In this document: one piece after another, positions 1 to 64,000 of the stretch
Numbering within the stretch: position 1 is the first letter of the stretch
Layout of the letters: the number at the start of each line of letters is the position of its first letter
DNA from: Syntrophobacteraceae bacterium
GTDB lineage: Bacteria; Desulfobacterota; Syntrophobacteria; Syntrophobacterales; Syntrophobacteraceae
Reading direction: 5' to 3'
Assembly (NCBI GenBank): GCA_018053185.1
Contig: JAGPLX010000006.1
Location: forward strand, 1 to 64,000
DNA length: 64,000 bases
Translations under genes and position numbers: made by a program
Notes under the pieces: model-generated
Seen by the model: only the letters and a program-made list of their open reading frames with translations
Told to the model about the DNA's origin: nothing
The model's database searches: none

Positions 1-197
1 GGGCAGGATTTGAGAAACCGTCCCCGAAACTCGACCACTTCCAAGACTTCGGGGTCCGGTGCCGAACGATCGGGAAGACGTTCCACAACCTGGAAATCGG
101 CGTGGGGCAGGGTGTCCTTCAAATGGCGAACCAGTTCAGTTCCTGCCAGAGCGGCTTCGACCAGGATTTTTCCGGGGGGCTTCACCGAGATGGTCAT
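1..197 (-). CDS. N-terminal part of a protein resembling spore photoproduct lyase-like radical SAM proteins (cut by window edge)
   Basis: The minus-strand frame is open from the ATG at 195-197 to the window edge, giving about 65 residues that begin MTISVKPPGKILVE. The last visible residues, FRGRFLKSC, resemble the segment just before the first conserved cysteines in spore-photoproduct-lyase-like radical SAM proteins (usually RGRFVKPCPGT). That likeness is the only basis for the name. The start overlaps the stop of the upstream ParB-like gene as ATGA, so the two are probably translationally coupled. The radical SAM cysteines would lie outside the window, so the identity is tentative. Confidence 0.45.
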   Translation of the reverse strand, partial: MTISVKPPGKILVEAALAGTELVRHLKDTLPHADFQVVERLPDRSAPDPEVLEVVEFRGRFLKSC

Positions 198-1186
198 GGA
201 ACGCCTGTCGGGGAATGGGAAAATTCGGAGGGATACAGAACCTTCTCCAGCTCCCCGGACTGTGCCAGCCTCTCCGCTGTTTTCACCCCCTTGGCCAGCT
301 CCCCGCTGCTGGAAAAGATCAATCGGATCTGCCACCGCTCTCCTTCGAAGTCCCTCGGGGGAACCAGTTGCACATCCTCGGGAAGTGACAATGCGGTCAC
401 ATCCTCCTGGAACCGATCCATACGGGAATGCAGCCTTGGAAAACGGCGTCGGGCAAGCATTTCACGAAATTTCCGAGTTTTTTGGCGGTGATTCTGATGG
501 GGGGTCGATAAAAAGGAGCGCAAAGCCGGATCCCTCAAGACTTCGATTTTGTCGCGCTTTTCCCGTTCCGCAATCTCGACGATGCGCTCCAGAATCTCCA
601 CCTGAACGCTGGCGCTGCACCTCAACACGCGGAACCATTCCAGGACTTCCCTGGTTGCATCGACATCCCATCGGGCGAGCTCGAGGGCCGCCCGTTCGCA
701 AATCCCGCCCGACGCCGCCTCTTCGAGCAGGTCCGTTCCGGACGCCCCCAACCGTTGCCATAGCTCGAGAACTTCTTTGCGGGGAGAAATCCCTAGAGCC
801 TGGAAAAGCCTCGGAAGGGAACCGTCCTCCGGAGAAAGCCGGGAAAGAAGGTGCACCAGCCGAGCTTTTTCCGCAGGGTTTGGCGGCGGGCCCAAGAGCT
901 TTTCCTCGACCCGGAGCCGGATCAGCCGCTCGCAGGGGGTATTCCGATCGAAAACAAGGCAGGAAACGGTTTCCAGCCCGGACTCGAGTGCCCACCTCAG
1001 GCGCATGAATCCATCCACGACGACCTTCCTCCCCCCGGACTGTTCCCACACCCAGGGCAGCCCCAGGATTCCATACCGGTGCAGGGACTCGAGCAGAAAG
1101 TCCTTGGATGTGAAGCCGGGCACGGCAAAGCGGGTGTCTTCCCACGCCACCTCTGCGAGCCGGATCTGAAAGAGGTTCCGGTTCAT
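194..1186 (-). CDS. ParB-like N-terminal (ParB/sulfiredoxin fold) domain protein
   Basis: The product is about 330 residues. Residues 5-85 look like a degenerate ParB/Srx N-terminal domain: a conserved-looking IRLAEVAWEDTRF start, then a GRKVVVDGFMRLRWALE segment matching the 'dGhhRl.Aa' ParB motif. The middle is helical and may be HTH-like; the C-terminus is basic and not recognised. The start was set at the ATG at 1186, because the longer frame reads through purC and the region before this Met looks non-coding. The gene overlaps purC upstream (ATGA at 1183-1186) and the photoproduct-lyase-like gene downstream (ATGA at 194-197). This tight three-gene unit is not a chromosome-partitioning context, since no parA is present, so a DNA-related accessory role is more likely. 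Function unknown. Confidence 0.6.
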   Translation of the reverse strand: MNRNLFQIRLAEVAWEDTRFAVPGFTSKDFLLESLHRYGILGLPWVWEQSGGRKVVVDGFMRLRWALESGLETVSCLVFDRNTPCERLIRLRVEEKLLGPPPNPAEKARLVHLLSRLSPEDGSLPRLFQALGISPRKEVLELWQRLGASGTDLLEEAASGGICERAALELARWDVDATREVLEWFRVLRCSASVQVEILERIVEIAEREKRDKIEVLRDPALRSFLSTPHQNHRQKTRKFREMLARRRFPRLHSRMDRFQEDVTALSLPEDVQLVPPRDFEGERWQIRLIFSSSGELAKGVKTAERLAQSGELEKVLYPSEFSHSPTGVP

Positions 1187-2088
1187 CCCAGCGATTCCAG
1201 ACCCCGTCCCGTCAGCCGTTCCAGGGCTTCCAGGTAGCGGGAGCGTGTATTGGCTACCACCGTGGGGGGGAGCTCGGGGGCGGGATCGGTAGTCTTCCAT
1301 CCCGAGCGAATCAGATAGTCCCTCACGTATTGCTTGTCGAAGCTCTCCGGGCTGGTTCCCACTTCATAGCGGTCCGCAGGCCAGAATCGGCTGGAATCCG
1401 GCGTGAGCACCTCATCTACCAGCATAAGCGTCCCGTCCTTCAACCCGAACTCGAACTTGGTGTCCGCCACCAGGATTCCTTTTTCCGCGGCATAGGATGC
1501 CGCCGTCTCGTAGAGGGCGATGCTGAGGTCCCTCACCTGTTGGGCGAGTTCTCTCCCCACAATCTCGATCATGCGCTCAAAGGAAATGTTTTCGTCGTGG
1601 GCGCCCTTGGCCGCTTTGGTGGAAGGAGTGAAAAGGGTTTGGGGCAGCTTTTGGGCCTCTCGAAGCCCCGAAGGCAAAGAAACACCGCAGAGGGTCCCCG
1701 TCTTCCGGTAGTCCTTCCATCCGGACCCCGCCAGGTATCCCCGGACGATACATTCCACGGGCAAAACTTCCGCCTTTTGGACCCACATGGTTCGACCGGC
1801 AAGAACATGGGCATGGGGGACGCATATGGAAGGAAAGTCCTCGATACGGGTGCCGATCAGGTGATGGGGGACGAGCTTTCCCAGGAAATCGAGCCAGAAC
1901 GCCGACAGTTGCGTGAGGATCCGGCCTTTGTCCGGGATGGGAGTGGGCATAACCACGTCGAAGGCCGAGATCCGGTCCGTGGCCACGATGAGCAGAGTAT
2001 CCCCCAGGTCGTAGATGTCCCTCACCTTTCCCCTGGAATGGAGTTTGAGTCCCTTCAAATTGGTTTGGAGCAACGTCTGGCTGGACAT
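1183..2088 (-). CDS. purC: Phosphoribosylaminoimidazole-succinocarboxamide synthase (SAICAR synthetase)
   Basis: PurC joins CAIR and aspartate using ATP in de novo purine synthesis in the cytosol. The 301-residue length fits the larger bacterial/yeast type. Visible signatures are SRGKVRDIYDLGD near the N-terminus (nucleotide-binding strand), ATDRISAFDVVMPTPIPDKG, and the substrate-binding region VECIVRGYLAGSGWKDY. The C-terminal LVDEVLTPDSSRFW segment is also typical. The ATG at 2088 was chosen because AGGAGG lies 6-8 nt upstream and the homologous N-terminus (MSSQTLLQTNL) starts here; the longer frame adds 24 unrelated residues. The gene heads the minus-strand unit with the ParB-like protein. 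Confident. Confidence 0.97.
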   Translation of the reverse strand: MSSQTLLQTNLKGLKLHSRGKVRDIYDLGDTLLIVATDRISAFDVVMPTPIPDKGRILTQLSAFWLDFLGKLVPHHLIGTRIEDFPSICVPHAHVLAGRTMWVQKAEVLPVECIVRGYLAGSGWKDYRKTGTLCGVSLPSGLREAQKLPQTLFTPSTKAAKGAHDENISFERMIEIVGRELAQQVRDLSIALYETAASYAAEKGILVADTKFEFGLKDGTLMLVDEVLTPDSSRFWPADRYEVGTSPESFDKQYVRDYLIRSGWKTTDPAPELPPTVVANTRSRYLEALERLTGRGLESLG

Positions 2089-2141
2089 GCCATGCCTCCT
2101 CGAGAGAGTGGAATTCCCGTCCGCGGCTTGCCAAATCCGGG

Positions 2142-2170
2142 TTGACCCCGATGGGTCCATTTGTTATGCT
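2142..2170 (+). promoter_or_regulatory. Candidate sigma70 promoter for the membrane protein-tilS unit
   Basis: TTGACC at 2142-2147 and TATGCT at 2165-2170 are 17 nt apart, in the divergent gap between purC and the plus-strand membrane protein gene. This fits the -35/-10 consensus closely. The transcript would start about 55 nt before the ATG at 2233. Confidence 0.5.
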
Positions 2171-2232
2171 GCCGGCAACTGGATATCCAGTATTTCTGAG
2201 TAGATGTCAAAGCAAAATGAGGTTGATCCGCC

Positions 2233-3042
2233 ATGAAAACCTCCCCCGACTCATCCACCGGGCGATTGCGCGGTATAGCCGCTCTCTTTGACGATTTCGA
2301 ACGAAAAGCGCTCTTCCATAAATATCTTTTCTTCTTGGGCTGGATCGAGATCCTCATTCTTGCCACCTGCTGGCTGTACCGGCTGAGCGACAGGGGTTCC
2401 GATCCATCCGGTCCCGTGGATACACCATTCCCCTGGAAAGTGTACTTCCTGGTCGCCTTTCTGGCGCCCGTTGCCATCACCTTCCTCCTGGGCGTGGTCA
2501 TTGTCGGTTTCAACAAGTATTTCGGAGAACCCGAGACCATTGGGCAGGCCGTCTTTGGGGAAACGCCGTCCGAGGGCGGCGGGGAGAGAACAGGCGGGGT
2601 GCACAAGCTGCACCGGTGGGTCCACTGGATCCAGGGGCTGCCTTTCCTCGGATTGCTGCTTCTCCTGGGAGTGGCCGTGGGCTTCTTCTACAGACTGGAT
2701 GATCTTCTGGCCTTCCTCAGCAACGTGGGGGAAAAATCCGTCAAGATCGTGCTGATTTCCGCGGCTGCGCTCGTGGCCCTCATCTCCGTCTTTGCCCTCA
2801 TCCTCATTTTGCTGAATTTCCAGCTTCGCAAGAAGTCCATGGAGTACCGCTATCGGAGTGAAATGGCCGAGCGGTTTGGTTTGATCATTCTCGAAGACAA
2901 CACGGTGCTCAACAACGAGGGGAAGCTGGTCAGCCACGGGAAGAAGCTGCTTCCCCTTCTCCCCTCCGAAGCTCCCCAGGGAGACCGGCCCGAGATCCCC
3001 GGCCGGCCCCTTCGGACTCGATCCGATCCCGACCCCTCATGA
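2233..3042 (+). CDS. Four-helix integral membrane protein of unknown function
   Basis: The product has 269 residues with four hydrophobic stretches near residues 28-48, 68-92, 135-155 and 172-200, separated by a charged loop. The C-terminal ~70 residues are hydrophilic, rich in Pro/Arg, and probably cytoplasmic. No signal peptide and no enzymatic motif were seen. The stop overlaps the tilS start (ATGA at 3039-3042), so it is co-transcribed and probably translationally coupled with tilS. It is not a family I recognise; the coupling with a tRNA-modifying enzyme may be only operon economy. Confidence 0.75.
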   Translation: MKTSPDSSTGRLRGIAALFDDFERKALFHKYLFFLGWIEILILATCWLYRLSDRGSDPSGPVDTPFPWKVYFLVAFLAPVAITFLLGVVIVGFNKYFGEPETIGQAVFGETPSEGGGERTGGVHKLHRWVHWIQGLPFLGLLLLLGVAVGFFYRLDDLLAFLSNVGEKSVKIVLISAAALVALISVFALILILLNFQLRKKSMEYRYRSEMAERFGLIILEDNTVLNNEGKLVSHGKKLLPLLPSEAPQGDRPEIPGRPLRTRSDPDPS

Positions 3043-4559
3043 TCCATCGTCACCCCCTGGAGAAGCTCGTGTGGGAAGCCGTTAGCCGCCACGAGCTCAT
3101 CTCGCCCCAAGACCACGTGCTGGCAGCAGTCTCGGGGGGACCCGACTCGATGGCTCTATTGCACGTCCTGGTGTTCATTCAAACAGAGCTGGGGGGGCGC
3201 CCACCGACAGTCCTCCACTTCAACCACCGGCTGCGTGCCGGGGCATCCCTCGCGGACGAGGAGATCGTCCGGGCTGCAGCGCGAAAACTGGGTTGCGTGT
3301 TCCGAGCGGGAACGGAAGACGTGGGGGAGTATCGCCGAAAGCACCGGATTTCCCTCGAGATGGCGGCAAGAGCTTGCCGTCACCGCTTTTTCGATCAGGC
3401 ACGAAAGGAGCTGGGCGGAACCAAGATCGCCCTGGGACACACGGCCAATGATCAGGCCGAGGAAATTCTTTTGAGACTCATCCGGGGCAGCGGGCCATCG
3501 GGCCTTTGTGGTATGGCGCCCAAAGGCAGGAGCGGGATCATCCGCCCCCTCCTGGGTGCCACGCGGGAACAGATCCTGGCTTACCTCGAGGATCGGCGAA
3601 TTTCCTACAGCGAAGATCCTTCCAACTCTCAACCCTTCTGCCAGCGAAATGTCCTGCGACTCAAGATATTTCCTACCCTTCTGCGGCGCTTCCATCCAAA
3701 AGCGATCGAAACCCTTTGCCGCCATGCTGAACTGGTGCGCAGGGACGAAACCTACTGGAGGCAGCGGATTCTCGAATGCTGGCCGTCCGTTTGCCTCGAG
3801 GAGACATCCGCCCACATCCGGCTGGATGCGGAAGCTCTTCTCGAAATTCATCCCCCTCTTCGAGTACGCGTGATGCGCTGGGCAGTGGAGAGGTTCAGGG
3901 GGAGCACTCTCGGCCTCTACACCCCCCATTGGGACGCCATGTGTCGGTGGGTTTCGGAAGCAGCCGAGAGAAAGACGCTGCACCTGCCGGCAAGGCTACG
4001 GCTGACGCGCTGCAAGAAAGCCGTGGTCCTTTGGACTGAGGAGCCGAAAGTTTCCCCAAAACCCGGGGAGGCGGCGATTCTCATTCCCGGCCCCGGCACC
4101 TACACCTTTTCCGGTTACTCGATTGCCCTGTCCGTGCGTGGATTAGGGGAAGCTGAAAAAAACAGTGGGCTTCGAGCTTTTTCCCAGGAAGTTTGCCTGG
4201 ATGCCGGCACCATCTCCTGGCCCATGTGGATTCGCTTCTGGAAGGAGGGAGACCGCTTTCGTCCCCTGGGTTTGGGCGGCTCCAAGAAGCTCCAGGACTA
4301 CTTCACGGACTGCAAAGTCCCTCGAGCCATGCGACATCGCATTCCTTTGCTCTGCGATGGAGAAAAGATCTGTTGGGTGGTGGGCCACCGGTTGGATGAA
4401 CGGGTGAAGGTGACGTCCTCTACCCAGGAAGTTCTCGTCGTCGAGATTCGATCTATCGAGGCGCCTACTCGGGAAGATACGGCAGACCCTCCAAGGACGG
4501 ATCGAGATCCCGGATCACTCGATCCAGAGTCTCTTCCAGGTCCATCCGGCGACAGGTGA
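3039..4559 (+). CDS. tilS: tRNA(Ile)-lysidine synthase
   Basis: TilS converts C34 of the CAU anticodon of tRNA-Ile2 to lysidine using ATP and lysine. The PP-loop ATPase motif [10 protein letters not shown] is at residues 32-41, followed by the FNHRLR and [18 protein letters not shown] segments of N-type ATP pyrophosphatases. The C-terminal TilS domain is visible as [24 protein letters not shown] and [12 protein letters not shown]. The length of 506 residues is normal for long TilS. The gene is convergent with proS and their coding 3' ends overlap by 95 nt, so the last ~30 TilS residues (rich in Pro, Asp and Arg) are encoded opposite the proS C-terminus. A CAU tRNA that could be its substrate is at 62745-62817. 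Confidence 0.95.
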
Positions 4560-6210
4560 AGACCTCTCCCGTCTTCCGAATCTTGATTTCCACTTCTCCT
4601 TTCCGGACCCACTTTTGGCTGATCACCACCCGCACGGGGATTCCCAGCAGATCCGCGTCCTTGAGCTTGACCCCGGGGGATTCGTTCCGGTCGTCATAGA
4701 GGACCTCATAGCGGGAGCGGATGCGCTCGTACACCTCCTCCGCCGTGGAGATCACCTCTGGATGCCGGCCCAGGGAAGTCACGGTCACCTGAAAGGGAGC
4801 GATGGTTACGGGGAAAATCATGCCGCTCTCGTCGTGATGCTGTTCGACAACACTGGCCATGAGACGCTCGACCCCAATCCCGTAACACCCCATGACGACT
4901 CTTTGCTTTTCTCCCACCGAGTCCAGGTAGGTGACATCCATGGAGTTCTCCGCCGTATACTTGGTGCCCAGCTTAAAGGTGTGTCCCAACTCGATTCCCC
5001 TTCGAATCTCCAAAACACCCGTTCCACACCGGGCACAGATGTCGCCCTCGCGGACTTCGGTGACATCCACCCGGGAAACCTTGGGAAAATCTCTGCCGTA
5101 CAGGACGTTCTTCCAGTGGACGTCCGGTTCGTTCCCACCGGCAACATAGAGGGTTTGATCGTCCACAGAGGTATCCAGAACCAGGCGAACCCCTTTTAGT
5201 GCCACGGGAGAGAGAAATCCACCGTAGAGGCCTTGGGAGCGGAGGAGATCCTCCGAGGCCAGTTCCAGGCGGACGGCCTTCAGATGGTTGGCAAGTTTGG
5301 TGGCGGAAACGGCAAAATCCCCCCGCACCACAACCAGGACCAACTCTCCGTCCGCTTCGTAGGCTACCGTTTTGAGAAATCGGTCCTCGCGGATTCCGAA
5401 AAATTCCATGAGATGAGCGATACTCCTGACACCGGGCGTGGAGACCTTTTCCATGGGCGGGATTACCGGGGGCAGGTCCGGAGATGAGGATTTGAGGCCC
5501 TTTGCCTTTTCCGTGTTGGCTCGGTAATCGCACCGTGTGCACACGACAAACCGGTCTTCTCCGTGGGGGGATTCGAGCATGAACTCATGAGATCCTGTTC
5601 CTCCCATGATACCGGGGTCTGCTTCGATGGGGATCGCTTTCACGCCGCATCGAGCGAAAATCCGGAGGTAGGCGTTGAAAATCAGGGGATAATAGTCGTC
5701 CAGGTCCTGAAAATCCGGGTGAAAACTGTACGCATCCTTCATGAAGAACTCGCGAACCCGAAGCAGTCCGGCTCGAGGGCGAGCTTCGTCCCGGATCTTG
5801 GTTTGAATCTGGTAGAGCATGACGGGCAAATCCCGGTAAGACTTCAGGAATTGTTTGCCTATGTCCGTCACCACCTCCTCGTGGGTCATGGCAAGAACAA
5901 AATCCCGGTTTTTACGGTCTTTGATCCGAAAGAGCTCCTGGCCGATATCGAAATAGCGGCCTGTTTTCTTCCAGAGCTCGGCGGGGTTCAGAACCGGCAT
6001 GGTTACTTCCATGCCTCCGATTCGATCCAGCTCGTCCCGGATGATGGCCTTGACCTTTTCGGCAACGCGATGCCCCAAGGGGAGCAGAGAGTAGATTCCT
6101 GCAGCGACAGGGTGGATGTAGGAACCCCGAAGAAGCAGGATATGGGACGGAGTTTCCGCTTCCTTGGGTACCTCGAACAAAGTGTGAATAAAGTATCTCG
6201 AATAGCGCAT
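4465..6210 (-). CDS. proS: Prolyl-tRNA synthetase, bacterial type with editing insertion
   Basis: ProS charges tRNA-Pro. The 581-residue length and order of motifs fit the bacterial class IIa form with a YbaK-like editing insert: [19 protein letters not shown] at the start, motif 2 around [19 protein letters not shown], the insert at about residues 225-380, then [22 protein letters not shown] (motif 3) and the anticodon-binding domain. The start was set at the ATG at 6210; a longer in-frame extension lacks homologous-looking sequence. The gene is transcribed alone towards tilS. The 402-nt gap to htpX probably carries divergent promoters; no T-box-like leader was evident. Confidence 0.96.
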
Positions 6211-6490
6211 AGCTACTGTACTCCTCGTCTTTGCAGGGATGTATCGCCCAACCGATGGAGCGTTCACCGCTGGGGATCCTCCTTCCGGGATGCATCGGAT
6301 TTCGACTGAATCGAGCAATGCCCCGGAAGTTCACGGATCAGGCAAGGCCCTCTAATAACATGTCTTTTTGGGAATTCACAATCCCCAATGTATATAAATG
6401 CCGGGAGGAAGCGTGAGAGAGATAGAGGGATGCCGGGGCCTTCTCCATGGAACACTCCTCCGGTTGCACGGGCGTCTTGGGGGCTTTGGC

Positions 6491-6519
6491 TTGACACCGA
6501 CGACCCACTTGGTTAAGCT
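6491..6519 (+). promoter_or_regulatory. Candidate promoter for htpX
   Basis: A perfect TTGACA at 6491-6496 is followed after 17 nt by TAAGCT at 6514-6519, about 95 nt before the htpX start. The -35 is consensus and the -10 is weak. HtpX is often heat-inducible in other bacteria, but no sigma32-type promoter was seen. The rest of the 6211-6612 gap shows no gene. Confidence 0.35.
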
Positions 6520-6612
6520 GGAAATGAAATGTTGGAATAATCACAGGATATTATTAGAGAACGACCCTGGAGCCGTAAGACCGCCGGGGGTTTTTTGCAG
6601 GAGGACATTGCC

Positions 6613-7470
6613 ATGGATAGCCGTTTCCGTACGACCTTGTTATTGGCCGTGCTGACCTTACTCATTGTCTGGATTGGGCATTTCATAGGGGGATCGCACG
6701 GAATGCTCATCGCCCTCGCCCTTGCCGCCGTCATGAACCTCGGGAGTTACTGGTTTTCCGACCGCCTGGTGCTGGCCATGTACCGTGCACAACCCTTGGA
6801 CCCGAGCGAGGCCCCGGAAATCCACCGGATTGTGAGGGAACTTGCGGCGCAGGCGAACATCCCCGTGCCGAGGGTCTACTGGATTCCGGAGGAAACCCCC
6901 AACGCCTTCGCCACCGGGCGAAATCCTGAAAACGCCGTCGTGGCCGTAACGGAGGGTCTCCGGAGATTGCTCACCCCGGAAGAAATCCGAGGCGTTCTTG
7001 CCCACGAGATAGGACACATCAAGAACCGTGACATCCTGGTGAGCTCCATCGCCGCCACCCTGGCCGGGGCGGTGATGGTCCTTGCGGATATGGCAAGGTG
7101 GGGGGCGATCTTTGGGGGATTCAGAGGCGGTGACGATGAGAACGAGGGAGGAGGGATCGTTGGATTTCTCGTCATGGCCATTGTGGCTCCCATTGCGGCC
7201 ATGCTCATCCAAATGGCCATTTCGCGGTCGCGGGAATATCTGGCGGATGAAACGGGTGCGCGCCTCTGCCGTCGACCGGAGGCTCTGGCGCGGGCGCTGG
7301 AAAAGCTCTCCATCGCTTCCCGTCAGATTCCCATGGAAAACGCCAAACCCGCCGCCGCCCACTTGTTCATCGTAAATCCTCTTTCGGGGAGGAGTCTGGC
7401 AAACCTTTTCAGCACCCATCCACCCATCGAGGAGCGGATCCGCAGATTGCGCAGCATGAGAGCGGTGTAG
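6613..7470 (+). CDS. htpX: HtpX-family M48 zinc metalloprotease, membrane-bound
   Basis: HtpX is an inner-membrane zinc endopeptidase that degrades misfolded membrane proteins. The product has 285 residues. Two N-terminal membrane helices (about 5-25 and 30-48) precede the M48 catalytic domain. The zinc motif HEIGH lies in [17 protein letters not shown] near residue 131, and the third ligand Glu is in [13 protein letters not shown] near residue 210. Two more hydrophobic stretches follow the HEIGH helix. The ATG at 6613 was chosen for its AGGAGG 8 nt upstream; an alternative start six codons earlier lies on that Shine-Dalgarno. The gene is convergent with the downstream sensor kinase. Confidence 0.95.
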
Positions 7471-7504
7471 ACCGGTATCGAACAAGCCACATTCCGTGCC
7501 GGCC

Positions 7505-10177
7505 CTAACCTTGTCCTGGGGGGTCCTCTTTGTGGGTCGGGGCCTTGGAAATGGAGAGGTAGAACACGGCCCCCGTATCGGACCGCGGATGCATCCAGAC
7601 CCTGCCTCCATGCTGTTCGGCAACCTCACGGGCAATGGCCAGTCCGAGACCGGCCCCTTCGATACCCCGGGAAGATGGAGTGCGTTGAAACATCTCGAAA
7701 ATCTTTTCGGAATCTTTCATGGTCACTCCCGCCCCGTCGTCACTGACAGAAAAGATGTGAAAGGTTTCGGATTCCTCGTAGCCGATCCGAATCTCGCTCA
7801 ACTGCTCTCCGCCATACTTGAGTGCATTGTCCACGTAGTTTCGCAGGGCCCGCAGCAGCCCCATCCGGTCCGCCTGGATCTCGGGACCTGCCTCCGGATG
7901 GATCCACGCGATACGGCGGCAAGAGAGTTTGGATGAAAACTCTTCCATGAGGGTCTGAAAGATCTCCCGCGTGTTGACGGGCTCGATGGTGAGCGGACTT
8001 TCTTTGGTGGCGATGAACGTGTTGATTCTTTCGACAAGGGCCGCCACGTGCTCGGCCGCCTTCATGATCTGGTCACAAAAGAGCATGCTCTGCTCGTCCA
8101 TGGCATCACGGCACCGCTTCTTGAGCAGATTCGTGAGACCGTGAACGGCGATGGCCGGGCTTTTCAGGTCGTGCATCACGGAATAGGCGAAGAATTTCAA
8201 CTTATCCATGGCATTGCGCTGGGCTTCTTCGGCTCTTTTGCGCGTCTGGATCTCTGCCAGCAGTTCCTGGTTTGCCGCGGCCAGTTCCGCCGTTCGAAGC
8301 TTCACCCTCGATTCCAGTTCGTCATGGGCTTTCCGAAGGGCGTTTTCCATTTCCTTGCGCAGGGAAATGTCGCGGCAGGTGTACAGGACGGTCCCTCCCT
8401 TGATGTTGACCTGTTTGACATTGACAAGCAGCACATGTTTTTTCCCTTCCTTGTCCAGGATTTCCCGTTCAATATTCTGCAGCTCCCCCGATTGGCGCAG
8501 GACCTCGGGATTAAAAAGGTCCGGGCCCAGGAGACGATCGATGTTGCCCAGGTCCACCACGTCCCGTGGAGATAGTCCGAATATACTTTGGGAGTCGGCA
8601 GACACGTAAGTGAATGCTCCGGTGTCGTCCGTGATGAAGACCGCGTCGGAGATATTGCCCAGAACGATCCCGGCGAGTTCCTCCGATTCCCTGAGGGCCT
8701 CGGAAGTTCGCTTCTGGTCCGTAATGTCCACCATCACCCCCTGGAGAAGGAGGGGCACGCCGGTTTCATCCGGCACAACCCTGGCCTCGTCCCGGAACCA
8801 TACCAGCCGGTCATCCCGTGCGATCATACGGTATTCGGACACAAACGGTTCATGGGTGGCGTGGCACAGGGCCAACTCTTCCAGGACCCGTTCCCGGTCT
8901 TCCGGGTGGAGCCTCTTTCTCCAAAGATCGGGATCGAGGTCGTAGTCGGCTTGACCAAAACCAAGGATCGTCTGAGTTTGAGGGCTTACATACAGGGTGG
9001 TGCCGGTTGGATCCAGGGCAGCCGTGTAGGTGATAGCCGGAATCTGTTCCACAAGCGTGCGATACCTGGCCTCGGATTGCCGCAGTGCCTCTTCCATCCG
9101 ATCTCGTTCTTTTTGGCGAAGCTGCAGCTTGTCGGCCATTTCATCGAACGCCTGCGCCAGTTGGCGGATTTCACTTTTTCCGGGCACAATGCCGGTCCGG
9201 TGACTCAAATCCCCCTCGGCCAGATGCCTCGAGGTAGCCACCAGGGCGTCGATCTTTCGCATCATGAAGAATTGCCCGAGTCCCCAGGCGGCGATCAACG
9301 CAAGCAACCCTGCAGTGCCGGTGGCAATGAGGTTTCTCAGGAGAATGGCATTGGCCTCTGCCAGTACGGCGCTTTTGGGGATTCCCAAACAGACCGTCCC
9401 CTGCTGTGGGCCCGCCATGTCCGTGCAGGCATAGAGCCGCTCTTGGTCCTCGGTACCTTTCGCCTCTATGATTCGATCTCCACCGAGGGGGAAGAGCCCC
9501 TTCACCTCCTTTTCCGGGAAGGATTTCCCGACCCAGTTTTCTGGGTCTGGATAATGGGCCATGATGATTCCGTTGGAGTCCAACAGGGTTAGAGTCGACC
9601 CTGGGGGAAGTTGCGCAGTAGTTCCAAGCTCATTGAGCCATGCCAGGTCCAGGGCTGCAACAACCACCGCTTCCACACGGCCTTCGGGGTCCAGGACCGG
9701 ATACGCGAAGGTGAGGGATGCCTTGCCGCTGATTCGGCCTACCTGAAAATCCCCTATGACCAAATCCCTCGTAGTCAAAACCCGCTGGAAATAGGGACGG
9801 TCCGAGACATTGACCGGGTGTCCGGAAGGAGCGACGCTGCAAAGGAAATTCCCGTTGCGATCGATGAGGCCGAGATTGGTGTAGTGCCTGTACTGCTTGT
9901 GCAGGTTCGAGAACAAGAGAGCACAACTGGACCTGTCGCCGCTTCGTACTGCAGAACGTTCGGCAAGGGCAATCAAGAGGTGGTGGGTTTCCTGAACCAG
10001 GAGCTTGTAGTCCATGGAAGCGACATGAACAAGGCTCACCGCATGCTCCCTGGCCCTGGCGACAGCCATGCGTCGTTGATCAAGGCCGGTTCGAAGCACC
10101 AACAGAAGAGCCGGCAGCACCGCCAGGAAGACAATCAGGATGATTCGAAAGCGCAGGCTGAAAAGGAAACGAGTCAT
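7505..10177 (-). CDS. Membrane-anchored sensor histidine kinase (Cache-HAMP-PAS-PAS-HisKA-HATPase)
   Basis: This is an 890-residue kinase. A first membrane helix is at residues 10-30, an extracytoplasmic Cache-like sensor at about 35-275 and a second helix at about 281-304. A HAMP linker (310-360) follows, then two PAS domains (about 365-490, with a typical PAC end, and 495-615). The HisKA box is YSVMHDLKSPAIAVHG (phospho-acceptor His in MHDLKSP), and the ATPase has NYVDNALKYGG (N box), DDGAGV (G1) and GAGLGLAIARE (G2). No receiver domain is fused and no response regulator lies next to it, so the partner is unknown. It stands alone, convergent with htpX. Confidence 0.93.
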   Translation of the reverse strand: MTRFLFSLRFRIILIVFLAVLPALLLVLRTGLDQRRMAVARAREHAVSLVHVASMDYKLLVQETHHLLIALAERSAVRSGDRSSCALLFSNLHKQYRHYTNLGLIDRNGNFLCSVAPSGHPVNVSDRPYFQRVLTTRDLVIGDFQVGRISGKASLTFAYPVLDPEGRVEAVVVAALDLAWLNELGTTAQLPPGSTLTLLDSNGIIMAHYPDPENWVGKSFPEKEVKGLFPLGGDRIIEAKGTEDQERLYACTDMAGPQQGTVCLGIPKSAVLAEANAILLRNLIATGTAGLLALIAAWGLGQFFMMRKIDALVATSRHLAEGDLSHRTGIVPGKSEIRQLAQAFDEMADKLQLRQKERDRMEEALRQSEARYRTLVEQIPAITYTAALDPTGTTLYVSPQTQTILGFGQADYDLDPDLWRKRLHPEDRERVLEELALCHATHEPFVSEYRMIARDDRLVWFRDEARVVPDETGVPLLLQGVMVDITDQKRTSEALRESEELAGIVLGNISDAVFITDDTGAFTYVSADSQSIFGLSPRDVVDLGNIDRLLGPDLFNPEVLRQSGELQNIEREILDKEGKKHVLLVNVKQVNIKGGTVLYTCRDISLRKEMENALRKAHDELESRVKLRTAELAAANQELLAEIQTRKRAEEAQRNAMDKLKFFAYSVMHDLKSPAIAVHGLTNLLKKRCRDAMDEQSMLFCDQIMKAAEHVAALVERINTFIATKESPLTIEPVNTREIFQTLMEEFSSKLSCRRIAWIHPEAGPEIQADRMGLLRALRNYVDNALKYGGEQLSEIRIGYEESETFHIFSVSDDGAGVTMKDSEKIFEMFQRTPSSRGIEGAGLGLAIAREVAEQHGGRVWMHPRSDTGAVFYLSISKAPTHKEDPPGQG

Positions 10178-10351
10178 CTGGAACTTATCCTTCTCTCCCC
10201 GAATTACCTGTGGAATTCATTCGGTTCGGCTAGTGGACGTCACAGTGGTTCAGACCCGTCGAGTGGTTGATTCGTATTCCGGATGGCTGGAACAGGAGGA
10301 AGCGCAACAGTCCCGGCATTCCTGAACCCCATGGAAGGAGGCTTTGGGCCG

Positions 10352-10436
10352 GGGGGTTCAACTGAAGTTTTTGTAAACAGCGTCACCAAATCACCGGGCT
10401 GCCGGCCCAACCCCGAACATTTCTTCACTGATTTTC
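10352..10436 (+). repeat. Dispersed intergenic repeat family 1, copy 1
   Basis: This ~85-bp segment matches, in inverted orientation, the segment at 19759-19845. Shared blocks in the same order are GGGGGTTCAAC, GTAAACA, CAAATCA, GCCCAACCCCGAA and GATTTTC. Both copies lie in intergenic DNA 3' or 5' of kinase or PilZ genes. The short open frame through it has no gene-like features, so I treat it as a non-coding repeat of unknown type. Confidence 0.6.
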
Positions 10437-10584
10437 ACACCCGAAAACGGGTAAGACCCTCTACAGCCTCCAAGTCTATGCGGCCGTCATCGCCCATCCT
10501 GGCCGCAAAGAGGTTATCGCTTAACCTCCCGAGCCTATCTTCTTCTTGTGGTTTCCGCCAATAGCTTTTGATCGACCCGTTCAA

Positions 10585-10806
10585 TCAGCAGGTCGTATCC
10601 CGATCGGGCTTCCCTTCTTTGCTGTCCGAGATGGCCCGTTCGAAAGATAAAGGGTTCGAACGCAACCGTTTTGACTTGTCAAAGGCGCATATGTCGTCAC
10701 GCCCATCAAGGGCTTTAAGGACCTGCTGCCACGAGGAGATTGGCGTTACAACAGCTTTGTGATTGCCTTGCTCATCTACCAGGTACTGCTCGTCAAACTG
10801 GATCAT
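10585..10806 (-). CDS. Small Phd/YefM-like putative antitoxin (orphan)
   Basis: The product has 73 residues. Its start, MIQFDEQYLVDEQGNHKAVV followed by TPISSWQQVLKAL, resembles the N-terminal strand-helix of Phd/YefM-type or 'prevent-host-death' antitoxins ('QYI.DE.G...AVVLPI.EYE.LLE.L'). GAAAGG lies just before the ATG. No RelE/ParE-like toxin was found on either side. The frame continues for about 48 more codons beyond the TGA to 10439, which may mark a decayed longer gene. It lies in a gene-poor stretch with repeats, so it may be a relic. Function is inferred from weak resemblance only. Confidence 0.4.
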   Translation of the reverse strand: MIQFDEQYLVDEQGNHKAVVTPISSWQQVLKALDGRDDICAFDKSKRLRSNPLSFERAISDSKEGKPDRDTTC

Positions 10807-11814
10807 CCTTTCACCTCAAAGCACGCTTATAGGAAGAAATGTGCACCCAAAAAGACAATTTGGCAACCGTCTCTCCCTGGTGCCCTCGGAGCTAACGTGA
10901 CGAGCTGGGTGCTCCGGCGATGATTAGAAAAGCCGCCTTCGGCGTCTTGAAGGACAGGCGCTGGCGAGGCAGCTCGCCTCATTAGCGACGCTCCGGAGAA
11001 AGGAGGCGTGCCCCTGATGAGAAAACAGGCGGAGGCGTCTGTTTCTGTTCTGGGTCCTGGAGAACTGAGGAATCAATCAACGTCCCCAATAACGGTCCAG
11101 GGAAGCCTGCCTGAGTCCACCCCATGCTCGAAGCTGCGTATGCCTGCCTCTTCACAGGCCAAGCAGGCTCTCAGTTCAACCTTGGTATAAGGACTTCTTG
11201 GTTCTGGGGTTCTGGAGCAGGTTGGGAGGATTTCGCCCTGGCGGAACACCGAAACGGTACCCCAGGAACCCTACATCAAGAAAACGAGCGCAATTCCGAC
11301 GTACATGACGGGAGGAGGAACCAATCCTTTTAGCGCGGACCTGCTATCCTCAAATAAGTATATTGGGTCTAATTTATTTTTAAGGCCAACGCAAGACCTT
11401 TCCGGAGATCTTTTTCAACCTGGGATTTTAGGGGTCTACAGGTCTAATGAATGGTTATCAAGGCTTTGATCGCGTTAGAAGTGCGTGGAAAATGCAACTG
11501 CCTTGTGCACCGGCCCGGCGTGGGCGGCGAAATTTCCATGGAGACTGTTTCCCAGGGCCGCGTGAATTTTATGTCGACGTTGAAAGTTCATTATGGTAGG
11601 GTCAAATATATCAGTCTTTTTTTTTGTGCTTTTCTTTATCATTTGTGTGAATGACCTATCTTCCCCAGGGAAGAGGAGGGTGGTTGCACGTTCACCAGGG
11701 CCGAGAAACGAGCGTGGTGTGATCCAGGGATCGACCCGTGATGGGGCGCGCTCGTTTGGCGGTGTTGACGGGTAGAGTGTAACAAAGTCTGGTTGGTCCC
11801 ATTTTCGCGAGAGG
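10807..11814. other. Gene-poor intergenic region
   Basis: About 1 kb between the putative antitoxin and the HDOD gene. Short frames here lack Shine-Dalgarno sites and homologous-looking sequence. A small GC palindrome (GCCGCCTTCGGC) is near 10943, and an AT-rich stretch near 11350-11390 could carry promoter activity for the HDOD-kinase pair. I see no riboswitch consensus and no transposase remnant. Confidence 0.5.
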
Positions 11815-12681
11815 ATGCAACGCACGTTGATCGCTCCTGAAAAGCACGAGATTCTTCATCGAATGTCTCAGGTCAAGGACCTCCCTCCCTTACCTTTGTC
11901 CCTCCAGAGACTTCTTGAGATCGTTCGATCTCAGGTGACCACAGCGGGAGAGCTGGAGAGCATCATTCTCTATGATCAATCTCTCGCATCAAGGATCCTC
12001 CGGGTGGCCAACTCCGCCTATTACGGAAATCGTGGGAAGGTGACCACCGTCTCGCGGGCTATCAGCCTCATGGGTTTCGACCAGGCGAAGTCCATTTGTC
12101 TACTTGCCTTACTTATCGAGATGTTTGAAAACCGTCCGGAACTTTCGGTTTCCGAACGGGAAAACCTATGGAAGCACGCCTTCTGCACGGCAAGGCTCGC
12201 TGGAATAATGGCGGCCAGAAGACCGTGGGCTACCAGAGAAGAGGCTAACCTGTTCGGGTTGCTCCATGATCTTGGAAAGCTGGTGATGGTGCTCTACTTT
12301 CACGATTATTATCGGGAGATCCAACACATGGCCGAGCAAAGGGGGCTCCCCTTTTGGTGCATGGAGCTTCAATTCGGTTTGACTCACACCCAATTGGGAA
12401 AATGGGTAGCCGTGAAATGGAGTTTCCCACAGGTCTTCCAGGACGTCATGGAGTTCCATCACACACCGTGGAAGAGTACTTCTCATCGAGCAGAAGTGAA
12501 GCTCATCACCCTTGCTGACACACTGGCCCATTCCGCCGGACGTTCCGACGCCGCTTTGGACCGGATGGTGGCCCATTGCTGCAGGGATTTGCTAATCGGT
12601 CCGGATGAGTGGAGCGAGTATCAATCCGTGGTGCGGGAGGTATGGGTGGAGGTTGAACAGTTGTGGGGTTTGCTAAGCTAG
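11815..12681 (+). CDS. HDOD-domain signalling protein
   Basis: The product has 288 residues and is a single HDOD domain, a non-catalytic relative of HD phosphohydrolases found in bacterial signalling. Visible features are LPPLPLSLQRLLEIV near residue 23, the typical ILYDQSLASRILRVANSAYYG segment, AISLMGFDQAKSICLLALL, and LFGLLHDLGKLVM, which keeps the HD-like pair. A second conserved stretch, FHHTP, is near residue 218. The next gene (hybrid kinase) starts 12 nt after its stop, which suggests the pair works in one pathway. The ATG at 11815 fits the domain start. Confidence 0.9.
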   Translation: MQRTLIAPEKHEILHRMSQVKDLPPLPLSLQRLLEIVRSQVTTAGELESIILYDQSLASRILRVANSAYYGNRGKVTTVSRAISLMGFDQAKSICLLALLIEMFENRPELSVSERENLWKHAFCTARLAGIMAARRPWATREEANLFGLLHDLGKLVMVLYFHDYYREIQHMAEQRGLPFWCMELQFGLTHTQLGKWVAVKWSFPQVFQDVMEFHHTPWKSTSHRAEVKLITLADTLAHSAGRSDAALDRMVAHCCRDLLIGPDEWSEYQSVVREVWVEVEQLWGLLS

Positions 12682-12692
12682 GGGAACGCAAC

Positions 12693-14798
12693 ATGGACCG
12701 GGTCATGGAAGAAGCTGTGCGATTGGGTTTGATGAGCGCCCAGACCCAATCAGAAGAGGCAACCCAGTTTCTGGGGATGATACAGAGGTCTGTGGAACTC
12801 CTACCTCAAAACTACGGCGTGGCGAAGACTTGCAAGGAATTGGTTCGAATCGTTATTGAGGAAACCAATCAGGACAACTGCTCCATCCTGCTGTGGGATC
12901 CCGAGAAGAAGAAGCTGGTTCTCGAGGCCGCTTATGGTTTGGAAGACCTTTTAGGCACTCGGTCTCCGTTCTCCTACCACCGCGATCTCGCATTTGAAAG
13001 GGGAGAAGGAATTGCAGGGCGGGCTTTCGGCGAGCAGAATCCCTTCTTTGTGGATGGACATACCCAGGGTTCCATCCCTCCCAAAGTCAATGCGACGGTG
13101 CAACCCATGTCCCTGGCCTGTCTACCCCTTCTGGACGTGGGAGTTTTATGCATCAGTTCGTTGCGCCCCTATCGATTCACCGTCCGGCTCAAACGCAACT
13201 GGGAACACTTGAGCAAGATCATGGCTTATCTCATCGTGGGCGCTTCCTTGATGGAGCCGTCTACGCCGGAGACTATCCAGCCGCCATCGAGAGAGGGAAA
13301 TGGGAGAACGAAGCCCCGGGCTCCCCTCACGACTTCCCCGGCCCAGCTCTCAGACCAGGCGCTCGACCGCGCTCCCCAAGGCATTTGCATCCTTGACAGC
13401 CAGGGCAATATCCTTCGAATCAACCAAACGATAGAAAGGATTCAAGGCGGGATCGGGGCGGATCTGCTTGGACACTCTCCCGGCGTTCTGTTTCGAGATC
13501 CCCGGGTTTTTCACAGGTTGTTCGATGAAGTGAAGCGCTACGGTCAACGGGAGATGAACGACGTCTCCCTGATCAGCTCCAGGGGAGCGCTCTACCAGGC
13601 CGATGTTTATCTCGCCGGCCTGACCCAGGACGGTCAGGTTGCTGCTTATCTTATGGTTATCAATGATATCACCCAGAAGAAGGCCTTTGCCGAGAAATTC
13701 GTTCAAACAGAAAAACTGGCCGCCCTCGGAACGATGGCGGGTGGGGTTGCCCATGATTTCAATAATTTGCTCATGGCCATTCTTGGAAATATCCAGCTGA
13801 TATTGCCCAATGTGGGTGACAAGGAGATTCGGCAACGTCTCCAAAACATCGAGAAAGCCGTCCACGACGGAGCACATACGGTTCGACGGCTCCAAAAACT
13901 AACGGAAAAAGATCGAGATCCCGTGTCGGCCGCGGTTCCCTCGGATTTGCGGGAAGTGGTGTCCGATGTGATCGAGCTCACACGACCCCGCTGGAAGAAT
14001 GCCATGGAAAAGCACGGACACAGCATTGCTTTCAGGATGGAGATCGAACCCGATTGCCTTGTGGCCATCCACCCCTCAGACCTGCGTGAGATCCTCACCA
14101 ATTTGATCTTCAACGCCATCGAGGCAATGCCCGAGGGAGGTACCATCATTTTTCGAAGCCGTGCCACTGCCGGGGAGATTATCCTCGAGATCGCCGACAC
14201 GGGCGTCGGGATGGGAGAGGAGATCCAGGGGAAAATCTTCGACCCGTTCTTTACCACCAAGGGCATTGGCAACTCCGGGTTGGGACTCAGTGTGTCCTGG
14301 AGTTTGGTGAATCGAGCCGGAGGAGAAATCTCCGTTCGGAGCAAGCCTGGCAAAGGAACGGTGTTTTCTATCCAGCTCCCCAAAGCCCAGGCATCCCGCA
14401 AGAAGGTAGACTCGGAAAGAAACGGCGAGGCAAAGCGGACCTGCCGTCTTCTTGTGGTGGAAGACGATCCGCAAATCCTCGGAATTTTGCGGGACATGCT
14501 CCGACTCAAAGGACACAAAGTGGTGGCAACGGACAACAGTGAAGGCGCTCTGAACCTCATTGCCGAAGAAAACTTCGACCTGGTGCTCACCGATCTGGGA
14601 ATGCCTGTTGTGAGCGGATGGGACATCGCCAAACAAGTGAAGGCAAAAAATCCCGAGGTTCCCGTCGTGATGATCACGGGGTGGGGGGCGCAATACGAAG
14701 AAGAGGACTTAACCCAGCGAGGGGTGGACCGACTCCTGTCCAAACCTTTGAGCTGGGACACGCTTCTGCATAGCATCGAGCAGCTTCTCTGGCGTTAG
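12693..14798 (+). CDS. Cytoplasmic hybrid histidine kinase (GAF-PAS-HisKA-HATPase-REC)
   Basis: The product has about 701 residues and no membrane helix. A GAF domain spans about residues 20-190, a PAS domain about 220-340, and then a HisKA box with GGVAHDFNNLLMAILGNIQ (His in VAHDFNN, as in NtrB-like hybrid kinases). The ATPase shows NLIFNAIEAMPEGG (N), ADTGVGM (G1) and NSGLGLSVSWSLV (G2). A C-terminal receiver domain has LVVEDDPQI, phospho-acceptor Asp in LVLTDLGMP, and a Lys in LLSKPLSW. The ATG at 12693 was chosen for AGGGGA just upstream; an alternative start at 12663 would overlap the HDOD gene. With the HDOD protein it forms a two-gene signalling unit. Confidence 0.93.
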   Translation: MDRVMEEAVRLGLMSAQTQSEEATQFLGMIQRSVELLPQNYGVAKTCKELVRIVIEETNQDNCSILLWDPEKKKLVLEAAYGLEDLLGTRSPFSYHRDLAFERGEGIAGRAFGEQNPFFVDGHTQGSIPPKVNATVQPMSLACLPLLDVGVLCISSLRPYRFTVRLKRNWEHLSKIMAYLIVGASLMEPSTPETIQPPSREGNGRTKPRAPLTTSPAQLSDQALDRAPQGICILDSQGNILRINQTIERIQGGIGADLLGHSPGVLFRDPRVFHRLFDEVKRYGQREMNDVSLISSRGALYQADVYLAGLTQDGQVAAYLMVINDITQKKAFAEKFVQTEKLAALGTMAGGVAHDFNNLLMAILGNIQLILPNVGDKEIRQRLQNIEKAVHDGAHTVRRLQKLTEKDRDPVSAAVPSDLREVVSDVIELTRPRWKNAMEKHGHSIAFRMEIEPDCLVAIHPSDLREILTNLIFNAIEAMPEGGTIIFRSRATAGEIILEIADTGVGMGEEIQGKIFDPFFTTKGIGNSGLGLSVSWSLVNRAGGEISVRSKPGKGTVFSIQLPKAQASRKKVDSERNGEAKRTCRLLVVEDDPQILGILRDMLRLKGHKVVATDNSEGALNLIAEENFDLVLTDLGMPVVSGWDIAKQVKAKNPEVPVVMITGWGAQYEEEDLTQRGVDRLLSKPLSWDTLLHSIEQLLWR

Positions 14799-14841
14799 AA
14801 ACCGGTACATCCAGGTACAGCTCCGCAGAATAGAGTCTCCC

Positions 14842-15118
14842 TCAAGTTGCCTCATTTAGCGGTTCGGGAGTAGTCATAATCTTAGTGACGGATTTGGTGG
14901 TCCAAACGTACTTGACCAAATTACTCAGACCTTTTCCGTCTTTTATTTTCCAGGTGTGTGCGATGGCGAACGCAAAGGCCGGTCCGACCGATCGATCGAG
15001 CTGCGGGGATCGGTGCCCTGTTGTCTTTGAAGGTAAAGGGTGCATCAGCCATGACAATAACCACCTTGGCATGGCTCGGCGGCTTGAATTCGGTGAACAT
15101 CTTCCGGAATAGCCGGCA
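14842..15118 (-). pseudogene. Broken SnoaL/NTF2-like gene, 3' half
   Basis: Two overlapping minus-strand frames together resemble the C-terminal half of a SnoaL-like polyketide-cyclase/ketosteroid-isomerase fold protein. One frame reads LFRKMFTEFKPPSHAKVV and onward; the next reads IAHTWKIKDGKG, then LVKYVWTTKSVTKIM, matching 'fahvwrirDGKi..f..YvDt..v'. A frameshift separates them at about 14990-15040. The N-terminal half is missing: readable sequence stops where the MITE-like repeat (15113-15240) begins. No promoter or intact start remains. Confidence 0.45.
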
Positions 15119-15240
15119 ATTTCCGGATGTGACCTAAGTGTCTGAAATGTCTACAAGAGTATGTGGAGTTCTTCGTAAACTTATCGGGGTTCAATGCAGA
15201 GAATTCAACAGGTTGGACTCATTTCTTCCGGGAATTGCCG
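15113..15240 (+). repeat. MITE-like element, copy A (128 bp, terminal inverted repeats)
   Basis: The ends are inverted repeats: CCGGCAATTTCCGGATG at 15113-15129 and TTCCGGGAATTGCCG at 15226-15240. The interior matches copy B (50279-50403, opposite orientation) in three blocks with nearly the same spacing: AGTATGTG at 15158, CTTATCGG at 15180 and GAGAATTCAA at 15199. No coding capacity is present. The length, the TIRs and the two homologous copies suggest a non-autonomous transposon. No clear target-site duplication is seen here. Confidence 0.7.
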
Positions 15241-15458
15241 TCATCCAGGTAATTTTGGTAGTAGCTGTTATTCTATACCGCGAACGAATAGGTGCTGGAC
15301 TTTTTGAATCGAGGGCGATCCAGCGGTGTATCACCTTTGCCCCTAATGATGAGTATGGCGACGAACTGGAATCTTGGATAGCTTGGAACTTTCAATCATT
15401 CCAAAAAGTCAAGGTCTTAACCGTTTAGAGTATAACCTTCAAAGAGGAGATGGATTCC

Positions 15459-15860
15459 TCAGGGGGCTTTTTTGGAATCAAGGCGGTCCAGGATCTTTTC
15501 ATAGTAGTATTGATCCTCCTCGAGAAGGGGGGAGACCGGGCGGCTCATGTTCAGCTTCAGGATCAGGTAGTTGAGCTTTTGGATCTGACGATACTTCTCC
15601 TGGGTGTCCGTGATTCCCGCCAGGAGAGACCTGGTAGTCTGAATCTCTTTTCTCAGCTGTACTTCGGGCGGCAGGCAATCCGCGTTCTTTAGGATCTTAT
15701 AGGCAATACGGAGGTCTGCAGGTACTTGGCTGTCATCCTCGAGACGCAAAGGCTTTCCTTTGCCCGGCAGGTCATCGAATTCCCCGCGATCCATGGCTTC
15801 GAGGATTCTCTCTTCAGCTATCTTATCGAGAATACTAAAAATATTCCCCATCCGCCTCAT
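15459..15860 (-). CDS. DUF1992 (DnaJ homologue subfamily C member 28-like) protein
   Basis: The product has 133 residues and starts with FSILDKIAEERILEAMDRGEFDDLPGKGKPL, the hallmark of the DUF1992 family: a conserved helix followed by the 'F.nLpGkGkPL' motif. The remainder is helical and charged. Family members are soluble and of unknown function. The Met at 15860 or the one three codons later could be the start; neither has a clear Shine-Dalgarno. It is flanked by a gene-poor region on one side and a divergent hypothetical gene on the other. Confidence 0.85.
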   Translation of the reverse strand: MRRMGNIFSILDKIAEERILEAMDRGEFDDLPGKGKPLRLEDDSQVPADLRIAYKILKNADCLPPEVQLRKEIQTTRSLLAGITDTQEKYRQIQKLNYLILKLNMSRPVSPLLEEDQYYYEKILDRLDSKKAP

Positions 15861-16018
15861 CCCGAGCCCTGCGTCACCCCCTCAAGGCTTGTCCTGCAAC
15901 GTATGGAATATTCATCACCAAGTCTTTTCCCGCGCTCCGAACCACGGTACCATGCCGAAAAGTGGACATGTCATTTATGCACCAATGTATCAAATTCGAG
16001 TTCGAGGAAAAGAAAAAA

Positions 16019-16717
16019 ATGAAAGATTTCATCACATCACAAGGGGCCGATTCGCTGCCTCCCAGGGAGATCTGGGTCCTGGGTCTCGGTAAATTTGGGA
16101 TGCTTGCCTGGAAGAGACTGAAAGACAGATTCCCCAAGGCATCCTACTTGCTCGTGGAAGAAAGAGAGGAGAAAACCCGAGGGATTCCCGAAGGGGAAAT
16201 CACGAAGCTCGTGATCGAGGACGCTGTCGCCTTCCTGTCGGGCACTCCGGTTCCCGGGGATGCCTGGATCATTCCCGCCGTTCCGGTCCATGTGGCCTTT
16301 CGGTGGCTTCTCAACCGGCTAAAACTACGGGGACAGGCATCCTCCATCTCTTTACCGCGGCAGATCGACCTGTGCCTGCCCAACGCCATGAGAAGCGGTG
16401 AAGAAGCGGTCTACACCAGTTTTGCCACCTTCTTGTGTCCTGATAACTGCAGCGAACCCGACCGGATCTGCACCCATACCGGAAAGCCCCGCCCGGGCAA
16501 TCTGTACGAGGAGTTGGGCCGCCTGAGTATCCCCGGCTTTTTCACCCACGTTCTCCGCAGCCTGCAACTATCCCCCGGCGTGGGCGGCTACCCGGGGAGA
16601 TCTCTCGAAAAACTCCATCGAGAGGTCCTGGAGAATCCGGGGGATCATCTGATCGCCACCAGTTGCCGCTGTCACGGTGTCGTCCATGCCTTGAGGTGGA
16701 AAGAGAGCCCGAGATGA
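16019..16717 (+). CDS. Conserved-looking hypothetical protein with Cys motifs
   Basis: The product has about 232 residues. An N-terminal Rossmann-like stretch, EIWVLGLGKFGMLAWKRL, suggests a dinucleotide-binding fold (GxGxxG), followed by LLVEER. The C-terminal half has clustered Cys residues: FLCPDNCSEPDRICTHTG and a late ATSCRCHG, which could bind metal or an iron-sulfur cluster. No membrane helix was seen. The ATG at 16019 was chosen because GAGGAAAAG precedes it; a longer frame adds 19 charged residues. It could be a NAD(P)-dependent regulator of the TrkA-N kind, but I cannot assign a family. Confidence 0.6.
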   Translation: MKDFITSQGADSLPPREIWVLGLGKFGMLAWKRLKDRFPKASYLLVEEREEKTRGIPEGEITKLVIEDAVAFLSGTPVPGDAWIIPAVPVHVAFRWLLNRLKLRGQASSISLPRQIDLCLPNAMRSGEEAVYTSFATFLCPDNCSEPDRICTHTGKPRPGNLYEELGRLSIPGFFTHVLRSLQLSPGVGGYPGRSLEKLHREVLENPGDHLIATSCRCHGVVHALRWKESPR

Positions 16718-16939
16718 TGGGGGCAAGGGCTCTCAAGGCCGAGGTTCCTCAATGCGGCGCTCGGAAAGGAAGCAACCGGAATGCTTCAGCTCTGACTGCC
16801 GCGTCATGAATCCATCGGATGGGAGAGACTGTGGAAGGGTTTCGATTTTCGACCTTCCCCCGTTTGCCATACGACCTGAGCTCATTACAGGCTCATCATA
16901 TCCGCTCTCAGACCGTTACTCGAAACAGCCGTTCCCTAC

Positions 16940-17632
16940 TCAGTGCCCCATGGCTTGAAGCAAATCGTGGAGGCAGTCTTCGGAGCGGTATCCTTTCAAC
17001 CGCGCCAGGTTGACCAGGTGCAGGAGCAATTCGGCAAAATCCCTGCACGAGACGTCCTCATTCTCCTCGATTCTTGCCGCCAGGTGGTCCAAACCGTTCC
17101 TCAATTTTCCGAGAAGTTGTCGAACATCGTTCCATGGGTGATTTTCCTCGCACGAGAGCCGGGACCCTATCCGATACGCCCGCACCAGGGCCGGCAGGGT
17201 GTCGGGAATTGCCGAGCTGTTCCGGTTTTTGTTCCTCTTTTCGTCGGCCTTGATTTTCTCCCAGTTGTTTTTGACTTCTTCCGCCGTCCGGGCCGCGACA
17301 CCCCCGAACACGTGGGGATGGCGACGGACCATCTTCTCGGTGATCTGTTCGCACACATCTTCCAGGGTGAACCGGCGGTCTTCCTCGTAGAGGTGAACAA
17401 GAAAGAGGGTCATGAAGAGCAGGTCTCCAAGCTCTTCCGCCACCTCCTCCGAGGCGGCCCCGCTTCGAACCGCGGCAGCCGCTTCGTGCGCTTCCTCGAG
17501 GAGATAGGTTTGAACACTCGAAGGGGTCTGCTTCCGGTCCCAGGGACATCCCCCTTTCCCTCTCAATCGATCGATGATTTCCCAGATCCGTCGGACCTTA
17601 TCCCATCGCTCACGCGGTTCATCTTGCTTCAT
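16940..17632 (-). CDS. mazG: Nucleoside triphosphate pyrophosphohydrolase MazG
   Basis: MazG hydrolyses NTPs and dNTPs to monophosphates and pyrophosphate, clearing non-canonical nucleotides. The product has 230 residues. The first domain shows GGCPWDRKQTPSSVQTYLLE and the metal-binding EEAHEA and EELGDLLF motifs; a second MazG repeat (AYRIGSRLSCEENHPW and on) follows. The C-terminal DFAELLLHLVNLAR segment is typical. The ATG at 17632 lies inside the 3' end of cvpA (14-nt overlap), so the pair is probably co-translated. Confidence 0.93.
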   Translation of the reverse strand: MKQDEPRERWDKVRRIWEIIDRLRGKGGCPWDRKQTPSSVQTYLLEEAHEAAAAVRSGAASEEVAEELGDLLFMTLFLVHLYEEDRRFTLEDVCEQITEKMVRRHPHVFGGVAARTAEEVKNNWEKIKADEKRNKNRNSSAIPDTLPALVRAYRIGSRLSCEENHPWNDVRQLLGKLRNGLDHLAARIEENEDVSCRDFAELLLHLVNLARLKGYRSEDCLHDLLQAMGH

Positions 17633-18209
17633 GGGTTGGTTTCTCTTTTCTTTCCTGTCCGGGTGAAGGCCGGAAGGGGGCTCCCGATCGGCCCGACCAA
17701 TACTTTTCGATCTCTTTCCGCTTTTGAGCGAATTGATCTTGAAGACGTTGAGGGGTTGCTGTGACCAGGAGACGGGTGGCCTCATTCACATAGGGGAGCA
17801 GAACCGACCGGCGCAGATGCGGGCTGTTTGGGGGCAGGAAAAGGGTCAACAGCCACACCAGGATCACGGCAAGAATCCCGGCTTTTACCAATCCCACGGT
17901 GCCTCCCAGAAGACGATCCAGTAAACCGAAACCAGTCAGGCGAAGCAACTTTGCCAGGAAATAACCCGACATCCCCACGCAAAACCATGTGAGAAGGAAA
18001 ATCAGGAGAAAACTCAAGATGGGAGCGCCTCCGAACTGGGGAAAGACGCGGGTGATTTGGTGGGCCGCGCTTTCATAGTTTCGGGAGGCCAACAGAAACC
18101 CACCCAGGACCCCGGCAATCCCGAATACCTGAGAGACGGCTCCCCGACAGATTCCACGAAGGACGCACATCCCTCCCATGACAGCAATGACCCAATCCAG
18201 CCAATTCAT
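17619..18209 (-). CDS. cvpA: CvpA family membrane protein
   Basis: The product has 196 residues with four hydrophobic helices near residues 4-24, 28-48, 63-88 and 98-122, and a charged C-terminus. The opening MNWLDWVIAVMGGMCVLRG followed by CRGAVSQVFGIAGVLGG is the typical CvpA start. Family members are inner-membrane proteins linked to colicin V production and envelope stress; the exact activity is unknown. The ATG at 18209 fits this start better than a Met seven codons upstream. Its 3' end overlaps mazG. Confidence 0.85.
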   Translation of the reverse strand: MNWLDWVIAVMGGMCVLRGICRGAVSQVFGIAGVLGGFLLASRNYESAAHQITRVFPQFGGAPILSFLLIFLLTWFCVGMSGYFLAKLLRLTGFGLLDRLLGGTVGLVKAGILAVILVWLLTLFLPPNSPHLRRSVLLPYVNEATRLLVTATPQRLQDQFAQKRKEIEKYWSGRSGAPFRPSPGQERKEKPTHEAR

Positions 18210-18502
18210 ATAGGCTCCTGTCCCACACAAGAATCAAAAATCTCCATCCGGGAATCTCTTTCCACGTGGAATTACGCATCCGCCCGGTTCCCTGGTCAGT
18301 TCCACCGACCAGGTGACGATGCGAACGCGGGTTCACGGCTTATCCCTTGCCGAGGTATAGTTGATCTCCCGCGAGGTTGGGATCATACCTCGATTTGATC
18401 CCACTTGAAATAGGTTGAAGGGTTGGGGGACGAGAGGATTCTTCCAGGCAGTCGACCCAGGACTTCAGGTCCGATTGCAACCATTCTGTGAGGAGTGTGA
18501 AG

Positions 18503-18940
18503 ATGATTTATCAAGAGGTTCAGAGGGGTCGTACCATCATGGGGCGCCTTGTCGGAGGGCAGGACCTGCTGCTGGCTCTGGAACAGGTTTGCACCGGGGC
18601 AGGGGTGGAACTGGGGGAGTTGAGGGCCATCGGGGCTGTCAGCAAGGCACGAATCGGTTACTATGACCAAGTGGAAAAGAAATACTTTTTCGTGGAATGG
18701 AATCGCCCGATGGAGATCCTGTCTCTTTTGGGCAATGTCTCCCTGAAGGACGGAAAGCCTTTCGTCCATGCCCACCTTACACTGGGGAATGCCCAGGGGG
18801 AAGGGTTTGGTGGCCACCTGGCCGAAGGCACGGAGGTATTTGCTTGTGAATTCGTCCTTCAGGAATACCTCTCCGCGGGAAAATACCGACGGGAATTGGA
18901 CGAGGCGACGGGCCTCCAACTGTGGGTGAAAGGAGAGTGA
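18503..18940 (+). CDS. PPC (DUF296) domain protein
   Basis: The product has about 145 residues, almost wholly one PPC/DUF296 domain. The three-histidine pattern FVHAHLTLGNAQGEGFGGHL at residues ~90-110 is the signature of this fold, which binds zinc in bacterial members. Bacterial homologues are often annotated as DNA-binding because of plant AT-hook fusions, but no AT-hook is present here. GAGGAG lies about 9 nt before the ATG at 18503, which sets the start; another Met five codons earlier overlaps that site. Confidence 0.9.
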   Translation: MIYQEVQRGRTIMGRLVGGQDLLLALEQVCTGAGVELGELRAIGAVSKARIGYYDQVEKKYFFVEWNRPMEILSLLGNVSLKDGKPFVHAHLTLGNAQGEGFGGHLAEGTEVFACEFVLQEYLSAGKYRRELDEATGLQLWVKGE

Positions 18941-19077
18941 ATCTTCCCGGCTGCGACCTCCCTCACCCCGCATGCTCTACCGGTCTGAGGGCCGAGGAAG
19001 GGTTCCTTCCCTACCCCCGCGGCCATGGGGGACGGATCAGGGTCGTGGCCGGGGGAGACAGGCTGAGGGGGGATGCC

Positions 19078-19479
19078 TTATGAGGGGGTCTCCCTCTCCG
19101 CTGCCCTTTTCTTTTCGATATACCGGGAAAACTCCTCCATGATCCCCGTCTGATCTTCGCAATTATACGCCACCACATTTCTCAAATGGATGAAGGAATC
19201 CAGATCCATCTTCTGGAACTGGACGGCGACCCCTTCTTCCGTTTCCCGCACCACGATCCCCTGCAAACAGATGCTCAGTTCCGAAGAGTTCCCGGACAGG
19301 AGAATCTCCAATTCCACCGGCTCCCGAACGGGTATCTTCTCCGAGGTCTTCAGAAGCAACCCGTTCAGGCTGAGGTTTTCCAGATCACACAGGATGGTTT
19401 TGTCCGAAGACTTCACGATCACCTCGGACTGAAAGGGGACTCGGGTGAAACTCCGCTTCTCCGGATTGGCCGACTTCAT
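19078..19479 (-). CDS. PilZ domain protein
   Basis: The product has 133 residues and carries one PilZ domain, a c-di-GMP-binding module. KRSFTRVPFQSEV near residue 8 matches the RxxxR-type motif weakly (K/R then R), and LENLSLNGLLLKT is the DxSxxG-like segment with Glu/Asn replacing the first Asp. These changes may weaken c-di-GMP binding. AGGAGTG lies 9 nt before the ATG at 19479. It may regulate motility or exopolysaccharide, but no target gene is next to it. Confidence 0.85.
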   Translation of the reverse strand: MKSANPEKRSFTRVPFQSEVIVKSSDKTILCDLENLSLNGLLLKTSEKIPVREPVELEILLSGNSSELSICLQGIVVRETEEGVAVQFQKMDLDSFIHLRNVVAYNCEDQTGIMEEFSRYIEKKRAAERETPS

Positions 19480-19491
19480 AGAGCAGTACAC

Positions 19492-19951
19492 TCCTGTTGG
19501 CTAAAGGCTCATTCCTGGCGGATCATCCGTGGGCAGCCCCGCTGCCCGGAGGCACATTGAAACCACATTTTCCAGCATGGGGATAATCTTTGCTTTCGGA
19601 CAAGATTAATGCCGAACGGCTGGAATGACAACACGAAAATAGCTCCCGCCAATCTTGGGACTTCCGGTCATGGGAACCGGCAGGACCAGCGAAGAGGCAA
19701 TTTTATCCCCGGAATCCCTCATCAAGGGACCCTGTGCTTCCTGGTTTTCCGCGAAAAATGAAAATCTGCGGAAAAATGATTCGGGGTTGGGCTGACAGAC
19801 CGCTGATTTGATGGTGGTGTTTACGAAAGCTTTGGTTGAACCCCCTCGTCCGGGACCTCTTACCAAGGGGTGCAGGAGTTGCTGGTGTGTAAGTGATGCA
19901 CATGGTTTGAAATGAGAGGGAACAAAAGCTATAGGCCTTAAGAATTTCCAC
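19492..19951. other. Intergenic region with repeat
   Basis: About 460 nt between the PilZ gene and a sensor kinase. It holds family-1 repeat copy 2 (19759-19845). An 86-codon open frame runs through it on the minus strand, but it has no Shine-Dalgarno and its reading follows the repeat, so I do not call a gene. Confidence 0.5.
19759..19845 (-). repeat. Dispersed intergenic repeat family 1, copy 2
   Basis: The minus-strand sequence repeats the 10352-10436 segment with conserved blocks GGGGGTTCAAC, GTAAACA, CAAATCA, GCCCAACCCCGAA and GATTTTC, in order and with nearly equal spacing. Substitutions are scattered, not concentrated at codon third positions, which argues against a coding constraint. 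Confidence 0.6.
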
Positions 19952-21799
19952 TCATGCGGAATCCGCTGCGTCAGGCAGTCTCGGAAGCAGGCAGGTCATT
20001 TGGGTCCCTTCCCCTTCCTTGCTTTCCACCTGGACCTTGCCACCCAATCGATCCAGGATTTCCTTCACGATCACCAGGCCGAGTCCCGTTCCTTCTTCCA
20101 CCAGCCGCTTGGCATTTTCAGTTCGGAAGAATTCTGAGAAGAGCTTCGGGATATCCGCCTCGGGAATGCCGATTCCCGTGTCGGAGACTTCGAACCGAAG
20201 CCGACCCTCGTCTCCCGGCCCGAGAAATACCTTCACCCGGCCACCGCTGGGAGTGTACTTGACGGCATTCGAGATCAGGTTGGCGAAAAGGTCTTCCAGG
20301 AGAGTCTCATCCGCCTTGACCCACAACCCCGTACCCGTGATCTGGAAGGTCATCTCGACGCCCTTTTGCACACCCTGATCGTGGAACAGGGGCTCGATCC
20401 TTTGCAGGACCTCGTCTGCAGCCACAGGGTGAAGCTTGCCCTTCCCGAGTTCGGTGCGTTCTTTGCCGATTCTCAGGAGGTCACTGATCAAATCTCCGAG
20501 GATGCCCATCCGTACTTCGCATCGCTCCAGCAATTCGCCCTGTTTCTCGTTGACGGGTCCGAGATAGCCCTTTCGAATCAGCTTCACCATACTCAGGACC
20601 GCCCCGATGGGAGCACGAAGATTATGAGCGACCTTGGCCATGAACCAGGATTTGGTCAGGTCCCATTTGACCCTCTCGATGGCAATGCCTGTAAGATCAC
20701 TCATGAGAGCAAAGAAATTTACGTCGTCCTCGTCAAAGAGGGAATACCGATCACCGTAGATGCAGAAGACTCCCAGGGTCATGTTGTTGCCGCGCAAGGG
20801 CAGGCAGAGCATTGACGAAATCCCCTCCCGCTCGATGTTTTCCGGGAATTGAAAGTAGTCCTTTTCCTCGATCCTTCCTACAATATAGGGCTCTCCCTCG
20901 ATGATTCGACGGTTGATGGGACTCCTTTCCAAATCCAGCTTCCCCATGGACAGGTAATCCTCGCTCAGACCATAGGTCGAAGCAAATTCGAGGAATTTCT
21001 TGTCTTCGTCCAGAAGTTTGATGGAACAGGCCCTGACACCCATGAGGTTGGCCGCCTGTCGGGTGGCGGAGTCCAGGAGTTCTTTGAGACTCGATTGACG
21101 GCCGATTTCCTTGATCATTTCGTAGAGGGCGATGAGCTTGGCATTGGAGGATTCGAGCTTTTTGGAGATTTCCAGGAGATTCAGTCCCTTGGAACGCAAG
21201 CCGGCCCTGATCGATGTGGTGAGAAACGCAGAAAACAGGATTGCCACCGCAAAGATCAGGTATTTGAACAGGAGAGCCATTCCATGTGCGGGAGATCCCG
21301 AGGCGCCGGAGAAGGGTCCCGGCACTACGAGTCCCCCACCTGAATGGCGTGCCGAGAGAGTCAGAATGCCTGCAAGCAGCAGCGTGGCGCCTCCAAAGAG
21401 ATACGTCGATGCGGGTGGAAGTAGAATGCCGGCCAGAATGATGTGGAAGATGACAAAGATAAGAAACGGACTGTCTATTCCACCCGAGAGCCAAACGGCC
21501 ACGAAAACCGCCGTCAAGTCAAAGGAAATCTGGACGTGGGCGAGGATGGAGTCCAACCCGTCCACACGCTCGATCCACCTGGCAACCACGGCAAAGGCCG
21601 CATTGTAGACCAGTGCGGCGGCGCAGACTCCCGCCAGAGGAAACACCGGACCCCTGAGACCCATGGAGGCAGCCAGGGCCAATCCCGTCAGTGCGAGGGC
21701 CGCAAACACCCAACGGATCTTGATAACCCACAGGACTCGTTCACGGAGTTCCTTGCGGAAAAAAACCTGTTCCTGAACGAGCTCATATCCCGGCCGCAT
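19952..21799 (-). CDS. Membrane sensor histidine kinase (multi-TM, GAF, HisKA, HATPase)
   Basis: The product has 615 residues. About six N-terminal membrane helices (residues ~28-205) form a membrane sensor, followed by a short coiled coil, a GAF domain (about 225-385), and a kinase core. The HisKA box is WFMAKVAHNLRAPIGAVLS, where the usual H-[ED]-L is H-N-L. ATPase motifs are NLISNAVKYTPSGG, VSDTGIGIP and GTGLGLVIVKEILD. Its response regulator gene ends 151 nt upstream on the same strand, so the two form a two-component pair. The start at 21799 fits the N-terminal hydrophilic segment before helix 1. Confidence 0.92.
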   Translation of the reverse strand: MRPGYELVQEQVFFRKELRERVLWVIKIRWVFAALALTGLALAASMGLRGPVFPLAGVCAAALVYNAAFAVVARWIERVDGLDSILAHVQISFDLTAVFVAVWLSGGIDSPFLIFVIFHIILAGILLPPASTYLFGGATLLLAGILTLSARHSGGGLVVPGPFSGASGSPAHGMALLFKYLIFAVAILFSAFLTTSIRAGLRSKGLNLLEISKKLESSNAKLIALYEMIKEIGRQSSLKELLDSATRQAANLMGVRACSIKLLDEDKKFLEFASTYGLSEDYLSMGKLDLERSPINRRIIEGEPYIVGRIEEKDYFQFPENIEREGISSMLCLPLRGNNMTLGVFCIYGDRYSLFDEDDVNFFALMSDLTGIAIERVKWDLTKSWFMAKVAHNLRAPIGAVLSMVKLIRKGYLGPVNEKQGELLERCEVRMGILGDLISDLLRIGKERTELGKGKLHPVAADEVLQRIEPLFHDQGVQKGVEMTFQITGTGLWVKADETLLEDLFANLISNAVKYTPSGGRVKVFLGPGDEGRLRFEVSDTGIGIPEADIPKLFSEFFRTENAKRLVEEGTGLGLVIVKEILDRLGGKVQVESKEGEGTQMTCLLPRLPDAADSA

Positions 21800-21950
21800 A
21801 AGCTCCCTGTACTCCTGGATTCAAATCACGGGGAAAAGAACTCGGCAAGAAAGGTGCCCTGCTTTTCGAACACATCCCCCCCTCCCGATGTCCCTGTATC
21901 GGACCTCCCACCACTTCCGGCACAGGGAGATGCCGGTCGTGGGCACACTC

Positions 21951-22364
21951 TCATGTCCTCTTTGCCTCCTTCAGGGCATCCTCCACCGCGACGACAATTT
22001 TCTCAGGGTCCACCGGCTTTTCAAAGAATTTGGCCACCGGCCACTCGTCCCCGAGAACGCTCTGAAACTTCTCTGGTCCCACCCGGGCCATCTCCCTGGG
22101 AAAGCCGGTCACCATGATAATGGGGATGTCCCGGTATTCGGGATCGGCCTTCAGGAAGTGAGCCAGATCGAATCCTTCCGTGAGAGTGGCCATCATGACA
22201 TCCAAAACAATGGCATCGGGTTTCTTCTCCTTGATGGCCTTGGATCCCTCCTTTCCATCGTAGGCCGTTCTCACGGTATAATTCCTGCTCTCAAAAATCA
22301 CCTTCATCGCGTTCACCAGGTCTTTATCATCTTCGATAATCAATACGTTGCGTGAGCTGCTCAT
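21951..22364 (-). CDS. Single-domain response regulator
   Basis: A 137-residue stand-alone receiver domain: LIIEDDKDL at residues 9-16 (acidic pocket), phospho-acceptor Asp55 in AIVLDVMM, a Thr in MVTGFP, and Lys in KFFEKPVDP. An insertion after VTGFP carries a Trp/Val-rich stretch. No DNA-binding output is present, so it acts by protein contact or phosphorelay, probably with the downstream GAF kinase. The ATG at 22364 has AGGAGGGG 6 nt upstream; a longer frame upstream is not coding-like. Confidence 0.92.
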   Translation of the reverse strand: MSSSRNVLIIEDDKDLVNAMKVIFESRNYTVRTAYDGKEGSKAIKEKKPDAIVLDVMMATLTEGFDLAHFLKADPEYRDIPIIMVTGFPREMARVGPEKFQSVLGDEWPVAKFFEKPVDPEKIVVAVEDALKEAKRT

Positions 22365-23247
22365 GGGGCCCCTCCTTGGTGTGTAAAGTTCCTGGAAATG
22401 AGTCGGCTCATTGTGCCGAACCGGCCGACTCCAACGATACGGTGTTACCGCCGTGCATGTAGAAGTGCTGCGATCATCCCCCTTTCCATACAAGGTTCGT
22501 GATCCTGGCGGAGTGGATTCATTAACCCACCCCCTCCACCGACTCATACCCCGGGGAACGTCTCCCGGAGGCCGATTGTCGGGGTTTGCCGTCAATTGAA
22601 GAAAGCCATAGAATCTTTTTTTAAAACCAGGGAACGGTCATCCGAGCCAGGGTGCCTGTGCGTGAGAGAGAGAATTTTCAGGCCGTCGAGCACATTCCGT
22701 GCCTCTTCGGCCGCCTCTCCCGTCCGGCAACTTTGCGCTCAGCGCGTGGGAACACTGCCGGTGCTTGTTCCCAGCCAACCTTTGGTCATGCCGTCGGATT
22801 CGGTAGAGCTTTTGTTGATCCTCTGAGGTAGATTTGTCACTTTCAGGGTAATCATGTTGGCTCCCGTCATCAACCCCAAAAGTTGACCATCTCGGGATCG
22901 AGGCTTGCCGGGGCGGTGCGTGCAGGAAGGTGGATCTCCAGGAAGGCCGGCCATGTGAAGGGGGATCATCCTCACAGGTCGTATCCGGGCGGCCGAGAAC
23001 GGCGGTCTTAAACTGAGTGATTCTTACCGGTCATTCCCCGTCAAACGGAGCTCCTGGCGGGAGGGGATGAACCCTGCTCCTACAATGATCGGTTCGCCTG
23101 GCATCTTGTAAGAGCGGGGTTTATACCCGCCCTTTGAAACCGTACAACGACAAAGAATCGCTCATTTTGGGAGCTTTGCCGTCGGACAGGTCTTGTTCGG
23201 GGGGATGAGCCGGGAGGACATCTCGGTCTTTTTCCATCCAGGTGTGG
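22365..23247. other. Intergenic region, no gene seen
   Basis: About 880 nt between the response regulator and the end of the cyclase gene. Only short frames without start signals occur. A pair of inverted REP-like repeats lies at 23051-23135 (separate entry). Upstream of 22364 the sequence can serve as promoter for the regulator-kinase pair, though no clear -35/-10 was recognised. Confidence 0.5.
23051..23135. repeat. Inverted pair of REP-like hairpin units
   Basis: Unit 1 (23051-23085) read on the minus strand is TTGTAGGAGCAGGGTTCATC and onward; unit 2 (23107-23135) on the plus strand is TTGTAAGAGCGGGGTTTATA followed by CCCGCCC. Each unit can fold by itself through GGGTT..A.CCC, and the two units face each other across ~20 nt. 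This is a BIME-like arrangement, common 3' of genes in many proteobacteria. Confidence 0.6.
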
Positions 23248-25233
23248 TCAGGGGTCCACCAACACTTCATACACTTGCACAGGGGTTTCCAATCCCTTGA
23301 CCCGAATGAGCCCTCGAGACCTCGAGGGTACATGACCCTGCACCAGGGTGTGGGTTCGTTCTGAGACAAGGATGCCCCCCACCGGGGCATTGGATTCAAG
23401 CCTCTGGGCGAGATTGACGGCGGACCCGAGCACGGTGTAGGACAATCGCCTCTTTGATCCCATATTTCCCACCACCACCTCCCCAGTATTGATCCCAATG
23501 CGGATTTTCAACGGCATCCCCCCGTCCCGCGCCCATGCCGCATCGAGCTCGCGAACCCGCTTCTGCATCTCCACGGCTGCCCGCACCGCACGGAGGGCAT
23601 GGTCTTCCTGGGGGTTCGGGTCTCCGAAAAAGACCATGAGCCCGTCTCCCATGTACTTGTCCACGGTCCCGTCATATCGGAAAACGATTTCGACCATGGC
23701 GTCGAAATACTCGTTGAGTGCCCTCCGGATTTCTTCGGGGGATTGCCGGGACGAGTGGGTGGTGAATCCCTGGATGTCGCTGAAAAGAATGGTGAGTTCC
23801 TTGCGTTGCCCTCCGGACTCGATGACCTCGGGCCTTGCCACAAGTTTCCCGACCACGGAGGGCGGGAAATAGGCCTCGAAGAGCCTCCGGAGCACGGCTT
23901 TTTCCCTGGACACTCGGATGTAGCGAACCCCCGTGATGTTTCCTGCCGAGAAAAGGATCGCCAGAAGCGGCCTCAGAAGGGGGATGAGGGTATGGAGGTA
24001 GAGAAAGGAAGCCAGGGCCGTGCCGGCAACCCCCAGGGCCAGGGCCAGGCAGAGCATGGGAAAGGCGTAGGAGGAGAAGAGGGTCGCCAGGAGGAGAATG
24101 CATCCCGCCAGGGTCGCATCCAGAAGAATTCCCTCGCTGAAAGTAAGCTCCCGTAAGAAGGCTTCGGCCAGGATCGTGTTCAAAACGTTGGCATGCAGGC
24201 CGCTCAGGGGCAGGTTCGCGTCGGTGGGAACAGGGCCCTGGTCCGCCGATCCCGTCGCCACGTCAGAGATGAGCACAATCTTTCCCGAGAGTTCCTCTTT
24301 CCACAGTACAAGTTCATCCCGGTCTTCGGAAGCCTTGTAGATAGCAGCGAAATTGTAGTGCTTCATTCGTTCCCAGGGGCCCACATAGTTGATTCGCAGG
24401 TTTCCCCGGGCATCGATGGGAATGCGAATGTCCCGACGGTCTTCCCCACGAGGGTGCCGGGCGCCTGCGAGAAGAATGTGCCTTCCCGGTGACAGGGTGA
24501 TCCGGTCTGGGCCGACGTCCAGGTAGTCGCAGGCCACGCGAAAGGGTAAGCTCGGATAGAATCCGTCTTCGAATTTCACGACCAGGGGGACCCGGCGGAA
24601 AACCCCGTCGGGGTCCGCCGTGACATTGAGGAAGCCGAGACCTCGAGAACGCAGGGCTAGGTCGGGAAAGGTGGAGAGCGGGTCCGAACCCCGGTAGAGC
24701 CCGGAGGGATCGCCCTCGATGCGGAGTCTCCAGCGGGTGCGTTCGAGGGTTGCCGTCCCTTGCGACTTTCCCCAGGCGCTTTCGGCTTTTTTGCCCATGG
24801 AGTCCAGGACAAAGGCCACACCGAAGTAGGCGTTCCCCGACCTGGCGGTGGCGGCGAGAAGCAGTTCGTCGTCCTCGGCATTGGTCCTGGCCGGAAAGAT
24901 GAAGTCATAGGCCTGGGCGAAGGAGTTCATGCTCGCCAGGTTTTCCATGAGCCGGGCGAAGTGGGCCCGGTTGAGGTAAAAGTTGCCCATCCGCTCCATG
25001 GTGGAATTGGTGATGTCCACGTGCACCACCGTCTGGTCGTAGGGAGGCTGCAGAGATGGGAAGGAAGACCGCAGGATGAAAAATCGGTCGAACAGCTGGT
25101 CGTTCCAGGTCGTGAACACCCGTGGAAAGATCAGGAAAAGGAGGTGTGCCCCGAGAAAGGAGATCACGATCCACAGGACCGTGATCCTTGCATGGCCTGG
25201 ATCACTGATGCTCGATGGTGAAGGTTTTGGCAT
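23248..25233 (-). CDS. CHASE2-domain class III adenylate/guanylate cyclase
   Basis: The product has 661 residues. A first membrane helix (about 17-38) is followed by an extracytoplasmic CHASE2 sensor domain (about 45-345; DQTVVHVDITNSTM and LSGLHANVLNTIL are typical). Three membrane helices (about 355-435) lead to a cytoplasmic cyclase domain (about 470-650). Cyclase motifs are LTILFSDIQGFTTHS (metal Asp), DKYMGDGLMVFFGDP (second Asp region), and GINTGEVVVGNMGSKRRL with LSYTVLGSAVNLAQRLE (transition-state Asn/Arg region: NLAQR). The substrate-specifying residues cannot be settled by eye. It overlaps the upstream DUF4384 gene by 32 nt and probably shares its mRNA with the caspase-like gene. 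Confidence 0.93.
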   Translation of the reverse strand: MPKPSPSSISDPGHARITVLWIVISFLGAHLLFLIFPRVFTTWNDQLFDRFFILRSSFPSLQPPYDQTVVHVDITNSTMERMGNFYLNRAHFARLMENLASMNSFAQAYDFIFPARTNAEDDELLLAATARSGNAYFGVAFVLDSMGKKAESAWGKSQGTATLERTRWRLRIEGDPSGLYRGSDPLSTFPDLALRSRGLGFLNVTADPDGVFRRVPLVVKFEDGFYPSLPFRVACDYLDVGPDRITLSPGRHILLAGARHPRGEDRRDIRIPIDARGNLRINYVGPWERMKHYNFAAIYKASEDRDELVLWKEELSGKIVLISDVATGSADQGPVPTDANLPLSGLHANVLNTILAEAFLRELTFSEGILLDATLAGCILLLATLFSSYAFPMLCLALALGVAGTALASFLYLHTLIPLLRPLLAILFSAGNITGVRYIRVSREKAVLRRLFEAYFPPSVVGKLVARPEVIESGGQRKELTILFSDIQGFTTHSSRQSPEEIRRALNEYFDAMVEIVFRYDGTVDKYMGDGLMVFFGDPNPQEDHALRAVRAAVEMQKRVRELDAAWARDGGMPLKIRIGINTGEVVVGNMGSKRRLSYTVLGSAVNLAQRLESNAPVGGILVSERTHTLVQGHVPSRSRGLIRVKGLETPVQVYEVLVDP

Positions 25234-25912
25234 AGAAGCCCGTCGAGGATGTGATCACCTCGGCAATGGGTTCGATACTCAGCCGGTTTTCCCCCTCGGC
25301 CTTTTCGATGCCTCGAATGGCTCCACCGATGGCTACAGGGCGTTCGGCGTTTTCGGCGAATTCCCGGTGGAGCATTCGTTCGTTTCGAATCTGGGCCAGG
25401 ATCTGGGTGGTGATGGCGGGTTTCTTCTCGGGATCCGCGGATTCGTAGGTTTTGAGCAAGTTCTCGATCTCGACCAGTCTGTGAACGGAAGCGAGCAAAT
25501 AGAAGGTTTCGCGCCCCGGGTGCCAATCAAGCTGAAACCATCGTTCCCCTTGGGGAATGAAATACTTCCTGTTCAGGTCGAAGCCGGTGGGGAATTGTTC
25601 GAGGGAGTAAGGGAAGAGCATGACCATTTCCCCCTGGGAGTTGTGGTAGATGACGTAGACGAAACATCGGGAGCGGGGTTCCACCATCATCTTGAAGTGA
25701 TCTCCGGATTTCATGATCCGGTCGTGCCGAATGGGCTCGAGCCGAAGGGTAGGCCCTTCGTCGACGAGGGTCCCGAAGGCCCACCGGAAGCTGATGGTCT
25801 CGTCCTGGGCCGGAGAGAAGGATGGGAGAAAGGGGCAGAAAAAAAACGTCAGGAAGAGGATCAAAAGGATCCGACTCCCCCGAAAGGTATCCTTCCGATG
25901 GGTCCGTCGCAT
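25202..25912 (-). CDS. Exported DUF4384-domain protein
   Basis: The product has 236 residues. A Sec signal peptide (basic start, hydrophobic ILLILFLTFFFCPFLPSF, probable cleavage after SPAQ) is followed by a DUF4384 domain: FKMMVEPRSRCFVYVIYHN followed by a Leu/Phe-rich FPYS, then FIPQGERWFQLDWHPGRETFYLLAS. DUF4384 is often found with caspase-like proteins and with kinases; its role is unknown. GGAGGA lies 4-5 nt before the ATG at 25912, which picks this start over one four codons earlier. It sits 24 nt after the caspase gene and overlaps the cyclase gene. Confidence 0.88.
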   Translation of the reverse strand: MRRTHRKDTFRGSRILLILFLTFFFCPFLPSFSPAQDETISFRWAFGTLVDEGPTLRLEPIRHDRIMKSGDHFKMMVEPRSRCFVYVIYHNSQGEMVMLFPYSLEQFPTGFDLNRKYFIPQGERWFQLDWHPGRETFYLLASVHRLVEIENLLKTYESADPEKKPAITTQILAQIRNERMLHREFAENAERPVAIGGAIRGIEKAEGENRLSIEPIAEVITSSTGFYAKTFTIEHQ

Positions 25913-25936
25913 GGTTTCCTCCATCTGCGCATTTTG

Positions 25937-27607
25937 CTAGGGTTCCCGCACCAGCCGGAAGCCCAGATCGTCGTTCATGCCGTTGGGAAGGCCGCTGCCC
26001 CGGTCCGCGCACCGCACGCTTCGGGGATTTCCGTGCCAGTATCCGCCGCGGATCACTCGATCGGTACCTCCGCCGGTATCCACGAGCAGAGGGCTATTGC
26101 GGTCGTGCCGGGTGTAGCCGTCGATGCTGTAGGTGTCCTCGCACCATTCCCAGACATTGCCCAGAATGTCGTAAAGCCCGAAAGCATTGGGCTGGAAGGC
26201 CCCCACGGGCGAAGTGGCTGCGTATCCGTCGTCGCAGTCGTGGGTGTCTTCCCATCCCCACTGGGCCTTGGCCGTCTCATCCGCCACATTCTCGAAGGTA
26301 CAGGCCCGGTTCGGATCGTCTCCCCAATAACGCGCGGCGTTGGAACCGGCCCGACAGGCGTATTCCCACTCCGCTTCGGTGGGAAGCCTAAATTGATATT
26401 TGCCGCCATTCCGGGCTTTGAGCCACTGGGCGAATCCGTTGGCGTCCTCCCAGGTCACATAGACGGCAGGCTGGTTGTCTCCGTTGAGGGAGAATCCATC
26501 GTAGTCCCTGCTGTCGTGCCCGGGTTGGAATATCCGGAACTGGCCGTTGGTGATTTCCGTCTTCCCCATCCAGAACCCCTCGAGGCAAACCTCGTGAACC
26601 GGTCCCTCGTCGGCGTCCCGTCCCACTTCCGTCAGGGGGCTTCCCATCATGAAACAGCCGCCGGGAATCCATACAAACTCGATGCCCGAAACGGGTTCTT
26701 TCCAGGTCTTGACTGTTTTCGCGAGAGTTTCCCCCCGAGTGTTCGACGCAACCAACGCTGCAGGTTTTCTGGCCGTGGCGGGATCCGAAGCGAGAAGTTC
26801 CGGGCCTGGTCCCGGCCTGAAAAAGAAGTCTCCCTCGAGTGAGGAGGACTCCCATGGGATCTGCCTTCCCTGGGTACTCTCGCGGACAGCGGAGCGCACC
26901 TGCTTGAACACATCCTCGATCTTGATTCCCGGGGTTTTCATGACACGGATCAACTCTGCGGTGTACACCCCGTTGTCCCCGGGGCCGTCGTTGGCTACGG
27001 AGCCGGGGGCCGTGGCATAGGCGATGAGGGTCCCGATGGGGGCGTTGACTGAAGCGAGGCCCTGGGCACTCGATCGGAAGCTGCGAGCGAAGGGGTTGTC
27101 GCGGCAGGCATCGAGGATGACGATGTTCAGCCGGTTTCTCGCGTATTCCATTTCCGACAACACGGACCCGACGTCCACTCCTTCGTACTCGACATGCTTT
27201 TCGTGTTCGATCTTGGCTCCGATAGGGATGAGATAGTTTTTCCCGTTCACCTGCATGCCGTGTCCAGCGTAGTAGAAGAGACCCACACCCCCTTTTTGGA
27301 GCTTTTGGCCGAAGGCCTGGATTTCCCGTTTCATGTCTTTCTGGGTGAGGTTTTCCCGCTCGGTGACGTCGAAACCCAGATCGATCAATGCCTGGGCGAC
27401 GGCTCGGGCATCGTTGACGGGATTGCGAAGAGGGGAAATCTCGTAGGACCCGTTGCCGATGACCAGGGCCGTGCGTTGTTCGCTGTCGGGGACGACGGGA
27501 GGACTCAATGGCGACCCGCCTGTCGTCTCTGTCCCCCACAGGTTGCTCATAACCCCGCCCAGGGTGGAGAAAACCAGGAAGGCGATCACGCCGATCATCC
27601 GATTCAT
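25937..27607 (-). CDS. Exported caspase-like (C14) protease fused to a formylglycine-generating-enzyme-like domain
   Basis: The product has 556 residues. A hydrophobic N-terminus (residues 4-24) looks like a signal peptide. A caspase-fold domain at about 43-270 shows RTALVIGNGSYEISPLRNPV, the catalytic His in LFYYAGHGMQVNG and the catalytic Cys in VILDACRDNPF. The C-terminal half (about 310-555) is a sulfatase-modifying-factor/FGE-like domain, with FVWIPGGCFMMGSP, RLPTEAEWEYACRAG, NVWEWCEDTY and the RGGYWHG...GFRLVREP ending. Many such fusions are not true FGEs and act in binding. First gene of a likely three-gene operon with the DUF4384 protein and CHASE2 cyclase. Confidence 0.93.
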   Translation of the reverse strand: MNRMIGVIAFLVFSTLGGVMSNLWGTETTGGSPLSPPVVPDSEQRTALVIGNGSYEISPLRNPVNDARAVAQALIDLGFDVTERENLTQKDMKREIQAFGQKLQKGGVGLFYYAGHGMQVNGKNYLIPIGAKIEHEKHVEYEGVDVGSVLSEMEYARNRLNIVILDACRDNPFARSFRSSAQGLASVNAPIGTLIAYATAPGSVANDGPGDNGVYTAELIRVMKTPGIKIEDVFKQVRSAVRESTQGRQIPWESSSLEGDFFFRPGPGPELLASDPATARKPAALVASNTRGETLAKTVKTWKEPVSGIEFVWIPGGCFMMGSPLTEVGRDADEGPVHEVCLEGFWMGKTEITNGQFRIFQPGHDSRDYDGFSLNGDNQPAVYVTWEDANGFAQWLKARNGGKYQFRLPTEAEWEYACRAGSNAARYWGDDPNRACTFENVADETAKAQWGWEDTHDCDDGYAATSPVGAFQPNAFGLYDILGNVWEWCEDTYSIDGYTRHDRNSPLLVDTGGGTDRVIRGGYWHGNPRSVRCADRGSGLPNGMNDDLGFRLVREP

Positions 27608-27641
27608 AAATCTCCTTGCGCCAATGCCCCTAAACCAAAAC

Positions 27642-27675
27642 AGGGAGTCAGCCCACCGGAAGGTCGGAACTCCCT
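27642..27675. terminator. Hairpin in the caspase/radical SAM divergent gap
   Basis: Arms AGGGAGT (27642-27648) and ACTCCCT (27669-27675) enclose a GC-rich 20-nt loop that can pair further. It is followed by a T-rich run on both strands (GTTTTGGTTT on the minus strand). It lies in the caspase mRNA leader if transcription starts upstream, so it could attenuate or only terminate incoming transcripts. Weak evidence. Confidence 0.25.
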
Positions 27676-27968
27676 TTCTCGTTCGTTTTATGTGAAAAAC
27701 CGGAGGATTGATGACTCACCAGGTCCACCCCCGTTTTCCTCCTTTGGTGTGGCTCCACCGGATCGAGGAGTTTGAAAAGGAGAATCCCCCGAGCTGCGGA
27801 AGCGGACCGAAAACTGCCTGTACATGCCGATATCCAGGTACCTCAAAAATGCAGGGCGAATTCTATTCCCCGCATTTGCCGAAATCAAGCCCTTCGTGTT
27901 ATCAGTTGCCCTGTGGGCCCCGAAGGGGTTTCGTAACGTTTTGCCGGAGAGCGAGCCGGGTTGATCCC

Positions 27969-29018
27969 ATGATTACCTCGAGTCTATCGTCCATGGCGTT
28001 TCCTTCCATACCCGAGGGGGTGGCGGCGGTTTGTGAACGCTATCCCTTTCGTGCCGGGGGCTACGTTTGTGGATTGATCCGGCATCGGGGAGACCCCATC
28101 TGGAAGCAGATCATCCCCGACGTCAGGGAGCTCGATGACCGGGACGGCCTCGAAGACCCTCTGGCGGAAGAGGATCTTTCTCCCGTTCCCAACCTGGTGC
28201 ACCGTTATCCCAACCGGGTGCTGTGGCTGGTTTCCCGGGAATGCGTCGCTCACTGTCGGTTCTGTACGAGAAAGAGGCGATGGAAACGGCCCGTTCCCAT
28301 GACCGGGGAAATGCTGGATGCCGGCCTCGAGTACATCCGAAACCACGGGCAGATCCAGGATGTTCTCCTGTCGGGGGGCGACCCGCTGTTATTGTCCCCC
28401 GGCAGGCTCGAGCACATTCTTGCCTCCCTGCGAGGGATTCCCCATGTAGGGATCATTCGAATCGGGACGCGCGTGCCCGTGTTTTCGCCCCAAACCGTCA
28501 CGCCGGAGCTTGTCCGGACCCTCTCCCGCCGTCATCCCCTCTTCATGAACCTGCATTTTAACCATCCGTGGGAACTTACCCCCGAAGTCGCGGAGGCGTG
28601 CCGCATGTTGGTCGAAGGGGGGATTCCTCTGGGAAGCCAGACCGTTCTTCTTCGAGGAGTGAACGACGAGGCCGGTGTCCTGGGCGAGTTGTTTCAGGGG
28701 CTTTTGAGGTTTCGCGTGCGCCCGTATTACTTGATGCAGATGGACCTGACGCGCGGAACTGCCCACTTTCGGACGCCCCTGGCCAGGGGCATCGAGATCC
28801 TCTCGCAGTTGCGCAACCGGATTTCCGGGCTGGCCATGCCCCAGCTGGTGGTGGACCTCCCCGGAGGCCACGGGAAGGTCCCGTTGACCCCCAACTGGGT
28901 GGAAGGTCGGAAGGAGGATCGTCTTATCTTTCGGGACTACCAGGGGCGGCAGGTTTTCTATCCCCTGCTTCCAGGAGAGGGGGAAGAGCTGGGAAGGTGG
29001 CTCGGGACCAGAGTCTGA
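27969..29018 (+). CDS. KamA-family radical SAM protein (lysine 2,3-aminomutase/EpmB-like)
   Basis: The product has 349 residues, shorter than classic lysine 2,3-aminomutase (~415) and close to EpmB/YodO-like members. The radical SAM cluster motif is CVAHCRFCTRKRR (CxxxCxxC). Other family features are DVLLSGGDPLLLSP (SAM-binding GGD), IRIGTRVPVFSPQ, and the PLP-binding Lys in PGGHGKVPL. The enzyme could make beta-lysine or modify EF-P; the absence of an AblB-type acetyltransferase or EpmA next to it leaves this open. The in-frame upstream extension to 27708 is Cys- and Pro-rich and not family-like, so ATG 27969 was preferred, although its Shine-Dalgarno is weak. Confidence 0.85.
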   Translation: MITSSLSSMAFPSIPEGVAAVCERYPFRAGGYVCGLIRHRGDPIWKQIIPDVRELDDRDGLEDPLAEEDLSPVPNLVHRYPNRVLWLVSRECVAHCRFCTRKRRWKRPVPMTGEMLDAGLEYIRNHGQIQDVLLSGGDPLLLSPGRLEHILASLRGIPHVGIIRIGTRVPVFSPQTVTPELVRTLSRRHPLFMNLHFNHPWELTPEVAEACRMLVEGGIPLGSQTVLLRGVNDEAGVLGELFQGLLRFRVRPYYLMQMDLTRGTAHFRTPLARGIEILSQLRNRISGLAMPQLVVDLPGGHGKVPLTPNWVEGRKEDRLIFRDYQGRQVFYPLLPGEGEELGRWLGTRV

Positions 29019-29171
29019 GTATTTCCATAAACCATACAGGAATTATGCAGCGGCCGGTTTTTGACCAGCTTCCTCAATCGGAAGGCCGCAATCAAGGTGC
29101 GAAAACCGGCGAGTGGTTTGGCCGATAGATGGTCTCACCCTTTCATCGACTCACCGGTTCAAAGTTCGTTT

Positions 29172-29582
29172 ATGAAGATATTACAGCTGCCTGCATCCCT
29201 GGGATCTTTGGAAAACTTCGAGGAGTTCGTTCTTCAGCCGGCGGAGGACTTCGGTGCGTCTTCGGCCCTCCTCGATGACATGAAACTGGTCCTGGAAGAG
29301 GTTCTTGTGAACATCGTTTCCTATGGATATCCGGGATCGGGGGGCGACATCCGGGTGGAGTGGACTTTCGAGGAAAACGGAGAATACCGGATCCAGGTCC
29401 GGGATTGGGGTGTGCCGTTCAATCCCCTGGAAGCTCCTAGCCCCGATCTGGACACGGACTTTGCCGGACGGGATGTGGGGGGATTGGGAATCCTTCTGGT
29501 GCGCCGGTTGGCCCATGAAGTCGGCTACGAGCGCAGCGGCGGCTGCAACGTTTTAAATCTCACCTTTCTGCTGCGACCATAA
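29172..29582 (+). CDS. Anti-sigma-factor-type serine kinase/ATP-binding protein (HATPase_c_2)
   Basis: The product has 136 residues with the GHKL ATPase fold of RsbW/SpoIIAB-like proteins. Motifs are LVLEEVLVNIVSYGYPG (E...N box), VRDWGVPFNPLEAP (D.G..F.P), and GLGILLVRRLAHEVGYER. Such proteins phosphorylate anti-sigma antagonists (STAS) or bind sigma factors. No STAS or PP2C gene lies next to it. It follows the KamA-like gene by 153 nt on the same strand. Confidence 0.85.
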   Translation: MKILQLPASLGSLENFEEFVLQPAEDFGASSALLDDMKLVLEEVLVNIVSYGYPGSGGDIRVEWTFEENGEYRIQVRDWGVPFNPLEAPSPDLDTDFAGRDVGGLGILLVRRLAHEVGYERSGGCNVLNLTFLLRP

Positions 29583-29836
29583 GGGATTCCACGAGCGCGG
29601 GTCAACCTGTTCCGCAGGGTTCGAGAAGAAGTCGGACCCCGAGGTAGAACGAGCGGACGGGGGATTGCATCATCCTCCTGGATCAGACAGGGGTCGTCAT
29701 CCAGGCAAAAGCCTGGACTCAGGGTGTGGGCGTGGCGTTCTGAGTTCTTGCTTTTACGGGAAGGACGGGGGAGCTGCCTGAAGCTGCATTCCTCCCTGAG
29801 GGCTGGAATCAAGACCCCGTGGGGACGGTCTCCTTT

Positions 29837-31063
29837 TCAGCGTCCGCGTTTTCCCTTTCCACCATCCATGCCTTCCTTGCCGGTGTTCTTGGCCATGAGC
29901 AGGTCAGCGAGGGTCCCTAGGGATCTCGGACTGCTTTCGGTGTAGGATGCGACGTTCTCTTCGGAATCCTGCGTCTCCTCCGGCTTCTCCCACTCGATGG
30001 CGAGGGAAATACGCCGGGCGTCCGGGTCCACGGACTGGACCTTCACCGTGAGCGATCGGCCCTCGGCGACCAGCTGGCGGGCGTGCTTGACCTTTCTTCC
30101 CGCTCGAAACTCCGAGATGGGCACCAGCCCTTCGACTCCCGGTTCGAGTTGCACGAAGGCTCCGTACTCCATGGGCCGGGTCACGATCCCGAAATGCACG
30201 GACCCCTCCGGGTACTTGAGGGGCACATCCTCCCAGGGGTCCGGCAGGACGGCCTTGATGCTGAAGGAAAAACGTTCCTTTTCCCAATCGAGCCGAGTGA
30301 TCATGGCTTCTACTTCCTGTCCCACCTTAAGCCACTGGTGGATGTCTTCCACGCGTCCGTATCCGATTTCAGAGATGGGAATCAGTCCCTGAACGGTTCC
30401 GATATCGAGGAATGCCCCAAAATCCTTGATGGAAACCACCGTGCCGCGGACCACCATTCCTTCCCGCAGGGACTCCTTGAGGGAGGCCATCCGGATCCGG
30501 TGCTCCTCTTCGAGAATGGCCCGGTTCGACAGGAGGACCCTCTGGCCGGCTCTATCGTACTCGATCACCTTGAAGGCGACTTTCTGACCGGTGGGATCCG
30601 TGCGGGTGCGAGTCCGTGGCATTCCCATCTGGGAATAGGGACAGAATCCGCGGATATTTCCCGGCAGCTTTACCTGGTAGCCTCCCTTGATCTCCTTCTC
30701 GACGACGCCTTCCACGGGAATTCCTCCATCGAGAGCGTCTGCCAGATAGGCGGAGGCAACCCCTTTCCCGGTGATGCGGGTGGTGAACAAAGCTTCATTG
30801 GCTTCCGAAGACAAGAAAAAAGCTTCGATGAGGTCGCCTTCCTTCACCGTCAGGCGACCTTCCTCGTCCTCGATCTCCCTGGTGGACAGGCAACCTTCGC
30901 TCTTGCGGCCAAGATCGAGGAAGGTCCATTCCGGGGTGATCTTGAGGATGACCGCCTGCACCTTTTGGCCCCGTCGGAGGGGGGTGGAAACCGGGGAGCT
31001 CTTCTTCAGAAGTTCCTCGAAACTTTCTTCCTCTTGCAGATCGTTCTTCTCCATGTCTTCCAT
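29837..31063 (-). CDS. Ribosomal protein S1-like RNA-binding protein with four S1 domains
   Basis: The product has 408 residues. Four S1 (OB-fold) repeats are at about 28-100, 112-180, 198-268 and 285-355; examples are GMVVRGTVVSIKDFGAFLDI and VHFGIVTRPMEYGAFVQLEP. The third and fourth keep the canonical pattern (dFGAFV-like, glvP.SE), and the first two are divergent. Canonical S1 has six domains and is longer, so this is likely a paralogue acting in translation or RNA metabolism. The tail is Gly/Lys/Arg-rich. It starts 14 nt after the sirtuin gene, so the two form an operon. Confidence 0.88.
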   Translation of the reverse strand: MEDMEKNDLQEEESFEELLKKSSPVSTPLRRGQKVQAVILKITPEWTFLDLGRKSEGCLSTREIEDEEGRLTVKEGDLIEAFFLSSEANEALFTTRITGKGVASAYLADALDGGIPVEGVVEKEIKGGYQVKLPGNIRGFCPYSQMGMPRTRTRTDPTGQKVAFKVIEYDRAGQRVLLSNRAILEEEHRIRMASLKESLREGMVVRGTVVSIKDFGAFLDIGTVQGLIPISEIGYGRVEDIHQWLKVGQEVEAMITRLDWEKERFSFSIKAVLPDPWEDVPLKYPEGSVHFGIVTRPMEYGAFVQLEPGVEGLVPISEFRAGRKVKHARQLVAEGRSLTVKVQSVDPDARRISLAIEWEKPEETQDSEENVASYTESSPRSLGTLADLLMAKNTGKEGMDGGKGKRGR

Positions 31064-31077
31064 GGTATTTTGTCACC

Positions 31078-31929
31078 CTATGACCTGTGACCCATCCGCG
31101 AAACAATGGAATGAATTCCCTCGGCGGCATTCGTGGGCACCGGGATATTTTGGGGCAGGGCGCCCATGAAATCCCGGGGATTGATGCGGATGAGAGGAGC
31201 CTCGAGGCGCGCCGCCACCTGTTCAGATTGCCGACGAACCGTGGCAATGGCCGTGCCGGCTCCCACCTCGACTACAACGGCGGGGCACCGGGCCTGAATC
31301 ACGGAACGCAGCCATTCGGACAGGCGTCGGCCCTGGGATTCCGTGCGTCTGGAAACCCAGGACCAGTCTCCGAACATGAGGACATTGGGCCGAGCAATTC
31401 CTCCGCACTGGGGGCAGCGAGGAAGGGGTTCATGAGCCTCGAAAACCTTTTCATCCACTTCGACTTCCACCTCCGAGCCGTCCCAGATCTCCTCGGTACA
31501 AGGATCTGTGCACTGAAGGTGGTGAATGGAGCCGTGGCATTCCACGATGCGAGACCCGTCGTAGCCAGCTTTTTGAAATTGTCCGTCCACATTGGAAGTG
31601 AACACGAAGTATCCCAGGGGTTTGGTTTGAGCGATTTCCAGGAGAAGCTTGAACCCTTCATGGGGAACGGTCCTGCGATAGAGGTTCAGGCGGTGCCCGT
31701 AAAATGCCCACGCCAACTTAGGGTCCCGATGAAACCATTCGGGATTGGCCATCTCCACAAAAGACTTCCCAAGCCTGGCGATGGCAGGGTAGGCCTTCCA
31801 GAAACCATGGTTTCCCCGAAAGTCCGGAAGACCGGAATCCACTCCCATACCGGCTCCCGCCGTGATGAAAACGGCTTCGGCTTCCCTCAACGCCCTGGCT
31901 GCTTTCTCGATGTTCTCGTCGTAATGCAT
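31078..31929 (-). CDS. Sir2-family NAD-dependent protein deacylase
   Basis: The product has 283 residues. Motifs are FITAGAGMGVDSGLPDFRG (GAGxxxxSGxxxFR), FTSNVDGQFQKAG (TxNxD), catalytic His in VECHGSIHHLQC, and zinc Cys in CTDPC and CPQCGG. The RPNVLMFGDWSW segment is the RPxxVxFGE-like motif. It removes acyl groups from lysines using NAD. Compared with short bacterial sirtuins, this one has an extended zinc module with an acidic insert (EVEVEVDEKVFE). The ATG at 31929 was chosen; a 19-codon extension is not family-like. It is co-transcribed with the S1-like gene. Confidence 0.9.
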   Translation of the reverse strand: MHYDENIEKAARALREAEAVFITAGAGMGVDSGLPDFRGNHGFWKAYPAIARLGKSFVEMANPEWFHRDPKLAWAFYGHRLNLYRRTVPHEGFKLLLEIAQTKPLGYFVFTSNVDGQFQKAGYDGSRIVECHGSIHHLQCTDPCTEEIWDGSEVEVEVDEKVFEAHEPLPRCPQCGGIARPNVLMFGDWSWVSRRTESQGRRLSEWLRSVIQARCPAVVVEVGAGTAIATVRRQSEQVAARLEAPLIRINPRDFMGALPQNIPVPTNAAEGIHSIVSRMGHRS

Positions 31930-32214
31930 GGGAACCTTCCTCGAGGGCTGCTGTCCGGACATCGGGACAGGGCTGCATTCCACTCAAAGTATGTTTTTTA
32001 TCAAAGCTTGAGTGATTTTTCCACCTGGATGTGAGCTTCCGGGTCACTGCAGAGGGATCGTAAACCTTCCAGGCCTTCTTCCCTGGAACTCGGAGTTCCA
32101 ATCCAAAGCACCCCGACATTGACTCTCTTGTGAGCTTGTGGTAGGTGCTGTCTCAACGTCGCTGTCCGGCGTGAAATCCTGGTGGGCCTCTTCGTCACAA
32201 TGAGGATAGACGGC

Positions 32215-33099
32215 ATGAAGAACCATCCCTTTCTGAAAAGACTTCAGGCGGGTGAAATTTTCATTGCCGATGGAGCCATGGGCACCAGCCTCCTGGTGCG
32301 CGGTTTGCCCCGGGGCATTCAGGGGGAGGCCTGGGTGCTCGACCGACCCGAGGAGATCATCGGGGTACACCGCGGTTTCATCGCTGCCGGGGCCCGGATC
32401 ATTCTTACCTGTACCTTCGGAGCCTCTCCTGCCCGGCTGCGGGGCTCAAAGCTCGAGGGACTGACCGAGCAAATCAACCGCCGGGCTGTGGAGCTGGCGA
32501 AAGAAGCCGTTGACGGCCGCTCGGTCCTGGTTGCCGGCTCCATGGGGCCAAGCGGCAAGTTACTCAAGCCTTTTGGAAAACTTTCTCCCGAAGAGGCGTC
32601 GGCGTCCTTTTCCGAACAGGCCGAGGTTCTGGCGAGTGCGGGTGCCGATCTGCTGGTGATCGAAACCCAATACGACCTGAAAGAGGCCCAACTGGCCGTC
32701 AAGGCGGTGCGTTCCGTAAGCACTCTCCCGGTGGTGTGCACCTTCAGTTTCGATCGAGGTTCGCATACCATGATGGGGGTGAGCCCCGCTCAGGTGGGCA
32801 GGGAATTGGAAGCGGTGGGGGTGGATGTTGTCGGGATCAACTGTGGACGGAGCCTCGACGAGAATCTTGCTGCTCTCAAAGAACTGAGAGCTCATTCGAA
32901 CCTGCCCATCTGGTTCAAGCCCAACGCCGGCTTGCCCGAGGTGGACGGGGAAGGCATTAGTCGCTACAGAACAACGCCCGAGATGATGGCTGCCCAGGTC
33001 CCTGCCTGGATGGAGGCAGGAGCCCAGGTGATTGGCGGATGCTGCGGCACTTCTGCAGAACACCTCGAACAGATCGCTCGAGCGGCCGGGAAGGGTTGA
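32215..33099 (+). CDS. Homocysteine S-methyltransferase domain protein
   Basis: The product has 294 residues covering only the homocysteine/zinc (MetH N-terminal/BHMT-like) domain. It starts IFIADGAMGTSLL, and the zinc cysteines are in GINCGRSLDENL and VIGGCCGTSAEHL. No pterin- or cobalamin-binding domain is fused, unlike full MetH. It would transfer a methyl group to homocysteine, possibly from a partner corrinoid protein. GAGGATAG lies about 7 nt before ATG 32215. It lies 285 nt upstream of the Hdr/MvhD locus on the same strand; such methyltransferase-Hdr neighbourhoods hint at one-carbon metabolism, but no methylene-H4F reductase gene is here. Confidence 0.9.
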   Translation: MKNHPFLKRLQAGEIFIADGAMGTSLLVRGLPRGIQGEAWVLDRPEEIIGVHRGFIAAGARIILTCTFGASPARLRGSKLEGLTEQINRRAVELAKEAVDGRSVLVAGSMGPSGKLLKPFGKLSPEEASASFSEQAEVLASAGADLLVIETQYDLKEAQLAVKAVRSVSTLPVVCTFSFDRGSHTMMGVSPAQVGRELEAVGVDVVGINCGRSLDENLAALKELRAHSNLPIWFKPNAGLPEVDGEGISRYRTTPEMMAAQVPAWMEAGAQVIGGCCGTSAEHLEQIARAAGKG

Positions 33100-33384
33100 A
33101 CCGGCGTGGGGTAGGGAGTTGCCGGACCCTCTACTCTTCTTATGTTCCGGGGCTGAGATGCGCCTCGGTGATCCCCTGCTTTTGAATTGTACCATGGTCT
33201 TGCCTTGCCAAGGGCTGTGGTGCTTGCTCCATGGCCAGCTCCACGGGAGCCGTCATGATCCGCCATTTCAACGACCGACAGATCCTGATCATGGTGGAAG
33301 CCGCCTTGTGCCGGTAAGCCCCGGCTGGAGGGTTGTCTTTCTTCCTGCCGGCACGGCTGTTCATCGAGTGTGAGGGAAAAGGAC

Positions 33385-33804
33385 ATGAACTTGGAGTTTG
33401 AACCGAGAATCATCGCTTTCTGTTGCAACTGGTGTGCCTATGCCGGGGCGGACCTGGCTGGGGTGAGCCGCCTGCAGTATCCCCCCTACATCCGTGTGAT
33501 CCGCGTGATGTGCTCGGGAAGGGTCTCGCCGGATTTCATTCTGAAATCCTTCCAGCTGGGGGCCGACGGCGTCCTGGTGGCAGGTTGACACATAGGAGAC
33601 TGCCATTACCAGGATGGTAATGAAAAGGCCCGACGCATTGTAGAGATGACGCGGGAACTCCTTGTCCTGATGGGGATCGACCAGGAAAGGCTGGCTCTCG
33701 AGTGGGTTTCTTCGGCCGAAGGGACCCGCTTCGCGGAGATAGTGACCTCGTTCACGGAAAAGGTCAGGAAGTTGGGAAGGTCTCCCCTTGGAGTTGCGGC
33801 ATGA
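33385..33804 (+). CDS. mvhD: MvhD/FrhD-type iron-sulfur subunit, selenoprotein (Sec68)
   Basis: MvhD carries a [2Fe-2S] cluster and passes electrons to HdrA. The frame from ATG 33385 reads through an in-frame TGA at 33586-33588 to the stop at 33802-33804, giving 139 residues. Read-through is supported by seamless family homology: [10 protein letters not shown] before it and U-HIGDCHY after it, so the TGA takes the place of the Cys found in the usual GCHxGDCHY motif. A 7-bp hairpin (33603-33621) starts 14 nt after the TGA. The stop overlaps the hdrCB start as ATGA. Here Cys17 is kept in the CCNWC motif and Sec is at residue 68; the second MvhD has the reverse. Confidence 0.92.
33603..33621 (+). 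promoter_or_regulatory. Bacterial SECIS-like hairpin of mvhD (first copy)
   Basis: CATTACC (33603-33609) pairs perfectly with GGTAATG (33615-33621), leaving the 5-nt loop AGGAT, which resembles the AGGUCU loop of the E. coli formate dehydrogenase SECIS. It begins 14 nt after the UGA, inside the coding sequence, within the distance accepted for SelB-dependent decoding. Confidence 0.75.
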
Positions 33805-34928
33805 ATATCGACGAATCGGTGAAAAAATATCAGGCCTATTATTGTTTGGACTGCGGTGTGTGCACGGGCAGCTGCCCCGTGTCCCGGGTCCTGTCCACCT
33901 TCTCCCCTCGAATCATCGTCGAGAAGGCCCTTCTGGAACTTGGAGATGAGCTGCTGCGGGACCGGGAACTGTGGTCCTGCCTGACCTGTGGCCGCTGCTT
34001 CGAACGGTGTCCGACCAAGATCAACTTCCCGGAATTCATGCGCGCCCTTCGAGAGGAAGCCTCGAGACTCGGGACCAGGCCCGTTCTCTCGCACCACGGA
34101 ATGCTTCAGATCATCATGGAGATGCAGTGCCAGGGAGTACGCCAGAACAAGGTGGCGTGGGCCCGGGAAGCGGGCAGGATCGCCGACCGGGGAGACACCT
34201 TTTTCTTCGTTGGCTGCATGCCTTACTTCGAAGTCATCTTCCGGGACATCGGGGTGGACAGCCTGTCCATCAGCCGAAAAGTGATCCAGGTGTTGAACGC
34301 TGCGGGAATCGTCCCGGTGGTGAGCAACGAGGAAGCCTGCTGCGGACACGACATGCTGTGGAATGGGCGTTTCGACCTGTTCGAGAAACTGGCGGCCAGA
34401 AACCTCGATCTGATCCGACAATCCGGCGCCAAGCGGGTCGTGTTCAATTGTCCGGAAGGCTACTACACCTTCCTCCATCACTATCCTCAGTACTTCGGAG
34501 AGCTCGGCTTCCAGGTGGTACATTTCTACGACCTGGTGGAACAGATGCTGGCCGACGGGACCCTCAAGCTCCAAAACGGCAGCGGAGTGACCACTTATCA
34601 AGATCCGTGTCGCCTGGGACGCATGGCGGGGATCTACGAAAGCCCCCGAAGGATACTCGAAAAGCTTCCCGACACCAGGTTCGTCGAGATGGAGCGCAAT
34701 CGTGAGAACGCGGTCTGTTGCGGAACGAGCGGCTGGGCCAATTGCTCGACCTGTTCCAAGCAGATCCAGGTGGAGCGACTGCGGGAGGCCGAGGCTACGG
34801 GGGCCAAGACCCTGGTGACGGCGTGCCCCAAGTGCCAGATCCATTTGAATTGCGCCCTCGGCAACATGAACCTGGACTTGAAGATCAAGGATCTCATCAC
34901 TCTCATTGCCGATGGAGTGTCCGGATAA
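33801..34928 (+). CDS. Heterodisulfide reductase HdrC-HdrB fusion (HdrD-like)
   Basis: The product has 375 residues. The N-terminal ~110 residues form an HdrC-like ferredoxin domain with two [4Fe-4S] motifs: CLDCGVCTGSCPVSR and CLTCGRCFERCPTK. The rest is HdrB-like with two CCG-type domains: EEACCGHDM with a late NCPEGY, and NAVCCGTSGWANC with ACPKC. The first CCG motif is altered at its final CxxC (NCPE). HdrB holds the noncubane cluster that reduces heterodisulfides or related disulfides. It overlaps mvhD (ATGA) and precedes hdrA by 75 nt, so it belongs to the same operon. Confidence 0.93.
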   Translation: MNIDESVKKYQAYYCLDCGVCTGSCPVSRVLSTFSPRIIVEKALLELGDELLRDRELWSCLTCGRCFERCPTKINFPEFMRALREEASRLGTRPVLSHHGMLQIIMEMQCQGVRQNKVAWAREAGRIADRGDTFFFVGCMPYFEVIFRDIGVDSLSISRKVIQVLNAAGIVPVVSNEEACCGHDMLWNGRFDLFEKLAARNLDLIRQSGAKRVVFNCPEGYYTFLHHYPQYFGELGFQVVHFYDLVEQMLADGTLKLQNGSGVTTYQDPCRLGRMAGIYESPRRILEKLPDTRFVEMERNRENAVCCGTSGWANCSTCSKQIQVERLREAEATGAKTLVTACPKCQIHLNCALGNMNLDLKIKDLITLIADGVSG

Positions 34929-35003
34929 GGACGGAGGTGCGATGCCTCTTGGGGGTCCAGGTGTGACGAACGATTCCAAATCGAAACAGGGACGAGGTGA
35001 CCG

Positions 35004-36551
35004 GTGAACAACGATGTATTGGTGGTCGGCGGCGGTATAGCCGGAATCCAGGCTGCCCTGGACCTGGCCGAAATGGGCATCCGGGTGCATATGGTGGAAC
35101 GGCTGCCCAGTATCGGTGGGAAAATGGCCCAGTTGGACAAGACCTTTCCCACCAACGATTGCGCCATTTGAATTCTTTCGCCGAAATTGCTGGATGTCGG
35201 TCGACATCCGCGGATCAACCTCCTGGCCTATAGTGAGGTGGAGGAAGTCAGCGGCGGGATCGGGGCTTTTCGGGTCAAGGTGCGGCGCAAGGCCCGGTAC
35301 GTGAACGAGAACCTCTGCACGGGCTGTGGATCCTGTGCCGAGAAATGCCCCACCTCGGTGGTGGACCTCTACAACGCCGGGTTGGGCAAACGCAAAGCCA
35401 TCTATAAGTATTTTCCCCAGGGAATTCCTTCGGTATTCACCATCGATGCCGAAAGATGCCGCCAGTTGGGGGAAGGGAAAAAATGCGGGGTTTGCGCCAA
35501 GGTCTGCCAGGCCAAGGCCGTGGATTTCGAACAAAAAGACCGGGTGGTGGACCTCGAAGTGGGTGCCGTCATTTTGGCTACGGGCTACGAGGTCTTCGAC
35601 CCGTCGGTGATTTCTGAGTACGGCTATGTGCGGATCGCCAACGTGGTGACGGCCCTCGAGTTCGAGCGTCTTCTGAGCGCCAGCGGGCCCACGGCTGGAC
35701 ACCTGGATCGACCGTCGGATATGGCGATCGAGGCCGAGATCGAGGAACTCGAAAAGGAAGTGAATAAGCTCGGTCGTCAGATGAAAGCCTTCGAGGACAG
35801 GCACGGAAAGAGCTCCGCCCGGGTGCTTGAAGAGGTCCGATCGGGAGCGCTCGACGATGATGAATCCCGGAAATGGGCCGCTGCGGCCGAAAGCCTGGCC
35901 CGGGTCGAAGCCAGGCTCGAGAGCATGAAACAAAGAAAGGCTGTGGCTCAGCCTGCCAGGAAACTTGCGTTCATCCAATGTGTGGGTTCCAGGGATTTCC
36001 GCTACAACCGCTTTTGTTCCTCCTACTGCTGCATGCACTCTGTCAAGGAGGCCATGATCGCCCACGAGCACGACAACGAGGTCAGGTCCTCTATTTTTTG
36101 CATGGATCTGCGGGCTGTAGGCCGGGGATTCGAGGAATACAAGCTTCGAGGCGGCAGGCAGGCGGGCATTCGATACATCCGGGGGCGGGTGGCGGAGATC
36201 ACCGAGGACGCCGCTGCAAACCCCATCGTATGGTATGAATCCACCACCAGCCGGCAGGTGCTCCGCGAAACTTTCGACCTGGTGGTTCTCGCCACGGCCT
36301 GTGTCCCGTCGGCGGGCACGGCAAGGCTCGCCGAGCTCTTTGGGATCGAGGTGGATGAAAACGGGTTCTTCCGGACCGATCCCTTGCTCCCCTTGAACAC
36401 CACACGGCCGGGGATCTTTGTGTGCGGGTGTGCCCAGGGTCCCATGGACATCCCGGAATCTGTCGCCCAGGCGAGCAGCGCCGCGGCCAGCGCCGCGGAG
36501 GTGGTTGCCTTTCCCGACGGGGGATTCGCCACGGCGTATCGATATGCGTGA
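35004..36551 (+). CDS. hdrA: HdrA-type FAD/iron-sulfur subunit, selenoprotein (Sec56)
   Basis: Starting at GTG 35004 (GAGGTGA upstream) and reading through the TGA at 35169-35171, the product has 515 residues. Order: FAD Rossmann motif [15 protein letters not shown]; the Sec site [16 protein letters not shown] (CxxC-like C-A-I-U, normally Cys); two ferredoxin motifs ([14 protein letters not shown] and CGVCAKVC, one spacing altered); a charged coiled-coil insert at ~240-313; and [10 protein letters not shown] with [13 protein letters not shown]. It starts at the FAD domain and lacks the N-terminal HdrA FeS domain, like QmoA. HdrA is the flavin bifurcation site in Hdr complexes; Sec would be next to the flavin or a cluster. 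A perfect hairpin follows at 35192-35209. Confidence 0.94.
35192..35209 (+). promoter_or_regulatory. Bacterial SECIS-like hairpin of hdrA
   Basis: GGATGTC (35192-35198) pairs with GACATCC (35203-35209) around the 4-nt loop GGTC. The stem is perfect over 7 bp and lies 20 nt after the UGA, within the coding frame. Confidence 0.72.
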
Positions 36552-36625
36552 GACGGGGAGCAGGGTCGAGATGTGCACCCTTTCCTTTCCTCCCGTAAAC
36601 CCGGCGTGAACCAAGAGGTGCTAAA

Positions 36626-38299
36626 TTGGCTGAGGAAATACGTATTGGAGTATTTGTTTGCGACTGCGGCAGCAATATCGCGGGTTACCTGGATGTGAAG
36701 GCCCTGGCGGAGTATGCCCGGACCCTGCCCAACGTCGTGTTCGTAAAAGAGAATCTGTATACCTGTTCCGAAAGCGGGATCAACGAGATCAAAACCGCCA
36801 TTCAGGAGCACAATCTCAACCGGGTGGTGGTGGCCTCCTGCACGCCGAGGACCCATGAACCCCTGTTCCGGGCTACCTGTGCCGAAGCGGGACTCAACCC
36901 CTACCTTTTCGAGATGGTGAATATCCGGGACCAGTGTTCCTGGGTGCACATGCAGGAACGGGAAGACGGGACGGCCAAGGCCAAGGACCTCATCCGCATG
37001 GGGGTGGCCAAGGCGGCTCTGCTCGAGCCCCAGGAACCCATCCAGTCGGAAATGGATGCCAAGGCCATGGTGTTGGGGGGAGGAATCAGCGGGATGACGG
37101 CAGCCCTTGCCCTGGCCAACCGGGGTTACCCGGTGTTCCTCCTCGAGAAGGCCCCTCAGCTGGGCGGACTTCTTCTTAGGCTGAACCGGCTGGCGCCCTC
37201 GAATACGGACGCCTCGGAGCTGGCGGCGAAATACGCCGAGAGGGTTCTGAATCATTCGCGCATCCAGGTCATGACGTCGACCGCTGTTGAAGAGGTCAAG
37301 GGCTACATCGGGCATTTCCAGGTCACTGCTTCTCGAAACGGGGTCAAGGAAGAATTCGGGGTGGGGGCGATCATCGTGGCCATCGGAGCCGAGGTTCTCC
37401 GGCCGCATGGGTTGTTTCAGTATGACGGCAAGTCCGTCATCAACCAGCTCGAGCTCGAGGAACAGCTCAGGGCCGGGAGCTTTTCGGCCGAAAGCGTGGT
37501 GATGATTCAATGTGCGGGGGCTCGCAACGAAGATCGCAAGTACTGCTCCCGTATCTGCTGCATGGTGGCCATCAAGAACGCCATCGCCCTCAAGGAACGG
37601 AATCCCCGCATAGGCGTCCGGGTCCTGTACCGGGACATCCAGGCCTACGGAACGGAAAACGAGGCCATGTTCCAGCATGCCAAGGAGCTCGGGGTGCTGT
37701 TCATCAAGTACGATCCGGCGAGGCCGCCCCGAGTGGAACCCGGAAAGGTGGTGGTGTTCCATGAGCTGCTGGGGCGCGATTTGGATTTGCCCGCCGAGCT
37801 GGTGGTCCTCTCCACCCCGCTTGTTGCCGGTCAAGACAATGAAACCGTCTCGAAGCTCCTTCGGGTCTCCCTGGACGAAAACAAGTTCTTCCTCGAGGGG
37901 CACGTAAAACTGAAACCCCTGGATTTTGCCACAGACGGTATCTACCTGTGCGGCAACGCCCATTATCCGGCGACGGTGCGGGAAGCCATCTCTCAGGGGC
38001 TGGGCGCTGCATCCCGGGCATCCATCCCTCTCTCGAAAAAGGTCATGACGGTGGAGCCCATCGTGTCCACCCTGGTGGACGAGGATGCCTGCAGGGGTTG
38101 CGGCTTGTGTGTGGCCCTGTGTCCGTACGGGGCCCTCGAGGTGGTTCGAACGGAAAAGGGGCGGAAGGTAAGGGTCATTCCCGTGGCTTGCAAAGGGTGC
38201 GGGGTTTGTGCCGCCACCTGCTATCAGCATGCACTGAGTGTGAATTCCTATAGCGATGAGCAAATTGGAGCACAGATTCACGCTTTTCTGGGTGACTGA
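36626..38299 (+). CDS. HdrA-like protein lacking the flavin-proximal Cys (QmoB/HdrA-N type)
   Basis: The product has 557 residues from a TTG at 36626 (GAGGTG upstream). It contains the N-terminal HdrA domain missing from the neighbour: IGVFVCDCGSNIAGYLDV, VKENLYTCSESG and VVASCTPRTHEPLFRATC. An FAD domain follows (VLGGGISGMTAALALANRGY), but the region matching the CAIU site reads SNTDASELAAKY with no Cys. Next come MIQCAGARNEDRKYCSRICC and two C-terminal [4Fe-4S] motifs, CRGCGLCVALCPYG and CKGCGVCAATCYQ. Together with the preceding Sec-HdrA it seems to split and duplicate HdrA functions, as QmoA and QmoB do. It is followed after 77 nt by the second MvhD; in QmoB the MvhD domain is fused at the C-terminus. 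Confidence 0.9.
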   Translation: MAEEIRIGVFVCDCGSNIAGYLDVKALAEYARTLPNVVFVKENLYTCSESGINEIKTAIQEHNLNRVVVASCTPRTHEPLFRATCAEAGLNPYLFEMVNIRDQCSWVHMQEREDGTAKAKDLIRMGVAKAALLEPQEPIQSEMDAKAMVLGGGISGMTAALALANRGYPVFLLEKAPQLGGLLLRLNRLAPSNTDASELAAKYAERVLNHSRIQVMTSTAVEEVKGYIGHFQVTASRNGVKEEFGVGAIIVAIGAEVLRPHGLFQYDGKSVINQLELEEQLRAGSFSAESVVMIQCAGARNEDRKYCSRICCMVAIKNAIALKERNPRIGVRVLYRDIQAYGTENEAMFQHAKELGVLFIKYDPARPPRVEPGKVVVFHELLGRDLDLPAELVVLSTPLVAGQDNETVSKLLRVSLDENKFFLEGHVKLKPLDFATDGIYLCGNAHYPATVREAISQGLGAASRASIPLSKKVMTVEPIVSTLVDEDACRGCGLCVALCPYGALEVVRTEKGRKVRVIPVACKGCGVCAATCYQHALSVNSYSDEQIGAQIHAFLGD

Positions 38300-38376
38300 A
38301 AGAATATTTCGAGGGGTGCCCGAATGTTTTCCTGTTCCCCGACCGGGGGATGAAATCACAGATAGGAGGTAGGAGC

Positions 38377-39165
38377 ATGGCGGATTTTACGCCCAGGGTC
38401 CTGGTTTTTTGTTGCACCTGGTGAGGTTACGCTGCGGCTGACTTCGCTGGAGTTTCCAGGATGCAATATACGACGGATGTGCGAATCATCCGGTTGATGT
38501 GTACCGGTCGGGTGGACCCCACGATGATTGCCGAGGCTTTTGTGGATGGGGCGGACGGTGTGATGGTGGTGGGCTGCCATTTTGGAGACTGCCATTACAT
38601 CACGGGCAATTTCCAGGGGCAGGTCAAAGTCGCTTTGGCGGCTCGAATCCTGGAATACGTGGGTCTGAACCCCTCGAGAGTGGCGTTCAACCAGTGTTCC
38701 TCGGCTGAGGGCGAGCGATTCGTAAAACTGACGACCACTTTTGATGAAACCATACGCGCCCTGGGACCTTTGGGCAGTTCCGATCCGGTGCCCATGCCGA
38801 AGCTCAAAGACAAGCTTCTCCTTGCTTTGATTTCCTTGGCCAAAGAGAAGCTGCGCTGGGTCGCGGGCAAGTTCACCGAATTCGAGACCCAGGGGAACAA
38901 ATACGGGGAGCGCTTCACCGAGCACGAGATGTGGCGGACCCTGGACACCATCATCATGGACGAGGTGGCCACTCACGGAATCCTGCGCGAGTTGGGGCAG
39001 GGTCCGGCATCGGTTAAGGAGCTGGCGGCAAAGCTTGAATTGCCTCCACCCCGCGTATTCCGATATGTCCTGGCCCTTCAGAGGAGGGGATTCGCCCGTT
39101 TGGCGGGGGTGTCGAATCACTCGCCCCTCTATGAACCGGCGGATCCATCCGGAGCGGCGGCCTGA
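38377..39165 (+). CDS. MvhD-type iron-sulfur subunit with C-terminal winged-helix-like extension, selenoprotein (Sec16)
   Basis: The start is ATG 38377 with a strong TAGGAGG upstream. An in-frame TGA at 38422-38424 interrupts FCCTW-U-GYAAADFAGVSR, exactly where the first MvhD has the fourth Cys of FCCNWC. Reading through gives 262 residues. The second redox site is VVGCHFGDCHY, with Cys where the first MvhD has Sec. After the MvhD domain (residues ~1-135) comes an amphipathic linker and a winged-helix-like segment (about 205-250: GPASVKELAAKLELPPPRVF), not usual in MvhD. A 5-bp hairpin lies 22 nt after the TGA. It closes the HdrA-like gene pair and precedes a GltD-like flavoprotein. Confidence 0.9.
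38447..38459 (+). promoter_or_regulatory. Bacterial SECIS-like hairpin of the second mvhD
   Basis: CTGGA (38447-38451) pairs with TCCAG (38455-38459) around a GTT loop, 22 nt after the UGA. The stem is shorter than the other two; G-rich flanks could extend it by one or two weak pairs. Confidence 0.5.
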
Positions 39166-39245
39166 GCCGCCGGCATTTTCCGACCCCGAAGAAATCGAGC
39201 GGAGAAGATCAGGATCCGCACCCATCATACGTGGAGGATGGAACG

Positions 39246-40916
39246 GTGGCAGAAAAACGAGTCATTGTCATGGGGGGCGACCCGGCCGGTGTGGCCGCGG
39301 CATTGGCGGAAGCCGAGGCCGGCGGCAAGGTCACCCTGGTGGAGTCTTCCCCGAGCCTTGGGGGGGAGCGAATCCCGCGGACCTGTCTCCTGCGGGGGGA
39401 GAGCTCCTTTGTGGAGCCGAATCTCGAGGCGCTCAGGCGTCACCCCAATGTCCGGGTGATCACCAATGCCGCCGTGGAACAGGTGATTGTCGGAGATGGC
39501 CGATACCGGTTCAAAATCCGGCAGAGGACTCCCCGGGTGGATTGGAAGAAATGCAATGACTGCAAGGCCTGCATTCGGGTATGCCCCATCCACATGTACG
39601 ATGATTTCAATGAAGGAATAGGGTTCCGAACGGCTATCGATTTTTTCAATCCCGAAACGGGGCAGTACAACATCTTCAAGGAAGACATGCCCGTGTGCCA
39701 GGCCACGTGTCCGGCTAATCTGGACATTCGGTCCTATGTGGGATTCATCGCCGATGGGAAGTACGACAAATCCCTGGCCAAGATTCGGGAACGGTTGCCT
39801 TTTGCCCTGTCCATCGGACGGGTTTGTCCCCATCCGTGCGAATCGGCCTGTAATCGGGGATATGTGGATGAACCCATCTCCATCTGCACCCTCAAGCGGT
39901 TCGTGGCCGATTACGAGATGAACGGTGGGATTCCTGCACCCCCTGAAGTTCCCGACCAGTTTTATGACGAAAAAGTGGCCATCATCGGGGCCGGGCCCGC
40001 GGGGCTGAGCTGTGCCTACTTTCTGGCCAAGGCCGGCTACCATTCGGTGGTGTTTGAAGCCCTGCCCGAACCCGGCGGCATGTTTCGATACGGTATTCCC
40101 GAGTATCGGCTTCCAACGCCGACCCTGATGTATGAAATCAACTGGATTCTCTCGCACGGAGTGGAACTCCGGTGCAACACCCGTGTCGGGAAAGACATCC
40201 GCTTCGAAGAAATCCAGGAACAATATGATGCCGTCTTTGTGGGGGTTGGGGCCCATGAAGGCATGAAGCTCCAGATCCCCGGCGAAGACCTGCAAGGTGT
40301 GGTGGATGGTGTGGATTTTCTCCGCGACGTGAACGCGGGAAAGAAAGTCAACGCCAGGGGCAAGGTCATCATCATCGGGGGCGGCAACGTGGCCATGGAC
40401 GCGGCGAGGGTGGCCTGGCGCGAGGGATTCGATGAGGTCCACATCCTCTACAGGCGCACCAAAAAGGAAATGCCGGCCAGCCCCTGGGAAATCGAGGCGG
40501 CGGAACAGGAGGGGATTAAGATCCAATACCTGGTGGCTCCCGTCGAGGTTATCGGGGAAAACGGCCGCATGAAGGCCCTGAAATGCCTGCGCATGGAACT
40601 GGGAGAACCCGACGCCAGCGGGAGGCGGCGTCCTGTGCCCATCCCGGGATCGGAGTTCGTGATCGAGGCCGAAACCCTGATCCCGGCCATCGGTCAGCGC
40701 CCGGACCTGGGATTCATCCCCAAGGAGGGGGGACCCACCATCACACGGTGGAGCACCCTTTCGGTCGATAAAAATACTTACATGACCAATGTTTCCGGGG
40801 TTTTTGCCGCGGGCGATGCCGAAACAGGGCCGGATATCGCCATTCGCGCCTGCGCGGGAGGCCGCAAAGCCGCCGCCGGCATCGTTCTGTACCTCGAGTC
40901 CAAAAGGCAGAAATAG
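39246..40916 (+). CDS. GltD-like NAD(P)-dependent flavoprotein with an added N-terminal flavin/ferredoxin region
   Basis: The product has 556 residues from GTG 39246 (GGAGG 8 nt upstream). An N-terminal FAD-type stretch (VMGGDPAGVAAALAEAEAG) leads to a ferredoxin motif CNDCKACIRVCPIHMYDD. From about residue 145 on it is GltD/NfnB-like: CQATCPANLDIRSYVGFIA and RVCPHPCESACNRG (FeS cysteines), FAD motif IIGAGPAGLSCAYFLAKAGY, and NAD(P) motif IIGGGNVAMDAARVAW. Such proteins pass electrons between NAD(P)H and ferredoxin or partner FeS proteins. Its position after the MvhD/HdrA genes suggests it links that complex to NAD(P)H in place of FlxABCD or hydrogenase. Confidence 0.9.
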   Translation: MAEKRVIVMGGDPAGVAAALAEAEAGGKVTLVESSPSLGGERIPRTCLLRGESSFVEPNLEALRRHPNVRVITNAAVEQVIVGDGRYRFKIRQRTPRVDWKKCNDCKACIRVCPIHMYDDFNEGIGFRTAIDFFNPETGQYNIFKEDMPVCQATCPANLDIRSYVGFIADGKYDKSLAKIRERLPFALSIGRVCPHPCESACNRGYVDEPISICTLKRFVADYEMNGGIPAPPEVPDQFYDEKVAIIGAGPAGLSCAYFLAKAGYHSVVFEALPEPGGMFRYGIPEYRLPTPTLMYEINWILSHGVELRCNTRVGKDIRFEEIQEQYDAVFVGVGAHEGMKLQIPGEDLQGVVDGVDFLRDVNAGKKVNARGKVIIIGGGNVAMDAARVAWREGFDEVHILYRRTKKEMPASPWEIEAAEQEGIKIQYLVAPVEVIGENGRMKALKCLRMELGEPDASGRRRPVPIPGSEFVIEAETLIPAIGQRPDLGFIPKEGGPTITRWSTLSVDKNTYMTNVSGVFAAGDAETGPDIAIRACAGGRKAAAGIVLYLESKRQK

Positions 40917-40929
40917 GGGTTGGGTCGCC

Positions 40930-41817
40930 ATGATTTACGAGAAAAAGGGACGCTATATTGTTGAATTTCAGGACATTCCCACGCCACGCCGGCACCAGGT
41001 CGAGATCGACGTGGACGAGCGGCGGGGAAACTACCGGGAAGTGGAATTGGGGTTCCCCGAAGACCGGGCGATCCAGGAAGCCAAGCGCTGCTTGAGTTGC
41101 CGGCGCTGCCTGGGTTGTGCCTTGTGCTGGGCCGAGTGCAAGCCTGAAGCCATCCAGTTTGAGATGGAAGATCAGGTGTTCGATCTCGATGTGGAAAAGG
41201 TCGTGGTTTCAGTCGGGGTGGACCGCCCCGTGGAGCGGATCGACCGTCGGTTCGGCTTTGGGACTTTTCCCAATGTCATCCTCGACCTGCAGCTCGAGCG
41301 CATGTTGAGCCGCTCCGGGCCGAGCGGTGGCTTGGTACTTCGCCCTTACGACGGGGAAATCCCGAGGACCATCGCTTTTGTTCAGTCCTATGAGTCGGCG
41401 GCTCCCGCCATGCATCGCAAAACCCTGTGTTATGGAGTGAACGAAGCCGTCCTGGTTCGCCGGAAGATGGCGGATACGGAAACTTGCATCTATGCCGACG
41501 GCCTGGAAGTCTTCCGGGAAGAATTCGGAAAGGAGCTCGAGAAAATCGAGGGAATCGAGATACAGGAAGCCCGAATCGCCAAGGTCGAGGCCACTGAGGA
41601 CCAGTGTTTGAAGCTTTTCCTGGAACAGGCCGGGCAAACCCTGGAAAAGACCTTCGAACTGGTGGTGCTTCTCACCCAACCGCAACTTCCAAAGGAACTC
41701 AAGGATCTGGGCAAGTCTCTGGGTATCGGTTTCACCTACGCCGATTTCCTTTCGGGAAACGGGTCGGGGCTCATCCGAACAGAAAAGGAAACCATCCGGC
41801 TGGCTCCCCAGGCCTGA
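40930..41817 (+). CDS. HdrA-derived FeS protein without FAD motif
   Basis: The product has 295 residues. Residues ~55-75 carry clustered cysteines (CLSCRRCLGCALCWAEC) that fit one [4Fe-4S] motif and part of another. After it, VVVSVGVDRP, RRFGFGTFPNVILDL and LERMLSRSGPSGG with RPYDGEIPRTIAFVQSYES match, in order, the HdrA region that normally ends in FIQCVGSRD, but the Cys has become Ser. No FAD GxGxxG is present, so it seems to be the C-terminal half of HdrA turned into an electron-carrier or structural subunit. It starts 13 nt after the GltD-like gene, and the run ends here. Confidence 0.75.
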   Translation: MIYEKKGRYIVEFQDIPTPRRHQVEIDVDERRGNYREVELGFPEDRAIQEAKRCLSCRRCLGCALCWAECKPEAIQFEMEDQVFDLDVEKVVVSVGVDRPVERIDRRFGFGTFPNVILDLQLERMLSRSGPSGGLVLRPYDGEIPRTIAFVQSYESAAPAMHRKTLCYGVNEAVLVRRKMADTETCIYADGLEVFREEFGKELEKIEGIEIQEARIAKVEATEDQCLKLFLEQAGQTLEKTFELVVLLTQPQLPKELKDLGKSLGIGFTYADFLSGNGSGLIRTEKETIRLAPQA

Positions 41818-41960
41818 TCCCGACACCCCGGAAAATCCCCTAGGTCCCGCTCTTCCCCACGGCGGGTCGGGCGCGTCCCTTTGCGACCTGACCCGGCCAC
41901 ACCGGACTCTGTGTGTCGTTCAATCGGATTCCTCCCTTTGATTCCTCACGTCATCGGACT

Positions 41961-42326
41961 TCAGGGGGCCTCTGACGAATCGGTCATGGACACGGCGTCA
42001 GCCGATGCCGTGTCGTCGTCAAAGAGGCCGCCATCCGAGAGCCCTTGTGTTTTAGGGGCTCCCGCCGGGGCAGTGCCATTTTGCACGACGAGATTCCCTG
42101 CTTGGTCGTATTGATAGGTCACCTTACCCGATGTGCCGTAGTCGGCCGACTTGAGCTGACCTCGGGCATCGTATCCGTACTTGGCCGTCGTCACGGAGCC
42201 GGCATCGGCAGCCGTCGCAAGTGCCGCCCAAACCACGACGGCAAACAAGGCTCCTTCCGCCAGGACCCGTACAAGTCTCGATCGTATCTGCCGTTCCTGC
42301 CTGACTGCTCCATTGCTGGGTTTCAT
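41961..42326 (-). CDS. Small exported YD-repeat protein downstream of the RHS gene
   Basis: The product has 121 residues, starting MKPSNGAVRQERQIRSRLVR. An N-terminal signal segment (about 20-40: EGALFAVVVWAALATAADA) is followed by two YD-type repeats, KYGYDARGQLKSADY and TYQYDQAGNLV, and a disordered Asp/Ser/Ala tail. It begins 20 nt after the RHS gene stop on the same strand. It could be an orphan RHS fragment, a chaperone-like partner, or immunity; it lacks the features of known RHS immunity proteins. The upstream Met is 12 codons earlier, but the shorter start fits the signal peptide better. Confidence 0.65.
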   Translation of the reverse strand: MKPSNGAVRQERQIRSRLVRVLAEGALFAVVVWAALATAADAGSVTTAKYGYDARGQLKSADYGTSGKVTYQYDQAGNLVVQNGTAPAGAPKTQGLSDGGLFDDDTASADAVSMTDSSEAP

Positions 42327-42346
42327 GTCGCTTCCTCCCCTTGTGT

Positions 42347-45300
42347 CTACTCCACGGTGCACCCATGGAGGCCGTCCCCGAAGTTGCTCCCATGGAAGCT
42401 CTTGGCCAGGTCGTCCAGGTCGGCATTGAGCTTCGCCAGCTCCGCATTGAAATCGTTCCGCAGTTGCAGGCCCTTGAGATGCCCCAGGTAACGGGCCCGG
42501 GTTTCAAGGTAGTTGTACTCGGCCTGCCGGGAGATCTCATTCTGGTAGATAGGTGCTACGTAATAGGTGACGGCGTAATCCGTCGCGGTAAGCCCTGCCG
42601 AAGCCGGCGGGCACACGATTCCCAGGAAGCTCGAGTTGAGAGCCATGCCGGTATCATGAACCACCGAAAGGGCGTCCACGTCGCCGTTTCCCAGGTCCTT
42701 GATGAAACGGCTCGGCCCGTGCTTGATGCTGTAATTGTAAGTGGTCGAGGCTGCATTGTAGACGTTGATCCCAATGTCAAGACCCGTGAGCACTTTGCCG
42801 CCAACCGACATGACCTTGGCACTGGGAGGCTGGAACTTGCCCAGGGGGATCGGGCTCTTCAGCTTCGTGAGATCCTTGGGAACCACGTATTTGATCCCCG
42901 TCTCCGTATCCCTCAAAATGTCGTGGCTTTTGAGTGCCTGCCACACGGCCCATTTCTCCCCTTCCGACAAAACCAGGCCGACCGCGTTCATCCCCAGATC
43001 CACGGTCGAAACCCACACGGGAAGGGTGGGGGCCTGATTCGTTTGGGTTGCGTCGCCCGAGGGTTGAACCTGTCCAAGCCCATCTTGGTCTTTCATACCG
43101 GAAGGATCGATCCTGCCGATGGGATTCCCGGCTGCGTAAGCATACAGGTTGAATCCGGAAAGCGGGCCCAGGGGGTCTTCGTTGATAAATCGTGCGATTT
43201 CAGGATCATAGTAGCGAGCGTTCATGTAGCAAAGGCCGTTCTCGTCGGTGCGAACGCCGTGAAGACCCAGGAAGCGCAAATCGTTTGTCATATCCCCCTT
43301 TCGAGCCAGAATGCGTCCGTAGGGATCGTACGACAGGGCTTGCACCACCTTCTGGGAACCGTCGGTGACGGCGGTCACGCTGCCGCGCTCATCCGTGTGA
43401 TACACCCAAACGTCACCGTTTTCACTTACACTGTAAAGGAGGGACCCCCCGCGAATGAAATATCTTTCCGCGGTTCCGGAGGGCTGGTACTGGTAGAGGA
43501 CGGCGTTTCCATCGGCCAGGTACCGCTCCCGGACACCATTATGGATCTTGGATGACCGGTTTCCTACACCGTCGTATGTGTAGCCGGTCGTGCCGGAGGG
43601 ACCCTGGACGCTTATGAGTCGGTTCAACGCATCGTAGTCGAAAGACGTTGTCGCCTTACCGGCGGTCTTGGATGTCATGTTGCCGCTCTTGTCATGGGAA
43701 AATTCGGTTGTCTGACCGGTCCGAACGGCCGCCAGTATTCGATTTGCCTTGGAGTATGTGCTCCGTGTCGAGTAGCCGCTCACCTTGGGAGTCGTCGGCT
43801 CCTTGCGAACGGCCTTAACGATCTGACCCGCATTGTCGTAAGTCAAGGCGTAGGAGACAAGGGTCCGTCCGTTCGAATCGGTGTGTATCAGTTTGGTGAG
43901 ACGGCCCATGCCGTCATAGGAACGGCCGGCCTTGCTGCCGTTGGGAAGATCGATGCGGACCACCCGGTTCAGCTTGTCGTAGAAATAGGTTGTCGTATGC
44001 CCCAGCCAGTCTTTCACCGTAGACAGTCTTCCGGCGGCATCATAAGCATAGGTGACCTTTTTCCCTCCCGGATAGGTGATGGCGGCCGTTCTTCCTGCCG
44101 GCGTGTACTGGTAAGCGAGAGTTTTTCCGTTCTCATCGGTCAGGGTGAGTACCCGCCCCATTTTGTCGTAGGTTCTCTTGACCGTCCCCCATGGGCCCTT
44201 GGAACTGAGGGTGCGCCCTGCAGCATCGTAGGTGAACGAGATGGTCTGGGAGCCGGGAAGCTTGATCTTTACCACCTGATTGTTGTCGTCGTAGACATAA
44301 GTGGTCACGTCGCGGTTGCGGTCAGTGCGACCGACGAGTCGCCCGCTCCCGTCATAGGTGTAGGTGAGGCTCTTTCCCTCCGGGTCCGTAACTTTGATCA
44401 GCCGGTCCCCTTTGTCGTAAGCGAACTTCCAGGATCGCCCGAGTTCATCGGTAGCCCGAACGAGGTTTCCCACCGTGTCATACCCATACTGCCATTTGCT
44501 CCCATCTGGAAACACCCTGGTGATCAACTTCCCGGCGGCGTCGTATTCCATCTTGGTTACACGCCCCAATTCGTCCTTTCGCGAGGTCAACCTCCCGAGA
44601 TCGTCATAGCTCATGCGGATTTTCTTGCCATTGGCACTTGTAATACTGATAAGGTGGTTTTCCGCATCGTAGGCCAGTCGGGATACGGCTCCGACAGCGT
44701 CCTGGACGCTCGTCCGATTGCCGTTGGCATCATAATCGTAGGTGGTGACGCCACCTCCCGGATGGGTCACGGCAGTGAGTCGATTGCTGTCATCGTAGCT
44801 GAAGGCGGTGGAAACCCCGTCGGGGTCCGTGATGGAAACCACATTCCCCATGGAGTCGTATTCATAGGTTGTGACGCCGTTCTCGGGGTCAGTGATGCTC
44901 GACACTCGGTTGAGGGCGTCATAGGCGTATTGAAACCGGACTCCGAGAGGATCCAGGTTTCTTTCCACGAGGTTTCCATTGGCGTCGTAGACCATCCGGG
45001 TCACACGACCCTTGGGGTCCGTGGTCCTGATGGGATTGCCGCCTGCGTCATACTGGATGTCCACCCGGATGTTCTGATCCGGCGCGATGAAGGTGGTGGG
45101 TCTTCCGGCTTCATCGTACTCGATGGTTGTCTTGTTCCCCAAGGCATCCCTGACCGTAGCCGGCAGGCCCTGAGCATCGTATTCGAAACTGAGCGCCCGA
45201 CCTTTGGGATCGACCGTCGTGAGCAGCTGGCCGGAGGCATCGTTGGTATACTGGGTTGTCCGACCCAGGGGGTCGGTGATGGAAAGGAGGTTGCCCCTGT

Positions 45301-48300
45301 CATCATAAGCTGCCGTCATGGTGTGGCCGAGGGGATCCTTGATGGCGGTCGCCCTGTTGAGGCTGTTGTATTCGGCGGTGGTGGATCCCTGCAGCCGATC
45401 GACCATGCTGACGGCGTTGCCGGCGGCGTCATAAGCCTTTTGAATGGCAAGACCGTTCTTGTCGCCGGCTTCCACGCACTTGCCCGCTCCATTGTATTTG
45501 AAGGTTGCGCTTCCCCCCTCCCCGTCCACTACCTTAATCAGGTTGAAATTCTTGTCGAAGGTATGGACCACCGGCCGGCCTCCCGGCGGCGTGATCGTCG
45601 TGGAATTCTCTGAAGTCGAACTGGTGTAAGCAAAGGTCGTCACCTGGCCCAGACTGTTTTTCTGGCTCACTACACGCCCCTGGTCGTCATAGGCATTGGT
45701 GACGATCTTCTGACCCTTGGCGTCGATATACTCGACTATCTGGTGCTTGCCGTTGTAAGTGAAATGTCTGGATTTGCCACTCCTGTCGATAATGGCCGCC
45801 AGGTCGCCGGCGGCGTCGTACTGAAAATCCACTTGGGTGAGCGGGCCGGTGATCCGGGTGAGGAATCCTCCGGAATAAGAAAAAAGGAGCTTTCTTCCCG
45901 CCGTATCGGTGACCTGCGTGACGTAGTATGGATAGGTCGTGTCGGTGTAAGCCAGCTGAATGGTATTGCCATTGAGGTCCCCAATGGACTGCAGCATCCC
46001 GGCGATGTTGAAGATGTAACGGGTACCGTTGGGAAGCGTTGCCTGGTACCCTCCGGTGTCCAGGTCGCTCACGGTCACATCCGTGTAGGATTTCACAGGC
46101 ACATAGACCTTCTCGCCCCGCTGAAAGCACTCCTTGTGGCCGTCCCCCCATTTGATGGTGAGGACGCTCTCGCTGTCGAGGGAAGCAGTCACGTTGAACG
46201 TATGCGTCCATCCCATTCCGAGAGGCCCGGCATAACCATTGTCCCTGGAATTGTAGGTCACGAAGAAACGGATGGGGAGCCCCCTGCCCGGATAGCTGAA
46301 GAGTTCTTTGGAGAAAATATAGTTGCCGATGGCCGGGTTTACGGGTTCCGCAATGGGGAGCTGATTGCCTCCATGCCCGAAGATGCTCTCCAGGTCCACG
46401 TCCCCGTCATCGGATTCCTCGATGAGGGTGTTCACCGGGTCGGACTGGACATCACTCTGGCCATCGCAAGCGGCCGTCACCTGGTTGGTGATCTGTGTTC
46501 CCAGCTGGGCGTTGGGGTCGATACGAACCCGGAGGAAAAGGGTTTCCCCCTGACAGGGGGCGAGAGTGTCGATGGTCCACGTAACCTGGTTCCCGCTACG
46601 CGTATGCCTTCCCGAAGCGCTCACGTACGTGGTCCCCGCAGGGACGGGTGAGGTCACAACCACGTTGGTCAGCTTCGCATTTTGCGCGCTCACCAAGATG
46701 GTGTATTCGAGAATTTCGCCCGGTTCGGCTTTCCCATCGGCCGCCGCCGAGACTCTCAGGTTTTCATTGGAGATCTGCTGGGGATCGTAACTTCCCGAAC
46801 CACCGTCCGGACCGGGATTGCCGTCGAAGTTGCCGCACTCACCTCCGGCTCCCCCACTTCCCCCCTGGACGAAAACGCGCTGGGGAAGCATCTCGATGCT
46901 GGACGCTTTGACGGAAATGGTCCCTCCATTGCCGCCCGCACCGCCGTCTCCTCCAGGATATCCCTTCCCACTACATTCTCCGCCGGCGCCCCCCTGGCCG
47001 CCTTCGGCATGCAGGAGACTGTAGTCATCATCCAGAATCCCCGCCAGGATGATGACCTCACCGGCCTGGCCTCCCTTCCCGCCATTGGCCCCACCGTAAA
47101 TGCTGCCCTCCTGCTCATCCTGGGCCCGGCCCCCGGTTCCTCCCCCTACCTCCATGTGGGGCTGCAATAGGGTGCATCCCGCATTCACCGTCACCTTACC
47201 GCCGCTCCCTCCAAACGCTCCCGCGGTATTGGGATGACCGGGAGTTTTCGACCAGTTCGGGTTATACCCCGACATCCCTCCCTTTCCACCGCTGCCTCCC
47301 TTGGCGGAGACACCGAAATAGCGCGCGGGATAATAATCGTCCGCGATGTAGCCCGTGGTGTTGATCGTCACCGTGCCCCCATCCCCGCCAGGGCCCGGGT
47401 TTCCCGCAGGACCACCGGCTCCTGGCACCGCCTTCCGGATGGTTTCATTACACTTAAGTTGATCGCATCCGGGAAAGCCCCCTCCACCGCCGCCCCCTGC
47501 ACCGCCTGAGCCGCCGTTGGTGACAATGCCCAGGCTATAGCCATAAAGTTCCCCCACGTGGGACAGCGTGAAAGATCCCCCCTTGCCGCCCATGCCCCCG
47601 TTACCGCCGGGCCCTCCGCTGATTCCCTCCACAAGTTCTTGATCATGGCATGCGCCACACTTGTCGTTGCAGCCCTCAGGCAGCCTCCACCCGCTGTCGC
47701 AAACAGTACAGCCGGTGATACACTGATCGTCGTCGTAGTAGGTGCAGCTGCCGGAGCAGTAGCTGTTGGGGTAGCAGTTTGGGGAGCATGTTGCGACGGC
47801 GTCCTGTCCGTGAATGCCTTCGGTTCCGGAGCCTCCGTTCAGATTCACTGCCCCCCCCGTGAGGTTCACCGGACCTGTGAGGTTCAAAACCAGGTTGTAC
47901 CCGTTCGGGCCGTTTGTGCCCGGCTCTGTCGGCTGATCCAGCTCACACTCAATCTTTCCGGTGAAACGAAAGACTTCGAGCTGAGGCGAAGGCATGCCCT
48001 TTCCCAAGACGGTGATTTGTGTGTCTCCGTCTAGAATGAGGGTCCCTGCAATGCCCAGGTTGGAAAAGGTGAGCGCACCGCCCTTCCCATGGTCGGCCAG
48101 GTCGTTCGTGTGAACGATAGTACCCTCGGGGATCCACTTTTCGAAGGTCTGGGCAGGGTCGTAAACCGTGATGGTCGCCACGGCGGATTTGCATCGGGTG
48201 TCACTGAAAATGTGGAGGACCGTGCCGTGAGGTTCCTGATCAAAAACGGTGGTTTTTAGTTCACCGGGAAGAAGAGGGAACGGCCAGTTACCGTACGCAC

Positions 48301-48574
48301 TGTTCTTCTCATCATCCCGGGTGCAGTTCTCGCCGAAAGAGATGTGGGTCAGGATGCTGGACTCATTGATGAAGCTCACCCAGTCATCGCTGAACACGTG
48401 GATATCATTGGGGGTCATGTAATTTTCACCTAGGCGCACCAGGATCTGCCGTGCCTCGACGGGTGAGGGAACCACCGGCAGGATACTCGTGGCACATGCA
48501 GCCAGCCAGGAGATGACCAGACACTGAACAAAAAATCTCCCTCCGCGGCGATGCTGCGTCTTCAAAGCCTTCAT
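42347..48574 (-). CDS. Giant RHS-repeat lipoprotein with Gly-rich N-terminus and a novel C-terminal tip
   Basis: The product has 2075 residues. It begins with a lipoprotein signal (SWLAACATS; lipobox Cys27). Residues ~40-145 look like a cupredoxin-type beta domain. Then comes a Gly-rich and Cys-containing region (~220-580, many GG and GGxG runs), a DUF11-like adhesion domain (~605-720, with SPVPAGTTYVSASG), and an RHS/YD-repeat barrel (~745-1800) ending in the core motif YMNARYYDPEIARFINEDPLGP and DPSGM. The ~240-residue tip has no nuclease, deaminase or other toxin signature I recognise; it is rich in Gly/Ala and hydrophobic stretches. Polymorphic RHS proteins are antagonistic toxins or adhesins. 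No VgrG or PAAR is nearby. It is followed by the small YD-repeat protein. Confidence 0.92.
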   Translation of the reverse strand: MKALKTQHRRGGRFFVQCLVISWLAACATSILPVVPSPVEARQILVRLGENYMTPNDIHVFSDDWVSFINESSILTHISFGENCTRDDEKNSAYGNWPFPLLPGELKTTVFDQEPHGTVLHIFSDTRCKSAVATITVYDPAQTFEKWIPEGTIVHTNDLADHGKGGALTFSNLGIAGTLILDGDTQITVLGKGMPSPQLEVFRFTGKIECELDQPTEPGTNGPNGYNLVLNLTGPVNLTGGAVNLNGGSGTEGIHGQDAVATCSPNCYPNSYCSGSCTYYDDDQCITGCTVCDSGWRLPEGCNDKCGACHDQELVEGISGGPGGNGGMGGKGGSFTLSHVGELYGYSLGIVTNGGSGGAGGGGGGGFPGCDQLKCNETIRKAVPGAGGPAGNPGPGGDGGTVTINTTGYIADDYYPARYFGVSAKGGSGGKGGMSGYNPNWSKTPGHPNTAGAFGGSGGKVTVNAGCTLLQPHMEVGGGTGGRAQDEQEGSIYGGANGGKGGQAGEVIILAGILDDDYSLLHAEGGQGGAGGECSGKGYPGGDGGAGGNGGTISVKASSIEMLPQRVFVQGGSGGAGGECGNFDGNPGPDGGSGSYDPQQISNENLRVSAAADGKAEPGEILEYTILVSAQNAKLTNVVVTSPVPAGTTYVSASGRHTRSGNQVTWTIDTLAPCQGETLFLRVRIDPNAQLGTQITNQVTAACDGQSDVQSDPVNTLIEESDDGDVDLESIFGHGGNQLPIAEPVNPAIGNYIFSKELFSYPGRGLPIRFFVTYNSRDNGYAGPLGMGWTHTFNVTASLDSESVLTIKWGDGHKECFQRGEKVYVPVKSYTDVTVSDLDTGGYQATLPNGTRYIFNIAGMLQSIGDLNGNTIQLAYTDTTYPYYVTQVTDTAGRKLLFSYSGGFLTRITGPLTQVDFQYDAAGDLAAIIDRSGKSRHFTYNGKHQIVEYIDAKGQKIVTNAYDDQGRVVSQKNSLGQVTTFAYTSSTSENSTTITPPGGRPVVHTFDKNFNLIKVVDGEGGSATFKYNGAGKCVEAGDKNGLAIQKAYDAAGNAVSMVDRLQGSTTAEYNSLNRATAIKDPLGHTMTAAYDDRGNLLSITDPLGRTTQYTNDASGQLLTTVDPKGRALSFEYDAQGLPATVRDALGNKTTIEYDEAGRPTTFIAPDQNIRVDIQYDAGGNPIRTTDPKGRVTRMVYDANGNLVERNLDPLGVRFQYAYDALNRVSSITDPENGVTTYEYDSMGNVVSITDPDGVSTAFSYDDSNRLTAVTHPGGGVTTYDYDANGNRTSVQDAVGAVSRLAYDAENHLISITSANGKKIRMSYDDLGRLTSRKDELGRVTKMEYDAAGKLITRVFPDGSKWQYGYDTVGNLVRATDELGRSWKFAYDKGDRLIKVTDPEGKSLTYTYDGSGRLVGRTDRNRDVTTYVYDDNNQVVKIKLPGSQTISFTYDAAGRTLSSKGPWGTVKRTYDKMGRVLTLTDENGKTLAYQYTPAGRTAAITYPGGKKVTYAYDAAGRLSTVKDWLGHTTTYFYDKLNRVVRIDLPNGSKAGRSYDGMGRLTKLIHTDSNGRTLVSYALTYDNAGQIVKAVRKEPTTPKVSGYSTRSTYSKANRILAAVRTGQTTEFSHDKSGNMTSKTAGKATTSFDYDALNRLISVQGPSGTTGYTYDGVGNRSSKIHNGVRERYLADGNAVLYQYQPSGTAERYFIRGGSLLYSVSENGDVWVYHTDERGSVTAVTDGSQKVVQALSYDPYGRILARKGDMTNDLRFLGLHGVRTDENGLCYMNARYYDPEIARFINEDPLGPLSGFNLYAYAAGNPIGRIDPSGMKDQDGLGQVQPSGDATQTNQAPTLPVWVSTVDLGMNAVGLVLSEGEKWAVWQALKSHDILRDTETGIKYVVPKDLTKLKSPIPLGKFQPPSAKVMSVGGKVLTGLDIGINVYNAASTTYNYSIKHGPSRFIKDLGNGDVDALSVVHDTGMALNSSFLGIVCPPASAGLTATDYAVTYYVAPIYQNEISRQAEYNYLETRARYLGHLKGLQLRNDFNAELAKLNADLDDLAKSFHGSNFGDGLHGCTVE

Positions 48575-48788
48575 GGTGTTCCCCTTTTCAATAAGCTGGT
48601 CCGTGATGGAAGATCAATGGCGAGGATGTCGTCATTTTCCGGCAGGGCGGTTCTTCAGTCAATAAAAAAGGAGGGAGTTGCTGTCATGGTCTTGATGGAC
48701 AATCGCTATGTCGATCAAGGGATTTCACGGACGTCTGGTCGAAAATGACCGTGAACCGTTCGCTTTCAGTACGCGGAACCGCCCGGGG

Positions 48789-50090
48789 TCATCCGTACAA
48801 GGTCCGGCAAATGGCAACCGACGTGATGACGGCCATGATGTCCCCCGTCAGTCCGGCGGCAAGAGCGTGGCGCATTCGCTTGACCTGTACCGAACCGAAA
48901 TAGACGGCCAGGACGTAGAAGGTGGTCTCACTGGATCCCTGGAGGGTGGAAACCAGGTAACCGGTGTAGCTGTCGGGGCCGATGGCAGGATTGTTGATGA
49001 TGGAGGCGAGTATCCCGTATGCACCGGAGCCCGAAAGGGAACGCATCATGGCCATGAGAAGACCTTCGGGCGGGAGTCCGATCCTGGATGTCCAACCACC
49101 GAGGCTGCCCACGAAGGCATCCATTGCCCCGCTCGCTCTGAGCATACCGACGGCCACGAGAATGGCCACGAGGTATGGGATGATCTTCACTGCCACTTGA
49201 AAGCCGTCTTTTGCACCTTCGACGAAGACTTCATAGATGCGTACCTTCTTCACCACGCCAAAGCACAGAAAACCGACCGTCAGGCCGGGGATGATCCAGG
49301 GTGAAATGGTTCTGCCGAAGACAATGGTCACAGGGATAAAGGCGACCAGCGTCCCCAAGGCCACAAGGCTCATCCAGAGCGGGCAGGCTTCGGACGATCT
49401 GGTGAGCTCTTCCGATCCGCCCTGTCTCTGATGGATGCCTCCTTCTTCGAGTGCCTTCTCGATAGTTCCTGCCGCCTCCCGCACGGGGAAAAACCGCTGA
49501 TAGGCTTTCGTGGCAAAGATGGTGAAAATGGTCGAACAAAAGGTCGCAAAGAGGGTGGTGGGGAGGATTCCTGCGGGATTGGCCGACCCGGCCGCCGCTC
49601 GAAGCGCGATCACCCCGGTTGGCAGCAGAGTGACACTGGCGGTATTGATGGCGATGAAGAGGACCATAGCGTTGGTGGCCGTGCCTGGGTGCGGATTCAG
49701 CTTCTCGAGCTCCTGCATGGCGCGAATGCCGAAGGGTGTTGCCGCATTGCCCAGGCCCATGACATTGGCCGAAAGATTCAGGATCATCGCTCCCATTGCC
49801 GGATGATCGGCAGGTATGTCCGGGAAGAGCCATACCATCAGGGGGCGTATGAGGCGGGCGATCGCTGTGAGAAGTCCTCCTGCTTCGGCCACTTTCATCA
49901 AGCCGAGGAAGAGCGTCATGACTCCGATGAGGCCCATGGCCAGTTCGACCGAGCCTCCCGCCGATTCCACGACGGCTTTGGACAGGCGTTCCATGGGGGC
50001 AAGAGCATCGGGTGTCGGAACCCACATGATCTGGTGCCATGCAGTGGTGAGAAACGCAATGAGCACCATGACAAAAAAGATGACATTCAT
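48789..50090 (-). CDS. SpmA-SpmB fusion (nucleoside-recognition GATE domain) membrane protein
   Basis: The product has 433 residues with many membrane helices. The N-terminal half has MGLIGVMTLFLGLMKVAEAGG and ANVMGLGNAATPFGIRAMQEL, the SpmA-like signature; the C-terminal half has FVEGAKDGFQVAVKIIPYLVA and GPDSYTGYLVSTLQGSSETT, the SpmB-like one. In Bacillus, SpmA and SpmB help core dehydration of spores, but fused forms occur in many non-sporulating bacteria, where the role may be nucleoside or ion transport. No spore genes are nearby. The gene stands alone, with ~0.2 kb on one side and a gene-poor gap on the other. Confidence 0.9.
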   Translation of the reverse strand: MNVIFFVMVLIAFLTTAWHQIMWVPTPDALAPMERLSKAVVESAGGSVELAMGLIGVMTLFLGLMKVAEAGGLLTAIARLIRPLMVWLFPDIPADHPAMGAMILNLSANVMGLGNAATPFGIRAMQELEKLNPHPGTATNAMVLFIAINTASVTLLPTGVIALRAAAGSANPAGILPTTLFATFCSTIFTIFATKAYQRFFPVREAAGTIEKALEEGGIHQRQGGSEELTRSSEACPLWMSLVALGTLVAFIPVTIVFGRTISPWIIPGLTVGFLCFGVVKKVRIYEVFVEGAKDGFQVAVKIIPYLVAILVAVGMLRASGAMDAFVGSLGGWTSRIGLPPEGLLMAMMRSLSGSGAYGILASIINNPAIGPDSYTGYLVSTLQGSSETTFYVLAVYFGSVQVKRMRHALAAGLTGDIMAVITSVAICRTLYG

Positions 50091-50278
50091 GCCGGTAAAG
50101 CCACTCCCCCGAGCCGGATTCCGTCCTTATGCCCGAAAACCGCGAAAGGAGTCCTTTGCGATGCGGGTGTGCCTGCACCCTAACCCCTGATCTACCAAGA
50201 CCTCTTTCGCAACTAGCGCCTATCCATATGGGAAAGCCCGGTGCAAATCAAGCGTTATGAACGAAGTAAGGGAGTAGT

Positions 50279-50403
50279 CGGCAATTCCCGGAAGGATTAA
50301 GGTTAAGCTATTGAATTCTCTACGTTCGGCTCCGATAAGTGTACGTTGATCTCACATACTATTGTTGATATTTTTCAAGTTAGATTGCATCCGGGAATTG
50401 CTG
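50279..50403 (-). repeat. MITE-like element, copy B (125 bp, terminal inverted repeats)
   Basis: Reverse orientation of copy A. Ends are CGGCAATTCCCGGAAGG at 50279 and CATCCGGGAATTGCTG at 50388-50403. In the interior, the complements of the copy A blocks lie at 50353 (CACATACT), 50332 (CCGATAAG) and 50311 (TTGAATTCTC), with nearly the same spacing. The flanks have GTAGT on both sides, close to a possible target duplication, but it is not certain. Confidence 0.7.
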
Positions 50404-50851
50404 GGTAGTAGTAGACCCTCCGTGGGCTGGAGGTCGGCAAAACTCAGCATCCATTTCCTGCGGGCACAGCCCTTCGTGCTGATTGCAGAGCCTGGATGTA
50501 CAGTTCTGCCAAGCTATTTCAGATGCGGGAAGATGTTCAGATTCAGCTTGTTTTTTTTACCAGATGAGATATTGTAATAAAACTCTTATTTTCCTCTCAA
50601 ATATTGATTGCTTGTAAAGTATGAAAAGCTGGGTTTTAAGACCGGCAACCCTGTCCGATTATTCTAACCGGAACGGTTCAATCTCAGGGGTGCAGACCAG
50701 TCATCAGCTCTGATAGGTCAGGGCATCTCCCATATGAACACGACACAGCCCCTCTTCCGTGTGACCAACAGAGGGAGAGGTGCCTTGAGGCCTGGGAAGC
50801 GGGGGTTATTGGTCGGTATTTTTGGAAGAAATGCTAGAAAGGAGGAGAATC
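50404..50851. other. Gene-poor AT-rich region
   Basis: No gene-like frame is seen. The stretch at 50540-50640 is unusually AT-rich for this genome. The last 30 nt contain the strong ribosome binding site of the small zinc-finger gene. Confidence 0.5.
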
Positions 50852-51025
50852 ATGCAGTGCGCTATATGCCGGCGAGGAGAGGTCTATCTCAAGTGTGACG
50901 GGTGCAACGTTCCTGTATGCAAGGACTGTCTGAAATACGGTCTTTACGGAACAGGGTGCGGATGTATCCAGCCGCTCTATCTTTGTCCGACCTGCTACGA
51001 TGACCCTGGGATCAACCCCGGCTAA
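50852..51025 (+). CDS. Small Cys-rich (zinc-finger-like) protein
   Basis: The product has 57 residues: MQCAICRRGEVYLKCDGCNV at the start, with CKDCLKYG, CGC and CPTCYDD further on. The four CxxC pairs suggest two zinc sites, as in B-box/HIT-type fingers. AAAGGAGG lies 7 nt before ATG 50852, a strong start signal. It stands alone and I cannot assign a role. Confidence 0.7.
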   Translation: MQCAICRRGEVYLKCDGCNVPVCKDCLKYGLYGTGCGCIQPLYLCPTCYDDPGINPG

Positions 51026-51461
51026 GGGGAACCACAAATCCTTATCGGTCATCGCTTCGTTTTGGCCGCAATGAGCCGAGGAATCCGCCCGGCAACCGAT
51101 TCCAAAGCAGGTCCCAAGAGTTTCAGACCAGACCGCCAACGGTCCTGGAGTGATTGTTGCGCTTCTCAGGCCTTCCGACCGAATGTTCATCCCCTGGATC
51201 GTGCTGATCCTCCCACGGTCGAGATGCGACCCTTGTGTCCCCGCTTTCCGTACTCTGGTTGAGGCAACAAAAACATCGGCAAGCTCCGGACACCGCTTTT
51301 TTCTCGAGAAGCGGGGTGAACGCCCATGTCGCTGTCATCGCAAGGCGAGCCGGCGTTTTCCAATAATTTCTCCCACCGCCTGAATGAGGCACCACCACGT
51401 CACCTCAGGCACAAAGCCTCGCGGCACCCCTGTCTATTCCTCTTCACATCCTTGAAGTTTC

Positions 51462-51489
51462 TTGATGTGGGGGACGACTATGATATAAG
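51462..51489 (+). promoter_or_regulatory. Candidate promoter for the glucan phosphorylase gene
   Basis: TTGATG (51462-51467) and TATAAG (51484-51489) are 16 nt apart, 57 nt before the start codon. A short hairpin (CCCCG with CGGGG) follows at the probable mRNA 5' end. The rest of the 51026-51545 gap shows no gene. Confidence 0.35.
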
Positions 51490-51545
51490 GACCCCGTGAC
51501 ACGGGGGAGGAAGGGCGAAAATACCATTCGGAGAGAGGACGGCGC

Positions 51546-53162
51546 ATGAAAGTTGCCTATTTCAGCATGGAGATCGGACTCAATGAACACATTCCCACCT
51601 ACAGCGGAGGACTGGGGATTCTGGCCGGGGACCACATCAAATCGGCGGCAGACCTGAATATCCCCCTCGTGGCGGTCACGCTCCTCTACAAACGGGGTTA
51701 CTTTGTGCAGAGCATCAATCCCATGGGGCAACAGGAGGAAACCTATCCCTATTTTGACCCCCGGGCATTCATGGAGCAGTTGCCCTTCAAGGTTACCATC
51801 AAGATCGAGGGACGGGATGTTCACATCAGCGTGTGGAAATACAATCAGATCGGTCTGACCGGCAGAGTTCCGGTGTACTTCCTCGACACGGACTTGCCCA
51901 TCAATTCCGCCGACGACCAGCTGATCACTCAATTCCTCTACGGAGGTGATCAACACACCCGGATTTGCCAGGAAAAGGTTTTGGGAATCGGGGGGTACCT
52001 GGCCTTGAAGCGCCTGGAGCCGGGGGTGACCACCTATCATATGAACGAGGGCCACGCATCTTTCCTGACCCTCGCCCTCTTGAAGGACATGGACGGCAAC
52101 GAGAAGAAAACCCGTGAGAAATGCATTTTCACCACTCATACCCCCGTTCCGGCGGGCCACGACAAGTTCCACTACAACATGGTGGAAGAAGTGCTGGGCG
52201 ATTACCTCCCCGCCAATATCAAATCCCTGGCCGGAAAAGACCTTCTCAACACCACGCTTCTCGCCCTCAACCTCTCCCGTGCCGCCAACGGGGTGAGTGA
52301 GCTCCACGGTGAGATTTCCCGGAAGATGTTCCCTGGATTCAACATCGGGCATATCACCAACGGTGTCCACCATTTGAGCTGGACCGGAAGTGAATTTAAA
52401 GAGTTGTTCGACAAGCACCTCCCCACCTGGCGCCAGCAGCCCACCGCCCTGAAGGGAGCCGTGGACATCCCCTCCGAAGAAATCAGGGAGGCGAAGCTGA
52501 GGGCCAAGAAGCGACTCATCAGCTACGTGAATTCCGCCACGGGAGCCGGCTTCACTCATGATCTGCTGACGATCTGTTTCGCCCGGAGGGCGACCGCCTA
52601 TAAACGAGCCACTCTCTGTTTCAGGGATATGGAGTACCTCATCAATCTTTCCTTCGATCGGGTGCAGTTCATCTTTGCAGGGAAAGCCCATCCTCAGGAT
52701 ACTTCGGGAAAGGAACTCATCAGGGAAATCGTCAATACGGGAAAACAGTACGAGAAGCAGCTGCGGCTGGTTTTCCTCCCGAACTACACCATCTGGCTTG
52801 CGGCACTCATGACTAGGGGCACGGACGTGTGGCTCAACACCCCTCGCCGCCCTCGAGAAGCCTGCGGCACCAGCGGCATGAAAGTCTGTTTCAACGGGGG
52901 AATCAACATGAGCGTACTGGATGGATGGTGGAGAGAGGCATGCAGGAACCGGATCAACGGCTGGGCCATCGGAGACGACGAGGATCAGACCGATGAAGAG
53001 GCGGCGGCGGACCTTTACCAGGACCTGGACGACCTGGTGACGACTTATTACGCCAACCCCAGGCAGTGGCTCAGTATCATGAGGAATTCCATCGCCGATG
53101 TGACGCCCGTCTTCAATACCCACCGCATGGTGACGGAATACCTGCATAGATACTATCTGTGA
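51546..53162 (+). CDS. glgP: Short-type alpha-glucan (glycogen/maltodextrin) phosphorylase
   Basis: The product has 538 residues and belongs to the short phosphorylase class (many bacterial and archaeal glucan phosphorylases are 550-850). It begins MKVAYFSMEIGLNEHIPTYS with GGLGILAGDHIKSAADL, and the PLP-lysine motif is EACGTSGMKVCFNGG near residue 445. It releases glucose-1-phosphate from glucan ends. Family members often carry an N-terminal DUF3417 domain, absent here. GAGAGAGGA lies before ATG 51546. It is convergent with argJ. Confidence 0.92.
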   Translation: MKVAYFSMEIGLNEHIPTYSGGLGILAGDHIKSAADLNIPLVAVTLLYKRGYFVQSINPMGQQEETYPYFDPRAFMEQLPFKVTIKIEGRDVHISVWKYNQIGLTGRVPVYFLDTDLPINSADDQLITQFLYGGDQHTRICQEKVLGIGGYLALKRLEPGVTTYHMNEGHASFLTLALLKDMDGNEKKTREKCIFTTHTPVPAGHDKFHYNMVEEVLGDYLPANIKSLAGKDLLNTTLLALNLSRAANGVSELHGEISRKMFPGFNIGHITNGVHHLSWTGSEFKELFDKHLPTWRQQPTALKGAVDIPSEEIREAKLRAKKRLISYVNSATGAGFTHDLLTICFARRATAYKRATLCFRDMEYLINLSFDRVQFIFAGKAHPQDTSGKELIREIVNTGKQYEKQLRLVFLPNYTIWLAALMTRGTDVWLNTPRRPREACGTSGMKVCFNGGINMSVLDGWWREACRNRINGWAIGDDEDQTDEEAAADLYQDLDDLVTTYYANPRQWLSIMRNSIADVTPVFNTHRMVTEYLHRYYL

Positions 53163-53202
53163 GGGGCGAAGAGACTCGAGGTTGCGGTTGCCCGGCCTGT
53201 TT

Positions 53203-54468
53203 CTAGCTCCGGTAAGATGCGTTGATCTTCACATAATCGTAGGAAAGATCACACGTGTAGGCCACGAACCGGGCGTCTCCCACGCCCAGGTCCAGGCGCA
53301 CCCGGATTACCCTCCGACGAAAGACCCTGCCGGCTTCCTCCTCGACATCGTCGCCTTCCAACGGCCTCCCCTCCTTGAACACACAGGTGTCGCCAAAATG
53401 CAGGGTCGCTCGATCCGGGTCCAGGTCGACACCGGCTCGTCCGGCAGCGGCCACGATTCTCCCCCAATTGGCGTCTTCCCCGAAAAAGGCCGTTTTGACC
53501 AGGGGGGATTGAGCCACTGTGAAGGCGACCTTTCGAGCGCTTTCCAGGTCCCGGGCTCCTGAGACAAGGATCTCGATGAACTTGGTGGCCCCTTCGCCGT
53601 CGAACACGATTTGCCTGGCCAGGTCCAGCAGGACTGCCTCCAGGGCCTCCCCGAAAAGTCGACTTTCCGGGCTGTCCACGGTGGACAGGACCGGGTTCCT
53701 CGCCCTTCCGCCGGCGAGAACCAGCAGCGTGTCGTTGGTACTGGTGTCGCCGTCCACGGTGATGCAGTTGAAGGAACGGTCCGCACCCCGGCGGACCCAG
53801 TGATCGAGCACTCCTCCGTCCACGGCGGCATCGGTGCACACGAACGCCAGGAGCGTCGCCATGTCGGGGGCGATCATCCCCGATCCTTTGGCCACACCTC
53901 CAATGGTCACATCGGTACCGCCCAGCCGGACCTTGGTGCTCGCCATCTTCGGCACGGTGTCCGTGGTCATGATGGCCCTGGCAACGTCTTCCCACCTGTC
54001 CGGGCGCAAGGAATCCCGGAGGGAGGACATGGCTTGTCGAATGGGTCCCAGTCGGATCTGCCGACCGATGACCCCCGTGGAAGCCACCAGGACGGTTTTT
54101 GGGTCCACCCCCATGGCTTCTCCGGAAATCCCCGCCATTTGTCGGGCCTTCTCGAGGCCTTCCTTTCCCGTGCATGCGTTGGCGATTCCGGCATTGACCA
54201 GGACGGAAGTGATGCGACCCGATTTCAGATGCTCCCGGCATAACTGAACCGGAGCGGCCGCAAAGCGGTTTTTGGTGAAAACCCCCGCAGCGACCGCACC
54301 CTCGGCGGATTCCGTGCAGATCCATGCCAAGTCCGGCCGCCCCTGATAGCGCATTCCCGAGGATGCGGCCGATACCCGGAAACCCGCAACGGTGAAGGGA
54401 CCGTTATCTACCGCAACACTTCTTGTACTTTTTACCGCTTCCGCAGGGGCACGGGTCGTTTCGTCCAA
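53203..54468 (-). CDS. argJ: Glutamate N-acetyltransferase / amino-acid N-acetyltransferase
   Basis: ArgJ transfers acetyl from N-acetylornithine to glutamate in the arginine pathway. It has about 421 residues. Features are [33 protein letters not shown], the autoprocessing site [16 protein letters not shown] (cleaved before Thr) and the C-terminal DANWGRI-like segment. The N-terminal family region ([14 protein letters not shown]) requires a start upstream of residue 15, inside the secA 3' end. The in-frame TTG at 54468, with AAAGGA 8 nt before it, is the best candidate; an ATG is at 54513. That gives a 65-nt overlap with secA. It is thus probably translated from the secA mRNA. Confidence 0.93.
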
Positions 54469-56929
54469 CCTTCTTGTCCTTTCTAGCGGTAGCCGGCCGG
54501 GATGCTCCCCCATCGGCCGGGCCGAAAAACATGGGTTGTTCTTCCTGCTCTTTCCGCAGTTCCTGGACCTGCTCCTCCCGCTCGATCTGAATGTGATAGA
54601 GCAGACGCACGGTTTCTTCCTTGATTCGCTCGATCATCTCCTGGAAAAGCTGATGCCCTTCCCGTTTGTAGGCAATGAGCGGGTCCTGCTGCCCGTATCC
54701 CCGCAGGCCGATCCCTTCCTTGAGGTGGTCCATGTTGAGGAGATGGTCCTTCCAGAAGGTATCGACGGTCTGAAGGAGAAGATAGTTTTCCAGGTCTCTC
54801 ATCACCGACTCGCCGAAGGCTTTCTCCCGGGATTCATACCGCTGGACGACCTGCTCCAGGAGGTTTTCGCGCAGTTCCTCGGCCGAAATGCCCTCGAGGG
54901 ATTCCACCGTGAAGGCTGCGTGCATCCCGAAGAGGCGAAAGAGTTCCTTGTTGAGAGACTCGAGGTTCCAGTCTTCGGCATAAGTCTTCTCGCTGGTGTA
55001 TTCGGCCAGGAGACCGTCGAGCAAATCTTCCACCATGTCGAGAATGGCCGGCTTCAGGCTTTCTCCCCGCAGAGCCTCTCTGCGTTGACGGTAGATGATC
55101 TCGCGCTGCTGGTTCATGACATCGTCAAATTCCAGCAGGTGTTTTCGAATGCTGAAGTTCTGCGCCTCGACCCGGCTCTGGGCGTTTTCGATGGCTCGAC
55201 TGATCAAACGGTGCTCGATAGGTTCATCCTCCTCCATCCCGATGCGCTGCATGAGGCCTGCAATGCGTTCCGCCGCAAAGATCCGCATCAAATCGTCCTC
55301 GAGGGAGAGAAAAAACCTGGAAGAACCGGGGTCCCCCTGCCGACCGGATCGGCCGCGCAACTGATTGTCGATTCGCCGGGCCTCGTGGCGTTCGGTACCG
55401 GTGATGTGCAGACCTCCCAGCTCGGCGACGCCCGGTCCCAGCACAATGTCCGTTCCTCGGCCCGCCATGTTGGTGGAAATGGTGACCGCCCCATACTGGC
55501 CCGCCTTGGCCACGATTTCCGCTTCCTTCTCGTGGTGTTTGGCATTGAGCACCTGGTGGGGAACTCCCTCCCGCTTGAGCATCTCGCTGAGCTTTTCCGA
55601 CTTCTCGATATTGATGGTGCCGACGAGCACGGGGCGGCCCATCCGGTGGAGTTCCTTGATTTCCTTGACCACCGCCCGGAATTTCTCCCGCTCCGTTCGA
55701 TAAATGCAGTCGGGGTTGTCGATGCGGATCATCTTCCTGTGAGTCGGAATGACCACCACATCCAGCTTGTAGATCTTGGAGAATTCCGCCGCTTCTGTTT
55801 CCGCCGTGCCGGTCATGCCGGCCAGTTTCTCGTACATGCGGAAATAGTTCTGAAAGGTGATGGAAGCCAGGGTCTGGTTTTCGTTTTCGATTCGGACGCC
55901 TTCCTTGGCTTCCAGCGCCTGGTGAAGCCCTTCGCTGTACCTTCGTCCCGGCATGAGACGCCCGGTGAACTCATCCACAATGATGACCTTTCCAGCCTTC
56001 ACGATGTAGTCCACGTCCCTCTTGAAGAGGGCGTGGGCACGCAGCGCCTGGTGGACGTGGTGCAGGACGGTGACGTACCTGGGGTCATAGAGGTTTTCCA
56101 CCCCGAGGAGGTTTTCCACTCGGGCGACCCCTTCTTCATTCAAGGCCACCGTTCGGCTCTTCTCCTCGATGGTGTAATGGGAGTCCTTGTGAAGCTGGGG
56201 AATGATGCGGTTGATGCGGTAATAGAGCTCGGTGGATTTCTCCGCGGGTCCGGAAATGATGAGAGGAGTCCGGGCCTCGTCGATGAGGATGGAGTCCACC
56301 TCGTCGACAATGGCATAATGAAGCTCCCTCTGAACCAGCTCGTCCAGGCGGAACTTCATATTGTCCCTCAGGTAATCGAACCCGAATTCGTTGTTGGTCC
56401 CATAAGTGACATCGGCACCATAGGCTTCCTGGCGTTCCCGGTCGTCCAGCCCATGGACGATGCACCCGACGGAAAGCCCCAGAAAACGGTAGATCTGTCC
56501 CATCCATTCGCTGTCGCGTTTGGCCAGGTAATCATTCACCGTAATGAGATGTACGCCCTTGCCGGTAAGGGCATTGAGATAAATGGGCAAAGTGGCAACC
56601 AGGGTCTTTCCTTCGCCGGTTTTCATCTCGGCGATCATCCCCTGGTGAAGGACGATGCCGCCGATGAGCTGTACGTCGAAAGGCCGCATGCCCAAAGTGC
56701 GAACGGAGGCTTCCCTCGCCACGGCAAAAGCTTCGGGCAACAGATCGTCCAGGGGCTGCCCATTGGCCAGGCGCCGGCGGAATTCCGGGGTCTTGGCCTG
56801 GAGCTCGCTGTCCGAGAGCTTGCGAATTCCCGGTTCGAGCCGGTTGATTTCGTCCACAAGGGGAGCGATCCGTTTCAGGGTCCGCTCGTTGTGGCTCCCA
56901 AATACTTTCTTGAGCAAAGCGCCGATCAT
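54404..56929 (-). CDS. secA: Preprotein translocase ATPase SecA
   Basis: SecA drives protein export through SecYEG. The 841-residue length is typical. Motifs are [20 protein letters not shown] (Walker A), [19 protein letters not shown] (Walker B), RGTDIVLG, and the C-terminal zinc motif [15 protein letters not shown]. The gene is preceded by a leader with two hairpin arms (separate entry). It overlaps argJ at its end. Confidence 0.98.
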
Positions 56930-56952
56930 AGGACTTGATCACTCCTTCCTCA

Positions 56953-56999
56953 TGAGGCACGTCTTTTCTACGAACAAAGGCACGGGACACGTGCCTTTG
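56953..56999 (-). promoter_or_regulatory. secA leader with alternative hairpins
   Basis: On the minus strand, arm 1 CAAAGGCACG (56990-56999) pairs with arm 2 CGTGCCTTTG (56975-56984) over 10 bp with a 5-nt loop. A downstream arm 3, ACGTGCCTC (56953-56961), can instead pair 8 bp with arm 1 (AGGCACGT). Arm 3 is directly upstream of the secA Shine-Dalgarno, so the two structures could change its access. No T-tract follows, so termination is unlikely. Confidence 0.45.
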
Positions 57000-57026
57000 G
57001 GATTTTCAACCAAATTCTACTATTAC

Positions 57027-57055
57027 TTATAACCCACTGCATTCCACCGTGTAAA
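57027..57055 (-). promoter_or_regulatory. Candidate sigma70 promoter for secA
   Basis: On the minus strand, TTTACA (57050-57055) and TTATAA (57027-57032) are 17 nt apart, about 100 nt before the secA start. Transcription from here would include the alternative hairpins and be independent of the upstream N-acetylglutamate synthase gene. Confidence 0.55.
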
Positions 57056-57133
57056 CCGCCCGCCCTCTCGGCCGCTCCCTGGTGGACCCTATCCCGGTCA
57101 CATGCCGGAAAACGCGGGCGCCTTCCACGACCC

Positions 57134-57595
57134 CTAGGTCGGCAATTCCAATACCAGGGCCACTTCGTCACATTCGGGAAATCTCGGACAGTGAAGACAG
57201 TCGGCCCAGATCTTATGGGGAAATATGTTCTTGTCCACGATACGAAAGCCGAGACGTTCGAAAAAGCCCGTTTCATAGGTGAGGGTAAACAGGCGCCGTA
57301 ATCCGAGTTGCCCGGCTTCTTCCACGCAGGCCTTCACCAGCCGGCTGCCGATCCCCCTCCCCTGATGGCTGTCCAGAACAGCCAGGGATCGAATTTCGGC
57401 CAGATCCTCCCAAACGATGTGAAGGCTGCAGCACCCTATCACCTGCCCCGTAACTTCGTCCTCGGCGACGAAGGTATCTCGCAGGTTGGTGTACAATTCA
57501 CTCAAGGACCTGGACAGCAGCCGCTCCTGTTGGGCAAAGCGGGACAGGATCTTTTGAATAAGAACGACATCTCGAGTCTTGGCCTTTCGGATCAT
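57134..57595 (-). CDS. argA: GNAT N-acetyltransferase, short N-acetylglutamate synthase type
   Basis: The product has 153 residues. The GNAT acetyl-CoA loop is SHQGRGIGSRLVKAC, after IRSLAVLD, as in family members. FERLGFRIVDKNIFPHKIWADC near the end matches the short ArgA-like 'amino-acid N-acetyltransferase' class that makes N-acetylglutamate in bacteria lacking classic ArgA. Together with argJ two genes away this fits an arginine-synthesis pair around secA. Several Cys near the C-terminus (CLHCPRFPEC) are uncommon and may bind metal. The start was set at ATG 57595. Confidence 0.8.
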   Translation of the reverse strand: MIRKAKTRDVVLIQKILSRFAQQERLLSRSLSELYTNLRDTFVAEDEVTGQVIGCCSLHIVWEDLAEIRSLAVLDSHQGRGIGSRLVKACVEEAGQLGLRRLFTLTYETGFFERLGFRIVDKNIFPHKIWADCLHCPRFPECDEVALVLELPT

Positions 57596-57626
57596 GGGCA
57601 CGCCTTCTTCTCGTACACCCGAATTC

Positions 57627-57782
57627 TTACCGTCGGTGTTGCAAAATGGAATGAAGGAATCGGACAAAGCAATCTATTTCGTCCCAGGTGTTGAATTGCC
57701 CAGGCCACTCCCGAACGATGCCGGCCGGAAAGCTCCTCAGGGCGCAATGGGCCCGGGGAGTGCAGTGCAAGCCGCCACGGAC
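57627..57782 (-). pseudogene. C-terminal fragment of a cysteine-desulfurase-like (class V aminotransferase) gene
   Basis: The minus-strand frame reads VRGGLHCTPRAHCALRSFPA, then WPGQFNTWDEIDCFVRFLHS, and stops. This matches the C-terminal end of class V aminotransferases of the cysteine-desulfurase/selenocysteine-lyase kind (RGGLHCAP.AH..LGT.P.GT.R..PG.FNTEEEID). Upstream of Val (57783-57894) there is no further match, so only the last ~50 residues remain. The frame itself is open. Confidence 0.6.
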
Positions 57783-57894
57783 CGCTTTCTCGTTTTTCTT
57801 CCCGGGTCCGAGATCGTCCTGCTGTGGAAGCATTTCAATGCCGAGAAATTTTATGGGACTCATAACTCACCCCTTGGGAATTTTCATCCCGGGT

Positions 57895-58371
57895 TCATGG
57901 AAAAGGGTCTCGGCCGGAATGGGTTCGACTTGCCCATTGGAAGTAGTCCTCCAGGATTTTGGCATGATCGAAGGCAAGGGGCCGAGGGAGATTTCCCGCC
58001 GGGAATATCCCCAGGTGAGAGGCATCGTCTGCCGCCGTGGGAGTCCCAGTGCCGACGGCCGTGAAAACGACGGTCACCGTATGGTGGCGCGGGTCTCGGT
58101 TCGGATCTGAATAGGCTCGAAACTGGCGCAGGTCTTGGAGACCCAGGCCGGTCTCCTCCCCAGCTTCTCTTCGAGCTGCATCTTCCAGGCTTTCGCCGTA
58201 ATCCACGAACCCCCCGGGAAGAGCCCACCCGTGGGGGGGATTCTTTCTCCGGATGAGGACAATGCTGTCATCCCCCATTCGAATGACGATATCCACGGTA
58301 AGGAGAGGGTTTCGGTACGGAATGATTTCGGTTCCACACTGGGGACAGCGGATTCCCCGGACTAGGGTCAT
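57895..58371 (-). CDS. NUDIX hydrolase
   Basis: The product has 158 residues. An N-terminal short segment with CPQCG (CxxC) precedes the NUDIX box [25 protein letters not shown] (residues ~55-79). Substrate could be ADP-ribose or a nucleoside diphosphate derivative; the CxxC module occurs in NADH-pyrophosphatase-like members. It sits 16 nt after the permease stop and is probably co-transcribed. Confidence 0.88.
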
Positions 58372-58387
58372 GGGATTGCCGCTCCTT

Positions 58388-59680
58388 TCACGAACGCCTT
58401 TTTCTCAAAAGAACATGCTCCAGGGAAAGGACCAGAAAGATCCCCACCACCAGGCCATTGCCCAGGAAAACCCGAAGATGGATGGGCATGGATTCCAGAA
58501 AGAGAGGGGGCAGGAAGCTCACCAATGTTCCGAGAAAGACGGGGATGCCCACCACAAAGTAGTCCCTCCCATTGAAGTCTCCCTGGACGACAATCCCCAA
58601 CGCAGCTCCCACTTGAGCTCCCATGGCGACGCACATGGCCGATGCCACCACCGGCGCGGGGATCATTGCCAGGATCGCAGCCAGCTTAGGGGCAAAAGCC
58701 GCAACGATCAGGAGGATGCCGCCACAGGCCACGGCATGGCGACTGGCCACACGATTGGCCAGGATCACCCCCGGACTCATGCTGTAGCTCACCATTCCCA
58801 CAATTCCCAGCAACCCGCAACAGATCCCCGCCGCCCCGTTCAGGAAGATCCCCCGCGTGACAGCCGACGGGAGTCTCTCCGTGTCCGTGAGGGCGGCGAC
58901 TCCATGGATGCTTCCGAGGCTGTTCACAACAACCGCCAGATAGGAGGAGGCCATCGCCGCGACCGCCGGCCAATAGAAACCCGGGGCCGTGAAAGGCCAG
59001 GCGGAGGGGAAGGACAGCCAGGGAGCGGTCCCCAGGGGATTCCGCCCCGGTGGTTGAATGAGGAAAAAAAGAATGGATCCGATGATCATGCCCAAGAGAA
59101 GGGAGACCGTCTTCCAAAAACCTTCGAACCAGTGGGAAAAAGCCGCCATGGCAAGCACAAGAGCGATGCTCAGGGCAAAGACCTGGTTGTTCCCGTAGGG
59201 ATGCGCATCGTCTTTTCCAATTACCGATGCGATCAGGTACGGGAGAAGGGAAAAAGCAATGAGCATCAGGATGACGCCGACAACATTGGGAGTGGCATAG
59301 ACCAGGAGCCGGTGCAATTTTCCGGAGACAACCAGGCCGATCAAGAGAAGACCTCCGGCGATGGTCCCCCCCTGAATGATCCGGACCCCGTAGGGAGCCA
59401 GGACCAGGAAGGTCAGGAGGAGGGCCGTCGAGGGTCCGTCCATGATTGGATATCGATGCCCCCAGAGGGTCTGGATGATCGAGAAGAGCCCCGATACGAG
59501 CAAGAGCAACTGGAAGAAACGGACTTCCTGGCCTGCCGACAGCTGGAGTGCCCGGACTCCGAGGCTGGCCACGATGATCAGGGAGGGAAAGATGACAATG
59601 GCCCACTGGAGGCCGTAGAGAAGGACGTACCTTAAGGGGGGAAGTACATCGATGTCATAGACGTACCGGGGTTTATCCAT
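58388..59680 (-). CDS. NCS2-family xanthine/uracil permease
   Basis: The product has 430 residues and about 12-14 hydrophobic segments. Signatures are [20 protein letters not shown], the [20 protein letters not shown] pore-associated motif and [14 protein letters not shown]. The exact substrate (xanthine, uracil or urate) is not decidable. The start is uncertain: a TTG at 59710 overlaps the prs stop, and ATG 59680 begins [10 protein letters not shown], which fits the family's conserved start; I chose the latter. It follows prs by 26 nt, fitting a nucleotide-salvage operon. Confidence 0.88.
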
Positions 59681-59706
59681 GTGGCCGGGCCGAAGTGCAT
59701 AAGCCT

Positions 59707-60660
59707 TCAATGCTGGATTTCAAAAAGGGTGCTGATGGAATCCTCGTTATGGATATTGCGGACAGCCGCCGAAAAGAGCCTGCAGGAAGGAACCACCGCG
59801 ATTTTCCGACAATGGGCCGCCTGGGGCCTCAAGGGAAGGGTGTCCGTGACCACCAGGCTCTTCAACGAACTCTCTTCGATCCGTTGGACGGCGGGTCCGG
59901 AGAGGACCGCATGGGTCACGCAAGCGTGAACCTCTCGAGCTCCCTTTTCCATCAGGCTACGAGTAGCTTCCACGAGCGTTCCCGCCGTGTCTACCATGTC
60001 GTCCAACACCACGGCCGTTTTCCCGGCCACTTCTCCAATAATGTTCAAAGCCTCCGCCTCGTTGACATCCGAGCGACGTTTGTCGATGAGCGCCAGGCCG
60101 GCCTGGAGGCGTCGGGCATAAGCCCTGGCCCTGGGAACGCCTCCGGCGTCCGGTGAAACGATGACCAGGTCGTGGTTGAAGTGCTCGCGGATGTAAGGAA
60201 GAAGAATAGGGGAGGCATAAAGATTGTCCACGGGAATATCGAAGAAACCCTGGATCTGGCCGGCGTGAAGATCCATGGTGAGAATGCGGTGGGCACCGGC
60301 CCTGGTGATCAAATCCGCCACCAGCCGTGCCGTGATGGGAACCCTGGGCTTGTTCTTGCGGTCCTGTCGGGCGTAACTGTAGTAGGGGATGACCGCCGTG
60401 ACCCTTCGGGCCGACGCTCTCTTCATGGCGTCGATCATCACCAGGAGCTCCATGAGGTGATCGTTTACGGGATGGGCACCCGATTGAACCACGAAGATGT
60501 CGGCACCTCGAACGTTCTCCTGGATTTCGATGCGGGTCTCTCCGTCGCTGAAAGTGGTGACCAGGGCACGGCCGAGGGGGATCTCGAGATTGCTGCAGAT
60601 CTGCTGGGCCAGTTCCAGGTTGCTGTTTCCAGCGAAAAGCTTCAAGCCATAGGTAGCCAT
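59707..60660 (-). CDS. prs: Ribose-phosphate pyrophosphokinase (PRPP synthetase)
   Basis: Prs makes PRPP from ribose-5-phosphate and ATP. The length of 317 residues is typical. Motifs are LKLFAGNSNLELAQQIC, FSDGETRIEIQENVRGAD, PYYSYARQDRKNKPRVPI (flexible loop and PRPP region), and VVLDDMVDTAGTL (PRPP-binding loop). ATG 60660 has homologous N-terminus MATYGLKLF and was chosen over a longer frame. Confidence 0.97.
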   Translation of the reverse strand: MATYGLKLFAGNSNLELAQQICSNLEIPLGRALVTTFSDGETRIEIQENVRGADIFVVQSGAHPVNDHLMELLVMIDAMKRASARRVTAVIPYYSYARQDRKNKPRVPITARLVADLITRAGAHRILTMDLHAGQIQGFFDIPVDNLYASPILLPYIREHFNHDLVIVSPDAGGVPRARAYARRLQAGLALIDKRRSDVNEAEALNIIGEVAGKTAVVLDDMVDTAGTLVEATRSLMEKGAREVHACVTHAVLSGPAVQRIEESSLKSLVVTDTLPLRPQAAHCRKIAVVPSCRLFSAAVRNIHNEDSISTLFEIQH

Positions 60661-60912
60661 GAACTCCCAACCTCGCTCTTCTCTAACATCGCGGAACGCA
60701 CGGCATGAAAAAGAGCCATTTTCATAGTACAGCCTTCCCCAAATGGCAACCTTTTTTCCTGCCGAACGCATCCCTCAGGCCGGGATGCCGACGGCAAAGC
60801 ACAGTTCCCTTCTCCGACTGTGCCGGGGAGGAGTTCCGCCTCCGAGGGAAGGCCTGTCCCCCCAACTCCGCCCGATGAGCTCGAAAGAGGCATGAAACCG
60901 GGTTCCCCGGCC

Positions 60913-61665
60913 TCAAATCCTTTCCATTTCCTCTTCAGAGAAGGTGTAGCCGTCATGGCCCGGCCAGTAGATGAAACGATGGCAGTGGGGGCATTGCATG
61001 ATGCTCTCATCCCTCTGGAGCTCGATGAACTTCTGCGGAGGAATATTCAGGTGACAGACCTGGCAGACTCCATTTTGAACCGCAGCCACGGCAATCCCCG
61101 CCTGCCGCGAGATCAGGCATTCAGAGCGTTTCAGAAGGTCCGGCTTTAATTTCTCCCGCACCAGCTCCTGGGCCGCCTCGAACCGCTCCAACCGTTCCTT
61201 CAGCTTGTCGTTTTCGGCCTGGAGCACGGCTTTATCTTGCTCCAACACCTTTTTGCGGTGTTCCAGCTCCTGGGAGAGTGTTTTCAGTTCCCTGCCGAGG
61301 CTCTCGATGGCTTCCAGGTAATTGAGAACCGCATCCTCGTTGGTACTGATCTCTCTCTTGACTTCCTCGATCTCCTTGAGGATGGCCTGGTACTCTTTAT
61401 TGGTCTTGACCTCGTTCATTCTGCGTTTGCTTCGAAGGATTTTGGCTTCGAGGTCCGCGATGGTCTGCTCCGCAGCCCGGTGCATCTTCTTGATGTGTTC
61501 GTATTCCGCCTTCTTGGAGAGATACTCGGCCTCGAAATACTCGAACTCCTTCTCCAGCTCCGCGATTTTGGCGGGGGCATCTTCACAGCTGCGGATCAGG
61601 GCCGCCTTCTTGTCTTCCAGGATCTGATACTGGATCAGATACTTGAGCTGTTCAAGCAATGTCAA
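60913..61665 (-). CDS. Coiled-coil protein with C4 zinc ribbon (CT398/zf-RING_7 type)
   Basis: The product has 250 residues. Residues ~30-190 form a long charged coiled coil, and the C-terminus has a zinc ribbon: CQVCHLNIPPQKFIEL and MQCPHCHRFIYW. This is the architecture of the CT398-like zf-RING_7 family, found in many bacteria, suggested to bind sigma54 or nucleic acid. It starts MTLLEQLKYLIQYQILEDKK. It is followed downstream on the same strand by prs. Confidence 0.9.
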   Translation of the reverse strand: MTLLEQLKYLIQYQILEDKKAALIRSCEDAPAKIAELEKEFEYFEAEYLSKKAEYEHIKKMHRAAEQTIADLEAKILRSKRRMNEVKTNKEYQAILKEIEEVKREISTNEDAVLNYLEAIESLGRELKTLSQELEHRKKVLEQDKAVLQAENDKLKERLERFEAAQELVREKLKPDLLKRSECLISRQAGIAVAAVQNGVCQVCHLNIPPQKFIELQRDESIMQCPHCHRFIYWPGHDGYTFSEEEMERI

Positions 61666-61709
61666 CCTCCTTTATACAAGTACGAAAACTCTTTGAAAAT
61701 CTATCCGGT

Positions 61710-62552
61710 CTATCCGGCCAGGGTGTTTCCGTCATCTCCGACCGTAGTGAAGGGGTCCCGGTCTGAAACGGCTTCCAGGACTTTTAAATCCAGGTTTCGG
61801 TCCTCGGCCTGCGACTCGAGGTATCGCACCAGGGGTGGGACCACGATGCGCTCGGATGCGAAATGGCCGACATCCACCAGGGCCATGCCGGCTTCCATGG
61901 CTGTCTGGGCTTCATGGTACTTGATGTCCCCCGTGACGTAGCAATCGACGCCGAGGCTCACGGCAAGGTTCACCAGGCTTCCGCCGCTTCCGCCGCACAG
62001 AGCGATGCGGCGGATTCTCCTTCCGGGGTTCCCCACCACCCGGACCTTCACTGCGTCCAAGACCTCCCGAATTGTGCCGACAAACTCACGAAGGCAGACC
62101 ACCCAGGGCAACTCTCCCACCTGGCCCATGCCCAGGTATTCCAACTCTTCGCGCCACATGGGGTTCACTTCCATGGGAACGGTTTGCTGCAACTCCAGGA
62201 GCCTTGCCAGATGATGGTTGGTTCCATGCCTGGACACATCCAGGTTCGTGTGTGCCACCACCAGGGCGATGCCGCGCCGGATGGCTCCGGCCAACAGGTT
62301 TCCAGGATGCTGATCCAGGCGGATATGGGTGAGGGGTTGAAAAATCAGGGGATGGTGGGTGACGAGGCACTGGCATTCTCGCTCTTCAGCCTCGGAGAAG
62401 CTTGCCGAATTGGGATCGAGGGCTACCAGGACGCGCTGCACGGTCATGCCGGGGTGTCCCACCTGAAGCCCGCACCGATCCCAGGATTCCGCGTATCGAA
62501 AGGGTGCGAATGAGTCGATCCATGCCAAAAGGTCTTTTACACGCACCGTCAT
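61710..62552 (-). CDS. Nif3-like dinuclear metal-centre protein
   Basis: The product has 280 residues of the NIF3/YqfO family. Features are the N-terminal SWDRCGLQVGHPGMTVQRVLVALD, metal-binding His in CLVTHHPLIFQPL and HTNLDV, and ALCGGSGGSLVN near residue 187. Members form hexamers, many with GTP cyclohydrolase-like or unknown activity. It sits 45 nt upstream of the zinc-ribbon gene, the conserved gene pair of many proteobacteria. Confidence 0.92.
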   Translation of the reverse strand: MTVRVKDLLAWIDSFAPFRYAESWDRCGLQVGHPGMTVQRVLVALDPNSASFSEAEERECQCLVTHHPLIFQPLTHIRLDQHPGNLLAGAIRRGIALVVAHTNLDVSRHGTNHHLARLLELQQTVPMEVNPMWREELEYLGMGQVGELPWVVCLREFVGTIREVLDAVKVRVVGNPGRRIRRIALCGGSGGSLVNLAVSLGVDCYVTGDIKYHEAQTAMEAGMALVDVGHFASERIVVPPLVRYLESQAEDRNLDLKVLEAVSDRDPFTTVGDDGNTLAG

Positions 62553-62744
62553 GACTCGGACTCAGCCCCCAAAAAGGCGAGGGGCGTTCCTTTCAGAACA
62601 CCCCCCGCAAACCGTCCTACCTGGATTGTCGGCGTTTCTGTCGTTCTCGCCGGCCGAACCCCCATCATCCGCCTCCCAGGCTCAGGAAGCGCAAAGGCTT
62701 TTATCTTTGTTTGGGTTCGCATGAATTTCATTAGGGTTCGTTAG

Positions 62745-62817
62745 TGGGCCCACCTGGCCTCGAACCAGGGACCGACCGGTTATGAGCCGGTGGCTCTTCC
62801 AGCTGAGCTATGGGCCC
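62745..62817 (-). tRNA. tRNA with CAU anticodon (tRNA-Ile2 likely, or tRNA-Met)
   Basis: On the minus strand a 73-nt cloverleaf: acceptor GGGCCCA pairs with TGGGCCC, D stem GCTC/GAGC with an 8-nt loop, anticodon arm ACCGG/CCGGT with loop CTCATAA (anticodon CAT), and T arm CCTGG/CCAGG with TTCGAGG. The discriminator is A and CCA is not encoded. C4-G69 and C5-G68 pairs are present, which are known TilS recognition elements, so lysidine-modified Ile2 is favoured; elongator Met is the alternative. Confidence 0.9.
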
Positions 62818-62846
62818 CCGTTCTCAAGTTTCCTTGTTCAGCGAGT

Positions 62847-62875
62847 TTATAAAGAGTCGCCCGGAACCTTGTCAA
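62847..62875 (-). promoter_or_regulatory. Promoter of the tRNA gene
   Basis: On the minus strand TTGACA (62870-62875) and TTATAA (62847-62852) are 17 nt apart. Transcription would start about 20-25 nt before the tRNA 5' end. It lies between the rpoD stop and the tRNA. Confidence 0.7.
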
Positions 62876-62888
62876 GCCGAAACCTTCC

Positions 62889-64000
62889 CTAGCTTTCGAT
62901 AAAGCTCCTGAGCTCCCTGCGGCGGCTGGGGTGCCGCAGCTTGCGGAGGGCTTTGGCCTCGATCTGGCGAATGCGCTCCCGAGTCACGGCAAAGTCCTGG
63001 CCGACTTCCTCGAGAGTGTGATCCGCCTTTTCGCCGATTCCAAAGCGCATGCGCAGGACCTTCTCCTCTCTCGGGGTCAAGGTGGCCAAGGCCTTGCGGG
63101 TCTGTTCGCTCAAGTTCAGATTGATCACCGCGTCCACGGGGGAAGCGACCCTTTTGTCCTCGATAAAATCCCCCAAATGGCTGTCCTCCTCCTCCCCGAT
63201 GGGGGTCTCCAGGCTGATGGGTTCCTTGGCAATCTTGAGGACCTTTCGGACCTTTTCCACGGGAAATTCCATCTTCTCGGCGATTTCCTCCGGCGTGGGT
63301 TCCCTTCCCAGCTCCTGGACCAGGTAACGGGAGGTGCGGATGAGTTTGTTGATGGTCTCGATCATGTGGACGGGAATCCGAATGGTCCTGGCCTGATCGG
63401 CGATGGCGCGGGTGATGGCCTGGCGGATCCACCAGGTGGCGTAGGTACTGAACTTGTAGCCGCGCTGGTATTCGAACTTGTCTACGGCTTTCATGAGGCC
63501 GATGTTGCCTTCCTGAATGAGGTCCAGGAATTGAAGTCCACGATTGGTGTATTTCTTGGCGATACTCACCACCAGGCGCAAATTGGCCTCGATGAGCTCA
63601 CTCTTGGCTACTTTGGCCCTCTGCATCCCATCTTCCACTCTCCGAAGGATCTCACGAAGGGTCCTGGAATCCATCTTGGCTTCCATCTCTAGAGTGCTGA
63701 TGCGGTCTTTTGCCTCGACAGCCCGGCATACCAGGTTGTGGAATTCTTGATGCTGAATCCCCATCTCCCTGGCACAAACTTCGATTTTTTCCTGGGAGAT
63801 TTCATAGAGCGGCTTCAAATCCTGGTAGGGCTTTCCCGACCTCAGGAGACACTCTTCCAACTCCCGTTCGGACTTCTCGATTCTCCGCAGGTACAGGCGA
63901 AGCTTGTCGATGATGCTGTCGATGTGACGTCTTCCCAGCTGGAGTCCTTTGAGAAGATTGACGATCAGCTCCTTGTTTCCCCGCACTGTGTCCTTCAATC
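62889..64000 (-). CDS. rpoD: RNA polymerase primary sigma factor RpoD (C-terminal part; cut by window edge)
   Basis: About 370 residues are present; the N-terminus lies beyond the right edge. Region 2 is [20 protein letters not shown] and [20 protein letters not shown], with the -10-recognition residues. Region 3 follows, then region 4 with [17 protein letters not shown] and the helix-turn-helix [20 protein letters not shown]. The stop is typical of RpoD ('[19 protein letters not shown]'). Primary sigma factor; the gene is in the usual neighbourhood near tRNA and Nif3-like genes. Confidence 0.97.

Follow-up and report, generated by a model that had tools for sequence, protein, structure and literature searches.

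Among the closest described counterparts of the locus studied here are the CHASE2 cyclases CyaK, CyaD1 and CyaD2 of Sinorhizobium meliloti, which need the outer-membrane protein NsrA and answer a protease-sensitive protein signal (PMC7529298; PMC13001267). A plasmid carrying CyaD1 without its CHASE2 domain gives constitutive cAMP (PMC5498481), which suggests that CHASE2 holds the cyclase back. Our locus shares with this system a CHASE2 class III cyclase, a separate envelope protein and, in prediction, a protein signal and a cAMP output (PMC7529298; PMC5498481; PMC13001267); however, NsrA is an outer-membrane beta-barrel, and the available portions of these papers describe neither DUF4384 nor a protease. 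Exported partners are also encoded next to other CHASE2 receptors. In magnetotactic bacteria, the gene for MtxA—a signal-peptide protein with an Ig-like domain—lies directly before that of a CHASE2 cyclase, although MtxA is of the TPR/Ig-like type and no protease is involved (PMC4439547), and in the LysM-FecR-CHASE2 histidine kinase operon of Burkholderia (BiofilmReg) an exported FecR protein is coupled to a CHASE2 receptor, here with a kinase output and no caspase (PMC5192318). Caspase and CHASE2 have been found within one cyanobacterial protein, a Trichodesmium fusion, yet its caspase is predicted to be cytoplasmic, whereas in our locus the caspase is separate and predicted to be exported, and a cyclase provides the output in the cytoplasm (PMC3501461). 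The caspase-FGE architecture is itself already known (an FGE domain occurs in 33 of 671 metacaspases; PMC3501461), as are the single domains. Our literature search found CHASE2 and DUF4384 mentioned together only in a review of cyanobacterial orthocaspases and nothing that joins CHASE2, caspase and adenylate cyclase; nor did that search, outside which subscription papers mostly fall, return a standing combination of exported caspase, DUF4384 and CHASE2 receptor.

Such a combination is encoded in the window (i.e., the whole 64,000-nucleotide stretch of Syntrophobacteraceae DNA analyzed here) by three minus-strand open reading frames, transcribed in the order caspase-FGE (556 aa; 25937–27607), DUF4384 (240 aa; 25202–25924) and CHASE2 class III adenylate cyclase (661 aa; 23248–25233). 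The first-pass annotation had described a 24-nt gap followed by a 32-nt overlap. The overlap is exact (25202–25233, minus strand) and may reflect translational coupling of the DUF4384 and cyclase genes, which overlap or come close to doing so in nearly every orthologous locus; between the caspase and DUF4384 genes lie 12 nt if the first ATG (25924) is taken as the start, and the figure of 24 nt holds only for a start at the second Met (25912). There is no space for internal promoters between the trio genes and a promoter scan detected no minus-strand promoter-like site inside the operon; the one candidate that the scanned stretch offers on this strand, a weak sigma-70-like sequence 5′ of the caspase gene (27860–27888), is at chance level. 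Separate promoters and a lack of co-conservation would speak against the single operon proposed in that annotation, and what we found was no internal promoter site and strong co-conservation (see below). In the genome to which the window belongs (2.63 Mb, 111 contigs), caspase, CHASE2 and DUF4384 genes occur once each, namely in this trio.

The product of the first gene matches Peptidase_C14 (5.1e-42) and FGE-sulfatase (7.8e-55) in Pfam. Both it and the DUF4384 protein carry a single N-terminal hydrophobic segment by hydropathy and alignment, in agreement with the signal peptides claimed earlier, which we regard as putative; in the caspase the probable signal peptide covers approximately residues 1–25 (27533–27607; hydropathy residues 3–23), and the hydrophobic N-termini of orthologues align with it. 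The Peptidase_C14 domain (26822–27475) has the caspase p20 fold and the His–Cys dyad that characterize this family, and the two catalytic residues, already recognized in the first reading of the sequence, are placed by alignment at His116 (27260–27262) and Cys168 (27104–27106), unchanged in every one of the 20 homologues whose alignment covers them. Its best match in the PDB is the MALT1 paracaspase, with which the His, the Cys and two Asp residues (Asp66 and Asp166, also invariant in 20/20 homologues covering them) can be aligned, although MALT1 is eukaryotic, cytosolic and part of a signaling complex, and only ~165 residues align. The corresponding Asp residues form what we take to be the S1 pocket of MALT1; in enzymes of paracaspase and orthocaspase type, acidic S1 residues confer a preference for a basic P1 residue. 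As all four positions are invariant, the caspase is likely an active peptidase of Arg/Lys type. The C-terminal FGE-sulfatase-like domain (25946–26680) has a C-type-lectin fold. In genuine FGEs a Cys pair is catalytic and binds copper. Alignment to bacterial FGEs (6muj, 2q17) places residues other than Cys at both positions of this domain, so that FGE enzymatic activity can be rejected and the domain is probably a binding domain; it also matches PvdO, FGEs, GldK and the Treponema variable protein TvpA (2y3c, 6.5e-13).

The second protein matches DUF4384 (PF14326) at 3e-10, with 40.5 bits against a curated cut-off of 27, and belongs to a full-length subfamily that is sharply set apart (members score 195–318 bits, the next match 76) and has a C-terminal extension of its own. 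It is predicted to fold into a beta-sandwich that ends in a C-terminal strand (pLDDT 80.7). The most conserved stretch, AERPVxIGGxxRG (25310–25348), falls in a low-confidence, flexible loop (pLDDT 35–41). A role for this Arg-bearing loop as a caspase cleavage site found no support, since loci that lack a nearby protease conserve it as well. Also conserved is the C-terminal end, TI(E/D)Hx (25205–25219), which is altered in the one paralogue without a CHASE2 neighbor. Eight of the nine full-length members adjoin CHASE2, including where no caspase is near, and the ninth (L238) adjoins a UbiB-like kinase gene and has lost its TIEH end.

The third protein (CHASE2, 5.7e-39; Guanylate_cyc, 1.7e-30) is, as had been claimed, a membrane cyclase with a periplasmic sensor: hydropathy and a structure model agree on the layout of CHASE2 receptors, i.e., one N-terminal transmembrane helix, an extracytoplasmic CHASE2 domain (24103–25140), three transmembrane helices and a cytoplasmic output. 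The model is of good quality for the CHASE2 part (pLDDT 86.4), which includes a conserved flexible loop. Fold searches of the PDB with the CHASE2 and DUF4384 models gave no significant match that would hint at a ligand (best E 0.33 and 3.9e-3, respectively). The cyclase domain (23269–23802) is close to Pseudomonas CyaB and has the full set of class III adenylate cyclase residues, all invariant: the metal-binding Asp486 and Asp530, Lys526 and Thr600, and the Asn607/Arg611 transition-state pair. In class III cyclases, a Lys together with a Thr or Asp specifies ATP as substrate. While the first-pass annotation allowed for cAMP or cGMP, the invariant Lys526/Thr600 pair predicts ATP as substrate, so the product should be cAMP and not cGMP. 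Possible cAMP receptors are also encoded in the window's genome: a Crp-type regulator and a cNMP-binding–rhodanese protein whose phosphate-binding cassette looks canonical.

Within the family, orthologues of the caspase-FGE gene are present in 19 of 25 relatives and of the cyclase gene in 18 of 25, and the trio recurs in the same order and on the same strand in 17 relatives, two of which, at contig ends, show only the caspase end or only part of the cyclase. The G211 locus is cut by a contig end, and two genomes (G207, G213) have the caspase-FGE gene without an adjacent DUF4384-CHASE2 pair. The nearest of the named loci lie in Syntrophobacteraceae (L126, on a contig of G198, in the window's genus) and more distant ones among Desulfobacterales MAGs. 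As the trio is flanked by at least five different, unrelated gene sets, its integrity reflects more than inherited synteny. In four genomes, judged by eye, the caspase and DUF4384 genes are separated by an additional flavodoxin/FMN-reductase-like gene.

A co-occurrence survey of caspase, DUF4384 and CHASE2 cyclase genes, the check suggested with the first-pass annotation, extends this picture beyond the family and supports co-conservation, with linkage of DUF4384 to caspase and to CHASE2 across the phylum far above expectation. Among 198 genomes of the phylum, a caspase occurs in 36 of the 47 with DUF4384 vs 27 of the 151 without (Fisher p 2.6e-13, kinship ignored). Of 57 DUF4384 neighborhoods (at most ~6 kb each side), 30 contain a caspase vs ~0.13 expected from gene density, 7 a CHASE2 gene vs ~0.2 expected and 4 a CHAT protease; CHASE2 density and mean genome size are estimates here, and a severalfold error in them leaves the linkage result unchanged. 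Caspase, DUF4384 and CHASE2 are found together outside the family trio at eight loci (L106, L107, L110, L121, L128, L135, L143, L190), and in a genome-wide scan DUF4384 lies directly upstream of CHASE2 at 21 of 21 assessable loci, ~10 of them outside the family. For one of these eight, L128, the module was probably transferred or mis-binned, as its genome alone among 199 of its phylum has the full-length DUF4384 type.

The protease is the part that varies. Its forms beside DUF4384-CHASE2 pairs are caspase-FGE, caspase-PEGA-FGE (L106, L143), TPR-caspase (L121), caspase-Lcl_C (L131, L135) and TPR-CHAT (L124), with further caspases at L107 and L128; Lcl_C and FGE belong to the same lectin-like Pfam clan. 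DUF4384-caspase fusions occur at L128, L145, L161 and L190, the last adjoining a CHASE2 cyclase. FecR joins caspase, DUF4384 and CHASE2 at L110 and accompanies DUF4384-CHASE2 cyclases at L109 and L144. At L135, the CHASE2 receptor has a SpoIIE phosphatase output in place of the cyclase and keeps its DUF4384 gene (with CHAT and caspase neighbors), so the bond of DUF4384 is to CHASE2, not to the cyclase. At L125, L182 and L239 the pair stands without a protease in its vicinity, and these loci together with the lone caspase-FGE genes of G207 and G213 indicate that the protease is not strictly needed. The DUF4384-CHASE2 bond is thus the tightest, and the caspase is an exchangeable part, sometimes missing or replaced by CHAT.

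Because the trio is kept together while its surroundings change, it is probably one envelope-sensing system. How its parts would work together can be sketched tentatively: we lean toward a single module in which the CHASE2 cyclase is the receptor, DUF4384 its periplasmic partner and the caspase a peptidase shaping the signal, at somewhat below even confidence. The cyclase would be anchored in the inner membrane, exposing its sensor to the periplasm and making cAMP inside; the DUF4384 protein would contact CHASE2 as a co-receptor or regulator; and the caspase-FGE protein, presumably exported and probably Arg/Lys-specific, would make, trim or remove a protein or peptide signal read by the pair, its FGE-like domain binding something. 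By analogy with protein-sensing cyclases, a peptidase or peptide-binding protein may possibly feed the CHASE2 sensor, as the first-pass annotation had it. The sharpest version, in which a periplasmic paracaspase cuts after Arg or Lys and so creates or destroys a ligand of the DUF4384-CHASE2 complex, which then governs cytoplasmic cAMP (or, with swapped output, a phosphatase), is in our view unlikely. The exchangeable caspase, able to stand alone in G207 and G213, also fits a somewhat doubtful but serious reading in which sensing falls to the DUF4384-CHASE2 cyclase and the exported caspase-FGE is a co-expressed effector (envelope proteolysis or protein processing) rather than an upstream signal generator, as an operon gives joint expression with no need for contact; however, the recurrence of clan-CD proteases beside the pair in many lineages and the DUF4384-caspase fusions point to a closer tie. 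Those fusions, the cyanobacterial orthocaspase variants with DUF4384 (PMC7475262) and the stronger phylum-wide linkage of DUF4384 to caspase than to CHASE2 would instead suit DUF4384 as a regulator or substrate adaptor of the caspase, with the CHASE2 cyclase a later addition and the DUF4384-CHASE2 bond secondary. We think this improbable, as the trio's own subfamily has its C-terminal extension and adjoins CHASE2 in all but one member, even without a nearby caspase.

Two further readings depart from envelope signaling and fare worse. In PADLOC, the cyclase domain is recognized by PycC models (2.6e-35) and there is a weak hit to a caspase model (6.2e-12), as might be expected of an anti-phage or cell-death system with a Pycsar-like cyclase and a caspase effector, but the PycC hits reflect only a fold common to class III cyclases, our cyclase is a transmembrane CHASE2 sensor, the caspase has a putative export signal and a bacterial family keeps the trio stably; a Pfam scan of the adjacent genes revealed no cyclic-nucleotide-gated Pycsar effector, and we consider this explanation very unlikely. 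The likeness to TvpA would allow the FGE-like C-terminus to be the variable display domain of a diversity-generating-retroelement target, yet that C-terminus is conserved among orthologues rather than hypervariable, and a search of the genome for a template repeat of the caspase-FGE 3′ end returned only the self-match; with both template repeat and hypervariability absent, we reject this reading, to which we give almost no probability.

Discussions of bacterial caspases usually cast them as cytosolic cell-death agents, and to our knowledge neither DUF4384 nor the ligands of CHASE2 sensors have a generally assigned function. The stable union of an active-looking, putatively exported caspase with DUF4384 and CHASE2 in one module gives each of the three a testable role, and suggests that clan-CD proteases may act in bacterial extracytoplasmic signaling.

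In four related genomes, a gene that by eye resembles a flavodoxin/NAD(P)H-FMN reductase lies between the caspase and DUF4384 genes (L099 8870-9493, L101 8439-9062, L104 4258-4830 and L105 8970-9545, counted within each compared locus). Caspase-DUF4384 fusion proteins occur in several genomes (L145, L161, L162, L128 and L190), some of them in tandem arrays. At L135 (9800-12070), the output of the CHASE2 receptor linked to DUF4384 is a SpoIIE phosphatase, and the receptor gene is flanked by TPR-CHAT and caspase-Lcl_C genes. Genome G204 holds a second DUF4384 copy (L238 7025-7750), which has lost the C-terminal TIEH motif and adjoins a UbiB/ABC1-like gene rather than CHASE2.

Where caspase-FGE stands alone in the family, as in G213, an iron-sulfur/membrane redox gene pair follows (L097 5186-7298; by eye, heterodisulfide-reductase-like and nitrate-reductase-gamma-like), and the setting in G207 looks similar. 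In the window, a Sir2-family gene (31078-31983) lies outside the operon, on its strand and a few genes upstream.

In one genome the operon and a gene for an FHA-GAF adenylate cyclase (L089 10996-12567) are transcribed towards each other. In the window's own genome a rhodanese is fused to a cNMP-binding domain (L195 875-1792); this protein is a possible cyclic-nucleotide receptor.
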